DNA from: Aeromicrobium erythreum
GTDB lineage: Bacteria; Actinomycetota; Actinomycetes; Propionibacteriales; Nocardioidaceae
DNA: 64,000 bases
Direction: 5' to 3'
Assembly (NCBI RefSeq): GCF_001509405.1
Contig: NZ_CP011502.1
Span: 558,001 to 622,000 of the forward strand
Shown here: one piece after another, positions 1 through 64,000 of the stretch
Layout of the letters: every line of letters starts with the position of its first letter
How positions within the stretch are numbered: position 1 is the first letter of the stretch
The notes under the pieces: generated by a model
Seen by the model: the letters and a program-made list of their open reading frames with translations, nothing else
Databases searched by the model: none
Told to the model about the DNA's origin: nothing
Position numbers and translations under genes: made by a program

Positions 1-667
1 GCACGTGGGCGTAGGTGGGCTGGGGCAGGTCGAGCAGCGACGCGAGGTAGGCCTGGCGGGCCGCCGACGTGAGCAGGTCGTCGGCCCGGACCACCTGGTC
101 GACGTCCTGGGCCGCGTCGTCGACGACCACGGCGAGGTTGTAGGCGGGGGTGCCGTCGTTGCGGAGCAGCACGACGTCGTCCACGACGCCCTCGACGTCA
201 CCGTGGAGGACGTCGTGCACCGTCCAGGAGGTGACGGCTGCGCGCAGCCGCAGGGCGGCCGGCCGCGCCGTGGCCCGGGCGTCGCGCTGCGCGTCGGTCA
301 GGTCGCGGCAGGTGCCCGGGTAGGCGCCCGGGGGCAGGTGCGGTGCGGTGGGCGCCTCCTGGACCTCGCGACGGGTGCAGAAGCAGGGGTAGACCAGGTC
401 GGCGTCGGCGAGCGCCTGGACGGCCGCGTCGTACGCCGCGAGGCGCTCGCTCTGGCGGACCACCGGCCCGTCCCAGTCGAGCCCGAGTGCGAGGAGGTCG
501 TCGAGCTGGCGCTGCTCCGCGCCTGGACGGACGCGGTCGAGGTCCTCCACGCGCAGCACGAAGGATCGCCGGGTCGAGCGAGCGAACAGCCAGGCGAGCA
601 GCGCCGTGCGGAGGTTACCGACGTGCAGGTCGCCGGACGGCGAGGGAGCGAAGCGTCCGGCGGGCAT
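1..667 (-). CDS. gluQ: Glutamyl-Q tRNA(Asp) synthetase, truncated by the left window edge
   Basis: Glutamylates queuosine in the anticodon of tRNA-Asp; a paralogue of the GluRS catalytic domain lacking the anticodon-binding domain. About 222 N-terminal residues are visible. The protein starts [18 protein letters not shown], containing the class I HIGH-type motif (HVGN), followed by [14 protein letters not shown] and a CFC...Y..C zinc-binding pattern (CFCTRREV, then GAYPGTC), as in GluQRS. The frame is open to base 1, so the C-terminus lies outside the window. The ATG is preceded by a CATACT hexamer six bases upstream and no Shine-Dalgarno, suggesting a leaderless start inside the upstream small gene. 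Family assignment is firm; function is from family knowledge. Confidence 0.9.
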
Positions 668-800
668 CTTCGGAGTATGTCGGATGGGTCTCGACGTAGC
701 GGACGACCATCGTCACGAGGCGGTGGGCCCCGAGCAGGAAGATGGCGCCGACGAAGAGCGTCAGGACGAGGCTGAGGAAGGTGAGGAAGACGACGACCAT
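615..800 (-). CDS. Small membrane protein, 61 aa
   Basis: Unrecognised 61-residue protein beginning [20 protein letters not shown], with one long hydrophobic segment (about residues 1-32) followed by a basic, Arg-rich tail. It overlaps the gluQ start by 53 bp in another frame. The ATG lies six bases after a TACAGT hexamer which has TTGGAA 17 bases upstream, a good actinobacterial promoter placed for a leaderless transcript; this promoter is the main reason for believing the gene. No function can be inferred beyond membrane location. Confidence 0.5.
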
Positions 801-806
801 GTCGCC

Positions 807-841
807 ACTGTAGGTCGCGAACTACACCGTTCCAACTTGGA
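807..841 (-). promoter_or_regulatory. Promoter for the 61-aa membrane protein, with overlapping palindrome
   Basis: Read on the minus strand: TTGGAA, 17-bp spacer, TACAGT, then six bases to the ATG. The -35 overlaps the 11-bp palindrome TCCAACTTGGA at 831-841, which could be a repressor site. The nearby IclR-type gene, divergently oriented, is one candidate binder, but this is conjecture. Confidence 0.45.
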
Positions 842-1076
842 TCTGCGCAGGTCAGACGGGATCTCCGGAGAATGGCCCATGGTGTGACCAAGATCACGAC
901 GGGCAGCTCGCGGACGAGGTCCGCGGCTCGCCCGGACGAGGTGCTCGGCACGCGCGGACCGGCCCCGGTCGTGGTCCCCGCGGCGGCACGACCGGCTGCC
1001 GCGGGTCCGTGGGGCGACGTCGACGCTCCCGTAGGATCGGCTCTCGTCGGGCAGCGCGCCCGAGACCTGAGGAGGC

Positions 1077-1832
1077 ATGGTGGTGGCGGAGTCGAACGCG
1101 TCGACGATGCGCTCGCTCGACCGCGCCATCGACGTGCTCGAGGTCCTCGAGGCCGCGCCCCACGGCCTGCGGCTGAGCGAGATCGCCCGCCGCTCGGGGC
1201 TGCACGTGGCCACCGCCCAGCGGATCCTGGGTGCGCTCGAGACCCGCGGCCGGGTCGAGCGGGAGGACAACCGCTACCGCGCCGGGGTCGGCCTGCTCTT
1301 CGGGGCGCACGCCTTCCTCACCGGCAGCCCGCTGGTGCTGAACGCCCGTCCCGTGCTGCAGGACCTCGCCGCCGAGACCGGGCTCGCCTCGTCGGTCTTC
1401 GTGCGCACCGGCACCAGCCGCGCCGTCATCGCCCGCGTCGAGGGGTCCAACCCGCTGCGCTACGAGCTGCCCGTCGGGGAGCGGCTGCCGCTGCACCTGG
1501 GAGCGGGCAAGGTGCTCGCCGCCTACCTGCCGGAGTCGTTGCAGCAGCGGGTGGTCGACGAGGCGGTGCCGTTCGTCACCGCCAGCGGCGTCGAGATCGA
1601 CGTCGAGGCGTGGCGCGAGGCGCTCGTGACGATCCGAGCGCGCGGCTACGTGGTCTCCGAGGGGGAGCGCGTCATCGGTGCCCGCTCCGTCGCGGCCGCC
1701 GTGCGCCTGGGCGACGACGTCGTGGCCGCCCTCCAGGTGGCGGGCACGACCGAGACGTTCCCGGAGTCGCGGATCGAGGCGTGGTCGGCAGCCGTGCGCA
1801 ACGCCGCCTCGGCCCTCAGCCGCCGGCTCTGA
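1077..1832 (+). CDS. IclR-family transcriptional regulator
   Basis: Predicted DNA-binding regulator of 251 aa. The N-terminus (about residues 12-75) is a winged helix-turn-helix of the IclR type (LRLSEIARRSGLHVATAQRI), followed by the IclR effector-binding domain (roughly 80-250) with LPLHLGAGKVLAAYLP and a C-terminal SRRL end. GAGGAGGC precedes the ATG at good spacing, so this gene has a leadered mRNA, unlike many neighbours. It faces (tail to tail) the four-gene catabolic operon at 1858-5852, and IclR proteins commonly control aromatic or hydroxy-acid catabolism, so it is the likely regulator of that operon; that link is inferred. Confidence 0.88.
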   Translation: MVVAESNASTMRSLDRAIDVLEVLEAAPHGLRLSEIARRSGLHVATAQRILGALETRGRVEREDNRYRAGVGLLFGAHAFLTGSPLVLNARPVLQDLAAETGLASSVFVRTGTSRAVIARVEGSNPLRYELPVGERLPLHLGAGKVLAAYLPESLQQRVVDEAVPFVTASGVEIDVEAWREALVTIRARGYVVSEGERVIGARSVAAAVRLGDDVVAALQVAGTTETFPESRIEAWSAAVRNAASALSRRL

Positions 1833-1857
1833 CCCTGTCGACCAGGACGCCTCTCGC

Positions 1858-2844
1858 TCAGCGCAGCGCCGTCGCGTTGGCCGGCGAGCCGACCCCGCCC
1901 TCGAGGTGCAGCGGCTTGACGACGACGAGGCAGTGCCAGCGCTGGTCCTGCGCGCACGCCGTCGCGAGGGCGTCGAGACGCCACAGCTCGCCGAGAGGCA
2001 TCCCGAGGGAGGCGATGAGCTCCTGGTGCATCATCCCGGCGTCGTCGACGGCCGACCCGGCGAACTCGGTGTCGGGCACCACGGGCAGCCGCTCGACCGC
2101 GAACGTGTCCGTGGCGAACAGGGCGACCCGGTGGTCCCAGAGCCACCGGGGGAGCGCGCGACGCTGCGCGAACCCGGTGGCGCAGCGACGGTCGCGGACC
2201 TCGGTGCGCGCCTTCCGGTCCAGCGCCAGGTACCACGAGGCCCAGCCGGTGTGCACGAGCACGAGGTCGCCCGGCTCGACGGCGACGTCCTGACGCCGGG
2301 CGGCGGCCTCCAGGTCGTCGACCTCGAGGACCTCGCCTCGTGCGTGGTCCAGCGGCGCCCCGAGGTCGGCCCGGGCGGCCGCGACGTCGAGCAGCACGCC
2401 GCGACCCACGACGGGCCGTTCCGCCCAGCGCTGCACCCCGAGGGTGGGACTGCCGACGGCGATCTGCGCGTCGGCGTGCCCGTCGTAGAACCCCCAGTCC
2501 TGGGCGCGCCGGTGCCGCAGGCCGTCGACCTGGGAGCTCGCCTGCAGGAAGAAGTCGAGGCTGTCGTCGCGGGATTGCGGGTGCCCGGCCACGATCGTGT
2601 GCCGGGGCGCCTGGCGGGCGCGCGCCATGGGCGGGTCGAAGGCGGCGAGGCCGTGGTCGAGGTTCACGACCTCGCCCGTCCGCACCAGCGACGCCGCCGC
2701 GAGCACCTGCTCCGGTCCGGCGAGGTCGGCCATGCCGCGCTCGCTGGCCGGGTCGAACAGTCCCCAGGTGGAGCCGGGAGGGGCGTCACCGCGTCGCAGC
2801 AGGTCGTTGTACGACGCGGTGACGTCGAGGGGTCCGTCAGGCAT
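1858..2844 (-). CDS. Cyclase-family (kynurenine formamidase-like) hydrolase
   Basis: 328-aa protein of the cyclase superfamily (PF04199 type), last gene of a four-gene operon, overlapping its upstream neighbour by 8 bp. The middle region reads QASSQVDGLRH where classical members have HxGTHxDxPxH: the Asp and final His remain, but the first two metal-binding His positions are Gln and Ser. VVGRGVLLDVA and GDLVLVHTGW match the actinobacterial branch of this family. Likely hydrolyses an amide, lactone or enol-lactone-like substrate in the pathway served by the adjacent transporter; the substrate is unknown. Confidence 0.75.
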   Translation of the reverse strand: MPDGPLDVTASYNDLLRRGDAPPGSTWGLFDPASERGMADLAGPEQVLAAASLVRTGEVVNLDHGLAAFDPPMARARQAPRHTIVAGHPQSRDDSLDFFLQASSQVDGLRHRRAQDWGFYDGHADAQIAVGSPTLGVQRWAERPVVGRGVLLDVAAARADLGAPLDHARGEVLEVDDLEAAARRQDVAVEPGDLVLVHTGWASWYLALDRKARTEVRDRRCATGFAQRRALPRWLWDHRVALFATDTFAVERLPVVPDTEFAGSAVDDAGMMHQELIASLGMPLGELWRLDALATACAQDQRWHCLVVVKPLHLEGGVGSPANATALR

Positions 2845-3142
2845 CCTCGTCCCTCGCGCTGGCGGGCCGCAGGTACTCGAGCGCGAACGCGAACAGCCCG
2901 CACACGGTGGCGACCGTGAAGGTCGGCGGCCCGAGCCGCTCGCCGATCGCGGCCACCGCGGGACCGTCGCCGGCGACGAGCTGCACGGCCTGTGCCGCGA
3001 CGAGCACGAACCCGCCGGCCAGGAACACCAGGAGCGTGACGACGAAGCCGAGGCGGAGGAAGGACCGCAGCCGAGCCGTCGCCGGCCTCTCGGACGGTGT
3101 GGCGGACGGATCGATGGTCGTCGGGTGGTCGAGGGGGTTCAT
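2837..3142 (-). CDS. Small membrane protein linked to TRAP-type permease
   Basis: 101 aa with two hydrophobic segments (about residues 32-57 and 74-90). It begins within the permease stop (ATGA overlap) and runs 8 bp into the cyclase gene, so it is translationally coupled on both sides. TRAP transporters need a small membrane subunit (DctQ), usually longer and four-helix; this protein occupies that place but is too short to be a classical DctQ. The sequence alone does not identify it; a transporter accessory role is inferred from position. Confidence 0.6.
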   Translation of the reverse strand: MNPLDHPTTIDPSATPSERPATARLRSFLRLGFVVTLLVFLAGGFVLVAAQAVQLVAGDGPAVAAIGERLGPPTFTVATVCGLFAFALEYLRPASARDEDA

Positions 3143-4476
3143 ACGGGCAGCACTCCAGACGCGATGAGGACGCCGATGCCCAGGATGGGCAGGCAGAAGT
3201 AGGTGACGAGGGGGCGGAACATCTTGGCGGGGTCGACCTGGGCGAGTCCCGCGGCGACGTAGATCGGCGCACCGGACGGGGGCGAGGCGCCCTCGGTCGA
3301 GGCGAAGATGAGGACGGCCGTCGCCGCCACGGCCGGCTCGACGCCGACGCCGATGAGCGCGGCCACGGCCACCGGGCCGATCGCCGCCATCGTGGCCGAC
3401 GCGGTGAGGGGGATGGCGATCGCGACGACGACGGCACCGACGATGAGCGCCATGACCGGGCGGGGGGCGTCGACGGCCTCCAGCGCGGTGGTCAGCTGCG
3501 CCGGCAGTCCGAGCTCGCCGAGCACGTTCGCCGCCGCGAACGCGGCCACGATCGTCACGCCGATGACCCCGAACCGCGGGGCGGCTCCCGCGAGGAGATC
3601 GAACCAGTCGCGTCCTCCGCGGGGCAGGTGTCGCCGACCGAGGAACCCGACGATCGCGATCATCAGGACGGGGATCCAGACGATGAGGCTGAGCGCCTCA
3701 CCGGTGTCGACGCCGACGTAGTCGCTGAGCCGTGCGGACGTCCAGCCCATCGTGAGCAGGACCGGCACGACCATCCCGATGAACAGCGTCAGCGAGGTCC
3801 ACCCCCGGGAGAAGCTGCGCCCGAACGGCAGCCGGTCGGCGGGGTCCATCGCGCGCAGGTTGTACTTGCGGACCATGTAGGCGTTGACCAGGAGGCGCAC
3901 GCCGAGGCACCAGAGACCACCGATCGCCAGCGGGATGACCAGCTCGTCCACGGTGAGCGTCCCGGTGGTCGCCAGGGCGCCCGTGAGGATGAACATCGTC
4001 GAGCTGAACGGGAAGGTGACGCCCATGCCGGCGCACCCGGCGACGACGCTCCCCGCGATCTCCGGGCGGACCTGGGCGCGCTTCATCCAGGGGATGGTGA
4101 TCGAGCCGACCGCTGCCGTGACCGACGCGCCCACGTGGGCGACGGAGCCGAACGCCCCGGCAGCGACGGTGCTCGTGTAGACCGGTCCGCCGCGGACGCG
4201 GCCGAGCAGCGAGTTCAGGATGTCGATCATCCGGTCCAGCACCGGCGTCTGGCCCAGGATGTAGCTCATGAAGACGAACGCGAGGCCGGCGAACATGACC
4301 TGCTCCTGCGTGGCCTCCCAGAAGGCGTGGGTGAGGACGGTCCAGGCGTCGGCGCCGGCGAAGGCCGTGACGACGAGCAGGCCGACCAGCATGGCCTCGC
4401 CGATGTTGCGACCGAGGACGAAGTTCCAGACGATGATGGCCGCCATGTAGACGAGCAGGGCGATGATCGCGCTCAC
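3139..4476 (-). CDS. TRAP-type transporter large permease (DctM-like)
   Basis: 445-aa polytopic membrane protein with about 11-12 hydrophobic segments. Sequence blocks such as SLLGRVRGGPVYTSTVAAG, VGASVTAAVGSITIPWMKRA and TEGASPPSGAPIYVAAGLA are typical of the DctM/TRAP large subunit that moves carboxylate substrates with Na+ or H+. It starts with GTG in a GTGA overlap with the upstream dehydrogenase-aldolase gene and ends in an ATGA overlap with the small membrane gene. No periplasmic DctP-type binding protein is seen in the window, so either it lies elsewhere or this system works without one. Confidence 0.82.
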   Translation of the reverse strand: MSAIIALLVYMAAIIVWNFVLGRNIGEAMLVGLLVVTAFAGADAWTVLTHAFWEATQEQVMFAGLAFVFMSYILGQTPVLDRMIDILNSLLGRVRGGPVYTSTVAAGAFGSVAHVGASVTAAVGSITIPWMKRAQVRPEIAGSVVAGCAGMGVTFPFSSTMFILTGALATTGTLTVDELVIPLAIGGLWCLGVRLLVNAYMVRKYNLRAMDPADRLPFGRSFSRGWTSLTLFIGMVVPVLLTMGWTSARLSDYVGVDTGEALSLIVWIPVLMIAIVGFLGRRHLPRGGRDWFDLLAGAAPRFGVIGVTIVAAFAAANVLGELGLPAQLTTALEAVDAPRPVMALIVGAVVVAIAIPLTASATMAAIGPVAVAALIGVGVEPAVAATAVLIFASTEGASPPSGAPIYVAAGLAQVDPAKMFRPLVTYFCLPILGIGVLIASGVLPV

Positions 4477-5852
4477 GACACCTCCTCCTGGGCCCGACGG
4501 TACGCGTCGACGGCCGCAGAGATGCCCTCACGACGCCGGGCCTCCTCCTCCTGCACGGCGCGAGCGGCGGGCAGGAGCGCGGGCGCCTCGTGCGGCCGGA
4601 CGAAGGTGACGCCGTCGCCGTCGGCCACCACGAGGTCGCCCTCGAGGCACACGACCCCGCCCACCGAGACGGGCTCACCGTGGTGGAAGGGCCCGTTCTT
4701 GTAGGGGCCGGCGGCGTTGCGGGCGCGGTGCCAGATGGGGAAGCCCATGTCCTGCAGGTCCTCCGCGTCGCGGATGGCGCCGTCGATGACCATGCCGGCG
4801 ACCCCCTTGGCGATGAGGCGACCGGCGATGAGCTCGCCGACCAGGGCGCGGCTGGTGTCGGCCTGCCCGTCGACGACGATCACGTCGTGCGGGCGGGCCT
4901 GCTCGATGATGCGCTGGATCCCGACGTTGTCGCCGCCGGCGACGGTCACGGTGCGGGCGCGGCCGACCATGGTCGCGCCGCGCCACGGCGCGTGCAGGTC
5001 GCGGGTGATGCCGAGACGACCGCGGGCGTCGCCGATGTTGGCCACCGGCAGGTCCGCCCACGCACGGAGTACGTCGGCGTCGACGATCGTGTGGTTCTCG
5101 GCGAGCTGCTGGTGCAGGGCCGCGGTCGCGCGGGCCATGACGGGCACGAGGCCCGCGTCGGTGATCTGCCGGGTGGCGTCGCGCATCTCGTGAGCGCGGC
5201 GTGCGGCGTGCTTGTAGGTGCTGTCGTAGAGCCGGTCCATCGCGACGGCGCCGTCGGCGAGCTGCTCGGCGACCTGCTCGCGGGTCCAGTCCTCGAGCCC
5301 GGCCGCCCGGCCGGCCTCGAGCGTCTCGACGATGAGCGCCGCGACCCCCTTCATCCAGCTCGAGCGGACCAGCTTGCGGGTGGCGGCGTCGCCGGGCGCA
5401 CCGCCGATGTCGTCGACGTCAGCACCGAGCGCGGTGAACAACGAGGCGGCGACGGCGCTGCCGGAGCCGCTGACGATCAGCGGGGTACGGGCGCCGAAGG
5501 TCGGGACCGAGCCGATCACGGCGACGTCGGCGAGGAGGACGTCGTGCCCCTCCAGCGCGGCGCGGACGTCGTCCTTCAGGGCCGACGAGCCCGAGTTCAT
5601 GTCGGCGAGGCAGGAGCCGGGACGCATCGCGGTGGCGGCCTCGGTGGCGACGGCCACGGCGGCCCGGGCCCCGGTGAGGCCGAGTACGACGTCGGCCTCG
5701 AGGACCGCGTCGGCGATCGAGGTCGCGCGGACGACGTGGTCGGGCGTGGGGACGTCGCCGGGGTCGTAGCCCGTGACGTCCCAGCCCTGCCTCGTGCAGG
5801 CGGAGGCGTACAGCGCGCCGGCTTCACCCAGTCCAAGTACCGCTACGTGCAT
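4473..5852 (-). CDS. Fusion: NAD-binding beta-hydroxyacid dehydrogenase + RraA/HMG-aldolase domain
   Basis: 459-aa protein, first gene of the operon. Residues 1-~255 form a 6-phosphogluconate/3-hydroxyisobutyrate dehydrogenase-like unit: Rossmann start VAVLGLGEAGALYAS, LADMNSGSSALKDD, and a C-terminal helical part (KLVRSSWMKGVAALIVET) of DUF1932 type. Residues ~265-459 form an RraA-type domain: LPVANIGDARGRLG, DVIVVDGQADTSRALVGELI, KGVAGMVIDGAIRDAEDL, matching 4-hydroxy-4-methyl-2-oxoglutarate aldolase-like proteins. The ATG at 5852 gives a clean Rossmann N-terminus; an in-frame ATG at 5909 would add 19 non-conserved residues. The two activities on one chain suggest sequential oxidation and retro-aldol cleavage of a hydroxy acid; substrate unknown. 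Confidence 0.82.
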   Translation of the reverse strand: MHVAVLGLGEAGALYASACTRQGWDVTGYDPGDVPTPDHVVRATSIADAVLEADVVLGLTGARAAVAVATEAATAMRPGSCLADMNSGSSALKDDVRAALEGHDVLLADVAVIGSVPTFGARTPLIVSGSGSAVAASLFTALGADVDDIGGAPGDAATRKLVRSSWMKGVAALIVETLEAGRAAGLEDWTREQVAEQLADGAVAMDRLYDSTYKHAARRAHEMRDATRQITDAGLVPVMARATAALHQQLAENHTIVDADVLRAWADLPVANIGDARGRLGITRDLHAPWRGATMVGRARTVTVAGGDNVGIQRIIEQARPHDVIVVDGQADTSRALVGELIAGRLIAKGVAGMVIDGAIRDAEDLQDMGFPIWHRARNAAGPYKNGPFHHGEPVSVGGVVCLEGDLVVADGDGVTFVRPHEAPALLPAARAVQEEEARRREGISAAVDAYRRAQEEVS

Positions 5853-6081
5853 CACATTCTCATTCCGTGAGAGGTTGTATCGAAACGAGTGTGAGGGGCA
5901 GCACATCATTCGTCAAGCGGGTCACGTGACGGGGGCCACGTCCCGGGCCCTGGAGATGCCCTGGGTGGTGCCGTCGGGGCACGCGGCGGGGCGTGACGCA
6001 GCACGACGGCGTCACGGCGCGACGCAGGAGGACGGCGCGGTGACGGGTGCGGGGAGGGCGGATCGCCGAGCGACCTGCCGG

Positions 6082-6157
6082 TGGTACCCCCTACGGGATT
6101 CGAACCCGCGCTACCGCCTTGAAAGGGCGGCGTCCTGGGCCGCTAGACGAAGGGGGC
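6082..6157 (-). tRNA. tRNA-Glu (UUC)
   Basis: Reading the minus strand, a full cloverleaf is present: acceptor GCCCCCU pairs with AGGGGGU (terminal G-U pair), anticodon stem CCGCC/GGCGG encloses CUUUCAA with anticodon UUC, and the T arm is GCGGG-UUCGAAU-CCCGU. Discriminator A followed by an encoded CCA gives 76 nt. It is transcribed toward the dehydrogenase-aldolase operon, 229 bp away. Confidence 0.97.
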
Positions 6158-6238
6158 GCGGCGGACCCAGCATACGGGTGGCGGGCCCCGACGGCCTGCA
6201 CGCCCGGGTCCCCACCGGCCCTCGGGCAGGATGGGGGC

Positions 6239-6589
6239 GTGGTGGAGATGAGCGAGGACCGGTTCGCCGAGCTGGTCGAGGCCGCGTTCGCGCAGGTGCC
6301 GCAGGAGCTGACCGCGCTGCTCGACAACGTCGTGCTGTTCGTCGAGGACGACGCACCCGCCGACGACCCCGACCTGCTCGGTCTCTACGACGGGGTGGCC
6401 CTCACCGAGCGCGACACCGCCTACGGTGGCGTCCTGCCCGACCGGATCATGATCTTCCGTCGACCGACCCTCGCGATCTGCGAGACGGAGGAGGAGGTCG
6501 TCGAGGAGGTCGGCATCACGGTGGTCCACGAGATCGCCCACCACTTCGGCATCGACGACGAGCGTCTGCACGAGCTCGGCTATGCGTAG
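6239..6589 (+). CDS. Small zinc metallopeptidase family protein
   Basis: 116-aa member of the actinobacterial small zincin family (PF06262 type). Ends VVHEIAHHFGIDDERLHELG, with the HExxH zinc motif and a downstream acidic cluster. Starting at GTG 6239 gives MVEMSEDRFAELV; a CAGGAT hexamer sits exactly six bases upstream and there is no Shine-Dalgarno, so a leaderless start is favoured over the internal ATG at 6248. The last 8 bp overlap the pirin gene. Physiological substrate is unknown for the family. Confidence 0.85.
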   Translation: MVEMSEDRFAELVEAAFAQVPQELTALLDNVVLFVEDDAPADDPDLLGLYDGVALTERDTAYGGVLPDRIMIFRRPTLAICETEEEVVEEVGITVVHEIAHHFGIDDERLHELGYA

Positions 6590-7244
6590 CGAGGTGCGCC
6601 GCGCGGGCGACCGGTACGTGAGCGAGGGCGACGGCGTCCGGACCCTGCACTCGTTCTCCTACGGCATCCACTACGACCCCGCCAACACGGGCTTCGGCGC
6701 CGTCGTGGCCGTGAACGAGGAGGTCGTCGACCCGGGACGCGGGTACGCCGAGCACCGGCACAGCGACGTCGAGATCGTCACCTGGGTGCTCGAGGGCGAG
6801 CTCGCCCACCGCGATACGACGGGGACCCACGGCACTGTGCGCCCCGGTACGGCGCAGCGGCTGAGCGCCGGCGGCGGTGCGCGGCACGAGGAGCTGAACG
6901 CCTCGGACGTCGAGTCGCTGCGGTTCGTCCAGACGATGCTCCGCTCGCGGCACGCGTCGGCGCCGGAGTACGCGTCGCTCGACGTGCCGACGGGTCCCGG
7001 CCTGCACGCGGGCGTCACGTTGCACGCCGATGCGGAGCTGCTCGTCGCCCGGCCGAGCGTCGACGCGCCCCTGACCGTCCCCGCGTCGCCCGCCCTCCTC
7101 GTGCACGTGACGCGCGGCTCCGTGGAGGTGGCGGGAGCGCGGCTCGGCCCCGGCGACGCGCTGCGGGCCGAGGAGGTCGAGGACGACGTCGTGCTGGTGG
7201 GCGACGGCGAGGCGCTCGTGTGGCGGCTCGGCGCCGCGACCTGA
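6582..7244 (+). CDS. Pirin family protein
   Basis: 220-aa bicupin. The N-terminal cupin carries EHRHSDVEIVTWVLEGELAH and AGGGARHEEL, matching the pirin metal-binding pattern (two His, then His/Glu). Family members include quercetin 2,3-dioxygenases such as E. coli YhhW; the physiological substrate in actinobacteria is unknown. Starts 8 bp before the end of the zincin gene, so the two are probably cotranscribed. Confidence 0.85.
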   Translation: MRSEVRRAGDRYVSEGDGVRTLHSFSYGIHYDPANTGFGAVVAVNEEVVDPGRGYAEHRHSDVEIVTWVLEGELAHRDTTGTHGTVRPGTAQRLSAGGGARHEELNASDVESLRFVQTMLRSRHASAPEYASLDVPTGPGLHAGVTLHADAELLVARPSVDAPLTVPASPALLVHVTRGSVEVAGARLGPGDALRAEEVEDDVVLVGDGEALVWRLGAAT

Positions 7245-7347
7245 CGACCCGGCTTCAGGACAGTCCGGTGAGAGCTGGGCCGTGAGAGCTGAGCCACAGT
7301 AGTTGACGTTTGCAACCTCCGGGTGGCGTCTGGAAAAAGGCCGCACT

Positions 7348-7353
7348 TAGGCT
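7348..7353 (+). promoter_or_regulatory. -10 hexamer (TAGGCT) of leaderless tmsA-like gene
   Basis: TAGGCT followed by six bases and the ATG at 7360. No good -35 is seen 17-18 bp upstream. Just upstream (7270-7305) the motif GTGAGAGCTG is directly repeated twice. Confidence 0.5.
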
Positions 7354-7359
7354 GAGGTC

Positions 7360-8721
7360 ATGGCTGACGTCATGAAGGGGTGGACCGAGCACCATCGCGC
7401 CGTCGACCGTCTGCTCGCCTCCTACGCGGCGATCCCGGCCGGATCGCCGGTGCGGCTGGCGAAGCGGACGAGCAACCTGTTCCGACCGCGTGCCGCGACC
7501 GACGCGCCGGGGCTCGACGTCACCGGGCTCGACGGCGTCGTCGCGCTCGACGTCGACGCGCGCACGGCGGACGTGCAGGGCATGTGCACCTACGAGGACC
7601 TCGTCGACGCGACCCTGCCGCACGGGCTCATCCCCTACGTCGTGCCGCAGCTGCGCACCATCACGCTCGGCGGCGCGGTCACCGGCCTCGGCATCGAGTC
7701 GACGTCGTTCCGCAACGGCCTCCCGCACGAGTCGGTGCTGGAGATGGACGTGCTCACCGGGTCGGGCGAGGTCGTCACCTGCCGACCCGGCGACGACCTC
7801 TTCGACGCCTTCCCGAACTCCTACGGCAGCCTCGGCTACGCCACCCGCCTGCGCATCCGGCTCGAGGCCGTCCCGCCGTACGTCGCGCTGCGCCACGTCC
7901 GCTTCGACGACGCCAAGCAGGCGGCGCAGGCCCTCGCCGACGTCACCGAGACCCAGCAGTGGCACGGCGAGCCGGTGCACGGCCTCGACGCCACCGCGTT
8001 CACGCCCACCGAGGTCTACGTGACGCTCGCGCGGTTCACCGACGAGCCGGGCCCGACGTCGGACTACGCGGGCCAGGACGTCTACTACCGCTCGCTGCAG
8101 CGTCGCGAGACCGACCGGCTGACCATGTACGACTACCTGTGGCGCTGGGACACCGACTGGTTCTGGTGCTCGGCCGCGTTCGGGGCCCAGCAGCCCCTCG
8201 TGCGTCGGCTCTGGCCGCGCCGCTGGCGTCGCTCCGACGTCTACCACCGCCTGGTCTCCCTCGACACGCGCGTCGGGCTGAGCAGGCTGCTCGACCGGGT
8301 CAAGAAGGTCCCCGGTCGCGAGCGCGTCATCCAGGACGTCGAGGTCCCCGTCGACGCCGTGCCGGCCTTCCTCGAGTGGTTCGACGCCGAGGTGGGCATG
8401 CGACCGGTGTGGCTGTGCCCGCTGCGCACCACCCGCGCCTGGGCCGGCTACCCGCTGGCCCCCGGCGAGACCTACGTGAACCTCGGCTTCTGGGGCACGG
8501 TCGTCGTGCCGGCCGGGACGCCCGAGGGTGCCGTGAACCGACGCATCGAGGAGCACGTGCACACCCTCGGCGGCCACAAGTCCCTCTACTCCGAGGCCTT
8601 CTACGACGAGGACACCTTCGCCCGGCTCTACGGCACCGCCGCGCTCGACGCGGTGCGCGCCGTCCACGACCCCGAGGGGCGCCTCAGCTCCCTGTACGAG
8701 AAAGCGGTGAGGAACTCATGA
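7360..8721 (+). CDS. tmsA: FAD-binding oxidoreductase, tuberculostearate-type (TmsA/BfaA-like)
   Basis: 453-aa flavoprotein of the PCMH/GlcD-like FAD-binding oxidoreductase family: VVPQLRTITLGGAVTGLGIE, then NGLPHESVLEMDVLTGSGE, and NSYGSLGYATRLRIRL. Pairing with an immediately following cyclopropane-fatty-acid-synthase-like methyltransferase is the hallmark of the 10-methyl fatty acid (tuberculostearic acid) system, in which this partner reduces the 10-methylene intermediate with NAD(P)H. The stop overlaps the methyltransferase ATG (ATGA). Pathway identity rests on the pairing; a plain FAD-linked oxidase is the alternative. Confidence 0.8.
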   Translation: MADVMKGWTEHHRAVDRLLASYAAIPAGSPVRLAKRTSNLFRPRAATDAPGLDVTGLDGVVALDVDARTADVQGMCTYEDLVDATLPHGLIPYVVPQLRTITLGGAVTGLGIESTSFRNGLPHESVLEMDVLTGSGEVVTCRPGDDLFDAFPNSYGSLGYATRLRIRLEAVPPYVALRHVRFDDAKQAAQALADVTETQQWHGEPVHGLDATAFTPTEVYVTLARFTDEPGPTSDYAGQDVYYRSLQRRETDRLTMYDYLWRWDTDWFWCSAAFGAQQPLVRRLWPRRWRRSDVYHRLVSLDTRVGLSRLLDRVKKVPGRERVIQDVEVPVDAVPAFLEWFDAEVGMRPVWLCPLRTTRAWAGYPLAPGETYVNLGFWGTVVVPAGTPEGAVNRRIEEHVHTLGGHKSLYSEAFYDEDTFARLYGTAALDAVRAVHDPEGRLSSLYEKAVRNS

Positions 8722-10013
8722 GCAGCATCCGCGAGAGCGAGACGTTGACGATCGCCGAGGCCGTGTCGCGCCTGATGCGCGACGGCATGCCGTTCCGGCT
8801 CGAGGCGTACGACGGCAGCAGCGCGGGGCCGGTGGACGCGCCCTTCACGGCGCGCCTGGTCAACGAGCGGGGTCTGGCCTACCTGATGACCGCCCCCGGC
8901 GACCTCGGCTTCGCCCGGGCGTTCGTCTCCGGCGACCTCGAGCTCGACGGCGTCTCGCTCGCCGACCCCTACGAGATGATGGCGCTCGTGCAGAGCCGGC
9001 TGCGGCTGCGCATGCCCGGCCCGGCCGAGCTCCTCCAGGTCGTGCGCAGCCTCGGGCTGTCGAACCTCAAGCCGCCGCCCCCGCCGCCGGAGGAGCACCA
9101 GCCCCGCTGGCGTCGCATGGTCGAGGGACTGCGCCACAGCAAGGCGCGTGACGCCGAGGCGATCCACCACCACTACGACGTCTCGAACCGCTTCTACGAG
9201 ATCGTCCTCGGCCCGTCGATGGCCTACACCTGCGCCGTCTTCCCCGACGAGGACGCCACCCTCGAGCAGGCGCAGTTCGAGAAGTTCGACCTCGTGTGCC
9301 GCAAGCTCGGGCTCAAGCCCGGCGACCGGCTGCTCGACGTCGGCTGCGGCTGGGGTGGCATGGTCCGTCACGCCGCCGAGCACTACGGCGTGCAGGCGCT
9401 CGGTGTGACCCTGAGCCGTCAGCAGGCGGAGTGGGCGCAGCAGGCGATCAAGGACGCGGGCCTGGACCACCTGGCCGAGGTCCGCTTCGGCGACTACCGC
9501 GACGTCGAGGAGGAGGGCTTCGACGCCGTCTCCTCGATCGGCCTGCTCGAGCACATCGGGGTCCGCAACTACCCCGACTACTTCACGTTCCTGCAGGGCA
9601 AGCTGCGCGTCGGTGGTCGGATGCTCAACCACTGCATCACGCGCCGTGACGGATCCCTGTCGACCAAGGCCGGGGCCTTCATCGACCGCTACGTCTTCCC
9701 CGACGGCGAGCTGGCGCCCGTCGGCACCATCGTGACCGCCATGCACGACCACGGTCTCGAGGTCCGCCACGTGGAGGACCTGCGCGAGCACTACGCGCTC
9801 ACGCTGCGCGACTGGTGCCGCAACCTCGAGCAGGGCTGGGACGACGCGCTCGGCGAGGTCAGCCTCGGCGTCGCCAAGGTCTGGGGCCTGTACATGGCCG
9901 GCTCGCGGCTCGCCTTCGAGCGCAACGAGATCGGCCTGCACCAGGTGCTCGGCGTCAAGGTCGGCGCCGACGGTGACGCCCAGATGCCGCTGCGCCCCAC
10001 TTGGGGCAGCTGA
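8718..10013 (+). CDS. tmsB: SAM-dependent fatty-acyl methyltransferase (TmsB/UfaA1-like)
   Basis: 431-aa protein of the cyclopropane-fatty-acyl-phospholipid synthase superfamily. The N-terminal ~130 residues precede a proline run (PPPPPPEEHQP); the methyltransferase domain follows with HHHYDVSNRFYEIVLG (~150-165) and the SAM motif DVGCGWGGMVRHAA (~207-220). It should methylate oleoyl chains in phospholipids to the 10-methylene form, reduced by the upstream flavoprotein to 10-methylstearate. ATGA overlap with that gene indicates coupled translation. The stop is 3 bp from the convergent xth gene. Confidence 0.83.
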   Translation: MSSIRESETLTIAEAVSRLMRDGMPFRLEAYDGSSAGPVDAPFTARLVNERGLAYLMTAPGDLGFARAFVSGDLELDGVSLADPYEMMALVQSRLRLRMPGPAELLQVVRSLGLSNLKPPPPPPEEHQPRWRRMVEGLRHSKARDAEAIHHHYDVSNRFYEIVLGPSMAYTCAVFPDEDATLEQAQFEKFDLVCRKLGLKPGDRLLDVGCGWGGMVRHAAEHYGVQALGVTLSRQQAEWAQQAIKDAGLDHLAEVRFGDYRDVEEEGFDAVSSIGLLEHIGVRNYPDYFTFLQGKLRVGGRMLNHCITRRDGSLSTKAGAFIDRYVFPDGELAPVGTIVTAMHDHGLEVRHVEDLREHYALTLRDWCRNLEQGWDDALGEVSLGVAKVWGLYMAGSRLAFERNEIGLHQVLGVKVGADGDAQMPLRPTWGS

Positions 10014-10016
10014 GCC

Positions 10017-10805
10017 TCAGGCGAGGTCGACCACGACGGGGGCGTGGTCGCTCGCGCCCTTGCCCTTGCGCTCCTCGCGGTCGATGAACGCCCCGTCGAC
10101 GCGGGCCGCGAGGGCCGGGGAGGCGAGCACGAAGTCGATGCGCAGGCCGCGCTTCTTCGGGAACGCCAGCTGCTGGTAGTCCCAGTAGGTGTACGTGCCG
10201 GGCCCGGGGGCGTAGGGGCGGACGACGTCGCTGAAGCCGGTGTCGACCATGGCGCGGAACGCGGCACGCTCGGGCTCGGACACGTGGGTCTTGCCCTCGA
10301 AGACCGCCATGTCCCAGACGTCGTCGTCCTGCGGAGCGATGTTCCAGTCGCCGGTGAGCGCGATCTGCGCGTCGGGGTCGGCCGCGAGCCAGCCCTCGGC
10401 GTCGGCGCGGAGTCGGGCCAGCCACTCGAGCTTGTAGGCGTAGTGCTCGTGCTCCAGGTCGCGACCGTTCGGCACGTACAGGCTCCACACCCGCACGCCG
10501 CCGCACGTGGCGCCGACCGCGCGGGGCTCCAGCACGGGCGGGTCGCCGAACGTCGGCTGGTCGGCGAACGACGTCGTGACGTCGTCGAGCCCGACCCGCG
10601 ACAGCAGGGCCACCCCGTTCCACTGGTTGAGGCCGACGTGGACGTACTCGTAGCCCATCGACGAGAGCTCCAGCGCGGGGAACTGATCCTCGCGGCACTT
10701 CGTCTCCTGGATCGCCAGCACGTCGACGTCGTGCCGCTCCAGGAAGGCCGTCACCCGGTCGACGCGGCTACGGATCGAGTTGACGTTCCAGGTCGCGATA
10801 CGCAC
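10017..10805 (-). CDS. xth: Exodeoxyribonuclease III / AP endonuclease
   Basis: 262-aa exonuclease III family enzyme that cleaves abasic sites and degrades 3' ends in base-excision repair. All catalytic blocks are present: WNVNSIRSR, IQETKC, NGVALLSR, GDWNIAP, RIDFVLAS and SDHAPVV. The start is GTG, with TAGGTT six bases upstream and no Shine-Dalgarno, consistent with a leaderless mRNA. It stands alone, convergent with the lipid methylation pair. Confidence 0.93.
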   Translation of the reverse strand: MRIATWNVNSIRSRVDRVTAFLERHDVDVLAIQETKCREDQFPALELSSMGYEYVHVGLNQWNGVALLSRVGLDDVTTSFADQPTFGDPPVLEPRAVGATCGGVRVWSLYVPNGRDLEHEHYAYKLEWLARLRADAEGWLAADPDAQIALTGDWNIAPQDDDVWDMAVFEGKTHVSEPERAAFRAMVDTGFSDVVRPYAPGPGTYTYWDYQQLAFPKKRGLRIDFVLASPALAARVDGAFIDREERKGKGASDHAPVVVDLA

Positions 10806-10814
10806 CCCCCGAAC

Positions 10815-10842
10815 CTACCTCCCCGCGTCTACCTCCCCGCGT
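10815..10842. repeat. Tandem 14-bp direct repeat
   Basis: CTACCTCCCCGCGT occurs twice head-to-tail (10815-10828 and 10829-10842), just upstream of the xth promoter and directly beside the hairpin at 10844-10895. Confidence 0.6.
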
Positions 10843-10843
10843 C

Positions 10844-10895
10844 TCGGACACTTCCGGGGCACTCCACCTGCTTGGGAGCACCCGGAAGTGTCCGA
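10844..10895 (-). terminator. Long inverted repeat after the mnh operon
   Basis: TCGGACACTTCCGG (10844-10857) and its exact complement (10882-10895) are separated by 24 bp that also pair partly. It lies between the end of mnhG and the xth promoter, both on the minus strand, so it is placed to terminate the antiporter operon. No U-tract follows, as usual in high-GC actinobacteria. It may also be a dispersed intergenic repeat. Confidence 0.6.
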
Positions 10896-10905
10896 AACGG
10901 GGGGA

Positions 10906-11241
10906 CTACGCGTCGTCGAGGTCGTTGCGCTCGAGGCGGGCGGTGTCGGCGATGCCGGTGCGGAACGCGGCGCGCGCGACCATGTGCGCCGACACCGGGG
11001 CCGTGACGAGCTGGAACAGCGCGACGAGGGCGATGATCGTCAGCGCGCCGGGGTCGCGGACGCGCAGCGCCAGGCCCGCGAGCACCAGCAGGAGGCCGAG
11101 GGTTTGCGGCTTCGTGGCCGCGTGCATGCGGGTCAGCACGTCCGGGAACCGCACCAGACCGATCGCGGCCACCAGCGCCAGTGCGCTGCCCAGCAGCAGC
11201 AGCGCCCCCGACGCGACGTCGACGAGCAGGTCGGTCGTCAT
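10906..11241 (-). CDS. mnhG: Mrp-type Na+/H+ antiporter subunit G
   Basis: 111-aa membrane protein, last gene of the antiporter operon. Three hydrophobic segments and the subunit-G signature VRFPDVLTRMHAATKPQTLG identify it. MrpG is one of the small subunits needed for assembly of the hetero-oligomeric antiporter. ATGA overlap with mnhF; a strong inverted repeat follows the stop. Confidence 0.9.
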   Translation of the reverse strand: MTTDLLVDVASGALLLLGSALALVAAIGLVRFPDVLTRMHAATKPQTLGLLLVLAGLALRVRDPGALTIIALVALFQLVTAPVSAHMVARAAFRTGIADTARLERNDLDDA

Positions 11242-11516
11242 GCGTCCTCCCGGGGAGCGTCGATGTCGCGGGCGGCGAACCGGGCGATGCTCACCGAGCC
11301 CAGGAACCCGACCAGGGCCAGCGCGAGCAGCACGGGCGCCGTGTCGACGTGGCCGGCGATCGCCGCCTCGACGCCGACGGCGGACAGGCAGGCCGCGACG
11401 AAGACGTCGGCCGCGACCGTGCGGTCGAGCATCGTCGGCCCGCGGACGATCCGGACCAGGCAGAGGACGCCCGTGACGGCGAGCATCGACGCGCACGCGA
11501 CGGCGACGGGGATCAT
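11238..11516 (-). CDS. mnhF: Mrp-type Na+/H+ antiporter subunit F
   Basis: 92-aa membrane protein with three hydrophobic segments and the subunit-F motif RIVRGPTMLDRTVAADVF. Belongs to the MrpF family, a small integral subunit of the Na+/H+ antiporter. Start and stop both lie in ATGA overlaps with mnhE and mnhG. Confidence 0.9.
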   Translation of the reverse strand: MIPVAVACASMLAVTGVLCLVRIVRGPTMLDRTVAADVFVAACLSAVGVEAAIAGHVDTAPVLLALALVGFLGSVSIARFAARDIDAPREDA

Positions 11517-12046
11517 CGGGACACCTCCTGCGCGAGGCGACGGTACGCGTCGCGCTCGTCCTTCGGCGCCATCGCCTCGACGACGCGTCGCTCCTGCTCG
11601 TGGACGCTCGCGACCGCCCGGTCGAGGTGCTCGGGGGAGCGGGCGTCGAGCACGTGCAGGTAGAGCGCGGGCTGCTCGGGGTCGAGCTCGACCAGCAGCG
11701 ACCCGGGCACCAGCGACACCAGCTCGGCCGTGACCGTGACCAGCAGCTCGTTGCGCGTCTCGAGCGGCACCCGCACGACGGCGCTGGGCGGCGGCGCGGC
11801 CGGGCGCACGGCCAGCCACGACACCTGCACCGACGCGCGCACGAGGTCGACGACGAAGCGCAGCAGCATCGTGAGGGTCGGCCAGGGGCGCAGCGTCCAG
11901 CGCCACGGGGCCTGCGGGAACGGGAACAGCATCAGCACGAGCACCGACGTGAGCACGCCGCCCACGACCAGCGTCGGCGTGATCGCGCCCCACAGCAGCA
12001 GCCAGATCGCGGTCAGACCGACGACGATCCGCCAGCGCGGCATCAT
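11513..12046 (-). CDS. mnhE: Mrp-type Na+/H+ antiporter subunit E
   Basis: 177-aa protein: two N-terminal membrane segments, a short third segment, then a soluble C-terminal part (about residues 75-177) with the MrpE pattern RNELLVTVTAELVSLVPGSL. Starts at the first of two adjacent ATG codons, giving an ATGA overlap with mnhD. The C-terminal Arg/Glu-rich tail is cytoplasmic by family precedent. Confidence 0.88.
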   Translation of the reverse strand: MMPRWRIVVGLTAIWLLLWGAITPTLVVGGVLTSVLVLMLFPFPQAPWRWTLRPWPTLTMLLRFVVDLVRASVQVSWLAVRPAAPPPSAVVRVPLETRNELLVTVTAELVSLVPGSLLVELDPEQPALYLHVLDARSPEHLDRAVASVHEQERRVVEAMAPKDERDAYRRLAQEVSR

Positions 12047-13650
12047 CGGTCGCCGCCCAGGACGGCCTGCACGTACGGCGTGCGCTGCAGCAGCTCGTCG
12101 GCGGCGGCGTCGGTGACCCGGAACAGCGGACCGGCGAACACGGTCAGCGCGACCGAGGCGACCACGAGGCCGAGGGTCGGCAGGCCCATGCCGAGCGGAA
12201 GCCGCTGCTCCTCGGCGACGCGTGCCCACGACGACGTCTGCTGCGTGCGGGTGGACACGTCGCCACCGCCGTGCAGGGCGCCGTGCGACCAGACGTCGGA
12301 GCCGTCGTCGACCACCGACTGGGCGAGGTCGTCGTCGACCGGCTGCCAGAAGGCGCGGTTCCAGACCTTCGCGACGGCGTACAGCGTCAGGAGGCTCACC
12401 GCGACGCTGGCCACGACGGCCGTGACGGCCAACCAGTCGCCCGCCTCGATGCCCGCCCGCCCGAGCGCGACCTTGCCGAGGAAGCCGGAGAACGGCGGGA
12501 TGCCGGCCAGGTTCATGGCCGGCACGAAGAAGGCGACGGCGAGGATCGGCGCCGACCGGGCGAGGCCACCGAGCCGGTCGAGGTTCGTCGTGCCCGTGCG
12601 GTACTCCACGAGCCCGGCCAGCAGGAACAGCGCCGTCTGCACGGTGATGTGGTGCGCGATGTAGTAGACGGCGCCCGACAGCGCGAGCTCCGACCCCAGG
12701 GCCACCCCGAGCAGCATGTAGCCGATGTGGCTGACGAGGGTGAAGGACAGGATGCGCTTGATGTCGGTCTGTGCGACCGCGCCGAGGATGCCGACGGCCA
12801 TCGTCAGGATCGCCATGGTGAGCAGCAGCGGTCGCAGGGAGTCGTCGGGGAACAGCAGCGTCTGGGTGCGGACGATCGCGTACACGCCGACCTTGGTGAG
12901 CAGGCCGGCGAAGACGGCGGTGACCGGTGCCGGTGCGGTCGGGTAGGAGTCGGGCAGCCAGGCCGACAGCGGGAACACGGCGGCCTTGATGCAGAACACG
13001 GTGAGCAGCAGCAGCTGCAGCACGTGCGCGACCGCGGGGTCGAGGTCGCCGAGGCGCTGCGACAGCTGGGCGAAGTTCACGGTGCCGACGGCGGCGTAGA
13101 TGCAGGCGATCGCGATGAGGAAGATGACCGACGACAGCAGGCTGACCACGATGTACACCGTGCCTGCGCGAATCCGTGCCTCCGTGCCGCCGAGCGTGAT
13201 GAGCACGTAGCTGGCCGCGAGCAGCACCTCGAACCCGACGAACAGGTTGAACAGGTCGGCCGAGAGGAACGCGTTCGACACCCCGGCGCTCAGCACGAGG
13301 TACGTCGGGTGGAACACCGAGAGCGGGGTGTCGCGGCCGTACTCGACGATGCCCTGGCCGAAGGAGTAGAGGAGCACGGCGAGGGTCACGACGGACGAGA
13401 CGAGCAGCATCAGCGCCGAGAGGCGGTCGGCGACGAGGGTGATGCCGATCTCGGGGCCCCAGCCGGCGACCGTCAACGCCTGCGGGCCCTGCGTGTCGGC
13501 GCGGTACAGCAGCACCGACGCGGTGGCGACCACGGCCGTGAGCACGGCGACGCTGACGATGCGCTGGGCGCGCGCCGACCGGCCGAGCACGAGGCACAGG
13601 CCCGCACCGAGCAGCGGGAGGAGCACGGGCAGGACGACGAGCTGGGTCAT
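12043..13650 (-). CDS. mnhD: Mrp-type Na+/H+ antiporter subunit D
   Basis: 535-aa polytopic protein homologous to complex I NuoL/M/N-type subunits. Typical blocks: DLFNLFVGFEVLLAASYVLI, FCIKAAVFPLSAWLPDSYP (with the conserved Lys) and HIGYMLLGVALG. A soluble insertion after the last conserved helix (WSHGALHGGGDVSTRTQQT) is hydrophilic. Forms part of the proton/sodium pathway with MnhA. ATGA overlaps at both ends. The start chosen gives MTQLVVLPVLLPLL. Confidence 0.92.
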   Translation of the reverse strand: MTQLVVLPVLLPLLGAGLCLVLGRSARAQRIVSVAVLTAVVATASVLLYRADTQGPQALTVAGWGPEIGITLVADRLSALMLLVSSVVTLAVLLYSFGQGIVEYGRDTPLSVFHPTYLVLSAGVSNAFLSADLFNLFVGFEVLLAASYVLITLGGTEARIRAGTVYIVVSLLSSVIFLIAIACIYAAVGTVNFAQLSQRLGDLDPAVAHVLQLLLLTVFCIKAAVFPLSAWLPDSYPTAPAPVTAVFAGLLTKVGVYAIVRTQTLLFPDDSLRPLLLTMAILTMAVGILGAVAQTDIKRILSFTLVSHIGYMLLGVALGSELALSGAVYYIAHHITVQTALFLLAGLVEYRTGTTNLDRLGGLARSAPILAVAFFVPAMNLAGIPPFSGFLGKVALGRAGIEAGDWLAVTAVVASVAVSLLTLYAVAKVWNRAFWQPVDDDLAQSVVDDGSDVWSHGALHGGGDVSTRTQQTSSWARVAEEQRLPLGMGLPTLGLVVASVALTVFAGPLFRVTDAAADELLQRTPYVQAVLGGDR

Positions 13651-14066
13651 GCGTCGGCACCTTCCTCGTCGGGGACGTCGGTCTCGGGCTCGTCGAAGGA
13701 GCTCGACGTCTCGTCGGCCTCCGCGCGCCGCCGGATCAGGTCGTCCTCGACGTCGTCCTTCACGTCGTCGTTGCCCGACAGCTGCCACGACCGGTAGGCC
13801 AGGGCCAGGCCGAACGCGCTCACGCCGAGGGTGATGACGATCGCCGTGAGCGCCATGGCCTGGGGGAGCGGGTCGGTGATGCCGCCGCGGCCGACGATCG
13901 GCGGCGCGCCGCTGGGGCCGGACGCCACGAGGAACAGCAGGTTGACGCCGTTGCCGACCATGACGAAGCCGACCAGGATCCGGCTGAGGCTGCGCTCGAG
14001 CATGAGCGTGGTGCCGCAGCCGACGAGGACGACGATGGCGAGCACGAGGGCGAGGTCGACGGTCAT
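13647..14066 (-). CDS. mnhC: Mrp-type Na+/H+ antiporter subunit C
   Basis: 139-aa protein homologous to NuoK: three membrane segments with SRILVGFVMVGNGVNLLFLV and DPLPQAMALTAIVITLGVSA. The C-terminal ~35 residues are a highly acidic, charged tail (DDVKDDVEDD... DEPETDVPDEEG) longer than in classical MrpC, a feature seen in some actinobacterial homologues. Coupled to mnhA and mnhD by ATGA overlaps. Confidence 0.92.
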   Translation of the reverse strand: MTVDLALVLAIVVLVGCGTTLMLERSLSRILVGFVMVGNGVNLLFLVASGPSGAPPIVGRGGITDPLPQAMALTAIVITLGVSAFGLALAYRSWQLSGNDDVKDDVEDDLIRRRAEADETSSSFDEPETDVPDEEGADA

Positions 14067-16975
14067 GCGGGCGCTCCTCCCCGCGACGGAGCGCTGGTGC
14101 ACTCCTCGGACAGGCCGGAATCGGTGTGGCCCTGCTCGCCGTGGCGGTCGATCCCGCCGCCCAGGCTGCGCAGGACGTCGAGCGCCAGGCCGACGACGAC
14201 GAGGTAGACGCCGACGTCGAACGCGACCGACGTGACCACGTGCACCTCGCCGAGCAGCGGCACCGGGATGTCGAAGACGCCGCTCTGGAAGGTGTTGGCG
14301 CCCACGAGCACCGGCACGATCCCCGACAGCGCGGCGACGGCCAGGCCCGACCCCAGCACCACGCCGGCGTCGACGGGAGCCGCGGCGTCGAGCTCGCGCC
14401 GGCCGCCGGCGAGGTAGCGCACCGCCAGCGCGAGGCCCGCGACCAGACCGCCCGCGAAGCCGCCTCCGGGCGTGTAGTGCCCCGTGAACATCAGGTAGAC
14501 CGAGAAGATCATCAGCACCGGGAACACGGCGCGGGCGACCACCTCGAACACGACGGAGCGGCGCACGTCCTCCAGGGCCACGGCGCCCGGCAGCCAGCCC
14601 TGGCGCTCGTCGCTCGGTCCGGGCCGGGCGCGACGCGTCTCGCGGTGGGACTGCGCACGGTCGGTGATGAGGAAGATGAGGCTCGCGATGCCCGTCGCCG
14701 CGACGACGAGCACCGCCAGCTCGCCGAACGTGTCCCACACGCGGATGTCCACGAGGGTGATGTTGACGATGTTCTCGCCGCCGCCGAACTCGTAGGCCGG
14801 CCCCTCGAAGGCGCGACCGATGGGCGACGCCGTCCGGGCGTTGGCCGCGACGACGGCGTACGCACCCACCGCGAGCCCGGCGGTCGCGCCGATCGCGATG
14901 CGCACGCGTCGGGTGACGGTGAAGGGCCGGTCGGAGAAGAACGGGGTGAAGCGACGCAGCACGAGCACGAACGTCACGAGCGCGAAGGTCTCGACGAGCA
15001 CCTGGGTGAGCGCGAGGTCGGGGGCGCCGTGCAGCACGAACAGCAGGGCCGTGCCGTAGCCGGTCACCCCGAGCAGGAGCACGGCTCGCAGCCGGCGGCG
15101 CGAGCGCACGGTCAGCAGGGCGGCCGCGCACACGAGCGCCACGGTGGCCACCCGCAGGGCGTCGTCGGGGCCGAACGTGCTGCCGTCGCCGACGGAGACG
15201 TCGGGCGTGCCCCACGCGCGCACCGCGGCGGTGCCCGGGACGACGACGAGCACGACGAGCACGATGCCCAGGTAGAAGGGCAGCGAGCCGCGCTGCGTGA
15301 AGCCGGTGACCTCGATGCTGGCGCGGTCGACCCCGCGCACGATCGCGTGGTAGCTGCGCTCGGCGTCGGGCAGGTGCAGCCGCTCGACGAGCGTCGCCTG
15401 CAGACGTGCCACGGGCCGACGCAGCAGCCAGAGGGCGAGACCCCCGACCACCACCACGACCGACAGCCAGAGGGCCGGGGTGAACCCGTGCCAGAGCGTC
15501 AGGACGGGTGCGTGCGCGCCGTCGGCGAACACGTCGCTGTAGGACTCGATGCGCGGGGTGAGCGCCCCGCCCGCGAAGCCCGCCGCCAGGCCGAGGACCG
15601 ACAGGACGACCGGCGAGGCCTGGAACATCGCACCGGGCGGGGTCAGCGGCGGGGCCGCGACCTGCTTCGTGCCGAACGTGCCCCACACGAACCGCGCGGT
15701 GTAGGCGACGGTGAGGACCGAGCCGACCACGAGGCCCGCGAGGGCGAGCGTGCCCCAGCCGCCGATGCCGGCGTCGTCGCCGAGGTCGACGAAGGCCGCG
15801 AGCGCGGCCTCCTTCGTGGTGAACCCGAGGAGCGGGGGCAGGCCCGCCATCGACGCGGCGGCCAGCACGGTGGCCACGAAGAGGACGGGCAGGGAGCGGG
15901 CGAGGCCGGTGAGCTCGCGCAGGTCGCGCGTGCCGACGCTGCGGTCGACCACGCCCACCACGAGGAACAGGGTCGACTTGAACAGCGCGTGGCCGAGGAC
16001 GAGCGACAGCCCGGCGAACGCCGCCGCGCGGGTGCCGGCGCCTGCGACCGCCACCAGGAAGCCGAGCTGGCTCACCGTGCCGTAGGCGAGGAGCAGCTTG
16101 ATGTCGTGCTGGCGCAGCGCCCGCAGGCCGCCGACGATCATCGTGACGATGCCGAGCGTCAGCAGTACCGGACGCCAGCCCGGGGTGTCGGCGAACGCGG
16201 GCGCCAGGAGCAGGACGAGGAACACGCCGGCCTTCACCATGGCCGCGGCGTGCAGGTAGGCGCTGACGGGGGTGGGTGCCGCCATGGCCCCCGGGAGCCA
16301 GAAGTGGAACGGTGCCAGCGCCGACTTGCTGAGCGCGCCGACGAGGAGCAGCGCCACGGCGGCGGTGACGGCGGGCCCGGACGGCGGGTCGGCGACGACC
16401 TCGCTCAGGCGGGGGGTGCCGGTCTGCGCGTGCAGCACGAAGAGGCCGACGAGCATCGAGAGCCCGCCGAACGTCGTGACGAGGAGGGCGTTCATCGCGG
16501 CCCGACGGTTCGCGCGGCGCTCGGGGTTGTGGCCGATGAGCAGGTACGACAGGACGGTCGTCAGCTCCCAGAACACGAACAGGACGTACATGTTGTCCGA
16601 CAGGACGAGCCCGAGCATGGCGCCCGCGAACGCCGTCAGGACGCCGGAGAAGCGCCAGATCTCGGGGTCGCCCTGGCGGAAGTACCAGCCGCAGTACAGC
16701 AGGACCAGCGCGCCCACGCCGGTGACGACCAGCGACATGATCGCGGTGAGCGGGTCGAGCACGAGGTCGACGTCGATGCCCACGCTGGGGATCCACGACC
16801 ACCGCTCGACGACCGGCGCGCCACCGTCGGTGACGTCGAGCGTGCGGGGCAGCAGCCACAGGAACGAGGCGGCCGGGACGAGGGCCAGCACGACGAACGC
16901 GCGGCGGTCGAGGAGCCGGGTGAGGGCGGGGGCCCCCGCTGCGGCGACGAGGTGCAGCGCGAGAAGCCCGATCAT
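14063..16975 (-). CDS. mnhA: Mrp-type Na+/H+ antiporter subunit A with fused subunit B
   Basis: 970-aa protein. The N-terminal ~500 residues are NuoL-like (VLFVFWELTTVLSYLLIG, KSALAPFHFWLPGAMAAPTP, LLLAYGTVSQLGF); residues ~600-780 carry the MrpA extension (VTGYGTALLFVLHGAPDLAL); the C-terminal ~200 residues match MrpB (YLMFTGHYTPGGGFAGGLVA, GVFDIPVPLLGEVHVVTS). No separate mnhB is present, so A and B are one chain. The ATG at 16975 is seven bases after TAGGAT, a leaderless arrangement; a second ATG lies at 16984 within that hexamer region. First gene of the six-gene operon, diverging from the zincin gene. Confidence 0.92.
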   Translation of the reverse strand: MIGLLALHLVAAAGAPALTRLLDRRAFVVLALVPAASFLWLLPRTLDVTDGGAPVVERWSWIPSVGIDVDLVLDPLTAIMSLVVTGVGALVLLYCGWYFRQGDPEIWRFSGVLTAFAGAMLGLVLSDNMYVLFVFWELTTVLSYLLIGHNPERRANRRAAMNALLVTTFGGLSMLVGLFVLHAQTGTPRLSEVVADPPSGPAVTAAVALLLVGALSKSALAPFHFWLPGAMAAPTPVSAYLHAAAMVKAGVFLVLLLAPAFADTPGWRPVLLTLGIVTMIVGGLRALRQHDIKLLLAYGTVSQLGFLVAVAGAGTRAAAFAGLSLVLGHALFKSTLFLVVGVVDRSVGTRDLRELTGLARSLPVLFVATVLAAASMAGLPPLLGFTTKEAALAAFVDLGDDAGIGGWGTLALAGLVVGSVLTVAYTARFVWGTFGTKQVAAPPLTPPGAMFQASPVVLSVLGLAAGFAGGALTPRIESYSDVFADGAHAPVLTLWHGFTPALWLSVVVVVGGLALWLLRRPVARLQATLVERLHLPDAERSYHAIVRGVDRASIEVTGFTQRGSLPFYLGIVLVVLVVVPGTAAVRAWGTPDVSVGDGSTFGPDDALRVATVALVCAAALLTVRSRRRLRAVLLLGVTGYGTALLFVLHGAPDLALTQVLVETFALVTFVLVLRRFTPFFSDRPFTVTRRVRIAIGATAGLAVGAYAVVAANARTASPIGRAFEGPAYEFGGGENIVNITLVDIRVWDTFGELAVLVVAATGIASLIFLITDRAQSHRETRRARPGPSDERQGWLPGAVALEDVRRSVVFEVVARAVFPVLMIFSVYLMFTGHYTPGGGFAGGLVAGLALAVRYLAGGRRELDAAAPVDAGVVLGSGLAVAALSGIVPVLVGANTFQSGVFDIPVPLLGEVHVVTSVAFDVGVYLVVVGLALDVLRSLGGGIDRHGEQGHTDSGLSEECTSAPSRGGAPA

Positions 16976-16982
16976 TGCCGTC

Positions 16983-16988
16983 ATCCTA
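16983..16988 (-). promoter_or_regulatory. -10 hexamer (TAGGAT) for the mnh operon
   Basis: TAGGAT on the minus strand, seven bases from the mnhA ATG; it supports 16975 rather than 16984 as the start. The 114-bp spacer to the zincin gene holds the divergent promoter as well. Confidence 0.5.
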
Positions 16989-17016
16989 TCGGGCGGCCCC
17001 GTGGGACGGCACGTCG

Positions 17017-17022
17017 TACCGT
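17017..17022 (+). promoter_or_regulatory. -10 hexamer (TACCGT) ahead of chained mini-ORFs
   Basis: TACCGT is six bases upstream of an ATG at 17029 that opens a nine-codon ORF rather than the large zincin gene. This spacing is typical of leaderless transcripts. Confidence 0.45.
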
Positions 17023-17028
17023 GGGCGC

Positions 17029-17093
17029 ATGAGCGAGCGAACCGACGGGTCAGCATGACCGCGCCTCAGCGACGGAACGACGTGGCGGCATGA
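17029..17093 (+). other. Two chained mini-ORFs leading into the zincin gene
   Basis: MSERTDGSA (17029-17058) ends in an ATGA that starts MTAPQRRNDVAA (17055-17093), which itself ends in an ATGA that starts the zincin gene at 17090. The first ATG is positioned for leaderless initiation. The chain could deliver ribosomes to the zincin start, which lacks a Shine-Dalgarno of its own. Expression of the peptides is unproven. Confidence 0.4.
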
Positions 17094-18157
17094 TCGACTG
17101 GCGCGTCGCGCGGAGCACGGCGACGACCCTCACGCGTCCCGGCCCCGACCTGACGCCCGGCGAGGCCGACGAGGTCGTGGGCGAGCTGCGCGAGGCGGCG
17201 GCACGCTCCGAGGGTCCGGTGCGCGACTTCTCCGACCTGCACGCCCCCGACACCGTGCAGGCGCAGGCGCCGGTCCTCGTCGTCGACCGTCCGCGCTGGA
17301 TCGAGGCCAACCTGGCGACGTTCGAGGTCCTCATGGACCCGGTCGTGGCCAGGCTCGAGCAGGGTCGCTCCGGCGGTGCCGGCCCGGTCGGCGGGTTGAC
17401 GCGCGCCGTCGGGAGTCGGGTCAGCGGGGCGGAGGTCGGCGGCCTCGTCGCGCTCCTCTCGGGCAAGGTGCTGGGCCAGTTCGACCCGTTCTGGACCGGT
17501 CCGCGGGGCGAGGGCGGCCGCCTCCTGCTCGTGGCGCCCAACATCGTCCAGGTCGAGCGCAGCCTCGACGTCGACCCGCACGACTTCCGGCTGTGGGTCT
17601 GCCTGCACGAGGAGACGCACCGCGTGCAGTTCACGGCCGTGCCGTGGATGCGTGACCACCTCCGCACGCTGATCGACGAGCTGACGGAGGCCACCGACCT
17701 CGACTCCGAGGCGCTGCAGCGCTTCCTCACCGACGGGCTGCCGGAGCTCGTGAAGGTCGTGCGCGGCACGTCCGACGCCTCGTTGGCCGAGGTGTTCCAG
17801 AACGAGCGGCAGAAGGCCGTCGTCGACCGCATCACGGGCGTCATGTCGCTGCTGGAGGGCCACGCCGACGTCGTCATGGACGGGGTCGGCCCCGACGTCA
17901 TCCCGACGGTCGCGACCATCCGCCGCCGGTTCGACTCGCGGCGCAAGGGCGGCAACGGCGTCGACCGGCTCCTGCGCCGGCTGCTCGGCCTCGAGGGCAA
18001 GATGCGCCAGTACCGCGACGGTGCCGTGTTCGTGCGCCAGGTGACCGACCAGGTGGGCCTCGCGGGGTTCAACGCGGTGTGGGAGAAGCCCGAGAACCTG
18101 CCCGACCGCGCCGAGATCACCGACCCGGCCGCCTGGGTCCGGCGCGTCCACGGCTGA
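17090..18157 (+). CDS. Zinc-dependent metalloprotease of the actinobacterial Zincin_2 family
   Basis: 355-aa soluble protein of the family labelled zinc-dependent metalloprotease or 'F420 biosynthesis associated' protein (PF10103/TIGR03624 type). HEETH at residues 173-177 supplies two zinc ligands and the catalytic Glu, and LLEGHADVVMD (~residue 256) a likely third ligand. Conserved position immediately before tilS and hpt in many actinobacteria, as here (12-bp gap to tilS). Biochemical role is not established; the F420 label comes from phylogenetic profiling and should not be read as function. Confidence 0.85.
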   Translation: MIDWRVARSTATTLTRPGPDLTPGEADEVVGELREAAARSEGPVRDFSDLHAPDTVQAQAPVLVVDRPRWIEANLATFEVLMDPVVARLEQGRSGGAGPVGGLTRAVGSRVSGAEVGGLVALLSGKVLGQFDPFWTGPRGEGGRLLLVAPNIVQVERSLDVDPHDFRLWVCLHEETHRVQFTAVPWMRDHLRTLIDELTEATDLDSEALQRFLTDGLPELVKVVRGTSDASLAEVFQNERQKAVVDRITGVMSLLEGHADVVMDGVGPDVIPTVATIRRRFDSRRKGGNGVDRLLRRLLGLEGKMRQYRDGAVFVRQVTDQVGLAGFNAVWEKPENLPDRAEITDPAAWVRRVHG

Positions 18158-18169
18158 CGGGGTCGTCGG

Positions 18170-19105
18170 GTGAGGCTGCTCGACGCCGAGGCTCGCGGTC
18201 GCACGGGCGTCCGGGCCGTCCTCGCCGACCTCGACGGCTCCGTGCCGGTCGTGCTCGGGGTCTCGGGCGGTGCCGACTCCCTCGCGCTCGCCGCGTGCGC
18301 GGCCTTCGTGGCCGACCGCGACCGTCGCCCCGTCCGTGCCGTCGTGGTCGACCACGGCCTGCAGGCCGCGTCGACCGACGTCGCCGACCGCGCCGCCGAC
18401 CAGGTCCGCGGCCTCGGGCTGCCGGCCGAGGTGGTCCGGGTGGTCGTCGGGTCCGCCGGGGGACCCGAGGGCGCCGCGCGCTCGGCGCGACGTGCGGCCC
18501 TCCTGGACGCCGCGGGCCCTGAGGGGGTCGTGCTCCTCGCGCACACGCTCGACGACCAGGCCGAGACGGTCCTGCTCGGGCTCGGCCGAGGGTCGGGTCC
18601 GCGCTCGCTGGCCGGCATGGCGGCGGTCGACGGCCCGTGGCGTCGCCCCTTCCTCGGCCTGCGCCGCGCCGACACCGAGGCGGTCTGCACCGCGCGCGAC
18701 CTCCGCTGGTGGGACGACCCGCACAACCGCGACCCGGCCCTGCGCCGCGTCCGCGTGCGTCACGAGGTGCTGCCGCTGCTCGACGACGTCCTCGGCGGCG
18801 GGGTCGCCGAGGCGCTCGCGCGTACCGCCGACCAGTTGCGCGACGACACCGCGCTCCTCGACACGCTCGCCGGCGAGGTCGCCGACCCGGCCGACGTCGC
18901 GACGCTGGCCGCGCTGCCGCCCGCGCTGCGCTCGCGGGTGCTGCGCCGGCTGGCCCACGAGCTCGGGGCACGGCCGGGCGAGCTCGCCGCGAGCCACCTC
19001 GCAGCCCTCGACCGGCTCGTCACCGACTGGCGCGGGCAGGACCGCGTCGAGCTGCCCGGTCACGTCGCGGTCCGCCGCGCCGACGGGCGGCTGCACGGGC
19101 CCTGA
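18170..19105 (+). CDS. tilS: tRNA(Ile)-lysidine synthetase
   Basis: 311-aa ATP-dependent enzyme that adds lysine to C34 of the tRNA-Ile with CAU anticodon, allowing AUA decoding. N-terminal PP-loop motif SGGADS (about residues 34-39), then [19 protein letters not shown] and [20 protein letters not shown], characteristic of TilS. The C-terminal part is short and degenerate, as in other actinobacterial forms. GTG start, 12 bp after the zincin stop. Confidence 0.92.
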
Positions 19106-19190
19106 CGGTCCGTCGCGCGAGGCTGCTCGACGCGAGGACGGGGGAGGGGGCTGGGCCCCTCGGTGGCCGCTCCTGTGGCAGGCTGGCGTC

Positions 19191-19748
19191 GTGGACCTCC
19201 AGCACGTCGAGTCCGACCTCGACCTCGACCAGACCCTGTTCACCGAGGACCAGATCATCGAGCGTCTCCAGGAGATCGCTCGGGAGGTCGAGGCCGACTA
19301 CGAGGGCCGCGACCTGCTCCTGGTCGGCGTGCTCAAGGGCGCGGTGATGGTGATGGCCGACCTCGCCCGCAGCTTCGACCGCCACGTCGAGATGGACTGG
19401 ATGGCGGTCTCCTCCTACGGGTCCGGCACCACGTCGTCCGGGGTCGTGCGCATCCTCAAGGACCTCGACGCCGACATCTCCGGTCGCCACGTCCTCATCG
19501 TCGAGGACATCATCGACACCGGCCTGACCCTGTCGTGGCTCGTCACCAACCTGCGCTCGCGCGGCCCGGCGTCGGTGGAGATCGCCACCCTCCTGCGCAA
19601 GCCCGACGCCCTGCAGATGGAGGTCGACGTGAAGTACGTCGGCTTCGACATCCCCAACGCCTTCGTCGTGGGCTACGGCCTCGACTACGCCGAGCGCTAC
19701 CGCAACCTGCGCAGCATCGGCACGCTCGCCCCGCACGTCTACTCCTGA
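19191..19748 (+). CDS. hpt: Hypoxanthine phosphoribosyltransferase
   Basis: 185-aa purine salvage enzyme converting hypoxanthine or guanine and PRPP to IMP or GMP. PRPP-binding motif [17 protein letters not shown] (about residues 103-119), plus [15 protein letters not shown] and [20 protein letters not shown] near the C-terminus. The GTG start is six bases after CAGGCT with no Shine-Dalgarno, so a leaderless promoter in the tilS-hpt gap is likely. Confidence 0.94.
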
Positions 19749-19906
19749 CCGGGGAGCGCGCTGCGCCGGACGGCGGACCTACCGCGGGAACGCCGGGGGT
19801 GTCCATGACGTTGCAGGAGTGGGAGATCGGCGGGTCGGGATTCCCCCCGGCGTGTACGGTTCCCTGTGTCGGCGGGGGAGTCCGCCGACCGAGCACACGA
19901 GGAGGA

Positions 19907-19929
19907 GTGGCCCGTCTGCGGGCCGTGCC

Positions 19930-19933
<4 letters not shown>
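19907..19933 (+). other. Eight-codon mini-ORF overlapping the ftsH start
   Basis: GTG GCC CGT ... CCA TGA encodes MARLRAVP and its stop overlaps the ftsH ATG (ATGA at 19930). The only Shine-Dalgarno-like stretch in the leader (GAGGAGGAG, 19899-19907) abuts this GTG and is ~25 nt from the ftsH ATG, too far to serve ftsH directly. Spacing to the GTG is tighter than ideal, so this is tentative. Confidence 0.3.
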
Positions 19934-21972
<2,039 letters not shown>

Positions 21973-22075
21973 GCGTGCGACCCGACCGGCGCGACGGCAT
22001 GATCGACGGGCGGGCGCACCGAGCGCCCACCGCACCGGCGCGGCCGGGCCGCGGTACCTCGACAGGAGAACTGGC

Positions 22076-22651
22076 ATGACGGTGGATCTGGCGCGGGCCG
22101 AGGCAGCGGTGCGCGAGCTGCTCCTCGCGGTGGGCGAGGACCCCGACCGCGACGGCCTCAAGGAGACGCCGGCCCGGGTCGCCCGGTCCTACAACGAGCT
22201 CCTCGCCGGTCTCGACCAGGACCCGCGCGAGGTCCTCACCGCCACGTTCGACGTCGGCCACGACGAGCTGGTGCTCGTGAAGGACATCGAGCTGTGGTCG
22301 ATGTGCGAGCACCACCTCGTCCCGTTCACCGGCGTCGCGCACGTCGGCTACATCCCGCGCGCGGACGGCTTCGTGACCGGGCTGTCGAAGCTGGCGCGCC
22401 TCGTCGACGTCTTCGCCCGCCGCCCGCAGGTGCAGGAGCGGCTCACCACCCAGATCGCCGACGCGCTCACCGACGTGCTCGAGCCGCGCGGCGTCATCGT
22501 CGTCATCGAGGCCGAGCACCTCTGCATGGCCATGCGCGGCGTCCGCAAGGGCGGCGCGCGCACGGTCACGAGCGCGGTCCGCGGCCAGCTGCGCGACCCC
22601 GCCACCCGTGCCGAGGCGATGGGCCTGATCACCGCCGGGACGCGCCGGTGA
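22076..22651 (+). CDS. folE: GTP cyclohydrolase I
   Basis: 191-aa enzyme for the first step of folate synthesis, GTP to dihydroneopterin triphosphate. Motifs: [20 protein letters not shown] (zinc Cys and His), [35 protein letters not shown]. Good Shine-Dalgarno GGAGAA eight bases before the ATG. First of the folate block that follows ftsH. Confidence 0.96.
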
Positions 22652-22664
22652 CGGAGCCCGTCCC

Positions 22665-23558
22665 GTGACGTCACCGACCCCGCACGGCCCCACCGTGGAC
22701 GGCCCCACCCTGCTGGAGCCGATCGGGCGCTGCCGGGTCATGGGCGTCGTCAACGTCACGCCCGACTCCTTCTCCGACGGCGGACGCTGGTTCGACCCGG
22801 CCCGCGCCGTGCAGCACGGCCGCGAGCTCGTGGCGGCGGGCGCCGACGTCGTCGACGTCGGTGGGGAGTCCACCCGGCCCGGCGCGGTGCGCGTCGACCT
22901 CGACGAGGAGCTGCGACGCGTCGTCCCGGTCGTGCGTGCCCTCGCCGACGAGGGGCACGCCGTGTCCGTGGACACGATGCGGGCCGCGGTGGCCGAGGCG
23001 GCGCTCGACGCCGGAGCAGCCCTGGTCAACGACGTCTCCGGCGGTCGCGCCGACCCGGCCATGGTCCCGCTGGTGGCCGAGCGCGACGCGCCCCTGGTGC
23101 TGATGCACTGGCGCGGGCACTCCGACCGGATGCAGGACCTCACGCACTACGACGACGTCGTCGCCGACGTGCTGCAGGAGCTGCGCGACCGCATCGACGA
23201 CGCCCTCGCCGCGGGGGTCGACGCGGAGCGCATCGTCGTCGACCCCGGCCTCGGGTTCTCCAAGACCGGCGCCCAGAACTGGACCGTGCTCGGCGACCTC
23301 GCCGCGTTCGTCGGGCTGGGGCACCCCGTGCTCGTGGCCGCGAGCCGCAAGCGCTTCCTCGGCGAGCTGCTCGCCGACCCCGACGGGACGCTGCGCCCCA
23401 CCGAGGGTCGGGAGTCCGCCACGCTGGCGCTGACCACCCTCGCCGCGCTGCACGGCGCCTGGGCGGTGCGCGTCCACGAGGTCGCGGCCTCGGTCGACGC
23501 CGTGCGCGTCGTCGCCCGGGTCGCCCAGGAGCAGGACGGGGCCCACCATGGCGCGTGA
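22665..23558 (+). CDS. folP: Dihydropteroate synthase
   Basis: 297-aa enzyme joining p-aminobenzoate and dihydropterin pyrophosphate; target of sulfonamides. Signatures: GVVNVTPDSFSDGG (about residues 27-40), DVGGESTRPGA, LVNDVSGG, DPGLGFSKT and AASRKRFLG. GTG start 13 bp after folE; its end overlaps the NTF2-like gene by 11 bp. Confidence 0.95.
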   Translation: MTSPTPHGPTVDGPTLLEPIGRCRVMGVVNVTPDSFSDGGRWFDPARAVQHGRELVAAGADVVDVGGESTRPGAVRVDLDEELRRVVPVVRALADEGHAVSVDTMRAAVAEAALDAGAALVNDVSGGRADPAMVPLVAERDAPLVLMHWRGHSDRMQDLTHYDDVVADVLQELRDRIDDALAAGVDAERIVVDPGLGFSKTGAQNWTVLGDLAAFVGLGHPVLVAASRKRFLGELLADPDGTLRPTEGRESATLALTTLAALHGAWAVRVHEVAASVDAVRVVARVAQEQDGAHHGA

Positions 23559-23997
23559 GGTGCTCGTGCGGCACCGCGCGTTCTACGACGCGGTGGAGTC
23601 CGGCGACGTCGACCTGATGGCCTCGCTCTGGGTCGACTCGCCCAGCGTCACCTGCGTGCACCCCGGCGCCGAGGCCCTGGAGGGCACCGAGACGGTGCTG
23701 AGGTCCTGGACGCTGCTCATGGCCAACGTCGAGTACATCCAGTTCTTCCTCACCGACGTCCAGGTCGCCTGGCCACTCGGCCCGGACGCCGACCTCGCCG
23801 TCGTCACCTGCACCGAGAACATCCTGTCGGGCGAGGGCACCGAGTCGCCCGAGCAGTTCGCGGGTGGCAAGGCCGTCTGCACGTCCGTGCTCGTCCGCTC
23901 CGGCGGGGACTGGCGGTTCTGCTCGCGGCACGCGTCGCCCGTGCTCGACATCGACCCCGAGGCCCCGCAGGAGCCCGGGATGACCGACCCCGCCTGA
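23548..23997 (+). CDS. NTF2-like (SnoaL-type) protein within the folate operon
   Basis: 149-aa protein of the NTF2-like alpha+beta cone fold: LVRHRAFYDAVESGDVDLMA, LWVDSPSVTCVHPG, ALEGTETVLRSWTLL and DWRFCSRHASPVL. It begins 11 bp before the folP stop and is followed by folB, so it is inside the folate transcription unit. NTF2-like proteins can be enzymes or ligand binders; a pocket role for a pterin or downstream metabolite is only a guess from position. Confidence 0.82.
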   Translation: MAREVLVRHRAFYDAVESGDVDLMASLWVDSPSVTCVHPGAEALEGTETVLRSWTLLMANVEYIQFFLTDVQVAWPLGPDADLAVVTCTENILSGEGTESPEQFAGGKAVCTSVLVRSGGDWRFCSRHASPVLDIDPEAPQEPGMTDPA

Positions 23998-24008
23998 GGA
24001 GGCACCCG

Positions 24009-24386
24009 ATGACCATGCCGCAGGGACTCGACCGCATCGACCTGACCGGGGTGACCGCGTTCGGGCACCACGGCGTGCTCGAGCACGAGCGCGCGTTCGG
24101 CCAGACCTTCGTCGTCGACGTGAGCCTCGGGCTCGACCTCGGCGCGGCAGGTCGCAGCGACGACCTGACGGCCACCGTGAGCTACGCCGACGTCGCCGAC
24201 CACGTGCTCGCGGTGCTCACGGGGGAGCCGGTGGACCTGATTGAGACGCTTGCGCTCCGTATGGTGGACTGGTGCCTGGCACGCCCGTCCGTCGAGTGGG
24301 CGAGCGTGACCGTGCACAAGCCCCAAGCGCCCATCGCGGTGACGTTCTCCGACGTCAGCGTGACGATAGAGCGGAGCCACCAGTGA
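24009..24386 (+). CDS. folB: Dihydroneopterin aldolase
   Basis: 125-aa enzyme converting dihydroneopterin to 6-hydroxymethyldihydropterin. Carries FGHHGVLEHERAFGQTFVVD with the catalytic-region Glu, VSYADVADHVLAVLTGEPVD and VTVHKPQAPI, all typical. A GAGGAGGCACCC Shine-Dalgarno region precedes the ATG. Its stop overlaps the folK GTG by 4 bp. Confidence 0.94.
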   Translation: MTMPQGLDRIDLTGVTAFGHHGVLEHERAFGQTFVVDVSLGLDLGAAGRSDDLTATVSYADVADHVLAVLTGEPVDLIETLALRMVDWCLARPSVEWASVTVHKPQAPIAVTFSDVSVTIERSHQ

Positions 24387-24946
24387 CCGAATCGCCCACG
24401 CCGTACGTGCTGGACGCCGACACCATGACGGGCGGGATGCGTCCCATCCGCCAGGCCGTCATCTCGATCGGCTCCAACCTCGGGGATCGACTGAACCGGC
24501 TGCAGGGCGCCGTCTCCGCGCTGGAGGACACGCCCGAGGTGCAGGTCGTCTCCGTCTCCTCGGTCTACGAGACGCAGCCCGTCGGCGCCCCCGAGGGCTC
24601 CGGACCGTTCCTCAACGCGGTCGTCCTCATCGACACGACGCTCACGGTGCACACGCTGCTGGACCGCGCGCACGCGATCGAGGACGCCTTCGGCCGCGAG
24701 CGCTCCGAGCCGGGCGCCCCGCGCACCCTCGACGTCGACCTCGTGGTCGTCGGCGACCGGGTCGCCGACGACGAGACCCTCACCCTCCCGCACCCCCGCG
24801 CGCACGAGCGCGCGTTCGTGCTGCTGCCGTGGCTCGAGATCGACCCCGAGGGCGAGATCCCGGGCCAGGGCTTCGTGGCCGACCTCGTCGGCGACGTCGA
24901 CACGACCGGCGTCGTCCGGCGAGAGGACCTCGAGATCCTTCTGTGA
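24383..24946 (+). CDS. folK: 6-hydroxymethyldihydropterin pyrophosphokinase
   Basis: 187-aa HPPK: AVISIGSNLGDRLNRLQGAV, VSSVYETQPVG, GPFLNAVVLIDTTL, GAPRTLDVDLVVVG (magnesium-binding DVD) and LPHPRAHERAFVLLP. Transfers pyrophosphate from ATP to the pterin. GTG start in a GTGA overlap with folB; an N-terminal extension of about 25 residues before ISIGSN is longer than usual. The stop overlaps the next gene's ATG (TGATG). Confidence 0.94.
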   Translation: MTESPTPYVLDADTMTGGMRPIRQAVISIGSNLGDRLNRLQGAVSALEDTPEVQVVSVSSVYETQPVGAPEGSGPFLNAVVLIDTTLTVHTLLDRAHAIEDAFGRERSEPGAPRTLDVDLVVVGDRVADDETLTLPHPRAHERAFVLLPWLEIDPEGEIPGQGFVADLVGDVDTTGVVRREDLEILL

Positions 24947-25434
24947 TGAACGCGGGACGGACGACCGCCGTCCACGTCGCCGCCCTCGTGGCTCTCGGGC
25001 TGCTGGTGGGCTCGGCCGTCAGGCCGGTGTCGGTGCGTCTCGGCGCGTCCCCACCGCGACCGGGCTGGCTCGTCGCCCTGCTGCTCGTCGGGCTGGCCGT
25101 CATCGTCGCGCTCGTCGCCTGGAGCACCTGGCAGAGCCTGCACCGGCGCAAGGAGCGCATGACGTCGCAGCACGCCATGACCCTGCTCGCCCTCGCGAAG
25201 GCCTGCTGCATCGTCGGCGGGCTGTCGCTCGGCGCGTACGGTGGCGTCGCGCTGTCGTTCGTCCGTGACTGGGACACGACGTACGGCCAGGACCGCGTCC
25301 TGCAGGGCGCCGCGGCCGCCGTCGCGGGCCTGCTGCTCCTCGCCGCCGCGCTCGTCCTCGAGCGCACCCTCCACCTCCCGCAGCCCGACGACGAGGACGA
25401 CGACGCGCCCCCCGGGGCCGCGACGGCCGCCTAG
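24946..25434 (+). CDS. DUF3180 family membrane protein
   Basis: 162-aa protein with four hydrophobic segments (about residues 8-27, 43-61, 80-101, 116-137) and an acidic tail. It matches the DUF3180 family, conserved after folK in actinobacteria, by pattern (LAKACCIVGGLSLGAYGGVA, DRVLQGAAAAVAGLLL). Function unknown. Shares one base with the folK stop, so it is the last gene of the folate unit; it converges on the DUF885 gene. Confidence 0.82.
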   Translation: MNAGRTTAVHVAALVALGLLVGSAVRPVSVRLGASPPRPGWLVALLLVGLAVIVALVAWSTWQSLHRRKERMTSQHAMTLLALAKACCIVGGLSLGAYGGVALSFVRDWDTTYGQDRVLQGAAAAVAGLLLLAAALVLERTLHLPQPDDEDDDAPPGAATAA

Positions 25435-25481
25435 AGCACCGACGCCCTCCCGCTCCGCAGGACGCGGGGAATGGCGATCCC

Positions 25482-27158
25482 TCAGGCCAGCGCGGAACGC
25501 AGGGTGTCGAGGCCGACGGAGCCGAGGCTGAGGGCCTGGCGGTGGAAGGTGCGCAGGTCGGGGCCGTGGGTCGCGACCCAGGCGTCGCGCACCTGCTCCC
25601 AGATCCGTTGCCCGACCTTGTAGCTCGGAGCCTGGCCGGGCCAGCCGAGGTAGCGGTTGACCTCGAAGCGGACGAACGGCTCGTTCATGTTCACGTGCTG
25701 CGCCATGAAGTCGAAGGCGTACTCGGCCGTCCAGGTGCCCTGGCCGTCCGGACGGGGCAGCTCCAGGTGGACGCCGAGGTCGAGCACCACGCGGGCCGCG
25801 CGCATCCGCTGGCCGTCGAGCATCCCGAGCCGGTCGGCGGGGGCGTCGAGGTAGCCGAGGTCGGCCATCAGGCGCTCCGCGTACAGCGCCCAGCCCTCCC
25901 CGTGGCCCGACGTCCACAGCGCGCCACGGCGCCACGCGTTCAGCTCGGCCGCGTTCCAGGCCGCGTACCCGCACTGGAGGTGGTGGCCCGGCACGCCCTC
26001 GTGGTAGACGGTCGTCAGCTCGCGCCACGTGTCGAACTCGGTGACGCCCTCCGGCACGCTCCACCACATGCGGCCCGGCCGGGCGAAGTCGTCGCTCGGC
26101 GGCGTGTAGTAGATCCCGCCCTCCTGCGTGGGGGCGATGCGGCACTCGAGGGTGCGCATCACCTCGGGGACGTCGAAGTGGGTGCGCCCGAGCTCCTCGA
26201 CGGCGCGGTCGCTCGTCTCCTGCATCCACGCCTGCAGTGCGTCGGTGCCGACCAGCCGGTGCTCCGGCGACGACTCCAGGTGCGCCACCGCCTCCGCGAC
26301 CGTGGCACCCGGCAGCACCTCGCGCGCGACGGCCTCCTGCTCGCGCACCATCCGCTCGAGCTCCTCCAGGCCCCACGCGTAGGTCTCGTCGAGGTCCACC
26401 TCGGCGCCCAGGAAACCGCGCGACGCGAGCGCGTAGCGGTCGCGACCGCAGGCGTCGCGCTCCCGCGCCGCCGGCAGCAGCTCCTCGCGCAGGAAGCCCG
26501 CCAGGTCCGCGTACGCCGCGCAGGCGCCGTCGGCGCCACGCCGCACGTCGGCGAGCAGGGCCTCCGGCAGCCCGGCCCGCTGCGCCGACGCGGCGAGGTC
26601 GTCGAAGAACGCGCCGGCCGCGGCCTGGCGCTGCGCCTGCTCGGCGACCTCGACCACCTGACGACGCGCCGGAGTGTCGTCGGCGCGCACGCCCTCGCGC
26701 AGCGACGCGACGTAGCCCGCCAGCGCCGCGGGCACGCGGGACAGCCGCGTCGCCACGTGCGACCAGTCGTCGACGCTGTCGCGCGGCATCAGGTCGAACA
26801 CGTCGCGGACGCCCTGGACCGGCGACGCGATGACGTTCAGGTCGTTGCGCCACGTGCCGGCCGCGTGCTCCTCCAGCACCAGGTCGAGCACCCGCACCAG
26901 CTCGGCGTGCGTCACCGTGTCGACCGCGTCGACGACCGGCACGTCGTCGAGCCGGCGTCGGGCGGCGCGCGCGGCGTCGGCGAACGCGGCGTGCCCGTCG
27001 GGGGAGAGGTCGGTGTACTCGCCCTCGCGACCAGGTCGCCCGAGGGAGACGTGCCACTCCGGCTGGAGCGCGAGCATCGTGTCGAGCCACTCCTCGGCGA
27101 CGGCGTCGACCGCCGACGGTGTCCGCGCAGCCGGGCCCTCGTGCGTGGTGTCGTTCAT
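25482..27158 (-). CDS. DUF885 family protein, probable metal-dependent peptidase
   Basis: 558-aa soluble protein of the DUF885 family. The diagnostic TTVYHEGVPGHHLQ contains an HExxxHH-like zinc-binding motif, followed by WALYAERLMADLGYL and FMAQHVNMNEPFVRFEVNRY. Family members are gluzincin-like hydrolases of mostly unknown substrate. A GAGGAGAGGACG leader precedes the ATG. Next upstream is ilvA, 31 bp away on the same strand, so the two may be cotranscribed. Confidence 0.85.
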   Translation of the reverse strand: MNDTTHEGPAARTPSAVDAVAEEWLDTMLALQPEWHVSLGRPGREGEYTDLSPDGHAAFADAARAARRRLDDVPVVDAVDTVTHAELVRVLDLVLEEHAAGTWRNDLNVIASPVQGVRDVFDLMPRDSVDDWSHVATRLSRVPAALAGYVASLREGVRADDTPARRQVVEVAEQAQRQAAAGAFFDDLAASAQRAGLPEALLADVRRGADGACAAYADLAGFLREELLPAARERDACGRDRYALASRGFLGAEVDLDETYAWGLEELERMVREQEAVAREVLPGATVAEAVAHLESSPEHRLVGTDALQAWMQETSDRAVEELGRTHFDVPEVMRTLECRIAPTQEGGIYYTPPSDDFARPGRMWWSVPEGVTEFDTWRELTTVYHEGVPGHHLQCGYAAWNAAELNAWRRGALWTSGHGEGWALYAERLMADLGYLDAPADRLGMLDGQRMRAARVVLDLGVHLELPRPDGQGTWTAEYAFDFMAQHVNMNEPFVRFEVNRYLGWPGQAPSYKVGQRIWEQVRDAWVATHGPDLRTFHRQALSLGSVGLDTLRSALA

Positions 27159-27189
27159 CGGTCGTCCTCTCCTCGGGGTCGTGCTCGGG

Positions 27190-28479
27190 TCAGAGCAGGA
27201 AGCGGAACAGCGGGCTCTCGCTCTCGATCCGCTCGATGCGCGGCGGTGCGGCGTCCATGCGCTCGAGCAGGCCCGCGAGGTCCTCGGCGCGGCTCAGCTC
27301 CACGCCGACCAGCGCGGGCCCGGTCTCGCGGTTGGAGTGCTTCACGTACTCGAACAGCGTGATGTCGTCGTCGGGGCCGAGCACCTCGTCGAGGAAGCGG
27401 CGCAGCGCGCCCGGCTCCTGCGGGAACTCGACCAGGAAGTAGTGCTTGCGGCCCTCGTGGACGAGCGCCCGCTCCACGACGTCCGCGTAGCGGCTGACGT
27501 CGTTGTTGCCGCCGGACAGGATGCACAGCACGCGCGAGCCCGGCTCCACGTCCAGTGCCCCGCCGAGCGACGCGGTCGCCAGCGCGCCCGCGGGCTCGGC
27601 GATGATGCCGTCGCTCTGGTACAGGTCGAGCATCTCGCTGCAGATGCGCCCCTCCGGGACCGAGAGCATGGTCGGCGCCGACCCGGCCACCGTGTCGAAC
27701 GTGTGCCGACCGACCCGTCGCACGGCCGCGCCGTCGACGAAGGTGTCGATCGTCTGGAGGGTCACCGGCTCGCCCGCCTCGAGCGCCGCAGCCATCGACG
27801 TCGCGCCCGCGGGCTCCACGCCGACCACGCGCACGTGCGGGTGCCGCTCGCGCAGCCACGCGACGCTGCCGGCGAGCAGACCGCCGCCGCCCACGGGGAC
27901 CACGACGACGTCGGGGAGCGGCTCGCCCAGCGCGGCGAGCTGGTCGAACGCCTCGCGCAGCACCGTGCCCTGGCCGGCGATCGTGCGCGGGTCGTCGAAC
28001 GCCGGCACGAGCGTCGCGCCCTGCAGCGCCTCGTCGGCCGCCGCGGCCGACACGTCGTCGTACGTCTCGCCGTCGAGCATCATCTCGATCGCGTCGCCGC
28101 CGATCGACGCGATCCGGTCGCGCTTCTGGCGCGGTGTCGTGCGAGGCAGGTGCACCCGGCCCCGGACGCCGAGCGCCGCGCACGCGAAGGCCACGCCCTG
28201 GGCGTGGTTGCCGGCACTCGCCGTCACCACGCCCGCCGCGCGGGCCTCGGCGTCGAGCTGGGCGATGAGGTTGTAGGCGCCCCGCGCCTTGTAGGAGCGG
28301 ACCACCTGGAGGTCCTCGCGCTTCAGCCACACGTGCGCGCCGGTCCGCTCGCTGAGCCGGACGCTGCGCTCGACGGGCGTGGTGGAGACGACCCCGGCGA
28401 GGCGCTCGGCGGCCGCGTCGACGTCGTCGGCCGTCACCCGCGCCGCGGTCTCGCGGGGCCGTGCTGCGTCCGTGCTCAT
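27190..28479 (-). CDS. ilvA: Threonine ammonia-lyase (threonine dehydratase)
   Basis: 429-aa PLP enzyme making 2-oxobutyrate, the first step toward isoleucine. VVRSYKARGAYN holds the PLP lysine, GGGGLLAGSVAWLRE the phosphate-binding glycines, and the C-terminus has a single ACT-like regulatory segment (KHYFLVEFPQEPGALRRFL), as in the short actinobacterial form. TAGACA lies six bases upstream of the ATG, a possible leaderless start. Diverges from the pantothenate operon across 172 bp. Confidence 0.92.
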   Translation of the reverse strand: MSTDAARPRETAARVTADDVDAAAERLAGVVSTTPVERSVRLSERTGAHVWLKREDLQVVRSYKARGAYNLIAQLDAEARAAGVVTASAGNHAQGVAFACAALGVRGRVHLPRTTPRQKRDRIASIGGDAIEMMLDGETYDDVSAAAADEALQGATLVPAFDDPRTIAGQGTVLREAFDQLAALGEPLPDVVVVPVGGGGLLAGSVAWLRERHPHVRVVGVEPAGATSMAAALEAGEPVTLQTIDTFVDGAAVRRVGRHTFDTVAGSAPTMLSVPEGRICSEMLDLYQSDGIIAEPAGALATASLGGALDVEPGSRVLCILSGGNNDVSRYADVVERALVHEGRKHYFLVEFPQEPGALRRFLDEVLGPDDDITLFEYVKHSNRETGPALVGVELSRAEDLAGLLERMDAAPPRIERIESESPLFRFLL

Positions 28480-28651
28480 GCAGCCTGTCTACCCGACCGC
28501 CCGGCGGCGCACGGCAGCACCCGTGCACGCCCACGCGGACCGTGTGACCCGCGACACCCCGTGCACCCTGTGCGGCCTGCGTGCCCGGTCGTAGACTGAG
28601 GCCGTCAACAGTCTGGTACCCGCTCGCGGGACTGGAACGAGAGGCACCACC
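28480..28651. promoter_or_regulatory. Divergent promoter region between ilvA and the pantothenate operon
   Basis: 172 bp without genes. On the plus strand TAGACT at 28592-28597 is a plausible -10 for the DUF2520-panC operon, about 50 nt before a GAGAGGC Shine-Dalgarno and the ATG at 28652. On the minus strand TAGACA faces ilvA. Confidence 0.4.
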
Positions 28652-29560
28652 ATGACGCACCCCCGTCCGCACGCACCCGCGCGCCCGCACGCCTACGGTG
28701 TCGTCGGCGCCGGCCGCGTCGGCTCCGTCGTCGCCGCCCGCCTGCACGCCGCCGGCCGTCCGGTCGTCGGCATCAGCGCCCGCTCGCAGGCGTCGCTGCT
28801 GCGGGCCCGCACGCTCGTCCCCGAGGTGCCCGTGCGTCCCGCCGCCGACGTCGCCGCCGACTGCGACGTGCTCGTCCTGGCCGTCCCCGACGACGCCCTC
28901 GTGGCGGTCTGCGAGGAGCTGTCGACGGTCCTGCGGCCCGGGCAGGTCGTCGTGCACACCAGCGGCCGGCACGGGCTCGACGCACTGAGCGCCGCCACGC
29001 GCGTCGGCGCCCGCGCGGTCGCCCTGCACCCGGCCATGACGTTCACCGGCTCGGCCGTCGACCTCGGCCGCGGGTGCGCAATGGGGCTCACCGCCGCCGA
29101 CACCGAGCGAGCGCTGGCCGAGGACCTCGCGGCGGTCCTGGGTGGCACGCCCGTGTGGATCGACGACGCCGACCGCGTGCGCTACCACGCCGCGCTGAGC
29201 CACGGCGCGAACCACCTCGTCACCCTCGTCGCCCAGGCCCGCGACCTGCTCCAGGGCATCGGGGCAGGCGCCGAGGCGGCGACCATCCTGCGTCCGCTGC
29301 TCGAGGCCGCCCTCGACAACGCGCTCGACCTCGGCGACGCCGCGCTCACCGGCCCGATCGCACGCGGCGACGTCACCACGGTCCGCGCCCACGTCGACGC
29401 GCTCGCCACGGAGCCGTCGTCGACGCGCGACGCCTACGTGGCCATGGCGCACGCCACCACCGAGCGGGCAGCCGCCGACGGCCGCCTCGACCCGGCCACC
29501 GCCGCCGTGCTCGACGCCGCGCTCGACGAGCGCCCCCGCGTGTCCGGGCCCGTGCGATGA
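28652..29560 (+). CDS. DUF2520 Rossmann-fold protein, possible pantoate-pathway reductase
   Basis: 302-aa NAD(P)-binding protein: [20 protein letters not shown] is the nucleotide-binding N-terminus, and the second half ([20 protein letters not shown]) is the helical DUF2520 domain. Overall fold resembles ketopantoate reductase and NADP-dependent oxidoreductases. Directly upstream of panC with an ATGA overlap, so a role supplying pantoate is plausible; no panE is seen in the window. Function is unproven. Confidence 0.85.
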
Positions 29561-30405
29561 CGCCCGTCGTCGCCCGCACCCGGGCAGAGCTGCGTGCAGC
29601 ACTCGCCGTCTCCGGCCGGGTCGCGTTCGTGCCGACGATGGGAGCCCTGCACGACGGCCACGCCCGCCTCATGCGGCACGCCCGCCCCCTCGGCGACACG
29701 CTGGTCGTCTCGATCTTCGTCAATCCCACGCAGTTCGGGCCCGGCGAGGACCTCGACGCCTACCCCCGCACCCTCGATGCCGACCTGCGGGTCTGCGCGC
29801 GGGAGGGCGTCGACGTGGTGTTCGCGCCCGACGTCGACGAGGTCTATCCCGGAGGCCTCGACGACGCCGTGACGCTCGACCCGGGTCCGCTCGGCCAGGT
29901 GCTCGAGGGCGCGGCCCGGCCCACCCACTTCCGCGGGGTGCTGACCGTCGTCGCGAAGCTGTTCGCGCTGGTGCGTCCCGACGTCGCCGTCTTCGGCGAC
30001 AAGGACTTCCAGCAGCTCGCGCTCGTGCGCCGCATGGTGCGCGACCTCGTGCTCGACGTCGAGGTCGTCGGCCACCCCATCGTCCGCGAGGCCGACGGCC
30101 TGGCGCTCAGCTCGCGCAACGCGTACCTGACGTCCGAGCAGCACGACCACGCCCTGGCCCTGTCCCGCGCCCTGCGGGTCGGGGTCGAGCAGGCGACCGT
30201 CGGTGCCGACGCCGTGCTGAAGGCCGCCCGCGAGGTGCTGGACGCCGCCGACGGCGTCGACGTCGACTACCTCGTCGTCACCGACCCGTTGCTCGGTGCC
30301 GTCGACGACACGTACGAGGGGGAGGCGCGGATCCTGGTGGCAGCCAGGGTCGGCACCACGCGCCTGCTCGACAACCAGCCCGTGGTGCTCAGAAAGGGAC
30401 CCTGA
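29557..30405 (+). CDS. panC: Pantothenate synthetase
   Basis: 282-aa ATP-dependent ligase joining pantoate and beta-alanine. Motifs: [15 protein letters not shown] (HIGH-like), [36 protein letters not shown] and [14 protein letters not shown] overlap with the DUF2520 gene and 2 bp before panD. Confidence 0.96.
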
Positions 30406-30407
30406 CC

Positions 30408-30878
30408 ATGCTCCGCACGATGATGACGTCGAAGATCCACCGCGCCACGATCACGCAGGCCGACCTGCACTACGTCGGCTCGGTGACCGTCGACGCCGAC
30501 CTGCTCGACGCCGCCAACCTGCTCCCCGGCGAGCTCGTGCACATCGTCGACATCGACAACGGTGCCCGGCTCGTCACCTACACGATCGCGGGCGAGCGCG
30601 GCTCCGGCGTGATCGGCATCAACGGTGCCGCCGCGCGGCTGGTGCACCCGGGCGACCTGGTGATCCTCATCGCCTACGGCCAGATGGAGGACGCCGAGGC
30701 GCGCGAGTTCCAGCCGAGCGTCGTGTTCGTCGACTCCGAGAACCGCGTGATCGGCACGGGCTCCGACCCCGCCGAGGCACTGCCGGGCTCCGGTCTCGTC
30801 CGTGGTGACGTCGTCGAGAACCCGCTCGTGGCGCACGGCGGCGCTGCGGGGTCGCAGGCGGTGGGGGCGGCCCGGTGA
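30408..30878 (+). CDS. panD: Aspartate 1-decarboxylase proenzyme
   Basis: 156-aa pyruvoyl enzyme making beta-alanine. The self-cleavage site is YVGSVTVD with Gly24-Ser25, and [15 protein letters not shown] plus [20 protein letters not shown] are conserved. The C-terminus is about 30 residues longer than E. coli PanD, ending in a Gly/Ala-rich tail, as in many actinobacteria. GTGA overlap with coaX. Confidence 0.95.
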
Positions 30879-31651
30879 CCCTGCTGGCGCTTGACGTCGG
30901 CAACAGCCAGTCCGTCATCGGCGCGTTCGACGGCGAGCGTCTCGTCGAGCACTGGACCGTGTCGTCGCAGACGCAGCGGACCGCCGACGAGTGGCACCGG
31001 CTGGCGCACGGGTTCGTGCGCGCCGCTGGTCTGGCCGACGTGGAGGCCGTGGCGATGTGCTGCACGGTCCCGTCGATCCAGGTCGAGCTGAAGGCGATGC
31101 TCGAGCGCTACTACGCGGGCCTGCCGGTCTCGATCGTCGGCCCCGGCGTGAAGACGGGCATCCCGATCCACACCGACAACCCGCGGGAGGTCGGTGCCGA
31201 CCGCATCGTCAACGCGCTCGCCGCGGCCGAGGTGTACGGGGGGCCGGCGGTCGTGGTCGACATGAACGGCACCGCGACGATCTTCGACGTCGTCGACGAA
31301 CGGAACCGCTATGTAGGGGGTGCCATCGCGCCGGCGGTCGAGCTGTCGTTGGAGGCCCTGGCCCGCCGCGGCGCGCAGCTGCGCGCCGTGGAGCTGGCGG
31401 TGCCGCGCGACGTCATCGGCAAGAACACCGTCGAGGCGGTGCAGTCGGGCGCGGTCTACGGCTTCGCGGGCCTGGTGGACGGGATGGTCGACCGCATCAT
31501 CGAGTCGCTGGGGGCCGACCCCGACGACGTCGCCGTGATCGCGACCGGCGCCTACGCGGACGTCGTGCTGGACCACTGCACGAGCATCACCACGCGCGAC
31601 CCGTGGCTGACCCTCACCGGTCTGCGTCTGGTGCACGAGAAGAACCACTGA
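30875..31651 (+). CDS. coaX: Type III pantothenate kinase
   Basis: 258-aa kinase starting CoA synthesis from pantothenate. N-terminal [16 protein letters not shown] is the ATP phosphate loop; [18 protein letters not shown] and [19 protein letters not shown] are family-typical. The second phosphate loop reads [15 protein letters not shown], where most CoaX proteins have VVDFGTATTFD or similar, so Phe is replaced by Met-Asn with one extra residue. GTG start overlapping the panD stop. The gene ends 14 bp before the repeat array. Confidence 0.92.
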
Positions 31652-31664
31652 CCCCCAGCGGTGG

Positions 31665-32893
31665 GTCTCGCTGGTCGAGTAGCGGTAGATCTCGCTGGTC
31701 GAGTAGACGGGTCCGGCGAGGGACGAGCCTGGGCCCGGCGTATCGAGACCACTCTGGGCTGTCGCTGGGGGTTGGCTTGCGCTGGGCTGTTGCCGGGTGG
31801 TCTCGATACGTCAGGACGAGCTCGCTGGCGCTCGCCGTCCTGACTACTCGACCAGCGGTGGGTCTCGTTGGTCGAGTAGCGCGGAGCCGCGACGAAGGAG
31901 CGTGCTCCGGGCGTATCGAGACCACTCCACGCGGTCGCTGGGGGCTGGTCCGCGCTGGGCTGTTGCCGGGTGGTCTCGATACGTCAGGACGTGCTCGCTG
32001 GCGCTCGCCGTCCTGACTACTCGACCAGCGAGACCTCCCGCTGGTCGAGTAGCGCGGAGCCGCGACGAAGGAGCGTGCTCCGGGCGTATCGAGACCACTC
32101 CACGCGGTCGCTGGGGGCTGGTCCGCGCTGGGCTGTTGCCGGGTGGTCTCGATACGTCAGGACGTGCTCGCTGGCGCTCGCCGTCCTGACTACTCGACCA
32201 GCGAGACCTCCCGCTGGTCGAGTAGCGCGGAGCCGCGACGAAGGAGCGTGCTTCGGGCGTATCGAGACCACTCCACGCGGTCGCTGGGGGTTGGCTCGCG
32301 CTGGGCTGTTGCCGGGTGGTCTCGATACGTCAGGACGTGCTCGCTGGCGCTCGCCGTCCTGACTACTCGACCAGCGGTGGGTCTCGCTGGTCGAGTAGGC
32401 CGACCGGCGACGGTGGAGCTCGGTCGGGCGTATCGAGGCCACTCCAAGCGGTCGCTGGGGGTTGGTTCGCGCTGGGCTGTTGCCGGGTGGTCTCGATACG
32501 TCAGGACGTGCTCGCTGGCGCTCGCCGTCCTGACTACTCGACCAGCGGTGGGTCTCGTTGGTCGAGTAGCGCGGAGCCGCGAGGGACGAGCGTGCTCCGG
32601 GCGTATGGAGACCAGTCCACGCGGTCGCTGGGGGTTGGCCCGCGCTGGGCTGTTGCCGGGTGGTCTCGATACGTCAGGACGTGCTCGCTGGCGCTCGCCG
32701 TCCTGACTACTCGACCAGCGAGACCTCCCGCTGGTCGAGTAGCGCGGAGCCGCGACGAAGGAGCGTGCTCCGGGCGTATCGAGGCCACTCCACGCCGTCG
32801 CTGGGGGTTGGCCCGCGCTGGGCTGTTGCCGGGTGGTCTCGATACGTCAGGACGAGCTCGCTGGCGCTCGCCGTCCTGACTACTCGACCAGCG
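31665..32893. repeat. Array of seven ~173-bp composite inverted-repeat units
   Basis: The element GGTCTCGATACG starts at 31799, 31972, 32145, 32318, 32489, 32662 and 32835, giving periods of 173, 173, 173, 171, 173 and 173 bp. Each unit has two hairpins in opposite orientation. Form A: box GCTGGTCGAGTAG, variable stem-loop, box CGTATCGAGACC. Form B: the reverse boxes around a constant stem TCAGGACG/CGTCCTGA. The ~60 bp between A and B (ending GCTGGGCTGTTGCCGG) is also conserved. Open frames crossing it are translation artefacts, since 173 is not divisible by 3. It separates coaX from the TetR gene. Resembles BIME/REP-type intergenic repeats, but no REP-associated transposase is nearby. Confidence 0.92.
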
Positions 32894-32974
32894 GAGTGTT
32901 CCGCCGGGACCCTGTCGTGCTCCTGTGCCGATGCTCAGGTCGTGGGTCCCACTACACCGTGGCACGATCCCCCC

Positions 32975-33766
32975 ATGCCCTCGACGCCCTCTCGGCGCGG
33001 CACGCTGTCGCGCCGCACGATCGCGGAGGCTGCATTGCAGCTGATCGACGAGGAGGGCGTGGGCGCGGCCTCGATGCGGGCGATCGGCAAGCGGCTCGGG
33101 GTCGAGGCGATGAGCCTGTACAAGCACGTCGGCACGCGCGACGACCTCCTCGACGCCGTCGTCGACCTGGTGGTCGCCGAGCTGGACGCCGACCCCGAGG
33201 TGCTGCGGACGGCCGAGCACGGCTGGCGCGACTACCTCGAGCGCCTGGCGCGCGGCGTGCGCCGCTACGCCCTCGCCCATCCGCACGCCTTCCCGGTGGT
33301 GGCCACGCGCCCGTCGGAGGCTCCGTGGATGAACCCGCCCCTGCGCTCACTGGCGTGGATCGAGTCCGTCCTCGAGGCGCTGGAGGCGGAGGGGTTCGAC
33401 GACGACGAGGTCGTGTTCGCCTACCGCTCGTTCAACAGCTTCCTGCTCGGCTACCTGCTGATGGAGACGGGTGCGCGCACCCTGCGCGACCCGAAGGACG
33501 GCGACGGGTCGTTCGGCGCGGGGGCCGACGCGTCGGAGGCGGTCCCTGGCGGCCTGTCGCCGACCCGTGACGCCGACCAGCAGGACGCCGTGGCGGAAGC
33601 GTCGACGCCGGAGCAGGTGATCGACCCCGCGGGCATGGTCGACGAGGGGACCTATCCGACGATCCACCGCCACGCCGCCCGGCTCGCTGCCGACCGCTAC
33701 GCCGAGGAGTTCGAGCGAGCGCTGGCGGAGATGCTCGACGGGATCGCCTCGCGCCTGGCGGAGTGA
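32975..33766 (+). CDS. TetR-family regulator
   Basis: 263-aa regulator. N-terminal helix-turn-helix (about residues 12-55): LSRRTIAEAALQLIDEEG, ASMRAIGKRLGVEAMSLYKH; the C-terminus fits the tetracycline-repressor-like ligand domain (YRSFNSFLLGYLLMETGAR). A ~50-residue acidic, low-complexity insertion (about 175-225) interrupts it. CACGAT lies six bases before the ATG with no Shine-Dalgarno, suggesting a leaderless start. The operator-like palindromes at 33840-33879 just downstream suggest it controls the csbD pair. Confidence 0.88.
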   Translation: MPSTPSRRGTLSRRTIAEAALQLIDEEGVGAASMRAIGKRLGVEAMSLYKHVGTRDDLLDAVVDLVVAELDADPEVLRTAEHGWRDYLERLARGVRRYALAHPHAFPVVATRPSEAPWMNPPLRSLAWIESVLEALEAEGFDDDEVVFAYRSFNSFLLGYLLMETGARTLRDPKDGDGSFGAGADASEAVPGGLSPTRDADQQDAVAEASTPEQVIDPAGMVDEGTYPTIHRHAARLAADRYAEEFERALAEMLDGIASRLAE

Positions 33767-33839
33767 CGTCGCGCGGGGGACCTCCGACCTCGCCTCGCGT
33801 CGTGACGGACGTCTCATGAGATCGCGTTGCGGCCCGTGG

Positions 33840-33879
33840 CTTACGGCGTAAGGTTTACAACGTAAGCCGAACGGTTCGG
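33840..33879. promoter_or_regulatory. Cluster of three palindromic operator-like sites upstream of csbD
   Basis: CTTACGGCGTAAG (33840-33852), TTACAACGTAA (33855-33865) and CCGAACGGTTCGG (33867-33879) lie in tandem in the gap after the TetR gene. TTACnnCGTAA palindromes are typical TetR-family operators. The adjacent TetR protein is the natural candidate binder; this is inference. Confidence 0.55.
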
Positions 33880-33908
33880 CTCTCCACCCACCCACTCAGG
33901 AGGACGAC

Positions 33909-34082
33909 ATGAGCTTCATCGACAAGGCCAAGAACACCGCCGAGAAGGTTGCTGGCGAGGTCAAGGAGGCCGTGGGCAAGGCCACCGACGACAAGGACCT
34001 GCAGGCCGAGGGCAAGAAGGACCAGACGAAGGGTTCGCTCAAGAACACGGGCGAGGACATCAAGGACGCCTTCAAGAAGTGA
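33909..34082 (+). CDS. CsbD family stress protein, copy 1
   Basis: 57-aa hydrophilic protein beginning MSFIDKAKNTAEKVAGEV and ending DIKDAFKK; lysine/glutamate-rich helical, matching the CsbD family of general-stress proteins (sigma-B dependent in Bacillus). Strong AGGAGGACGAC Shine-Dalgarno. Differs from copy 2 at only three positions (15, 28, 36). Molecular function unknown. Confidence 0.92.
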   Translation: MSFIDKAKNTAEKVAGEVKEAVGKATDDKDLQAEGKKDQTKGSLKNTGEDIKDAFKK

Positions 34083-34101
34083 GCCGTCCGGGGGGTACTG
34101 A

Positions 34102-34119
34102 GAACTCTCTGAGGAGTTC
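34102..34119. promoter_or_regulatory. Small palindrome between the two csbD genes
   Basis: GAACTC-TCTGAG-GAGTTC, a perfect 6-bp inverted repeat 20 bp after csbD copy 1. Could be an operator for copy 2 or part of a weak terminator. The rest of the 121-bp gap shows no clear promoter. Confidence 0.3.
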
Positions 34120-34203
34120 GGCATCACCGTCACTTCGAGTTGCCGCCCCCCGCAGCCGCCGTAGCGTTTTAGTTGTCACCCCACCGATCCAAGGAGGATC
34201 ACC

Positions 34204-34377
34204 ATGAGCTTCATCGACAAGGCGAAGAACACCGCTGAGAAGGTCACCGGCGAGGTCAAGGAAGCCGTGGGCAAGGCCACGGACAACAAGGACCTCCAGG
34301 CCGAGGGCCAGAAGGACCAGACCAAGGGTTCGCTGAAGAACACCGGCGAGGACATCAAGGACGCCTTCAAGAAGTGA
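34204..34377 (+). CDS. CsbD family stress protein, copy 2
   Basis: 57-aa near-duplicate of the preceding gene (Thr15, Asn28, Gln36 instead of Ala, Asp, Lys). AAGGAGGATCACC precedes the ATG, a near-perfect Shine-Dalgarno. The synonymous sites differ more than the protein, so the duplication is not recent or the protein is under strong constraint. Confidence 0.92.
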   Translation: MSFIDKAKNTAEKVTGEVKEAVGKATDNKDLQAEGQKDQTKGSLKNTGEDIKDAFKK

Positions 34378-34400
34378 CGTCCGCCTCGCACGTACTGCGA

Positions 34401-34437
34401 GAAGCCCGGTCGACCGCGAGAGCGGTGACCGGGCTTC
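34401..34437 (+). terminator. Terminator after csbD copy 2
   Basis: GAAGCCCGGTC (34401-34411) pairs exactly with GACCGGGCTTC (34427-34437); the loop contains a second short stem (ACCGC/GCGGT). It sits between the csbD operon and the convergent nhaA fusion and may serve both. Confidence 0.8.
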
Positions 34438-34476
34438 CTCGCGTCCTGGGCTTGCGACGCGCAGAACGCGGAGGCG

Positions 34477-36309
34477 TCAGGGCGTGGGGCGTCGCGCGTC
34501 GAGCGCGGCGATCAAGGTCGGCGCGTCCCATTGACCGTCGTACCGCTCGGTGCCGATGAAGAACGTCGGGGTCGCCGCGACGTCCATCAGGTCGGCGTCG
34601 TCCTCGTCCTCGCGCACCCGACGCAGCACGTCGTCGGCGTCGAGGTCGGCCTCGAACCGCACGAGGTCGAGCCCGATCTCGTCGGCGTAGCGCAGGAGGT
34701 CGAGCCGCTCGAGCTGGTCCTGGTGGGCCCACAGCAGCCGCGCGTAGTCGAAGTGTCGGCCCTGCAGGTGCGCCGCCTCGTAGGCGCGGGCCGCGAGCTC
34801 GGCGTGCGGGTGGTGCTGGTGGAGCGGCAGGTGCCGCCACACCCAGACGACGTCGCGGCCGAAGTGCTCGATGACCTCGTCGACCATGCCGGTGGCCCGG
34901 CTGCAGAACGGGCACTCGAAGTCGCCGTACTCGACGAGCACGAGCGGGGCGTCGGTCGGCCCCTTGTAGTGGTCGCGGCGCGGGTCGAACGGGCGCAGCA
35001 GCACGGTGCCCGGCGGGACGACGGGTCGTCGGGCGTCGAGCGCGCGCAGCACGGCGGCGCCGAGCACGAAGGCGAGCACCGACGCAGCGAGCACGCCGAC
35101 CCTGGCCTCGTCCTGCGCGGCAGGGTCGTCGATGGCGATGCCGACGATGAGCAGCGAGATGGTGAACCCGATGCCCGACAGCGCGGCACCGCCCGCGACC
35201 CGGCCGATCGTCAGGCCGGGGGCGAGCACGCCGAGCCTCAGCCGCTGCGCGAGCAGGGTCGCCCCCGTGATGCCCACGAGCTTGCCCACGACGAGACCGG
35301 CGACCACGCCCCAGAACAGCGACGACGACATCGAGCGCCGCAGCGTCTCGGAGTCGAGCACGACTCCGGCGTTGGCCAGGGCGAAGACGGGCAGGATCAC
35401 GTACGCCACGTACGGCGCGAACGAGCGCTGGAGCCGCTCGTTGATCGAGATCGACTCGCGCAGCTGGCGCCCCGCTGCGGCCGCGTAGGCCGGGTTCGGC
35501 GACTGCCGGAAGGCGCGGGTCAGCTCCACGACCCGCTCCACGTCGTTCTGGCGCGGCGCGGCGACGGGGATGAGCAGCGCGACGGCCACGCCGGCGAGGG
35601 TGGCGTGCACGCCGGCCTCGTGTAGCCCGAACCAGACGACGACCGACAGCACCGCGTACAGCGGTCCGCGGCCTGACGGCATGAGCCGGACGAGTGCGAT
35701 GAGCCCCAGCGCGACGAGTGCCACGAGCAGCGGGACGACGTGCAGCTCGTCGGTGTAGAAGAGGGCGATCGCGGAGAGCGCGCCGATGTCGTCGACGACG
35801 GCGAGGGTCAGGAGGAAGACGCGCAGCCGAGAGGGGTGCTGCGGCCGGATGATCGCGAGCGCGCCCACGAGGAAGGCCGTGTCGGTCGAGATGACCACGC
35901 CCCACGCGTGCGCCTGCCCGGAGTCGCGCGCGATGAGCAGGAACACCAGGGCCGGCACGACGAGGCCGGCGAGGGCGGCCGTCGCTGGCACGATCGCGCG
36001 GGAGCGGTCGGTCAGCTCGCCGATGGTCAGCTCCCGCTTGACCTCCAGGCCGACGGCGAAGAAGAAGAACGCCATGAGTGCGTCGTTGACCAGGTGGTAG
36101 AGGTCGAGCCCCATCGACCACTCGCCGACCGCGACGCGCGCGTCGGTGTGCCAGAACGCGTCGTAGCCGCTGCCGAGGTTGGCCCACGCAATCGCGGCGA
36201 CGGTCGCGACCAGCAGCAGCGCCGCGCCGACCTGCTCGGTCTCGGCGTCGGCGAGACCGCGCCGCAGCCGGGTGGCGCGGGACTCGGTGAGGGTGTCGGG
36301 GTCGCTCAC
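34477..36309 (-). CDS. nhaA: NhaA Na+/H+ antiporter fused to a DsbA-like thioredoxin domain
   Basis: 610-aa two-domain protein. Residues ~20-400 are NhaA: VNDALMAFFFFAVGLEVKRE, VVISTDTAFLVGALA, LTLAVVDDIGALSAIALFY (the paired Asp of the ion site), GGAALSGIGFTISLLI. Residues ~430-610 are a DSBA-like thioredoxin fold with CPFC (VEYGDFECPFCSRATGMVDE) and a cis-Pro region (VAATPTFFIGTERYDGQW). The fusion is known in actinobacteria. GTG at 36309 is seven bases after CAGGAT (leaderless); ATG 36318 is the alternative. The cytoplasmic or external side of the redox domain cannot be told from sequence alone. Confidence 0.92.
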   Translation of the reverse strand: MSDPDTLTESRATRLRRGLADAETEQVGAALLLVATVAAIAWANLGSGYDAFWHTDARVAVGEWSMGLDLYHLVNDALMAFFFFAVGLEVKRELTIGELTDRSRAIVPATAALAGLVVPALVFLLIARDSGQAHAWGVVISTDTAFLVGALAIIRPQHPSRLRVFLLTLAVVDDIGALSAIALFYTDELHVVPLLVALVALGLIALVRLMPSGRGPLYAVLSVVVWFGLHEAGVHATLAGVAVALLIPVAAPRQNDVERVVELTRAFRQSPNPAYAAAAGRQLRESISINERLQRSFAPYVAYVILPVFALANAGVVLDSETLRRSMSSSLFWGVVAGLVVGKLVGITGATLLAQRLRLGVLAPGLTIGRVAGGAALSGIGFTISLLIVGIAIDDPAAQDEARVGVLAASVLAFVLGAAVLRALDARRPVVPPGTVLLRPFDPRRDHYKGPTDAPLVLVEYGDFECPFCSRATGMVDEVIEHFGRDVVWVWRHLPLHQHHPHAELAARAYEAAHLQGRHFDYARLLWAHQDQLERLDLLRYADEIGLDLVRFEADLDADDVLRRVREDEDDADLMDVAATPTFFIGTERYDGQWDAPTLIAALDARRPTP

Positions 36310-36481
36310 GGGCGACATCCTGGCAGGCCGGTCATGGTGGTGGCCAACCTCGACGCCGACCGATCTGTTCCTCACGCGCGTCCGCCGCGGGTGAACAATC
36401 GGTGATCTCCCTGCCGCCGTCGGGCGGTCTGTGCGAGGCTCAGCCGGCCTTGACCGCCCCTCACGCCCCGTTGGAGGTCTG

Positions 36482-37078
36482 ATGCGACGACGACGCACCA
36501 CCATGGTCTCCGCGATCGCCCTCGTCCTGGTGATCGGAGGCTGCAGCGAATCCGGTGAGGAGGTCGCCGCCTTGGACGGACCCGTCGACCTTCGGACGGC
36601 GTCGGGGAGCAGCTCCAGCTGGCGGCCTGCGTCGGCCGGACGCGAATGGACCGCCAACGTCGCGTTCGACATCTGCGTCAAGGGTGGCGGCGAGGCGACC
36701 GTCCGGACGCTGGAGGTGAACGGATCCCCGGCGCGGTCGGGCGGGCCGGTGACGGGCTACCTGCACGTGAACGACGAGGTCGGGACGTCCGGGTTCATGG
36801 CGCTCACAGGGGACCCGCAACGCCTCTTTCGCGAGTACGGCGGCACGGCGACGCCGATCGACGGGGCGCGCTTGGACCGTCCGTGCCCGCGCACATCGCC
36901 CGGCTTCGCCCAGCTGGTGATGAGCATCGCCGTACCGCCGGAAGGGTTCGCGATCCGCACGTACGGGATCACCTACGAGATCGACGGAACGTCGTACAGG
37001 GCCACGAACGATGAGTGGACGTACGTCGCCTGCGGTACGGAGCAGCCCCGAGAGATGTGTTCGGGAGTGGCGAAGTGA
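36482..37078 (+). CDS. Putative secreted lipoprotein
   Basis: 198-aa protein with a lipoprotein signal peptide: MRRRRTTMVSAIALVLVIGGC, where the Cys at residue 21 is the lipidation site. The mature part has no recognised domain; conserved Cys pairs are possible (CVKGG, CPRTSPG, CGTEQPREMC). It lies between the divergent nhaA fusion and lysS, with no clear operon partner. Codon use is slightly less GC-biased than in its neighbours. Confidence 0.72.
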   Translation: MRRRRTTMVSAIALVLVIGGCSESGEEVAALDGPVDLRTASGSSSSWRPASAGREWTANVAFDICVKGGGEATVRTLEVNGSPARSGGPVTGYLHVNDEVGTSGFMALTGDPQRLFREYGGTATPIDGARLDRPCPRTSPGFAQLVMSIAVPPEGFAIRTYGITYEIDGTSYRATNDEWTYVACGTEQPREMCSGVAK

Positions 37079-37133
37079 CTCGAGGTGGGACGCGCCCGGG
37101 CACCGTCGATGCCCCCAACTAGGCTGTCGTCCC

Positions 37134-38651
37134 GTGAGCGACTCCCCCCGGACCCCCGACGAGAACGCGGTCGACGACCTGCCCGAGCAGCTGCGGATCC
37201 GTCGCGAGAAGCGTCAGCAGCTCATCGACGCGGGCATCGAGCCCTACCCGGTCGACCTGGGGATCACGCACACGATCACGCAGGTGCGCGACGCGTACGA
37301 CGCCGAGACGCTCGGCCCCGACCACCACTCCGGCGACGTCGTCACGGTCGCCGGCCGCGTCATCTTCCGGCGGGGCACGGGCAAGCTGGTCTTCGTGTCG
37401 CTGCGCGAGGGCGACGGCACCGCACTGCAGGCCATGGTCTCCCTCGACGGCGTGGGGGAGGAGTCGCTCGACCGCTTCAAGCAGCTCGTTGACATCGGCG
37501 ACCACCTCACGGTGACGGGGGAGGTCATCACGTCGCGCCGCGGCGAGCTGAGCGTGCAGGCGTCGTCGTGGGCGATCGCGGCCAAGACGCTGCGTCCGCT
37601 GCCCAACGAGCACAAGCCGCTGTCGGACGAGGCGCGCAGCCGCATGCGCTACGTCGACCTCATCGTCCGTCCCGAGGCCCGCGAGACGGTGCGCGTGAAG
37701 GCGAAGGTGCTGCAGTCGCTGCGCCGCACGCTCGACGCGCGCGGCTACGTCGAGGTCGAGACGCCCGTCCTGCAGCACACCAACGGGGGCGCCGCCGCGC
37801 GACCCTTCCACACCCACGTCAACGCCTTCGACGAGGACGCGCTGCTGCGCATCGCGCTCGAGCTGCACCTCAAGCGCTCGCTCGTGGGCGGCATCGACCG
37901 GGTGTACGAGATCGGCAAGACGTTCCGCAACGAGGGCGTCGACAACACCCACAACCCCGAGTTCATGATGCTGGAGGCGTACGAGGCGTACGGCTCCTAC
38001 GACACGATGGCCGAGCTGACCCGCGACCTCGTCGTCGACGCTGCGCGGGCGGTGGGCAAGACGGTGGTGCCCGGACGCGACGGCACCGACATCGACCTCG
38101 AGGCGCCCTGGCGGCGCGCGACCATCCACGAGCTCGTGGGCGAGGCGGTCGGCGAGAGCGTCGACGTCGAGACGTCGCAGGAGACGCTGACGGCGCACGC
38201 CGCTCGGCTCGACGTCGCCCTGCAGGACCACTGGGGACCCGGCGAGATCGTGCTCGAGCTGTTCGAGAAGCTCGTCGAGCACACCCTGGTCCAGCCGACG
38301 TTCGTCTGCGACTACCCCGAGGCCGTGCGACCGCTCGCCAAGAAGCACCGCAGCACGCCGGGCCTCGTGGAGGCGTGGGACCTCATCATCAACGGCGTCG
38401 AGCTGGCACCCGCGTACACCGAGCTCAACGACCCGGTCATCCAGCGCGAGCGGCTCGAGGAGCAGGCGCGCCTGGCGGCCGCGGGCGACCCCGAGGCGAT
38501 GGACGTCGACGAGGACTTCCTGAGGTCGCTGGAGTTCGGCATGCCCCCCGCGGGCGGCCTGGGCCTCGGCGTCGACCGCCTGGTCATGCTGCTGCAGGGC
38601 GTCGGCATCCGCGAGGCGATTCTCTTCCCGATCTCGCGGCGCGAGGCCTGA
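37134..38651 (+). CDS. lysS: Lysyl-tRNA synthetase, class II
   Basis: 505-aa enzyme. N-terminal OB-fold (about residues 65-165: VTVAGRVIFRRGTGKLVFVS), then the class II core with motif 2 FRNEGVDNTHNPEFMMLEAY and motif 3 GGLGLGVDRLVMLL. GTG start eight bases after TAGGCT, close to leaderless spacing. Full length; converges on the dioxygenase gene 6 bp away. Confidence 0.96.
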   Translation: MSDSPRTPDENAVDDLPEQLRIRREKRQQLIDAGIEPYPVDLGITHTITQVRDAYDAETLGPDHHSGDVVTVAGRVIFRRGTGKLVFVSLREGDGTALQAMVSLDGVGEESLDRFKQLVDIGDHLTVTGEVITSRRGELSVQASSWAIAAKTLRPLPNEHKPLSDEARSRMRYVDLIVRPEARETVRVKAKVLQSLRRTLDARGYVEVETPVLQHTNGGAAARPFHTHVNAFDEDALLRIALELHLKRSLVGGIDRVYEIGKTFRNEGVDNTHNPEFMMLEAYEAYGSYDTMAELTRDLVVDAARAVGKTVVPGRDGTDIDLEAPWRRATIHELVGEAVGESVDVETSQETLTAHAARLDVALQDHWGPGEIVLELFEKLVEHTLVQPTFVCDYPEAVRPLAKKHRSTPGLVEAWDLIINGVELAPAYTELNDPVIQRERLEEQARLAAAGDPEAMDVDEDFLRSLEFGMPPAGGLGLGVDRLVMLLQGVGIREAILFPISRREA

Positions 38652-38657
38652 GCCAGG

Positions 38658-39587
38658 TCACACCGAGTAGGTCGACGCGTCGCCCTGGCGCAGCGTGGAG
38701 CGCACACCATCGGTGCTCACCGGGACGGTCCCGGCGACCGTGATGCGGTGCATGACGCGGTGGTGGTCGTCGTAGTCGGCGACGGCGTAGTGCTGCGTGG
38801 CGCGGTTGTCCCAGATCGCGACGTCGCCGGGCTGCCAGCTCCAGCGCGCGGTGTTCTCGAGCCGCGTCACCTCGCGCTGCAGCAGCTCGAAGACGTCGGC
38901 GGAGTCGCGGGTGGACAGGCCGACGAGCCGCTTGACGAACTGGCCGAGGAGCAGCGAGCGCTCGCCGGTCTCGGGGTGCACGTGGACCACGGGGTGCTCG
39001 GCCTCGAACAGCCGCGAGCCGAACTCCTCGCGGTAGGTCTCCTCGCGGACGTCGATGCCGCCGATGCGCTGCTCGTCGACGTCGGCGGCGTAGTCGTAGC
39101 GGTTCGTGTGCACGGCCCACAGCCGGTCGGCCATCGCCTGGAGCGCCGGGTGCAGGTCGGCGTAGGCGGCTGCGGTGTTCGCCCAGACGGTGGTGCCGCC
39201 GTAGGGCGGGAGGGTCACCGCGCGCAGCACGCTGATGGCGGGCACGCGGTCGACGAAGGTCACGTCGGTGTGCCAAGCGTTGGCCTTGCCGTGGGAGGAG
39301 TCGATGGGCAGGACCGCGTTCGCCGCGCCGCGCACGGTGGGGTGCGGCGACGTCGGCGTGCCCAGCAGGGCCGCGAACGCGTGGTGGTCGGCGTCGTCGA
39401 GGTGGTGCTGCCCGCGGACGAAGACGACCTTGTGGCGCAGCAGCGCGGCGCGGACGTCGTGCACCTCCTCGGCCGTCAGGTCGCCGCCGAGCCGCACGCC
39501 GGACACGACCGCACCGATCCGCGCCCCCACGGGCGCCACCTCCACGCGCGAGCGGGTGGTGGTCGGGTCGGGCGCGGTGAGGGTCAT
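38658..39587 (-). CDS. TauD/TfdA-family Fe(II)/2-oxoglutarate dioxygenase
   Basis: 309-aa dioxygenase. The metal-binding HTDVTF ([15 protein letters not shown]) gives His and Asp, and the distal His is in [14 protein letters not shown] near the C-terminus; [14 protein letters not shown] matches TauD. Members oxidise taurine, alkyl sulfates, herbicide-type or other acids; the substrate here is unknown and no sulfonate transporter is adjacent. GGAG lies seven bases before the ATG at 39587. Confidence 0.87.
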
Positions 39588-39741
39588 GGGAGGCTCCGTG
39601 GTCGACGTCGGTGACGTCACCACCGTGCGCCTCGTCGTCCTCGCGTGGGGACGGTCTCGGAGTGTGGACGCACGGTTCGGCGGGCGGCGGAGGTCGGCGC
39701 GGGCCAGGATGTCGGTCGAGCGTCGACGACAGGAGACCGCG

Positions 39742-40236
39742 GTGAAGCCGTTCAAGGACCTCACGCAGGCGGGGCTGGTCGCGCGCGCGTTCATGGTCTT
39801 CCCGCTCGCCGCTGTCGGCATCGGGCTGCTCGGCTACGGCGACACCCACGGGATCGTGTGGATGCTCCCCGTCGGGGGCGTGCTCTTCGCCATCGCGTTC
39901 GTCGTGATCGGCCTCTGCGCGTTCCACGGGTTCAACGGGCCGTTGTCGTTCGGACGCCCGATGCCCCCACGGCGCGACGGGACGCGGGGCACGCCGGAGG
40001 AGGACGACGCGGAGCGTGAGGAGATCCGGGAGCGCCTTCGGCAGACGCAGCGCCGCGGTCTGACGGTGTTCCCCCTGGCCTTGGCCGGGGTGGTACTGGG
40101 GATCCTCGGCGAGGAGCTGCCGAACGAGACGATGTCCACGCTCGCCCCCTACGTGTTCGGCGCCGGGTTCGTGCTGCTCGCTGCGGCGACCCTCTCGGGG
40201 ATGATCCCGCTCATGCGCCACCTCTGGCGACGCTGA
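39742..40236 (+). CDS. Four-helix membrane protein of unknown function
   Basis: 164-aa protein with two hydrophobic helical pairs (about residues 14-60 and 107-158) split by a charged cytoplasmic loop ([20 protein letters not shown]). No family recognised. AGGAGACCGCG precedes the GTG start at good spacing. Transcribed away from the dioxygenase, toward ptsI. Confidence 0.65.
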
Positions 40237-40318
40237 CCCGCCTGGCCACTCACCTTGGTTCTTCCGCGCTCGCCTGCGGATGATTCCCGGGGTGAGCGAG
40301 GGGTCGCCGTGGTCAGCT

Positions 40319-40348
40319 GCTGATTCCCATCAACTGATGGGAATCAGC
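40319..40348 (-). terminator. Bidirectional terminator between the membrane gene and ptsI
   Basis: GCTGATTCCCATCA (40319-40332) and its exact complement TGATGGGAATCAGC (40335-40348) form a tight hairpin 10 bp beyond the ptsI stop, between two convergent genes. It is unusually AT-rich for the region. Confidence 0.8.
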
Positions 40349-40358
40349 CAGCAGCGCG

Positions 40359-42005
40359 TCAGGCGTCGAGGACGGCGGCGACGGCCTCGCGGGCGGAGGC
40401 GGGGTCGGCGGCGGCGAGGGCGGCCCGCGCGGCCTGCTGGCACTGCTCGAGGGTCACCGACGCGAGCCGCGCGCCCACGGGCCGCACGGCCGACGCCGCG
40501 CACGACAGGGAGGTGACGCCGAGGCCGACGAGCACGCAGGCGAGCGCCGGGTCGGCGGCGGCCTCGCCGCACACGCCCACCGGCTTGCCGGTGCGCTCGC
40601 CGGCGCGCGCCACGGCCTCGACCAGCACGAGCAGCCCGGGCTGCCACGGGTCGGTCAGGTCGCCGAGCTCGGCCGACATGCGGTCGGCCGCGAACGTGTA
40701 CTGGCTGAGGTCGTTCGTGCCGATCGACACGAAGTCGACGTGCTCCAGGACCCGCTCCGCGAGCAGCGCGGCCGACGGCGTCTCGATCATCACGCCGGGC
40801 GTCAGTCCGCGGGTGCGGCACTCCGCGGCGAACGCGGCAGCCTCCGACGGCACCGAGACCATCGGCGCCATGACCCAGACCGTCGCCTCCGACGCCTGCG
40901 AGGCGGCGGCCACCGCGTCGAGCTGGTGGGCGAGCAGCTCCGGCAGACGGCGGCCGACGCGCAGGCCGCGGACGCCGAGCGCGGGGTTGGCCTCGGTGCC
41001 CATGTCGGCGAACGCGAGCGGCTTGTCCGAACCGGCGTCGAGCGTCCGCACGACGACCTTGCCCGACCCCGCCGCCGCCAGGACGGCGCCGTAGACGTCG
41101 GTCTGCTCCTGCACGGTCGGCTCGGACGGGCGGTCGAGAAAGCTCAGCTCGGTGCGGTACAGGCCGAACCCCTCGACCGGCTCCTGCGCGGCACGCTCGG
41201 CCCCCTTCGCGTCCTGGACGTTGGCGAGCACCTGCACGGCGTGACCGTCGGCGGTGCGCCCCGGGCCCTCCCACGCGGCGCTCGCCGCGCGTCGCTCGGC
41301 ATCGGCCTCGGCGCGTGAGGCCGCCGCGGCGGGATCGGGCAACAGCACGACCTCGCCCGTGCCGCCGTCGACGAGCGCGGTGTCGGGCAGCTCGCCGGGG
41401 AGGTCGCTCACGCCGACGACGCACGGGATGCCGAGCTGGCGGGCGATGATGGCCGTGTGGCTCGTGGGGCCGCCCAGCCGGACGGCGATGCCGACCACGA
41501 GCGCGGGGTCGAGGCCGGCGGTGTCGGCCGGCGCGAGGTCGTCGGCGAGCAGCACCGACGGCTCCGACGGCACGCCGACGCCGGGCTCGGGCTGGCCGAG
41601 CAGCTCGGCGACCACACGGTCGCGCACGTCGCGCAGGTCGGTGACGCGCTCGGCCATGAGCCCGCCGGCGGCCGTGAACATGGCGACGAGCTCGTCGACG
41701 GCGAGCGACGTGGCGGTGGCGGGGCCGCTGCCTGCCTTGGCGTGCTTGGTGACGAGGGCCGCCAGCCCTCGGTCCTGCACGAGCGCGGCCGTGGCGCTCA
41801 GGACCTCCGACGCCGACCCGCTCGCGAGCGCGGCGCGCTCCTGCAGTCGTCCGGCGACGGTGGCCGCCGCGGCGGCGAAGAGCTCGGCCGTGTCGTCGCG
41901 CGCGGGCTCGTCGGAGGGGACGCGAGGACGGTCGCCGGGCACCAGCACGGCGCCGTGCCCGACGCCGGCGACCACGGGGGTCCCGGTGAGGGTGACCGCC
42001 GTCAT
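40359..42005 (-). CDS. ptsI: PTS enzyme I (phosphoenolpyruvate-protein phosphotransferase)
   Basis: 548-aa general PTS component that takes phosphate from PEP and passes it to HPr. GGPTSHTAIIARQLGIPC holds the phosphorylated His; the PEP-binding barrel has VRTLDAGSDKPLAF, MIETPSAALLAERVLEHVDF, SIGTNDLSQYTFAADR and VCGEAAADP with the active-site Cys. ATG 42005 gives MTAVTLTGTPVVAGVG; no clear Shine-Dalgarno is seen and an upstream ATG at 42032 is possible. Diverges from the DeoR-type regulator across 170 bp, so both are probably controlled together. Confidence 0.94.
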   Translation of the reverse strand: MTAVTLTGTPVVAGVGHGAVLVPGDRPRVPSDEPARDDTAELFAAAAATVAGRLQERAALASGSASEVLSATAALVQDRGLAALVTKHAKAGSGPATATSLAVDELVAMFTAAGGLMAERVTDLRDVRDRVVAELLGQPEPGVGVPSEPSVLLADDLAPADTAGLDPALVVGIAVRLGGPTSHTAIIARQLGIPCVVGVSDLPGELPDTALVDGGTGEVVLLPDPAAAASRAEADAERRAASAAWEGPGRTADGHAVQVLANVQDAKGAERAAQEPVEGFGLYRTELSFLDRPSEPTVQEQTDVYGAVLAAAGSGKVVVRTLDAGSDKPLAFADMGTEANPALGVRGLRVGRRLPELLAHQLDAVAAASQASEATVWVMAPMVSVPSEAAAFAAECRTRGLTPGVMIETPSAALLAERVLEHVDFVSIGTNDLSQYTFAADRMSAELGDLTDPWQPGLLVLVEAVARAGERTGKPVGVCGEAAADPALACVLVGLGVTSLSCAASAVRPVGARLASVTLEQCQQAARAALAAADPASAREAVAAVLDA

Positions 42006-42070
42006 GAAAATCTGTGGGGATGTGCCCGACATGCTTGACATGGCCCGAGACTATCGCGTAGAACAGCAGA

Positions 42071-42100
42071 CATCAACATCAAATCCACACAAATCCACAC
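42071..42100. promoter_or_regulatory. Putative DeoR-type operator in the ptsI-fruR gap
   Basis: AAATCCACAC is repeated exactly head to tail (42081-42090, 42091-42100), preceded by CATCAACATC. This AT-rich repeat is the only ordered element in the 170-bp divergent gap and is the best candidate binding site for the adjacent DeoR-family regulator. Confidence 0.5.
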
Positions 42101-42175
42101 GACGCGGTGACGCAGGACACCCTGCACCCCTCTGCACCGTGTCGTGAGACGTGGACCGGACACCAGGAGCCCTCT

Positions 42176-42943
42176 GTGTACGCCGCCGAACGCCGCGCAC
42201 TCCTCGCCGCCCGCCTCAGCGAGCACGGCCGAGTGAGCGTCGTCGACGCCGCGGACGAGCTCGGGGTGTCCGGCGAGACCATCCGTCGCGACCTCGACGT
42301 GCTGCAGCGTCACGGCCTCGCCCGTCGCGTGCACGGTGGAGCCGTCGCCCGCACCGTCGCCCAGGCCGCGGAGCTCGCCGTCACGGACCGGGCCACGCAG
42401 CACGCGCCGGAGAAGGAGGCGATCGCGCAGGCCGCGCTCGCACTCCTGCCCGACACCGACGGCTGGGTCGCGTTCGACGCCGGCACGAGCACCGCGGCCC
42501 TCGTCGACGCGCTGCCCGCCGACGCCGCGTTCGACGCCGTGACGCACGGGATCGACGTCGCCGGCCGGCTCGCGCGGCACGAGGGCGTCTCGCTGCTCGT
42601 GGTGGGTGGGCGCGTCCGTCCGACGACGGCCGCAGCGGTCGGCGCCGACACCGTCGCCGCCTACGGGCGCATGCGTCCCGACGTCGCCTTCATCGGCGCC
42701 AACGGCATCGGTCTTGAGCGTGGGCTCACCACGCCCGACGTCGAGGAGGCGGCGGTCAAGCGGGCGCTCGTGGCCGCGGCCCGTCGCGTGGTCGTCCTCG
42801 CGGACTCCTCGAAGATCGACACCGAGTACGCCATGAGCTTCGCCTCCATCGACGAGCTCGACGTGGTCGTCACCGACAAGGGCGTCACGCGCGAGCAGGT
42901 CTCGCGGCTCGAGCGCGCGGGCCTCGAGGTCGTGGTCGCATGA
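42176..42943 (+). CDS. fruR: DeoR-family regulator of the fructose PTS
   Basis: 255-aa repressor. N-terminal DeoR helix-turn-helix (about residues 1-57): RLSEHGRVSVVDAADELGVS, GETIRRDLDVLQRHGL; then the sugar-phosphate-sensing ISOCOT-like domain with DAGTSTAALVDAL, FIGANGIGLERGLTT and VVLADSSKID. AGGAG is six bases before the GTG at 42176. It overlaps fruK by 4 bp and faces away from ptsI, so by family precedent it senses fructose 1-phosphate or 1,6-bisphosphate and represses the whole block. Confidence 0.9.
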   Translation: MYAAERRALLAARLSEHGRVSVVDAADELGVSGETIRRDLDVLQRHGLARRVHGGAVARTVAQAAELAVTDRATQHAPEKEAIAQAALALLPDTDGWVAFDAGTSTAALVDALPADAAFDAVTHGIDVAGRLARHEGVSLLVVGGRVRPTTAAAVGADTVAAYGRMRPDVAFIGANGIGLERGLTTPDVEEAAVKRALVAAARRVVVLADSSKIDTEYAMSFASIDELDVVVTDKGVTREQVSRLERAGLEVVVA

Positions 42944-43908
42944 TCGTCACCCTCACCGCGCACCCCGCCATCGACCGGCTGGTGTGCCTCGACGGGCCGC
43001 TCGAGCGCGGCGCCGTGCTGCGCACCTCGGCCTCGACCGACCAGCCGGGCGGCAAGGGCATCAACGTCGCCCGCGTCGTCCAGGCGGCGGGCGTCGACGT
43101 CCGGGCCGTCGTCCCGGCCGCCCCGGGCGACCCGATCCTCACGTCGCTCGAGCCCACCGGCCTCGCCGTCGTGCAGGTGCCGGTCGCCGGCGCCACCCGC
43201 GTCAACCTCACCCTGACCGAGCCCGACGGCACCACCACGAAGCTGAACGCACCCGGCACGCCGCTCGACGCCGACGAGCGCGAGGCCCTCGTGGCGGCGC
43301 TCGTCGACGCCGCTCGTGGTGCGTCGTGGGTCGCGCTGTGCGGCTCGCTGCCCCCGGGCGTGCCCGCCGACCTGTACGCCGGGCTGGTGCCGCGGCTGCG
43401 TGCCGTGGGCGCCACGGTCGCGGTCGACACGTCGGGCGCCGCGCTCGCCGCCGCGCTGGCCGACCCGTCGACGGCACCCGACCTGGTCAAGCCCAACGGG
43501 CACGAGCTGGTCGAGCTCATCGGGGGCGACGGCGACGCGATCGAGGCCGACCCCGAGCTCGCCGCGCACGAGGCGCAGCGCCTGCGTGCCGAGCGCGGTC
43601 CGGCGGAGGTGCTGCTGACGCTCGGCGCCACCGGCGCCGTGCTCGCGACAGCCCGCGGCACCTGGTTCTGCGCCACCCCGCCGGTCACGCCGCGCAGCAC
43701 CGTCGGCGCGGGCGACTCCTCGCTCGCCGGGCTGCTGCTGGCCCGCGAGGCCGGCGCCGACGACGCCACCGCGCTCGCCGCGGCCGTCGCGCACGGCAGC
43801 GCGGCTGCCTCGCTCGACGGCTCCACCCCGCCGACCCCCGCCGACGTCGCCGCGCTCGAGCCCGTGCGGGCCCGACGCCTCGACGCCGTCGCGCACCCCA
43901 CCCCCTGA
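42940..43908 (+). CDS. fruK: 1-phosphofructokinase
   Basis: 322-aa PfkB-family kinase converting fructose 1-phosphate to fructose 1,6-bisphosphate. N-terminal PGGKGINVARVVQAAG, KLNAPGTPLD, and the C-terminal catalytic motif STVGAGDSSLAGLLLA (Asp base). ATGA overlap with the regulator. A 104-bp AC-rich spacer separates it from fruA. Confidence 0.94.
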   Translation: MIVTLTAHPAIDRLVCLDGPLERGAVLRTSASTDQPGGKGINVARVVQAAGVDVRAVVPAAPGDPILTSLEPTGLAVVQVPVAGATRVNLTLTEPDGTTTKLNAPGTPLDADEREALVAALVDAARGASWVALCGSLPPGVPADLYAGLVPRLRAVGATVAVDTSGAALAAALADPSTAPDLVKPNGHELVELIGGDGDAIEADPELAAHEAQRLRAERGPAEVLLTLGATGAVLATARGTWFCATPPVTPRSTVGAGDSSLAGLLLAREAGADDATALAAAVAHGSAAASLDGSTPPTPADVAALEPVRARRLDAVAHPTP

Positions 43909-43910
43909 GC

Positions 43911-43980
43911 AGCACCACACCCAGCACCACCCCAGCACCGCGCACGACAGCACCGCACCGAGCAACACCGCAGCACCCCC
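43911..43980 (+). repeat. Low-complexity AGCACC-rich spacer between fruK and fruA
   Basis: The plus strand repeats variants of AGCACC at least seven times and is nearly free of U and poor in G, so the transcript should be unstructured and C-rich. Such regions are typical Rho-loading sites; here it could also tune fruA expression relative to fruK. No hairpin is apparent. Confidence 0.5.
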
Positions 43981-44012
43981 ACCCCCCGCACCGCCCAGAG
44001 AGAAGAACGACC

Positions 44013-46067
44013 ATGTCCCGCTTGATCACCCCCGCCCTGGTGGCGCTCGACGCCGACCTCGGGGCCGACGCGTCGTCCGTCGTCGCCGCGCTCGCCGGTC
44101 GCGTCGCCGAGGCCGGCCGCGCGACCTCCGCCGACGCCCTCGCCGCCGACGTGATGGCCCGCGAGGCCACCTCCGCCACGGGCCTGCCCGGCGGGATCGC
44201 CATCCCGCACTGCCGGTCCGAGGCCGTCACGGAGGCCACGCTCGCCTTCGCGCGGCTCGAGCCCCGTGCCGACTTCGGTGCCCCCGACGGCGGCGCCGAC
44301 CTCGTCTTCCTCATCGCCGCGCCCGCCGGCGGCGACTCCGACCACCTGAAGCTGCTCTCCACGCTCGCCCGCGCCCTCGTGCGCAGCGAGTTCACCGACG
44401 CCCTGCGCGCCGCCTCGTCCGACGACGAGGTCGTGGCCCTGGTCGAGGACGTCGTGTCCCCCCAGCCGGTCGCGACCCCCGCTGCGGAGGGAGCAGCGGA
44501 GGCCGCGACCTCCACCCCGGCCGCCCCGGCCACCGAGGGCAACCCCGTGCGCATCGTCGCCGTGACGGCCTGCCCCACGGGCATCGCGCACACCTACATG
44601 GCCGCCGACTCGCTCGTGCAGGCCGGCGAGCGCGCGGGTGTCGACCTGCAGGTCGAGACGCAGGGCTCCTCGGGCGCGCGTCCGCTGAGCTCGGCCACCA
44701 TCGCCGGCGCCGACGCGGTCATCTTCGCGACCGACGTGGGCGTCAAGGACGCGTCGCGCTTCGCGGGCAAGCCGGTCATCGTGAGCGGCGTCAAGCGCGC
44801 CATCAACGAGCCCGACACGATGGTCTCCGAGGCCGTCGCCGCAGCCGCCGACCCGAGCGCCAAGCGCGTCGACGGCGTCGCCGCGGCGCAGGCCGACGAG
44901 TCGTCGTCGCAGCAGGGCCTCGGCCTGAAGCTGCGGCAGTGGTTGCTCACCGGCGTGAGCTACATGATCCCGTTCGTCGCGGCCGGCGGTCTGCTCATCG
45001 CCCTCGGCTTCCTGCTCGCGGGCTACGACATCAACGGCACCGGCCAGGACATCGCGAAGGCGAACTCGCTCTGGGACCTGCCCGCCGCCGGTCAGCACGC
45101 GCTCTTCGGCAGCGCGCTCATGACCTACCTCGGGGCGCTGCTGTTCGCGCTCGGCGCCTGGGCGTTCGGCTTCCTCGTCCCCGCCCTCGCCGGCTACATC
45201 GCCTACGCGATCGCCGACCGTCCGGGCATCGCGCCCGGCTTCGTCATGGGCTTCCTCGCCAACGAGATCGGTGCCGGCTTCCTCGGCGGCATCGTCGGCG
45301 GTCTGCTCGCGGGCCTGATCGCGCACTGGATCGCCAAGCGGGAGGCGCCGCGCTGGCTGGCCGGCCTCATGCCGGTCGTCATCATCCCGCTGGTCACCAC
45401 GGTCGTCGCGGGTCTGCTCATGCTGCTCGTGCTCGGCAAGCCGATCGCCGACTTCTCGGCCGGCCTCACCGACAAGCTCAACGGCATGACGGGCGGCTCG
45501 CTGATCCTGCTGGGCGTCATCCTCGGCGCGATGATGGGCTTCGACCTCGGCGGTCCGGTCAACAAGGCCGCCTACGTCTTCGCCACCACCGGCCTCACCG
45601 CCGAGGCCATCGCGTCCGGCGGCGCCGAGGTCAAGATCATGGCCGCGGTCATGATCGCCGGCATGGTCCCGCCGCTCGCCATGGCGCTGTCGACGGCCGT
45701 CCGCTCGACCCTCTACACGGAGGCCGAGAAGGAGAACGGCAAGGCCGCCTGGCTGCTGGGCGCCGCGTTCATCTCCGAGGGCGCGATCCCGTTCGCCGCG
45801 GCGGACCCGCTGCGCGTCATCCCGTCGATGATGCTCGGCTCGGCCACGGCCGGCGCGATCTCCATGGGTGCGGGCGTCACGCTCGCCGCGCCGCACGGCG
45901 GCATCTTCGTCCTCTTCGCGGTCGACCACGTGCTGTGGTTCCTGGTCGCGCTCGTGGTCGGCACGCTCGTCAGCGCTGCGTCTGTCACGCTGCTGAAGTC
46001 GCTGCGCACCGAGAAGGACAGCAGCGAGTTCGAGCACGTCTACACCCGCGTCCCCGTCGACGCCTGA
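44013..46067 (+). CDS. fruA: PTS fructose transporter, EIIABC
   Basis: 684-aa permease with domains in order EIIA (1-~150), EIIB (~180-280), EIIC (~310-670). EIIA phospho-His in GGIAIPHCRSEAVTEA (about residue 68); EIIB phospho-Cys in VTACPTGIAHTYMAA (about residue 190); EIIC has about nine membrane segments with FDLGGPVNKAAYVFATTGLT and SEGAIPFAAADPLRVIP. Takes up fructose as fructose 1-phosphate for FruK. An Ala/Pro linker joins A and B. ATG preceded by GAGAGAAGAACGACC. Confidence 0.95.
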   Translation: MSRLITPALVALDADLGADASSVVAALAGRVAEAGRATSADALAADVMAREATSATGLPGGIAIPHCRSEAVTEATLAFARLEPRADFGAPDGGADLVFLIAAPAGGDSDHLKLLSTLARALVRSEFTDALRAASSDDEVVALVEDVVSPQPVATPAAEGAAEAATSTPAAPATEGNPVRIVAVTACPTGIAHTYMAADSLVQAGERAGVDLQVETQGSSGARPLSSATIAGADAVIFATDVGVKDASRFAGKPVIVSGVKRAINEPDTMVSEAVAAAADPSAKRVDGVAAAQADESSSQQGLGLKLRQWLLTGVSYMIPFVAAGGLLIALGFLLAGYDINGTGQDIAKANSLWDLPAAGQHALFGSALMTYLGALLFALGAWAFGFLVPALAGYIAYAIADRPGIAPGFVMGFLANEIGAGFLGGIVGGLLAGLIAHWIAKREAPRWLAGLMPVVIIPLVTTVVAGLLMLLVLGKPIADFSAGLTDKLNGMTGGSLILLGVILGAMMGFDLGGPVNKAAYVFATTGLTAEAIASGGAEVKIMAAVMIAGMVPPLAMALSTAVRSTLYTEAEKENGKAAWLLGAAFISEGAIPFAAADPLRVIPSMMLGSATAGAISMGAGVTLAAPHGGIFVLFAVDHVLWFLVALVVGTLVSAASVTLLKSLRTEKDSSEFEHVYTRVPVDA

Positions 46068-46094
46068 TCCATCGCACTCCTGAAGGGACCCACC

Positions 46095-46352
46095 ATGCCC
46101 AGCAAGACCGTGACCGTCGGCTCGTCCGTCGGCCTGCACGCCCGACCGGCCGCCACCATCGCGGCCGCCGCTGCCGACCAGTCCTCGCCCGTCACCCTCG
46201 CGGTGGCCGGCGGTGACCCGGTCGACGCGGGCTCGGCGCTGCTCATCATGACCCTGGGCGCCGCCCAGGGCACCGAGATCGTCGTGGAGAGCGACGACCA
46301 GGCCGCGGTCGACGCCGTCGCCGCCCTGGTCGAGGCCGACCTCGACGCCTGA
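46095..46352 (+). CDS. ptsH: PTS phosphocarrier HPr
   Basis: 85-aa phosphocarrier. SSVGLHARPAATIAA carries His15, phosphorylated by enzyme I; the Ser46 region (DAGSALLIMTLGA) lacks the exact HPr-kinase motif of low-GC Gram-positives, as expected for actinobacteria. Lies 27 bp after fruA with a GAAGGGA Shine-Dalgarno, and a terminator follows. Confidence 0.95.
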   Translation: MPSKTVTVGSSVGLHARPAATIAAAAADQSSPVTLAVAGGDPVDAGSALLIMTLGAAQGTEIVVESDDQAAVDAVAALVEADLDA

Positions 46353-46373
46353 CGGCACCGCCGTCCCGGACCA

Positions 46374-46411
46374 GGGGCCCGCGCCGCAGCTGCCACTGCG
46401 ACGCGGGCCCC
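46374..46411 (+). terminator. Terminator of the fructose PTS operon
   Basis: GGGGCCCGCG (46374-46383) pairs exactly with CGCGGGCCCC (46402-46411); after one mismatch the stem continues with CGCA/TGCG. It starts 22 bp after the ptsH stop. Confidence 0.85.
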
Positions 46412-46511
46412 TCGCACGTCCGTCGAACGACCCGGCACGAGGCCAGTTACGCCCAGGGTGAACAACGGAACAGCGCACCCCGTGTTCCAGTTGTGTGACG
46501 TACGTGGACGT

Positions 46512-46544
46512 CGCGCAGTGCGGCGAGGCGGCCGCACCTAGACT
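46512..46544 (+). promoter_or_regulatory. clpC promoter region with possible ClgR-like site
   Basis: TAGACT at 46539-46544 is a good -10, about 30 nt before the clpC ATG. Upstream, CGC-N5-GCG (46512-46522) resembles the core of the ClgR operator that controls clp genes in actinobacteria, but the inner bases fit poorly. Low confidence for the operator; moderate for the -10. Confidence 0.35.
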
Positions 46545-46574
46545 GAAGAGAACACACCCGATCAAGGGGGCCAC

Positions 46575-49088
46575 ATGTTCGAGAGGTTCACCGACCGCGC
46601 CCGTCGCGTCGTCGTGCTCGCCCAAGAAGAGGCGCGCATGCTCAGCCACAACTACATCGGCACGGAGCACATCCTCCTCGGCCTCATCCACGAGGGTGAG
46701 GGCGTCGCCGCCAAGGCCCTGGAGAGCCTCGACATCTCGCTCGAGGCCGTCCGCGGACAGGTCGAGGACATCATCGGCCAGGGCCAGCAGGCACCGAGCG
46801 GGCACATCCCGTTCACGCCGCGGGCCAAGAAGGTCCTCGAGCTCAGCCTGCGCGAGGCGCTCCAGCTCGGCCACAACTACATCGGTACCGAGCACATCCT
46901 CCTCGGCCTGATCCGCGAGGGCGAGGGCGTCGCCGCCCAGGTCCTCGTGAAGCTCGGCGCCGACCTCAACCGCGTCCGCCAGCAGGTCATCCAGCTGGTC
47001 TCCGGCTTCCAGGGCAAGGAGGCCGAGACCTCCGGAGCCCCCGCCGAGGCCGCGCCCAGCACCTCGGCCGTGCTCGACCAGTTCGGTCGCAACCTCACGC
47101 AGGCCGCCCGCGAGGGCAAGCTCGACCCGGTCATCGGTCGTGAGAACCAGATCGAGCGCGTCATGCAGGTCCTCAGCCGTCGCACCAAGAACAACCCGGT
47201 GCTGATCGGCGAGCCCGGCGTCGGCAAGACGACGGTCGTCGAGGGCCTCGCCCAGGACATCGTCAAGGGCGACGTCCCCGAGACGCTCAAGGACAAGCAG
47301 ATCTACACGCTCGACCTCGGTGCGCTCGTCGCCGGCTCGCGCTACCGCGGCGACTTCGAGGAGCGCCTGAAGAAGGTGCTCAAGGAGATCCGCACCCGCG
47401 GCGACATCATCCTGTTCATCGACGAGATCCACACGCTCGTCGGTGCCGGTGCCGCCGAGGGCGCGATCGACGCCGCCAGCATCCTCAAGCCGATGCTGGC
47501 CCGCGGTGAGCTGCAGACCATCGGTGCCACCACGCTCGATGAGTTCCGCAAGCACTTCGAGAAGGACGCGGCGCTCGAGCGCCGGTTCCAGCCCATCCAG
47601 GTGCCGGAGCCGTCGATCGCGCACACGATCGACATGCTCAAGGGCCTGCGCGACCGCTACGAGGCGCACCACCGCGTCACCATCACCGACGACGCGCTGG
47701 TCGCGGCGGCCACCCTGGCCGACCGCTACGTCTCCGACCGGTTCCTGCCGGACAAGGCGATCGACCTCATCGACGAGGCGGGCTCGCGGTTGCGCATCCG
47801 CCGGATGACGGCTCCGCCGGACCTCAAGGAGTTCGACGAGAAGATCGCCGACGTCCGCCGCCGCAAGGAGGGCGCCATCGACGCGCAGGACTTCGAGGCC
47901 GCTGCCTCCCTGCGCGACGAGGAGAAGAAGCTCATCCTCGCCAAGGCCGACCGTGAGAAGGCCTGGAAGGCCGGCGACATGGACGTCGTGGCCGTCGTCG
48001 ACGAGGAGCTCGTCGCCGAGGTCCTGGCGCTCGCCACCGGCATCCCGATCGTCAAGCTGACCGAGGAGGAGTCCGGCCGTCTGCTCAACATGGAGGCCGA
48101 GCTCGGCAAGCGCGTCATCGGCCAGAACGAGGCCATCAAGGCGCTCAGCCGGGCCATCCGTCGCACGCGGGCGGGCCTGAAGGACCCGCGCCGTCCGGGC
48201 GGGTCGTTCATCTTCGCCGGCCCCTCGGGCGTCGGCAAGACGTGGCTCTCCAAGGCGCTCGCGAACTTCCTGTTCGGCGACGACGACGCGCTGATCCAGC
48301 TCGACATGAGCGAGTACAGCGAGAAGCACACGGTGGCGCGGCTGTTCGGTGCGCCTCCCGGCTACGTCGGCTACGAGGAGGGCGGCCAGCTCACCGAGAA
48401 GGTGCGCCGCAAGCCCTTCAGCGTGGTGCTGTTCGACGAGGTCGAGAAGGCCCACCCGGACATCTTCAACTCGCTGCTGCAGATCCTGGAGGAAGGTCGC
48501 CTGACCGACTCCCAGGGCCGCGTCGTCGACTTCAAGAACACCGTGATCATCATGACCACGAACCTGGGGTCGCGTGACATCGGCAAGGGCGTCTCGCTCG
48601 GCTTCGCCGACGCCAGCAACACGGTCGGCTCGTACGACCGGATGAAGGCGAAGGTCTCGGAGGAGCTCAAGCAGCACTTCCGTCCGGAGTTCCTGAACCG
48701 TGTCGACGAGATCGTCGTGTTCCCGCCGCTGACGCAGGACGAGATCATCCAGATGGTCGACCTGATGGTCGGCAACCTGGAGACCCGTCTGAAGGACAAG
48801 GACATGGGCATCGAGCTCACGCCTGCGGCCAAGGACCTGCTCGCCCGTCGTGGCTTCGACCCCGTGCTCGGTGCGCGCCCGCTGCGGCGCACCATCCAGC
48901 GCGAGATCGAGGACACCCTCGCCGAGAAGCTCCTCTTCGGTGAGCTGCGCGCCGGCGAGATCGTCCTGGTCGACGTGGAGGGTGAGGGCGTGGACGCGGT
49001 GTTCACCTTCCGCGGCACGCCGAAGGCCGACCTGGAGCTGACCGAGGGCCACGACCCGCTCGCGGTCGAGGCCGGCACCTCCGAGTAG
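46575..49088 (+). CDS. clpC: ATP-dependent Clp protease ATPase subunit ClpC
   Basis: 837-aa Hsp100 unfoldase that feeds ClpP. Double Clp-N repeats (residues 1-~145; [19 protein letters not shown] and the near-identical second copy), AAA1 with Walker A GEPGVGKT (~residue 212), a UVR/M-domain segment (~420-460, [15 protein letters not shown]), AAA2 with GPSGVGKT (~549) and the D2-small domain. GGGGGCCAC precedes the ATG. Monocistronic: strong promoter before and terminator after. Essential in mycobacteria and targeted by cyclomarin-type antibiotics. Confidence 0.96.
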
Positions 49089-49118
49089 CAGCCAGCACGA
49101 GCAGTCCGCACGTCCGAC

Positions 49119-49150
49119 AAGGCCCACCACCCCGACGGGTGGTGGGCCTT
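49119..49150 (+). terminator. Terminator after clpC
   Basis: AAGGCCCACCACCC (49119-49132) pairs perfectly with GGGTGGTGGGCCTT (49137-49150) around a 4-nt loop, followed by CGTCGTT. A textbook hairpin 30 bp after the clpC stop. Confidence 0.92.
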
Positions 49151-49197
49151 CGTCGTTCGACTGGACGGCGACCTCGAACCAGGACAGTCTTCTCAGC

Positions 49198-49500
49198 ATG
49201 AGCCCCAAGGCACGCAACCTCCTGGTCGTCGGCGCGGTCCTGATCCTCCTCGGCGTCCTCGCCTTCGCCCTCCAGCCGGGCGAGCCGAAGGCCGTCTGCA
49301 CCTCGGAGAACGGCCCGACGTCGGGCTTCGTCGACGCCGAGCAGGACTGCCCGATCTCCCAGGAGAGCTGGAACGAGATCGCCGACTACCGCTCCTCCCC
49401 GAAGCCCTTCCGCATCGCCGGCCTGGTGCTCGTCGTCGCCGGCGTCGGCACCCTGGTCGCCGCTGGCCTCTCCGCCCGCCGCTCCCGCACGACGGAGTAG
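49198..49500 (+). CDS. Small two-helix membrane protein
   Basis: 100-aa protein with helices at about residues 7-25 and 72-92 and an external loop holding two Cys (AVCTSENG, EQDCPISQ) that may form a disulfide. No family recognised. CAGTCT is seven bases before the ATG, a possible leaderless start. A large inverted repeat follows. Confidence 0.65.
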   Translation: MSPKARNLLVVGAVLILLGVLAFALQPGEPKAVCTSENGPTSGFVDAEQDCPISQESWNEIADYRSSPKPFRIAGLVLVVAGVGTLVAAGLSARRSRTTE

Positions 49501-49512
49501 CCCCCACGGTTC

Positions 49513-49559
49513 GGAACGTCATCGCCCCTTTCGCGCCGCGGAAGGAACGATGACGTTCC
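49513..49559. terminator. Long inverted repeat at the left border of the Rhs island
   Basis: GGAACGTCATCG (49513-49524) and CGATGACGTTCC (49548-49559) are exact complements; the 23-bp centre also pairs partly (CCTT...AAGG). Probably terminates the small membrane gene, but its position 100 bp before the island makes a boundary or regulatory role possible. Confidence 0.6.
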
Positions 49560-49661
49560 TGCCGGGCGATCCGCGCGAAAGCTCTCATCGATTCCAAGTT
49601 TTTCCCGCGCGAGGCACGCGGATGCTGAAGGATCTCGTCATCATCGCGAAAGGGAGTGACG

Positions 49662-52600
49662 ATGATCGGTACTGCAGTGATGTCTCGCGGCGTTCGGCGT
49701 ATGGTCGTCGCCGGTGTCCTGACATCTCTCGTAGGTGGGCTTCTCGGCAGCGCGCCGCAGGCCGCTGCGGTCGTTCCCAGCCCGCCCGCGGCAGTCACGC
49801 CGGCGCCGTACTACGTCGAGACTGGTGGTCAGGGCCCCACGGCCGTGTCGGGCACGATCTCGAAGGACACCGTGTGGGGGCCGGCGGGTTCCCCCTACCT
49901 GCTCGACGGTCAGGTGACCGTCAACGCAGGAGTGTCCCTCACCCTTCTCCCTGGCACGGTCGTGAAGCTCAAGACGACATCATCGAAGATCGTCGTCTTC
50001 GGACAGATCTTGTCGCTGGGGACACCAGAGGACCGAGTGCGCATCACGTCCTTCAAGGACGACACCGTCGGTGGTGACGACAACGGAGACGGCACTGCGA
50101 CGTCGCCCGGCCGAGGGGACTGGCAGTCGATCAGCATCTCCGCCGGTTCATCGCAGCCGACGTCAGTCATCGACTACACGACGCTCCGGTACGGAGGGGC
50201 GGGCAGCGGTGTCACCTGCCAGGCCTACGGCACGGTCGAGATTAGCTCAGGTTCGCGCGTCGTCGTTTCCAACTCGCGCATCACGGACTCCCGCTTCATG
50301 GGGATCACGTTGGGCGCTCCGGGGAAGCGCGGGTTTACGGGCATCTACGACAACTACTTCGCGAGGTCTCAGTGCGGCGTCTCCGGACTGGGTGGGGCTG
50401 GTGGCGAGATCGTCGGAAACGACTTCGACGGCGACTTCTCTGTCGCCGCTCTCTACACGATCGAGCCCAAAGACATGCAGGTGCGGTTCAACCAGCTGGA
50501 TGACGAGCTCGTTGCCGGAGGAACGAGCGTGAGCACCCGTCCCCGTGCCTCCGACATCGATGTCCGGTTCAACGCGTTGCTCGGCGGCATCGGCAACATC
50601 GGGTACTCGAACACGGGTCTCCACGAGTTCGGACCCAACTGGTTCGGCCGCGACATCAACCACGAGGTCTTGCCGACGTGCCTCACCAACGATGAGGTGG
50701 CCGCGTATCAGCCACCGATCGCCACGGAGCAGGTCCTGTGTCCGGACCGCGGCTATCTCCGCAAGGGAACCGGCTGGATCTACGGGGGCACCGTCCCTGC
50801 CCTCTCTTCTCCTCCCGCGTCGGCACTGCCCAGGTCGCTCGCCCGGCCCTATCACTCGACCTTCGGCCCAGTCGACACGTACAGCGGCGTTCTTCGGGTC
50901 TCGGCGGATGACTTCGTGGTGCAGGACGCTGGCCAGCAGCTCACGGCCAATCGCGTCTACAGCTCGGGCGAGCCGTCCGCGGATGGGACAGGAGTCGGAT
51001 GGCGCTCGTCCTATTCGCAGGGACTGTCGAAGGTGGGCGACGTAGCCACGATGACCTTCGGAGACTCGTCGGAGGTGCCCTTCGGGCTCGACCCTGCAGC
51101 GGGCTTCTCTCCGTCCAGAGGAGTGGCGGCGCGTTTCGCCGAGGACAGCACCGGGAGCGACGTCAGCACTCCTGACAAGACCGGCTATCGATTCGACCCC
51201 TCCGGACAGCTCACCTCGATGACGCTCGGCGACCCCGGGCACAAGATCGACGTGGATCGTCAGGACGGGCGCGTCTCGAAGGTGAAGGGAGTCTCGGGAC
51301 GGGAGATCCGTTACGTCAGGGGCAGCTCTGGGCGGATCTCTTCAGTGAGCGACAGCCAGGGACGTCAGGTCACCTACGCCCACGACAGCGACGGCCGACT
51401 GGTCTCCGTGACCGGGGTCGACGGAAAGGCCACCACGTACGACTACGCAGGGAGCAACCTGACACGAGTCACCACGCCTCAGGGGGTGGTGGCGCTGGAG
51501 GCCGGGTACGACGCCGAAGGTCGCGTCTCGTGGATCAAGCAGAAGGGCAGCGGCCGTGCCGACATCACGTACACCGGATCCAAGCGGACCGTCACGCTCG
51601 CCGACGACACGAAGATCGATCAGGTCGTCGACGAGTACGGACGACTCGTCGAGGAACGCACGCGCGGAGGTGCTGGCAGACACGTCGTCTATGACGGCGA
51701 CGGACGACAGATCGTCGCCGTCGAGGGTGTGCCCGACCGAGAGGTCACCGGCTACGCGCCGCAGGTGAGCTCGACCTTCTACGACAGGAACGGGAACCCG
51801 GTTCGAGAGGTGGATGCCGTCGGCGGAACCACGAGCACCGTCTTCAACAACCGCAACGATCCGGTCCGCCAGACCGCCCCGGATGGCGGCGAGACGACGT
51901 ACGAGTACGACGTCGACGGTCGGCTCGAGAAGGCGACCGCGCCAGACGGTGGCATCTGGCGCTTCGCGCACAACTCGCGCGGACAGGTCACGAAGATCAC
52001 GGATCCGGAGAGTCGCGACCGCACCTTCGTCTACGAGGCGAACGGAGATCTTCGGAACGAGACCGATGTTCTGGGCGGGATCGACCAGTTCCAGTACGAC
52101 GCACGCGGCCTGATCACCGAGCACACGGACCCGCGGGGGAAGACGCGGTCGATGGCCTACACCGCGTGGGACCAGCTACGACGAGTCACCACGCCGCGCG
52201 GTGGGGTGTACGTCGCCACCTTCGACGACGACCGCAACCTTCTCAGCGTGACTGACCCGCGAGACAAGACCAGCTTCTACGGGTACGACACCCAGGGTCG
52301 GGTCAGCAGGACGACCGACGCGGCGGGCCAGACCACCACGTTCTCCTACGACAGTCTCGGGCGACCGAAGTCCATGAAGGACCCGCTCGACCGGACCATC
52401 GCTCGTGCGTACGACTCGGACGGACGTCCCACGACGACGACCTTCCCGGACCAGAGCACCACGACGGTCGTCTATGACCCTGCTGGCCGGCCCATGCGGA
52501 CCACCAACCAGCTCGGCCACGTCACCCAGACGACGTTCAACCGTCTCGGCAAGCCGACGAAGATCGAGACCCCCGATGGAGCCACCCGACGCTACACCTA

Positions 52601-55532
52601 CGACGCCGCCGGACAGCTCACCGCTCACACCGACGCTACCGGCGCGGTGTGGAAGACGACCTACGACCTCGCGGGCAACACGACGTCGACCATCGATCCG
52701 CTCAACAACGCCACGACGGCGACGTACGACAAGGTCGGCCGCGTCACCCAGACGAAGGACGCGACGGGCGCGGCGATCACCTACACGTACGACGACGCCG
52801 CCAGGAAGACGACCCGCACCGACGGCGTCGGGCTTCTGGACGTCACCGTCGTCGACACCAACGGCAACGTCGTGGAGCGCCGCGACGGTGAAGGCAAGAG
52901 CACGACGTACGCCTACGACGATGACGGCATGCTCGCCTCGCAGACCAACCCTCGTGGGGGGACGCGGCACTACGGCTACGACCTGGCGGGAAACCGCACC
53001 CGCCAGACGGACGAGACCGGATCGGTGACGACGGCCACCTACGACGACCTCAACCGCATCGTGCGGCGTGACCACGCGGACGACAGCCACGAGACGTTCG
53101 GGTACGACGCTGTAGGCAACCTCACGGCGCAGACCGATCGGAGGGGCGCGCACTGGCAGCACTCGTTCGACGCACTGAATCGGCCGCGCGTCACCACCGA
53201 TCCCCTGGGAGGCCAGACGACGACGACCTACGACGACCTCGGCCAGGTCATCAAGACGATGGACCCCGTCGGTGCCGAGACCCGGTACGCGTACGACGCC
53301 GGCGGTCGTCCGGCGGTCCTCACCGACCCTGCAGGCAACTCCACGGTCATCACCTACGACGGGGAGGGCCGGCAGCGCACCATCACCAGCCCGAGCGGCG
53401 TCCGGCAGGCCCTCACCTACAACGCAGCCGGACGGCTCACGCAAGACCGGCGGGGTTCCTACAGCACGTACGACACGACCTTCACCTACAACGGGCGGGG
53501 ACAGCAGATCACCCGCGCCCAAGGCGACCAGACCTTGGTCCGCACCTTCGATGCACGTGGTCGCCTGACGTCGTCGAAGGACGGGCGGGGGAAGACGACG
53601 ACCTACGCGTACGACGGCGCAGACAACCGCACGAGGGAGACGTCTCCGCTCGGACACGCCACCGTCTGGACGTACGACGGCAACGACCTCCTCGCCACCG
53701 CCACCGATCCGGCCGGCAACTCCGCCTCCTACACCCGCAACGCAGCAGGCCAGCTGACGAAGATCACGACCCCGGGGGGCGACACCTACCAGTACACCTA
53801 CGACAGCAACGGCAACACCGCTACCAGCACCAATCCGCTCGGCAAGACGACGGCCTACCTGTGGAGCCCAGCGGGCGACCTCACTCGTCTCACGAGACCC
53901 GATGGCACGGCTGTCGTCACGGCCTACGACGAGCTTGGACGTCCGGTGAGCCGCACGGCGGGCGCCCAGACTCGAGCCTTCGAGTACGACCCGAACGGCC
54001 GGCTCACCAAGGCGACCGCGGCGGGAGTCGCGCTCTCCTTCGGCTACGACCTCCGCGGGAACCTGACCTCCAGCACCAGTCCGAATGGGATCACCACCCA
54101 CACCTATGACAGCGACGGCCGCGTCGCCTCCACTGCACTTCCCGGGACGCAAGCTACTCAGTACACGTACGACACGGCCCTGGGCCAGCTGGAGACCATG
54201 CTCGGGCCGACCAACCTGCGTTACTACTACAACGCGCGCGGCAAGGTCAGCGCGATCCGCACCATCGGCGCGACGAACTACGCAGCGCAGACCTTCACCC
54301 GCGACGCCAACGACAACGTGACCTCGTTGAAGGACGAGAGCGACGACAGCTTCACCGCCACCTATGACGATGACAACCGCACGACCAGCATCACGACGAC
54401 GCTTCCCGGGATCGTCCACCCGCTCGAAGGCACGACGAGCTACACCTACGACGATGCCGACCGCCTCACCGGGTGGACTCGGACGCAGGGAGACCAGACG
54501 ACCGGGGTTGGCGCCTACACCTGGGACAGCGACACGAATCGCACGTCCAGCGGAGACGGGACCACGACGACGTCGAGTTCCTTCGACGCGGCCAACCGCC
54601 CTACTGACGTGGGCGACGACGACTACACCTACGACGCCAACGGCAACCTCGCGGCGGTCAAGGGTCCACAGAGAGACATCGAGTACCGCTACAACGCCTT
54701 CAACGAGCTCACGGGAGCCACCAGCAACGGCCAGACGGTGAGCTATGAGCGTGACGCGCTGGGTCGCATCACGAGCCGAGAGACCACTGCTAGCACCACC
54801 ACCTACGGGTACGACTCGACCTCGAACCGAGCGACCACGGTGAAGAAAGGGACGACGACGACCGCGGTCATCCGTGACGACACCGGGGCTGCCCGTTCGA
54901 CCCAGAAGGGGTCGACGTCGACGCACCTGATCGAGAACCTGCACGGTGACGTCAGCGTGCAGCGGTCGAACTCTGGTGGCCCGCCCGTGAGCGCCACGCT
55001 CTACGACCCCTTCGGCACGCCGACCGCCATGGGCGCGCCGACGGTCGACCTCGCCTTCCAGGCGATGGTCACGGATCCGGTCACGGGCCTCACGGACATG
55101 GGGGCACGGCAGTACTCGGCCGCCAGCGGCACCTTCACGAGCGAGGACACGGTGGCGGGTGACCTCACTGCACCGGTCACGCTGAACCGCTACACCTACG
55201 CCAACGGCAGCCCGATCGACGTCTTCGACCCGGACGGTCACTTCGGTATCCCGAAGTTCGCGAAGAACATTGCCTCCAACGTCGCCAAGGTCGCCTCCAG
55301 GGTCTACCAGGCGGTCAGAGGGGTCGCGACCTCCGTGGGCAACGCCGTCAGGGCCGCGGGAGGAGCTGCGCGGGCAACGGCGGGATCGACCATCGGGTCG
55401 GTGAGGGCGGCCGCTCGGTCGGTGCAGACGGCGGCGTCCAGCACCTTGGCCGAGGCGCGTGCGGCTGGCACCGTCGATGAGGTCCTTCGGCACCGCCGTT
55501 GCGGAGCTCTCGAGCCGCGTCGACAGCACTGA
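49662..55532 (+). CDS. Giant secreted RHS/YD-repeat protein (polymorphic toxin carrier)
   Basis: 1956 aa. N-terminal signal peptide (about residues 1-38, VVAGVLTSLVGGLLGSAPQ AAA), a beta-helix-like segment (~60-330; VIDYTTLRYGGAGSG), then dozens of YD repeats (~420-1800, YDxxGR type) forming an RHS shell, and the core-end motif RYTYANGSPIDVFDPDGHFG. After that only ~100 Ala-rich residues remain before the frame runs into TGA at 55530. The toxin-like continuation is in the +1 frame (55459-56220), so the carrier and tip are split. Start ATG 49662 has AGGGAG six bases upstream; GTG 49656 also possible. GC content is lower than the flanks. Confidence 0.9.
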   Translation: MIGTAVMSRGVRRMVVAGVLTSLVGGLLGSAPQAAAVVPSPPAAVTPAPYYVETGGQGPTAVSGTISKDTVWGPAGSPYLLDGQVTVNAGVSLTLLPGTVVKLKTTSSKIVVFGQILSLGTPEDRVRITSFKDDTVGGDDNGDGTATSPGRGDWQSISISAGSSQPTSVIDYTTLRYGGAGSGVTCQAYGTVEISSGSRVVVSNSRITDSRFMGITLGAPGKRGFTGIYDNYFARSQCGVSGLGGAGGEIVGNDFDGDFSVAALYTIEPKDMQVRFNQLDDELVAGGTSVSTRPRASDIDVRFNALLGGIGNIGYSNTGLHEFGPNWFGRDINHEVLPTCLTNDEVAAYQPPIATEQVLCPDRGYLRKGTGWIYGGTVPALSSPPASALPRSLARPYHSTFGPVDTYSGVLRVSADDFVVQDAGQQLTANRVYSSGEPSADGTGVGWRSSYSQGLSKVGDVATMTFGDSSEVPFGLDPAAGFSPSRGVAARFAEDSTGSDVSTPDKTGYRFDPSGQLTSMTLGDPGHKIDVDRQDGRVSKVKGVSGREIRYVRGSSGRISSVSDSQGRQVTYAHDSDGRLVSVTGVDGKATTYDYAGSNLTRVTTPQGVVALEAGYDAEGRVSWIKQKGSGRADITYTGSKRTVTLADDTKIDQVVDEYGRLVEERTRGGAGRHVVYDGDGRQIVAVEGVPDREVTGYAPQVSSTFYDRNGNPVREVDAVGGTTSTVFNNRNDPVRQTAPDGGETTYEYDVDGRLEKATAPDGGIWRFAHNSRGQVTKITDPESRDRTFVYEANGDLRNETDVLGGIDQFQYDARGLITEHTDPRGKTRSMAYTAWDQLRRVTTPRGGVYVATFDDDRNLLSVTDPRDKTSFYGYDTQGRVSRTTDAAGQTTTFSYDSLGRPKSMKDPLDRTIARAYDSDGRPTTTTFPDQSTTTVVYDPAGRPMRTTNQLGHVTQTTFNRLGKPTKIETPDGATRRYTYDAAGQLTAHTDATGAVWKTTYDLAGNTTSTIDPLNNATTATYDKVGRVTQTKDATGAAITYTYDDAARKTTRTDGVGLLDVTVVDTNGNVVERRDGEGKSTTYAYDDDGMLASQTNPRGGTRHYGYDLAGNRTRQTDETGSVTTATYDDLNRIVRRDHADDSHETFGYDAVGNLTAQTDRRGAHWQHSFDALNRPRVTTDPLGGQTTTTYDDLGQVIKTMDPVGAETRYAYDAGGRPAVLTDPAGNSTVITYDGEGRQRTITSPSGVRQALTYNAAGRLTQDRRGSYSTYDTTFTYNGRGQQITRAQGDQTLVRTFDARGRLTSSKDGRGKTTTYAYDGADNRTRETSPLGHATVWTYDGNDLLATATDPAGNSASYTRNAAGQLTKITTPGGDTYQYTYDSNGNTATSTNPLGKTTAYLWSPAGDLTRLTRPDGTAVVTAYDELGRPVSRTAGAQTRAFEYDPNGRLTKATAAGVALSFGYDLRGNLTSSTSPNGITTHTYDSDGRVASTALPGTQATQYTYDTALGQLETMLGPTNLRYYYNARGKVSAIRTIGATNYAAQTFTRDANDNVTSLKDESDDSFTATYDDDNRTTSITTTLPGIVHPLEGTTSYTYDDADRLTGWTRTQGDQTTGVGAYTWDSDTNRTSSGDGTTTTSSSFDAANRPTDVGDDDYTYDANGNLAAVKGPQRDIEYRYNAFNELTGATSNGQTVSYERDALGRITSRETTASTTTYGYDSTSNRATTVKKGTTTTAVIRDDTGAARSTQKGSTSTHLIENLHGDVSVQRSNSGGPPVSATLYDPFGTPTAMGAPTVDLAFQAMVTDPVTGLTDMGARQYSAASGTFTSEDTVAGDLTAPVTLNRYTYANGSPIDVFDPDGHFGIPKFAKNIASNVAKVASRVYQAVRGVATSVGNAVRAAGGAARATAGSTIGSVRAAARSVQTAASSTLAEARAAGTVDEVLRHRRCGALEPRRQH

Positions 55533-56220
55533 CGTCCACACCGTCCTCGCCGTCGCCGGACTTGTCCCTGGCATAGGCGAGGTGGCAGACGGAGCGGACG
55601 CCGCCCTCTACCTCCTCGAGGGAGACACCAAGAACGCGCTGATCTCCTTCGCGGCGATGGTGCCGGGTATCGGCGTCGGCGCCACGCTGAGGAAGGCGTC
55701 GGTTCGGCTGGAGAGGGACGCTGCCGAGAACCTAGCTGAGCCCGTCGCTAGACGAGGCCCTCCGACGACTGTCGCGCACCATCCTGAACTCAATACGGGT
55801 GGGGTGTTGAAGGAGCGGTCCACCGGCGCCGCTGGCGTCGACATGGATTCATTGCTGGCGAGTGGTGCAACTGTCAGGCACAGCGCGACGGCCACCGCTA
55901 TCGGCGATGACATACCCACGCTCGTCAATTTCGGGCGATCACGAGGAGCCGACGGGCTGCACGATGTTGTGGTTCACGGCACCATGTCCGGCCGGCCGAT
56001 CGTCAACGGGTCGGTAACTCACATTCAGCAAATTGCCGACGCTGTCCTGGAGAACCCCGGCTACCGGCGCGGCTGCTCAATCAGGCTGGTCATGTGTCAC
56101 GGTGGTCGGGAGTCCGCCGCCGAACTTGCCCGTATCCTGGGCGTCGACGTCGTGACTACCACGAGGAAAGCCCAACTGAGCCCGGTGACCGGGCGCCTCC
56201 TACAGGGAGCATTCCAATGA
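55459..56220 (+). CDS. Rhs C-terminal tip: pretoxin plus putative effector, out of frame with the carrier
   Basis: Up to 253 aa in the +1 frame relative to the RHS gene, overlapping it by 74 bp. Residues ~28-85 (VLAVAGLVPGIGEVADGADA, then ALISFAAMVPGIGVGA) are the pretoxin linker normally continuous with an RHS core. The C-terminal ~110 residues contain DVVVHGTMSGRP and CSIRLVMCHGGRESAAELAR: a hydrophobic strand ending in His-Gly and another ending in Cys about 41 residues later, like the dyad layout of caspase-fold (clan CD/DUF4347-like) proteins. Possible internal starts: GTG 55459, ATG 55477. Its stop overlaps the next gene by ATGA. Activity is a hypothesis. Confidence 0.7.
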   Translation: MRLAPSMRSFGTAVAELSSRVDSTDVHTVLAVAGLVPGIGEVADGADAALYLLEGDTKNALISFAAMVPGIGVGATLRKASVRLERDAAENLAEPVARRGPPTTVAHHPELNTGGVLKERSTGAAGVDMDSLLASGATVRHSATATAIGDDIPTLVNFGRSRGADGLHDVVVHGTMSGRPIVNGSVTHIQQIADAVLENPGYRRGCSIRLVMCHGGRESAAELARILGVDVVTTTRKAQLSPVTGRLLQGAFQ

Positions 56221-56639
56221 CCGACGGCGCGTCCGACCTGTTGCTGCAGCCCCTGGGGCTTTTCGCGGAAGAGCCCGGCTCGGATCGGTGGAGGGCGGAA
56301 GCCCTTCTGCAGTCGCCGGCGTTGGCGCCCGCTGTGCGCGACCGAGTGATCAGGTACCTGGACGGCTGTCCTGTGTTCTTGGCGTGGACGGAACATACTC
56401 GGGACGAGATCGGGAGTCGTTTTGTTGTGCCGGGCGGCTCGGCAATTGCCTCGGACGGCCAGTACTACTGGCGTCTCGACGCCACGGCATACATCCGTGA
56501 GTACGGGATCACGGTGCCTTCAGTAGCCCTGGAAGACTTCGCGGAACGCAACTGGCTGCCGCCTGACTTCGACGAGGCGTCATACCTCCGCATCTACGCG
56601 GAACTGGAGACGAAGCTCGTCCGTTCCTTCGACTTCTGA
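56217..56639 (+). CDS. Putative immunity protein for the Rhs tip
   Basis: 140-aa soluble acidic protein, no recognised family. Starts in an ATGA overlap with the toxin tip, the usual place for a cognate immunity gene. Visible features: AIASDGQYYWRLDATAYIRE and a Trp/Pro-rich C-terminal part. Lower GC than the chromosome. Immunity function is inferred from position only. Confidence 0.65.
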   Translation: MTDGASDLLLQPLGLFAEEPGSDRWRAEALLQSPALAPAVRDRVIRYLDGCPVFLAWTEHTRDEIGSRFVVPGGSAIASDGQYYWRLDATAYIREYGITVPSVALEDFAERNWLPPDFDEASYLRIYAELETKLVRSFDF

Positions 56640-56645
56640 GGCCAC

Positions 56646-56828
56646 GTGCTGACGCTTGTCATCGATGACATCGACGCGTACCACTTTCCGCCCTCGGCAG
56701 CCTTCTGAGAGGCGCTGCGGGTGGCGACAGGCGCAGAAGCGGCGGACCGGCTCGAAGCGGCCGAGATCGACGATGCGTGGTGGCTCAGCCTGGCACGGAC
56801 CGACAGCGACGGGGCGGCGACCGATTGA
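56646..56828 (+). pseudogene. Eroded small gene with internal stop, possibly an old immunity remnant
   Basis: GTG 56646 opens VLTLVIDDIDAYHFPPSAAF, then TGA at 56706-56708, after which the same frame continues EALRVATGAEAADRLEAAEI ... to a TGA at 56826. Both halves read as normal coding sequence, so one nonsense change seems to have broken a ~60-aa gene or fragment. Between 56829 and 57022 no gene is seen. Confidence 0.4.
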
Positions 56829-57022
56829 GGTGCCGACATCACCAAGCTTCAACGCGACGTCGGGCGCTCACCGCCGCCTGGGCCACTCTGGCAGAGGTGA
56901 GCCGTGCGGGCGGGAATGAGCCACGGCGAACGGCGGGAGCGGCGTCGACGTGAACTGCCGATGTGTCGTCCCAGGTCCTCCAGACGGTTCAAAGCCTGTC
57001 CAGCGAGAATCGAGTGTCATCC

Positions 57023-57295
57023 ATGAAGCGGCGCGTTCTTGTTCTCCCCCAGGACTTTCCGGACTACTCGTGGGAGGTGGAGGCGAAAGGTGTGTTCTGG
57101 GACACCGCAGTGGAACGGGGAGGCGAGTGCTTCAGCGTGGTCTTCTACGATCCGATCCGGTTGCAGCAGGACGTGGGCGGAGAGGTGGCCGAGCGGTCGG
57201 CCTTCGCGGTGAGTCGACTGCTGGTCATCCCGTCAGTCACGGAGCAACACATGCGCGACGCCCTCGACGCGGCTCCGGAAGAGTTCTTTCACTAG
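57023..57295 (+). CDS. Hypothetical protein in the Rhs island
   Basis: 90-aa protein (MKRRVLVLPQDFPDYSWEVE...) with no recognised family; an in-frame GTG/ATG at 56963 would add 20 residues. Beta-strand-rich pattern (CFSVVFYDPIRLQQDV, SRLLVIPSVTEQHM) and position after the toxin suggest an orphan immunity-type gene. Weak Shine-Dalgarno. Confidence 0.55.
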   Translation: MKRRVLVLPQDFPDYSWEVEAKGVFWDTAVERGGECFSVVFYDPIRLQQDVGGEVAERSAFAVSRLLVIPSVTEQHMRDALDAAPEEFFH

Positions 57296-57413
57296 GGATC
57301 CAGCGTCGTGTCGCGAGCGCCTCCACGTTGCGCCCTGGTTCGCCTCCGCAGTCGACAGGGAGCGCCGAGGGCGTCGTCCATGGTCTGATGAGCTCGAGGA
57401 AAGGTGACGCTCG

Positions 57414-57833
57414 ATGTACATGCCGGACCTGTCGCCGTACCGCTACGCAGGGTCGGACTCGCCCATGCTGGCGGTCGGGTGGCTCGCCGACGCACACACC
57501 TTCGACCGCGGCGACGTCCCTGCCCACGTCGTCGAGCGGCTGATCGACCTGGCGTTCGAGATGCCCCACCTGATGCGCGGATGCCACTACTGCCCCTTCT
57601 GCGACGAGGAGTCGCCGATCCGCATCGACGTGCCCCGGCATCCCACCCCGTTGTACCTGGGGATGAGCGAGATCCACGTGCGGAGCGTGTCAGGTGTCGT
57701 GTACTCGGCGCCTTCGCTTGTCCTGCACTACATCGAGCGTCACCGGTACCGCCCACCGGACGAGTTCGTCCGGGCCGTCGAGGAGAGGGACGGGCATGAG
57801 CGCCGAGGCGCCGACGTACGGAGCGTGGAGTGA
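57414..57833 (+). CDS. Hypothetical protein with CxxCPFC motif
   Basis: 139-aa protein: MYMPDLSPYRYAGSDSP, LAVGWLADAHTFDRG, then GCHYCPFCDEESP and SAPSLVLHYIERHRYRPPDE. The pattern is familiar from uncharacterised Streptomyces proteins of DUF7919 type. The C-x2-C-x2-C cluster could bind zinc. GAGGAAAGGTGACGCTCG gives a Shine-Dalgarno region before the ATG. GTGA overlap with the next gene. Confidence 0.72.
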   Translation: MYMPDLSPYRYAGSDSPMLAVGWLADAHTFDRGDVPAHVVERLIDLAFEMPHLMRGCHYCPFCDEESPIRIDVPRHPTPLYLGMSEIHVRSVSGVVYSAPSLVLHYIERHRYRPPDEFVRAVEERDGHERRGADVRSVE

Positions 57834-58231
57834 TGGTTCGACCCCATCTGATCCTGATCGGGTACTGGCGTCGCGAGGAAGGTGGGGGCTTGCCCGCAGA
57901 TCATCGATGGCCATCGCCTCAGAGCTACGTCGATGAGACGTGGGACGAGGTGGAACGGGATCAGGTCCACGAGTACCTCACGCGAGGCTTCGTCGTACGC
58001 GCCTGCATGGGCTCCTCACCATGTCGCCTCTGTGGCGTCTCCAACGGCTCCCTCGAGCTGAGCGATGCGGTGCACGTCTGGCCCGAAGGCCTGGCCCACT
58101 ACGTCCGCGACCACGGCGTTCGAGCACCTGAACCATTCGTCACGCACGTCCTCTCCGCGACCGAAGAGCTTGAGATGGCAGGGCGCGACGAGTCGTGGTG
58201 GCGTGGTCAGGCGGATCTCAGGGAAGCCTAG
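57830..58231 (+). CDS. Hypothetical protein, likely distant paralogue of its neighbour
   Basis: 133-aa protein with CMGSSPCRLCGVSNGSLELS and VWPEGLAHYVRDHGVRAPEP. The Cys cluster followed by 'xxHYxxxHxxRxPxxFVxxV' repeats the layout of the preceding gene, suggesting a tandem, diverged pair. Starts GTG at 57830 (ATG at 57833 also possible). Its end overlaps the convergent mutY stop by 4 bp. Function unknown. Confidence 0.68.
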   Translation: MMVRPHLILIGYWRREEGGGLPADHRWPSPQSYVDETWDEVERDQVHEYLTRGFVVRACMGSSPCRLCGVSNGSLELSDAVHVWPEGLAHYVRDHGVRAPEPFVTHVLSATEELEMAGRDESWWRGQADLREA

Positions 58232-59127
58232 AGCGAGAACTTCCCGTCCGAGTGCACCTGGGCGAGGCCCTCGTCCAGGAGCGCGTCGAGGCAGCGCTCG
58301 CGCTGCGCGCCGTCTTCCCAGACCGCGTCGAGCGCAGCCTTCGGCACCGGGTCGGTCGCGTCGCGCAGCACCGCGAGGAGGCGGCCGCGGCACTGACGGT
58401 CGGTGCCGGCCCACGCCTGGCCGCGTCGCGGGGGACCGTCGTGGTCGGGGCGGCCGAGCGCGAGCCAGCGGCAACGGTCGGCGACGGGGCAGACGTCGCA
58501 GCGGGGCGCTCGGGCGGTGCACACGAGGGCACCGAGCTCCATCGTCGCGGCCGCCCACCGGTGCGCGTCGTCCGCGGGCAGCAGCGCCTGGGCCAGTCGC
58601 CGCTCTGCGGCCGTGACCGATGTCGACGGGTACGCCTGACCCAGGACGACCCGCGCCAGCACGCGTCGGACGTTCGTGTCCATCACGGCGTGCCGCTGGC
58701 CGAACGCGAACGACGCGACAGCGGCGGCCGTGTACTCGCCGACACCGGGCAGCGACAGCAGCGCGGCGTGGTCGTCGGGCACCCGTCCGTCGTGCTCGGT
58801 CGTGATCGCGACCGCGGCCGCGTGGAGGCGCAGCGCGCGTCGTGGGTAGCCGAGCCGGCCCCACGCCCGCACGGCCTCGCTCGACGGCTCCGCGGCGAGG
58901 TCGGCGGGCGTCGGCCAGCGCTCCATCCATGCCTCGAAGACCGGCAGCACCCGCACGACCGGGGTCTGCTGCAGCATCAGCTCCGACACGAGCACCGGCC
59001 ACGGCTCGGGGAGCACCTCGGCCGTCCCGCGCCAGGGCAGGTCGCGGGCGTGGTCGTCGAACCAGCCGACGACGGCGTCGTGCAGTCCGGCGAGGTCGTC
59101 GGGGAGGGGAGCGGACGGGGTCGGCAT
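58228..59127 (-). CDS. mutY: A/G-specific adenine DNA glycosylase
   Basis: 299-aa base-excision enzyme removing adenine opposite 8-oxoguanine. HhH-GPD core with ELMLQQTPVVRVLPVFEAWM, LPGVGEYTAAAVASFAFGQ and HAVMDTNVRRVLAR (catalytic Asp); the [4Fe-4S] cluster is C-x6-C-x2-C-x5-C (CTARAPRCDVCPVADRC). The NUDIX-like C-terminal domain of E. coli MutY is absent, replaced by a short winged-helix-like tail, as in other actinobacteria. Confidence 0.93.
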   Translation of the reverse strand: MPTPSAPLPDDLAGLHDAVVGWFDDHARDLPWRGTAEVLPEPWPVLVSELMLQQTPVVRVLPVFEAWMERWPTPADLAAEPSSEAVRAWGRLGYPRRALRLHAAAVAITTEHDGRVPDDHAALLSLPGVGEYTAAAVASFAFGQRHAVMDTNVRRVLARVVLGQAYPSTSVTAAERRLAQALLPADDAHRWAAATMELGALVCTARAPRCDVCPVADRCRWLALGRPDHDGPPRRGQAWAGTDRQCRGRLLAVLRDATDPVPKAALDAVWEDGAQRERCLDALLDEGLAQVHSDGKFSL

Positions 59128-59162
59128 GGCGCGTCGATCCTCGCACGCGCGTCCACGCGAAC

Positions 59163-59168
59163 TACTCT
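59163..59168 (+). promoter_or_regulatory. -10 hexamer (TACTCT) of a leaderless gene
   Basis: TACTCT followed by six bases and the GTG at 59175, in the 47-bp gap that diverges from mutY. Confidence 0.45.
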
Positions 59169-59174
59169 CGGAGC

Positions 59175-59939
59175 GTGAGCACGCGACCGACCCGCCGTCC
59201 GTTGCCGCGGGCGATCTACTGGCGTCGTCGCTTCCTCCTCCTCGCCGTCGTGCTGCTCGTGGTCTGGCTCGTGGTGAGGCTGTGGCCCGGCGGCTCGGAC
59301 GACGCCCGTCCCGCCGCGGCGCCCTCCCCGAGCGCCTCGGCCAGCGGGTCGGCCACGGCCTCGCCGACGCCCAGCCCGACACCGTCGCGGTCGGCGCAGA
59401 GCGACGCCCAGGTGACCCTGACGGACACCAGCACCGCCTGCACGCCGGAGTCGGTGCGGATGACGCCCACGGTGCCGGAGGACCAGTCGGCGCGGCAGGC
59501 GGTGCGCGTCGAGCTGCTCATCTCGACTACCGCCAAGAAGGGCTGCACGCTCGACCCGGGCGACACCGACCTCATCGCGGTGATCAAGAGCGGCGACACC
59601 GCCGTGTGGGACTCCACGGTCTGCAAGACCGCTCTGCTCGACGAGCCGGTGGCGCTCAGCCCCGGGTGGGCGACGGCGGCGTCGGCGCGGTGGTCGGGCC
59701 GCGGTTCCGGGCCCGCCTGCTCCCCGCGCGAGGGCTGGGCGTCGCCGGGCACCTACACGTTGCGCATCGGCACGCTCGGTGGCGAGCCGGGCGCGACGAC
59801 CTTCAAGCTCATCCAGCCGAAGCCCAAGCCCAAGCCGAGCCCCAGCCCGACGCCCAGCGCCAGCGCGTCGGTGAAGCCGTCGGTGAAGCCGTCCGCCTCG
59901 GCCAGCCCCACCCCGAGCGCGTCGCCGAGCCGGGACTGA
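59175..59939 (+). CDS. Membrane-anchored protein with Ser/Pro/Ala-rich stalks
   Basis: 254-aa protein: basic N-terminus, one membrane anchor (about residues 19-36, FLLLAVVLLVVWLVVRLW), a Ser/Ala/Pro stalk (~45-75), a globular external domain (~78-210) with four or more Cys (STACTPESVR, KKGCTLDPGD, STVCKTALL, GPACSPREGW), and a second Lys/Pro then Ser/Ala/Pro tail. No family recognised. Commonly found near mutY/disA in related genomes by my recollection. Leaderless GTG start. Confidence 0.72.
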   Translation: MSTRPTRRPLPRAIYWRRRFLLLAVVLLVVWLVVRLWPGGSDDARPAAAPSPSASASGSATASPTPSPTPSRSAQSDAQVTLTDTSTACTPESVRMTPTVPEDQSARQAVRVELLISTTAKKGCTLDPGDTDLIAVIKSGDTAVWDSTVCKTALLDEPVALSPGWATAASARWSGRGSGPACSPREGWASPGTYTLRIGTLGGEPGATTFKLIQPKPKPKPSPSPTPSASASVKPSVKPSASASPTPSASPSRD

Positions 59940-59989
59940 GTCGGCCCCTCCGCGTGCCTGGGCCGCTGCAGCTGGCGCGGTGTCCGGTC

Positions 59990-60300
59990 TCCGAAAGGGC
60001 CTCGACCGGCAGTGGGCCTGGAGGTGGCTCCGGCTCTCGGGGCCTGGTCGGGGCTCCCGTGTGTTGCACGATTCTTCGCTTCTGCTGTCTCGGGCCGGAG
60101 TTCTGCGGTGGCGCGTCCGGGCGGTGGATCGTGCGCGAGGTCGAACGCTTCTGCGTTCGCGACGGGATCACGTAGCAAACGCAGAAGCGTCGGATCCCGG
60201 TGCACGAACGCAGAATCTAACGTCCATCCCCAGCACGAACCCGCAGCCCGAGACCCCGGACCAGCGCCGCCGCCAGCTGCCCGGTCGAGGCCCTTTCGGA
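59990..60300. repeat. 311-bp element bounded by 20-bp perfect inverted repeats
   Basis: TCCGAAAGGGCCTCGACCGG at 59990-60009 is exactly complementary to 60281-60300. The arms can be extended imperfectly inward (GCAGCTGGCG and TCTCGGG blocks recur on both sides). The interior has no ORF of note. Looks like a decayed MITE-like element or a large stem-loop. No target-site duplication is evident. Confidence 0.55.
60145..60190. repeat. Inner 13-bp inverted repeat
   Basis: ACGCTTCTGCGTT (60145-60157) is complementary to AACGCAGAAGCGT (60178-60190), with a further partial copy AACGCAGAATC at 60213-60223. The spacer contains a GATC-centred motif (GACGGGATCACG). Confidence 0.6.
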
Positions 60301-60448
60301 GGCCACCCCCAGCGAAGGCCGAGGCAGCGCACCAGAGAGCCCAGACCCCCTGCGGCAGCGCACGGGCGAGTCGCGACGACGGCAGCCGCGGGACCCGGCC
60401 CGCGCCCCGAGCGCAAGCCGGTCCGACGTCAGCGTCAGACGTCGAACG

Positions 60449-61516
60449 TCACACGTAGCGCTCGAGGATGCTCGACTCGGCCAGACGCGACAGGCCGTCG
60501 CGGACCCCGCGGGCGCGCAGGTCGCCGACGCCCTCGACGGTCTGCAGGTCGTCGATGCTGGCCGCCAGCAGCTTCTGCAGCGTGCCGAAGTGGTCGATGA
60601 GGCGGTCGATGACCGTCTGCGGCAGTCGGGGCACGCGGGCGAGCAGCCGGTAGCCGCGCGGTGCGAGCGGGTGGTCGAGGGAGTCGCCGGCGCCGATGCG
60701 CAGCGCCGTCGCCACGCTCGTGAGGTCGACGAGCTCGGTGGAGTCGATCTCGGCGAGGTCCTGCAGGACGGTGCTGACCGCCCGGCCCCGACGCCCCGAC
60801 GGCATGTAGTCGCGGATGACGAGCTCGCGCTCGGCGTCGACCCCGCTGATCAGCTCCTCCAGCTGCAGCGCGAGCAGACGACCGTCGGTGCCGAGCTCGA
60901 GCACGTACTGGTCGATCTCCGCGGCGATCCGGCTGACCATCTCCAGGCGCTGCGCGACGGCCGCGACGTCGCGGACCGTGACGAGGTCCTCGATCTCCAG
61001 CGCCGACAGCGCGTCGGACACCTCGTCGAGGCGGCTGCGGTACCGCTCGAGGGTGGCGATGGCCTGGTTGGCGCGACCGATGATGGCGCCGGCGTCCTCG
61101 AGCACGTGGCGGGTGCCGTCGAGGTAGAGGGCGATGATGTGCATCGACGCCGACACGGAGATGACCGGCAGGCTGGTCTGCCGGGCGACCCGGTCGGCGG
61201 TGCGGTGCCGGGTGCCGGACTCGTCGGTCGGGATCGACGGGTCGGGCATGAGGTGCACGGCGGCCTGCAGGATCCGCTGCGCGCCGGAGTCGAGGATGAT
61301 CGCGCCGTCCATCTTGGCCAGCTCGCGCAGACCCGTGGCCGTGAAGGGCACGTCGAGCGCGAACCCGCCTGTGCTGACCGCCTCGACGACCTTGTCCTGG
61401 CCGAGCACGATGAGCGCGCCGGTACGGCCGCGCAGGATGCGCTCGAGGCCCTCGCGCAGCGAGGTGCCGGGCGCGATCGCCGCGAGGACGGTGCGCAGGT
61501 CTGGTCGAGGGGCCAC
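60449..61516 (-). CDS. disA: DNA integrity scanning protein DisA, diadenylate cyclase
   Basis: 355-aa octameric enzyme that makes c-di-AMP from two ATP and scans DNA. DAC domain (residues 1-~140): GRTGALIVLGQD, MDGAIILDSGAQRI, and GTRHRTADRVARQT, the DGA and RHR motifs of the active site. Central helical spine and C-terminal RuvA-like HhH (SIDDLQTVEGVGDLRARGV). GTG start 61516, seven bases after TACACT and 29 bp after radA. Partner gene radA upstream is a conserved arrangement. Confidence 0.94.
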   Translation of the reverse strand: MAPRPDLRTVLAAIAPGTSLREGLERILRGRTGALIVLGQDKVVEAVSTGGFALDVPFTATGLRELAKMDGAIILDSGAQRILQAAVHLMPDPSIPTDESGTRHRTADRVARQTSLPVISVSASMHIIALYLDGTRHVLEDAGAIIGRANQAIATLERYRSRLDEVSDALSALEIEDLVTVRDVAAVAQRLEMVSRIAAEIDQYVLELGTDGRLLALQLEELISGVDAERELVIRDYMPSGRRGRAVSTVLQDLAEIDSTELVDLTSVATALRIGAGDSLDHPLAPRGYRLLARVPRLPQTVIDRLIDHFGTLQKLLAASIDDLQTVEGVGDLRARGVRDGLSRLAESSILERYV

Positions 61517-61523
61517 GGGCGAC

Positions 61524-61529
61524 AGTGTA
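61524..61529 (-). promoter_or_regulatory. -10 hexamer (TACACT) of disA
   Basis: TACACT on the minus strand, seven bases before the disA GTG and inside the radA-disA gap, so disA may have its own leaderless promoter besides read-through from radA. Confidence 0.4.
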
Positions 61530-61545
61530 GGGGGAGGGTCCAGGT

Positions 61546-62946
61546 TCAGGACGGCTCGACGCGTCCGCGGGCGCTCGGCAGGGCCAGCACGGCCGCCACG
61601 ACGTCGGCCACCTGCGTGATGCGCAGCGACGCGGGAACGTCGTCGAGCCCCTCGGAGCGGGCCGGGACGATGGCGGCCGTGAACCCGAGCCGCGCGGCCT
61701 CCCGCAGCCGCTCGGCGGTGTGCCGCACGGGCCGTACCTCGCCGGCGAGCCCGACCTCGCCCAGCACGACGAGGCCCGCGGGTGCGACCCGGTCGGCCTG
61801 GGCGGAGGCTGCCGCGACCAGGACCGCGAGGTCGACGGACGGCTCGACGAGACGCGCACCGCCGACGGAAGCGGTGTAGACGTCGTGGCGCGAGAGGTTG
61901 ACGCCGCAGTGCCGGGTGAGCACGGCGAGGATCATCGCCACGCGCGAGGAGTCGAGGCCGCTGGAGGTGCGCCGCGGCGACGGCGCGTTGGTCTCGACGG
62001 CCAGCGCCTGCACCTCCGCGAGCAGCGGCCGCCGGCCCTCCATCGTGACGGTGACGCAGGTGCCGGGCACGGGCTGCTCGTGCCGGCTGACGAACAGGCC
62101 CGTCGGGTCGGGCACCTCGACCAGACCCGAGTCGGCGAGGTCGAAGCAGCCGATCTCGTCGACGGGACCGAAGCGGTTCTTCACCGCCCGCAGGAGCCTC
62201 AGGCGCGACGCGCGGTCGCCCTCGAACTGCAGGACGACGTCGACGAGGTGCTCCAGGACGCGGGGCCCGGCGACGGCGCCGTCCTTCGTGACGTGGCCGA
62301 CGAGCAGGGTCGCGATGCCCTCGCTCTTCGCGCGCTGGATGACCGCGGACGCGACCTCGCGCACCTGGGTGACGCCGCCGGGGACGCCGTCGACGTCGGC
62401 CGAGCCGATGGTCTGCACGGAGTCGACCACCAGCAGGCTCGGTCGCACCTGCTCGACGTGGGTGAGCAGCGCGCCGAGGTCGGTCTCGGCGGCGAGGTAC
62501 AGCTCGTCGTGGACCGCGCCGGTGCGCTCGGCACGCAGCCGCACCTGGCCGGCCGACTCCTCGCCCGAGACGTAGAGGGTGCGCCGGCCCTGCCGCGCCC
62601 AACGGGCGGCGAGCTCGAGCAGCAGCGTGGACTTTCCGACCCCCGGCTCGCCGGCCAGGAGCAGCACGCCGCCGGGCGTGACGCCGCCGCCGAGGACGCG
62701 GTCGAGCTCGCCGATGCCCGAGGAGACGGCCCGCGACGACTCGACCTCGACCTGCGTGATGGGTCGCGCCGGGGTGACGGTGGCGGCCGGCGCGGTGCGG
62801 CCGGCGCGTGCCGCCGGCGACGCGACGTCGACGGTGCCCCAGGCCTGGCACTCCCCGCACCGGCCCACCCACTTGCTGGTGGTCCAGCCGCACTCGGCGC
62901 AGGCGTAGACGGGCTTGGCGACCTTCGGCGCCTTCGCGGTGGGCAT
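61546..62946 (-). CDS. radA: DNA repair protein RadA/Sms
   Basis: 466-aa RecA-like protein that helps process recombination intermediates. N-terminal zinc finger CAECGWTTSKWVGRCGEC, Walker A GEPGVGKSTLLLE (~residues 93-105), the RadA-specific KNRFGPVDEIG, and a C-terminal Lon-protease-like domain (VGGARLVEPSVDLAVLVA). ATG 62946 lies seven bases after TAGGGT, with no Shine-Dalgarno; a GTG three codons upstream would fall within that hexamer, so 62946 is preferred. Confidence 0.94.
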   Translation of the reverse strand: MPTAKAPKVAKPVYACAECGWTTSKWVGRCGECQAWGTVDVASPAARAGRTAPAATVTPARPITQVEVESSRAVSSGIGELDRVLGGGVTPGGVLLLAGEPGVGKSTLLLELAARWARQGRRTLYVSGEESAGQVRLRAERTGAVHDELYLAAETDLGALLTHVEQVRPSLLVVDSVQTIGSADVDGVPGGVTQVREVASAVIQRAKSEGIATLLVGHVTKDGAVAGPRVLEHLVDVVLQFEGDRASRLRLLRAVKNRFGPVDEIGCFDLADSGLVEVPDPTGLFVSRHEQPVPGTCVTVTMEGRRPLLAEVQALAVETNAPSPRRTSSGLDSSRVAMILAVLTRHCGVNLSRHDVYTASVGGARLVEPSVDLAVLVAAASAQADRVAPAGLVVLGEVGLAGEVRPVRHTAERLREAARLGFTAAIVPARSEGLDDVPASLRITQVADVVAAVLALPSARGRVEPS

Positions 62947-62953
62947 GCGTCCC

Positions 62954-62959
62954 ACCCTA
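62954..62959 (-). promoter_or_regulatory. -10 hexamer (TAGGGT) of radA
   Basis: TAGGGT on the minus strand, seven bases from the radA ATG; supports a leaderless radA-disA transcript. Confidence 0.45.
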
Positions 62960-62995
62960 GGTGCGACGTCCGACAGCGGAGCCGTTCCCTCCCCA

Positions 62996-63109
62996 GGCGG
63001 TAGGTGAGGCGCTGAATGCCGTCCGGCGGTCGCCTACGCGCGTCATCGGGGCGGCTCGACGCGCGTGACCTACCGCCCGGGGGGGGGGAGACGCGCGTGA
63101 CCTACCGCC
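62996..63109. repeat. Direct and inverted repeats with a G-run upstream of radA
   Basis: GACGCGCGTGACCTACCGCC occurs twice (63058-63077 and 63090-63109), each followed by a long G-rich run (the first GGGGGGGGG). GGCGGTAGGT at 62996-63005 is the inverse of the ACCTACCGCC in both. The segment lies between the glyoxalase-like gene and radA and may act as terminator for the former. Confidence 0.6.
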
Positions 63110-63121
63110 GGGGGGCGGGGC

Positions 63122-63832
63122 TCAGACGCGGACGACGCCGCCGGGCGTCTCGAAGGAGACGCTCATGATGCCGGGCAGGCCGTGCGGCGCGACCCACTCG
63201 ACCGCGATCTCCTCGAGCGCGTCCACGGCGGGCTCGCCGAGCCAGTCGGACAGGCGGTGGGGCGAGCCGGCCATCTCGATGGCGGTGAGCGCGATCTCCG
63301 AGGGTGCCATCTGCGACGGGTGCTCCTCCGTCGGCACGTCCCAGCACGTGACGTACGGCAGCTGCGGGTCGGCCTTCATGCCGCTCGTGCCGATCTGGCG
63401 CCACTCCAGGTTGAAGCCGTCGGGGCGACGTCGGTTGCCGGGCACCGCGTGGCGGCCGATGCGCCGCTCCACCTCGGTCATGTCGTCGACCGACACGCAC
63501 CAGGCCATCCAGCCGCCACCGGCCTCCGAGCGCTGCCGGACGACCTGTCCGAACGCGGCCTTGTCGGCGGCGGGGTGGTCGAGGACCTCCACGACCTCCA
63601 CGTACTGGCGGTTGCGGAGCGGGAGCACCATGTTGCGGGTGCCGAAGCGCGGGTGCGCGCCGCCGTCGAGGAACGTCGCGCCGAGAGCCGCGGAGAGCTC
63701 GGCCACGGTGGCGTCGAGGCCGGCGGGGCCGGCGGCGTACGAGAGGTGGTCGAGGTGCATGGGCCATTCTTGCCAGACGGCCCACGTCTCCCGACGACCG
63801 GGGTCCACCAGGGCGAGGTGCGGGGCCGTCAT
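63122..63832 (-). CDS. VOC/glyoxalase-like domain protein
   Basis: 236-aa protein. HLDHLSYAAGPAGLDATVAE begins a glyoxalase-like (VOC) fold of the type annotated Glyoxalase_3; RNMVLPLRNRQYVEVVEVLD and FNLEWRQIGTSG follow. The first 24 residues precede the fold; ATG 63832 has AGGTGAG six bases upstream, while ATG 63760 would give only the domain. Lies 7 bp after the truncated right-edge gene, so cotranscribed with it. Substrate unknown. Confidence 0.78.
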   Translation of the reverse strand: MTAPHLALVDPGRRETWAVWQEWPMHLDHLSYAAGPAGLDATVAELSAALGATFLDGGAHPRFGTRNMVLPLRNRQYVEVVEVLDHPAADKAAFGQVVRQRSEAGGGWMAWCVSVDDMTEVERRIGRHAVPGNRRRPDGFNLEWRQIGTSGMKADPQLPYVTCWDVPTEEHPSQMAPSEIALTAIEMAGSPHRLSDWLGEPAVDALEEIAVEWVAPHGLPGIMSVSFETPGGVVRV

Positions 63833-63839
63833 CGTGGTC

Positions 63840-64000
63840 TCACCTGCGGGCCGCCGCGGTCGCGGGGTGGACGTTCGGGGCGCCCGATGCGAGGTGGTCC
63901 TCGCACTGGCGCTCGAGCTCGGCGTAGCCGGCCTCGCCCATGAGCGCGACGAGCTCGGCGCGGTTGCTGACGTAGACCGGCTCCTGGCCCACGTGCGCCT
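63840..64000 (-). CDS. Unidentified gene, truncated by the right window edge
   Basis: The last 53 codons of a minus-strand gene, reading [20 protein letters not shown], then [20 protein letters not shown] and an Ala/Arg tail. Codon use is typical of the region and the stop is 7 bp before the VOC gene. Too little is present for identification. Confidence 0.6.

Follow-up and report, generated by a model that had tools for sequence, protein, structure and literature searches.

The array between coaX and a tetR-like gene of Aeromicrobium erythreum belongs to a genome-wide family of hairpins with covarying stems, fixed spacing, and presence or absence at orthologous sites. We give a probability of roughly 50% to the reading that this array arose by tandem amplification from a REP/BIME-like hairpin element that is itself non-autonomous and has a DUF222-HNH gene of the 13E12-repeat type as its autonomous partner. 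In several lineages, hairpins lie at a fixed distance from multi-copy DUF222 genes, and the linker within the arrays resembles the sequence upstream of the DUF222 gene. Array orientation, moreover, follows replication direction. We infer that the HNH protein moves the hairpins, that a single-strand step is involved, and that the gene-bearing element came first, with the arrays derived from it.

The window (the whole 64,000-nt stretch analyzed, from contig NZ_CP011502.1) contains the array at 31660–32894. The seven units of 173 bp described in the initial annotation are real: Tandem Repeats Finder reported 31681–32894, with a period of 173, 7.0 copies and 91% matches, and the GGTCTCGATACG box occurs exactly where it had been placed, at 31799, 31972, 32145, 32318, 32489, 32662 and 32835. 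Spacings between these boxes are 173, 173, 173, 171, 173 and 173, the 171 arising because the + hairpin of unit 5 is 2 nt shorter. The two opposed hairpins proposed for each unit were likewise seen, giving 14 hairpins of strictly alternating orientation. Each unit consists of a + hairpin (GGTCGAG...TCGAGACC), a 48-nt conserved linker, a – hairpin and a spacer of ~10 nt. The + hairpins lie at 31697–31750, 31870–31923, 32043–32096, 32216–32269, 32389–32440 (unit 5, with a different stem), 32560–32613 and 32733–32786. The linkers, on the – strand and all seven reading in the F orientation, lie at 31751–31798, 31924–31971, 32097–32144, 32270–32317, 32441–32488, 32614–32661 and 32787–32834. The – hairpins lie at 31799–31853, 31972–32026, 32145–32199, 32318–32372, 32489–32543, 32662–32716 and 32835–32889. 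An orphan A box without its hairpin, GCTGGTCGAGTAG (31670–31682, + strand), stands before the first full hairpin.

The ORF upstream of the array (30875–31651, + strand) bears the name coaX from the initial annotation, and relatives of it were identified through protein matches; its product is 99% identical to the counterpart in Aeromicrobium sp. CnD17-E. The orphan A box and the first full hairpin begin 19 and 46 bp past its stop, respectively. Downstream, the array stops 146 bp short of the predicted start of a gene (33035–33766, + strand) whose product matched PF00440, PF02909 and PF13305, as expected of the TetR-type regulator originally named there. Inspection of the sequence revealed no T-run after the window hairpins. 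In Aeromicrobium sp. CnD17-E (L009), a DUF222-HNH gene (6156–7487) lies between the coaX array and tetR; it is absent in the window.

The ends of each hairpin are fixed (GGTCGAG...TCGAGACC), and the stem between them is variable yet complementary. Across 281 relaxed matches in the A. erythreum genome, from a search that itself favors box-like sequences, the GGTCGAG positions were 96–99% conserved and the TCGAGACC positions 92–99%. Most copies have GTAG 5' of the stem, and covariation with the B box is seen at the T, A and G of this motif; over the same matches, TAG is the least conserved stretch of the A box (83–86%). For 100 distinct cores of this genome, the Watson–Crick fraction over the first seven pairs was 0.80, versus 0.48 in a control with halves exchanged (sd 0.024, maximum 0.558 of 500). 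Stems from other genera also exceeded their control (0.639 versus a maximum of 0.598). Those from other Aeromicrobium gave 0.600, under the control maximum of 0.616, so stem covariation is not shown in that set alone.

A second hairpin family, GGTTGAG[GC]AG...TCTCGAAACC, occurs in 15 of 393 genomes (control 0). Relative to the GGTC family, the C-to-T change in its left box is paired with a G-to-A change in the right box. Among 315 distinct hairpins, the outer pair GGT[Y]/[R]ACC was Watson–Crick in 291 (shuffle maximum 276) and the GAG[X]AG/CGT[x]TCGA position was paired in 246 (shuffle maximum 201); the three inner positions were paired in 241–246, against shuffle maxima of 201–212, these shuffles being of a kind that does not keep relatedness. 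As modeled, the hairpin would have an outer stem (GGTY/RACC), an internal loop (GAG/TCGA), three pairs with a bulged G, and then the variable stem.

The A. erythreum chromosome is a single contig of 3,629,239 bp that opens with dnaA, dnaN, a RecF/SMC-type gene and gyrB (by Pfam matches). It contains 261 exact hairpin cores, 130 on the + and 131 on the – strand, and no match to the reversed pattern. The 12-mer box was found 142 times on the + and 149 times on the – strand, and the two-box composite 118 and 107 times; read backwards, both patterns gave 0/0. Since these controls are empty genome-wide, the window array is not a product of chance. The gap from + to – hairpin in the window is 48 nt in 7/7 cases, and that from – to + hairpin, measured between GGTCGAG boxes, is 16 nt in 6/6. 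Nearly all other arrays of this genome that were read, at sites among the matches listed, hold the same 48/16 geometry; the exceptions are L062, L071 and single odd gaps. The period (about 158–173 bp) is therefore set mainly by hairpin length.

Of 393 genomes sampled from the class, 21, A. erythreum included, carry the exact core; they belong to 6 of 137 genera, three in its own family and three in one other family (f39). In one of the 21 (G235), the only match lacks a clear stem and is probably due to chance. Within a single genus (g9), the number of core copies ranges from 0 to 290. The longer composite matched in 7 of 58 genomes, again including A. erythreum. Arrays of G022 have the same boxes with other gaps (7–8/47 in L081; 14/19–22 in L082 and L083), and the linker and geometry are thus lineage-specific. 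Other Aeromicrobium carry lone doublets of two inverted hairpins 12–19 nt apart (L084–L086). We also saw the exact core in 25 stretches of viral contigs (L122–L146), which may be host flanks of proviruses. A phage or plasmid origin of the array was rejected, as a 681-base query revealed no similar DNA in the phage and plasmid collections. Assignment to an Rfam family was also rejected; the sole match, ar7, scored 17.3 bits against a gathering score of 60.

Arrays lie in gaps between genes, as judged by a custom codon-usage script for gene prediction. Identical boxes scattered at random inside genes, named in the initial annotation as a sign against a dedicated element, were not what we found: at up to 3 mismatches, 0 of 24 clusters in A. 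erythreum lie inside predicted genes, and 1 of 24 overlaps a predicted gene end by 9 bp. Single weaker matches with 4 mismatches do occur inside genes and were taken as chance. At least one gene 3' end faces 22 of the 24 clusters, within 80 bp in 21 of these 22. Distances from clusters to start codons are 70–269 bp, with one at 34. When five more clusters are added, 9 of 29 lie between convergent genes, 4 between divergent and 16 between tandem genes; the background of 399 gene pairs comprises 63 convergent, 61 divergent and 275 tandem pairs. In two f39 genomes, hairpins at L092, L113 and L114 seem to fall within long ORF predictions of 1010 and 866 aa, which were called by a crude score and may be spurious.

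Arrays differ in length among relatives, which supports the turnover (recent amplification or gene conversion) that the initial annotation read from the homogeneity of the units. One site holds 15 hairpins in A. erythreum, 4 in G065, 2 in G028 and 0 in G018. A second junction holds 25, 8 and 8 in A. erythreum, G028 and G065, respectively, although lengths in the latter two may be understated because both are draft assemblies. Among the five relatives read, G018, G010 and G015 have no hairpins at either junction, and in G018 ~750 bp of other sequence takes the place of the second array. At the coaX site, hairpins are present in 1 of 17 relatives fetched (L009), the remaining 16 lacking them by the hairpin pattern.

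Among 93 copies of the 48-nt linker that were read, 84 of them distinct, the sequence is conserved and directional; within each array all copies point the same way, except for one unit in L076. Of the arrays at 0.05–2.22 Mb, 12 of 13 read F, the exception being L065, and all nine at 2.42–3.16 Mb read N (L290 counted once). With the terminus assumed at the midpoint, and with counts that cover part of the genome, replichore 1 has 10 F and 1 N arrays and replichore 2 has 2 F and 9 N (p = 0.0019). When the four arrays linked to DUF222 are set aside, the split becomes 8:0 and 1:9 (p = 0.0004). The predicted gene strand switches at about 1.8–2.1 Mb, which places the two F arrays at 1.86 and 2.22 Mb at or beyond the switch.

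Genes for DUF222 proteins, to which Pfam assigns no function, occur in 47 of 49 genomes of the genus, mostly in multiple copies, and in 15/15 genomes of two families searched. In A. erythreum, 4 of the 24 clusters (L060, L065, L066 and L069) adjoin DUF222 genes of 435–451 aa. The DNA of these four genes, which were found starting from the arrays, is 86–90% identical, with the identity starting in the hairpins. Hairpins also lie at near-constant distances from DUF222 genes in other genomes, upstream in most lineages. In G277, 259–266 bp separate the hairpin end from the DUF222 start in 8 of 10 copies read. The hairpin is 100–101 bp upstream in 5/5 copies of G028 and 99–101 bp upstream in 2/5 of G065, where two more stand at 168 and 227 bp. 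G414 has a hairpin 178–183 bp upstream in 3/6 copies, and contig ends cut short two of the three that lack one; at L182, a seventh locus, an exact hairpin stands 178 bp before the gene. One locus each in G022 (L201/L243) and G213 (L186) has exact upstream hairpins. In G018 the hairpin is downstream, 75–79 bp after the DUF222 stop in 4/8 copies.

For comparison, 8 of 87 control genes in G277 and 2 of 87 in G018 have a hairpin within 450 bp. Fisher tests gave 3e-6 for the 8/10 DUF222 copies of G277 and 2e-5 for 5/8 in G018, the fifth G018 copy being L207, whose hairpin at +440 counts as within 450 bp and was excluded from the fixed-distance class. The G277 loci and most of those from G018 were picked without knowledge of hairpins, whereas four of the five G028 loci and L211 (G018) were picked knowing that hairpins were nearby. 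Two loci for which no gene was predicted, L235 and L244, were left out of the linkage count, though L244 has upstream hairpins. The extended count of 52 loci omits L191 and L205, which are the same loci as L237 and L238. Seven of the 52 were flagged; we accepted L182, L186, L201 (= L243) and L202 (= L217), and regarded L029, L183 and L204 with doubt. L075, where a single B box follows a DUF222 stop at 28 bp, was not scored as linked. Constant distance does not amount to many independent events, because copies within one genome share ancestry, and the case for DUF222 genes as partners draws on lineages of one family (Aeromicrobium plus g9).

Most of the DUF222 copies that were read stand apart from hairpins. 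In A. erythreum, 7 of 11 have none within 450 bp, and among the 30 top-scoring DUF222 loci of the genus hairpins were found at one, about 1 kb away. We saw no exact linked hairpin at the few loci read from G363 (0/2), G193 (0/2), G060 (0/3) and G303 (0/2); G349 and G162 gave 0/2 each, with one doubtful match in each. G270, with 239 hairpins, has a sole DUF222 gene, which is unlinked (0/1).

At linked loci, the hairpin and the gene share more than proximity. In 12 pairs from G277, the shared sequence begins in the hairpins and ends 4–11 bp after the DUF222 stop; at L223, a G277 locus without a hairpin, it begins just inside the place of the hairpin. G277 pairs its DUF222 genes with a covarying hairpin type of its own, GGTT...AACC. 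In A. erythreum, the sequence upstream of the four linked genes agrees with the linker consensus at 23–24 of the first 27 positions and then diverges, the match starting after the last + hairpin. Of the two ends that a MITE would share with an autonomous, gene-bearing element, one is seen in common between the arrays and the DUF222 upstream regions of this genome, comprising the hairpin and these linker positions. Linker direction equals gene direction in 10/10 linked arrays with an oriented linker (four from A. erythreum, five from G028, one from G065). Such sharing of the gene's end would be expected of an internal-deletion derivative, although it is a pattern that a model of target preference can also produce.

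One clean comparison of a filled and an empty site is available. Compared with the G018 locus L209, the orthologous place in G000, G028 and G065 is missing 1,685 bp, with 3 bp in their stead. The difference lies at what looks like the stop codon of the gene upstream, and TAGG is found at both junctions, with no target duplication established from this comparison. A similar search at L210 yielded no usable pair of flanks. Just past the DUF222 stop at L217–L225 (G277), most right ends read TAGG(C/T)CGA(C/T)C. The reverse complement of these ends is faintly like the A box and is possibly a degenerate second end. By eye, a strong, unrelated hairpin immediately precedes the shared sequence in three of six G018 copies (L206, L207 and L209), as though the G018 DUF222 element landed directly behind host terminators. 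Upstream of DUF222 in L237, L238 and L239 (G414), TCGAACTGGTGTACGA resembles the mycobacterial LexA/SOS box, as would be in keeping with the reported SOS control of 13E12 genes. The source behind the statement on SOS control and mobile-element character of the M. tuberculosis 13E12 genes is said to be Davis 2002.

Products of the linked genes matched PF02720 above the gathering score in A. erythreum (L060, L065, L066, L069), G028, G018, G065, G277, G414 and G022. Matches to the HNH families PF01844/PF13391 reached 15.5–18 bits in L009, L217 and L237, below the cut-offs of 21.4/21, and neither L065 nor L211 gave an HNH match; reading by eye, we saw an HNH-like Cys/His pattern in the sequences inspected. 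An NCBIfam search returned nothing near cut-off, a search for PDB relatives of one such protein gave just three matches (E 0.057–0.28), and no DUF222 relatives were confirmed in viral contigs. At L119 (G303), found from its hairpin, a 474-aa ORF beside the hairpin has no PF02720 match and is akin to DUF222 proteins by BLASTP (26–28%, E below 1e-20).

We propose the following scheme. The hairpin, with its fixed outer boxes, fixed internal loop and variable complementary stem, would be one end of the DUF222-HNH element, and the array unit (+ hairpin, linker, – hairpin) would carry this end without the gene. On single-stranded DNA exposed at the replication fork the hairpin would fold, and the HNH protein would recognize or cut the folded form. 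Repair or strand transfer might then copy either the whole gene element or the hairpin module alone, with copies entering short intergenic gaps just past stop codons. Unequal recombination between units would later alter array length. We tentatively suggest that this represents a class of bacterial mobile element in which the spreading agent is an HNH-type DUF222 nuclease, in place of a Y1 or DDE transposase, and carries both its own gene and the non-autonomous hairpins of the element's ends to new sites via single-stranded DNA at the fork; in its general form this idea is possible, with the odds somewhat against it. If true, 13E12/DUF222 genes would be the missing engines of actinobacterial REP arrays.

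Other explanations account for parts of these data. The hairpins could be an orphan REP-like family moved by host replication and repair or by another enzyme, with DUF222-HNH genes inserting at hairpin edges that serve as targets rather than ends. Hairpin-rich genomes without linked DUF222 genes at the loci read would fit this, as would the coaX site of L009, where a different DUF222 gene, missing from A. erythreum, lies beside the array. There is also published precedent in the CGTC-tagged REPs, which apparently have no dedicated transposase (PMC3733652). It accounts less well for fixed distances and homology starting at the hairpin in copies at different places, for the hairpin type that G277 genes have to themselves, and for the coupling of linker and gene orientation in all ten arrays, and we regard it as somewhat unlikely. 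Alternatively, the element may be useful to the host as a bidirectional terminator, a 3'-end protector or a polar chromosome-organizing site, held at gene ends by selection. The abundance of clusters within 80 bp of gene 3' ends, the convergent contexts (9/29 clusters versus 63/399 background pairs), the polarity with replication and the conserved pairing all point in this direction. Yet the convergent excess is modest, the hairpins lack a following T-run, and the family is patchy among close relatives, with empty sites, which makes such a role improbable as the explanation.

That the conserved fold acts as RNA, for instance as a structured regulatory or guide-like RNA of the DUF222-HNH gene, seems very improbable. 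Its position about 100–266 bp upstream of the gene in several lineages would suit an RNA, and G-T exceeds A-C in the stems of A. erythreum (54:26). Elsewhere, however, the asymmetry between strands does not recur (3:11 in other genera, 3:5 in other Aeromicrobium); the G018 hairpin is downstream, and no Rfam family was recovered. Least credible of all, to the point of being negligible, are classical GTAG REPs mobilized by a RAYT whose gene was lost or missed, even though GTAG precedes the stem in most copies. The initial annotation saw no REP-associated transposase near the array, and this holds genome-wide: Y1_Tnp (PF01797) was found neither in A. erythreum alone nor in a set of 49 genomes that includes 26 with hairpins; the control of the search was positive in 5 of 14 named genomes. 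RAYT-driven REPs were rejected on this ground. The TAG of GTAG is, in addition, less conserved (83–86%) than GGTCGAG (96–99%). A published survey reports that Actinobacteridae carry only subclass 1.1 (IS200-type) members, with which the absence of Y1_Tnp from the 49 genomes agrees (PMC6006769). In short, the amplified hairpin element with a DUF222-HNH partner is the reading that we prefer, and the earlier interpretation stands as regards architecture, turnover and absence of a transposase; the genome-wide family, the replication polarity and the DUF222 link lay beyond it.

REP repeats are usually explained by RAYT transposases. Given that the relatives of RAYTs found in Actinobacteridae by a published survey are all IS200-type (PMC6006769), abundant REP-like arrays in these bacteria need another engine. 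The tie between hairpins and DUF222 genes gives a large protein family a testable role, and provides a natural setting in which to study how arrays amplify and insert with replication polarity. Multi-copy, mobile-like 13E12 genes and transposase-less REPs are already in print (PMC5005354; PMC3733652). In the literature searched, which covered few subscription papers, we found no description of the hairpin family or of its DUF222 link. Even if the linkage alone holds, a REP-like family of which we met no description there is gained.

The comparison with BIMEs made in the initial annotation was right in architecture: the hairpins are inverted in alternation, intergenic and of high copy number. 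In structural terms, A. erythreum has 261 exact cores, alternating with near-fixed gaps, and 24/24 clusters that are not inside genes. Like GTAG REPs and BIMEs (PMC3733652; PMC8266576), the hairpins are short palindromes of high copy number that lie between genes, in most cases behind a gene, alternate in orientation and have conserved bases 5' of the stem. Unlike REPs with a RAYT/TnpAREP, the hairpin-bearing genomes have no Y1 transposase; in place of the 4-nt GTAG tag there are about 15 fixed outer bases, and the arrays have a conserved 48-nt linker and a link to some DUF222-HNH genes. REPINs are paired, inverted REPs, and the lone inverted doublets of other Aeromicrobium resemble them; here, however, there is no RAYT partner, and in A. 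erythreum the doublets are chained by the linker. Integron attC sites also join fixed boxes with variable stems. The CGTC REPs have a different tag, and the available text places them mainly in alpha-proteobacteria and mentions no linked nuclease (PMC3733652). As in 13E12/REP13E12 of Mycobacterium tuberculosis, compared by description only, the hairpin-linked genes are PF02720. Available text names REP13E12/HNH endonuclease/DUF222 as one repetitive category (PMC10589994) and describes multi-copy, SOS-regulated 13E12 genes with mobile-element characteristics (PMC5005354); in contrast to the loci studied here, neither text, so far as available, mentions a hairpin array as partner. Finally, IS200/IS605 elements have hairpins near their ends and target the lagging-strand template (PMC6006769). 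Both features would have a counterpart here, whereas the encoded protein is DUF222/HNH-like rather than Y1 and the hairpin is seen at one side only.
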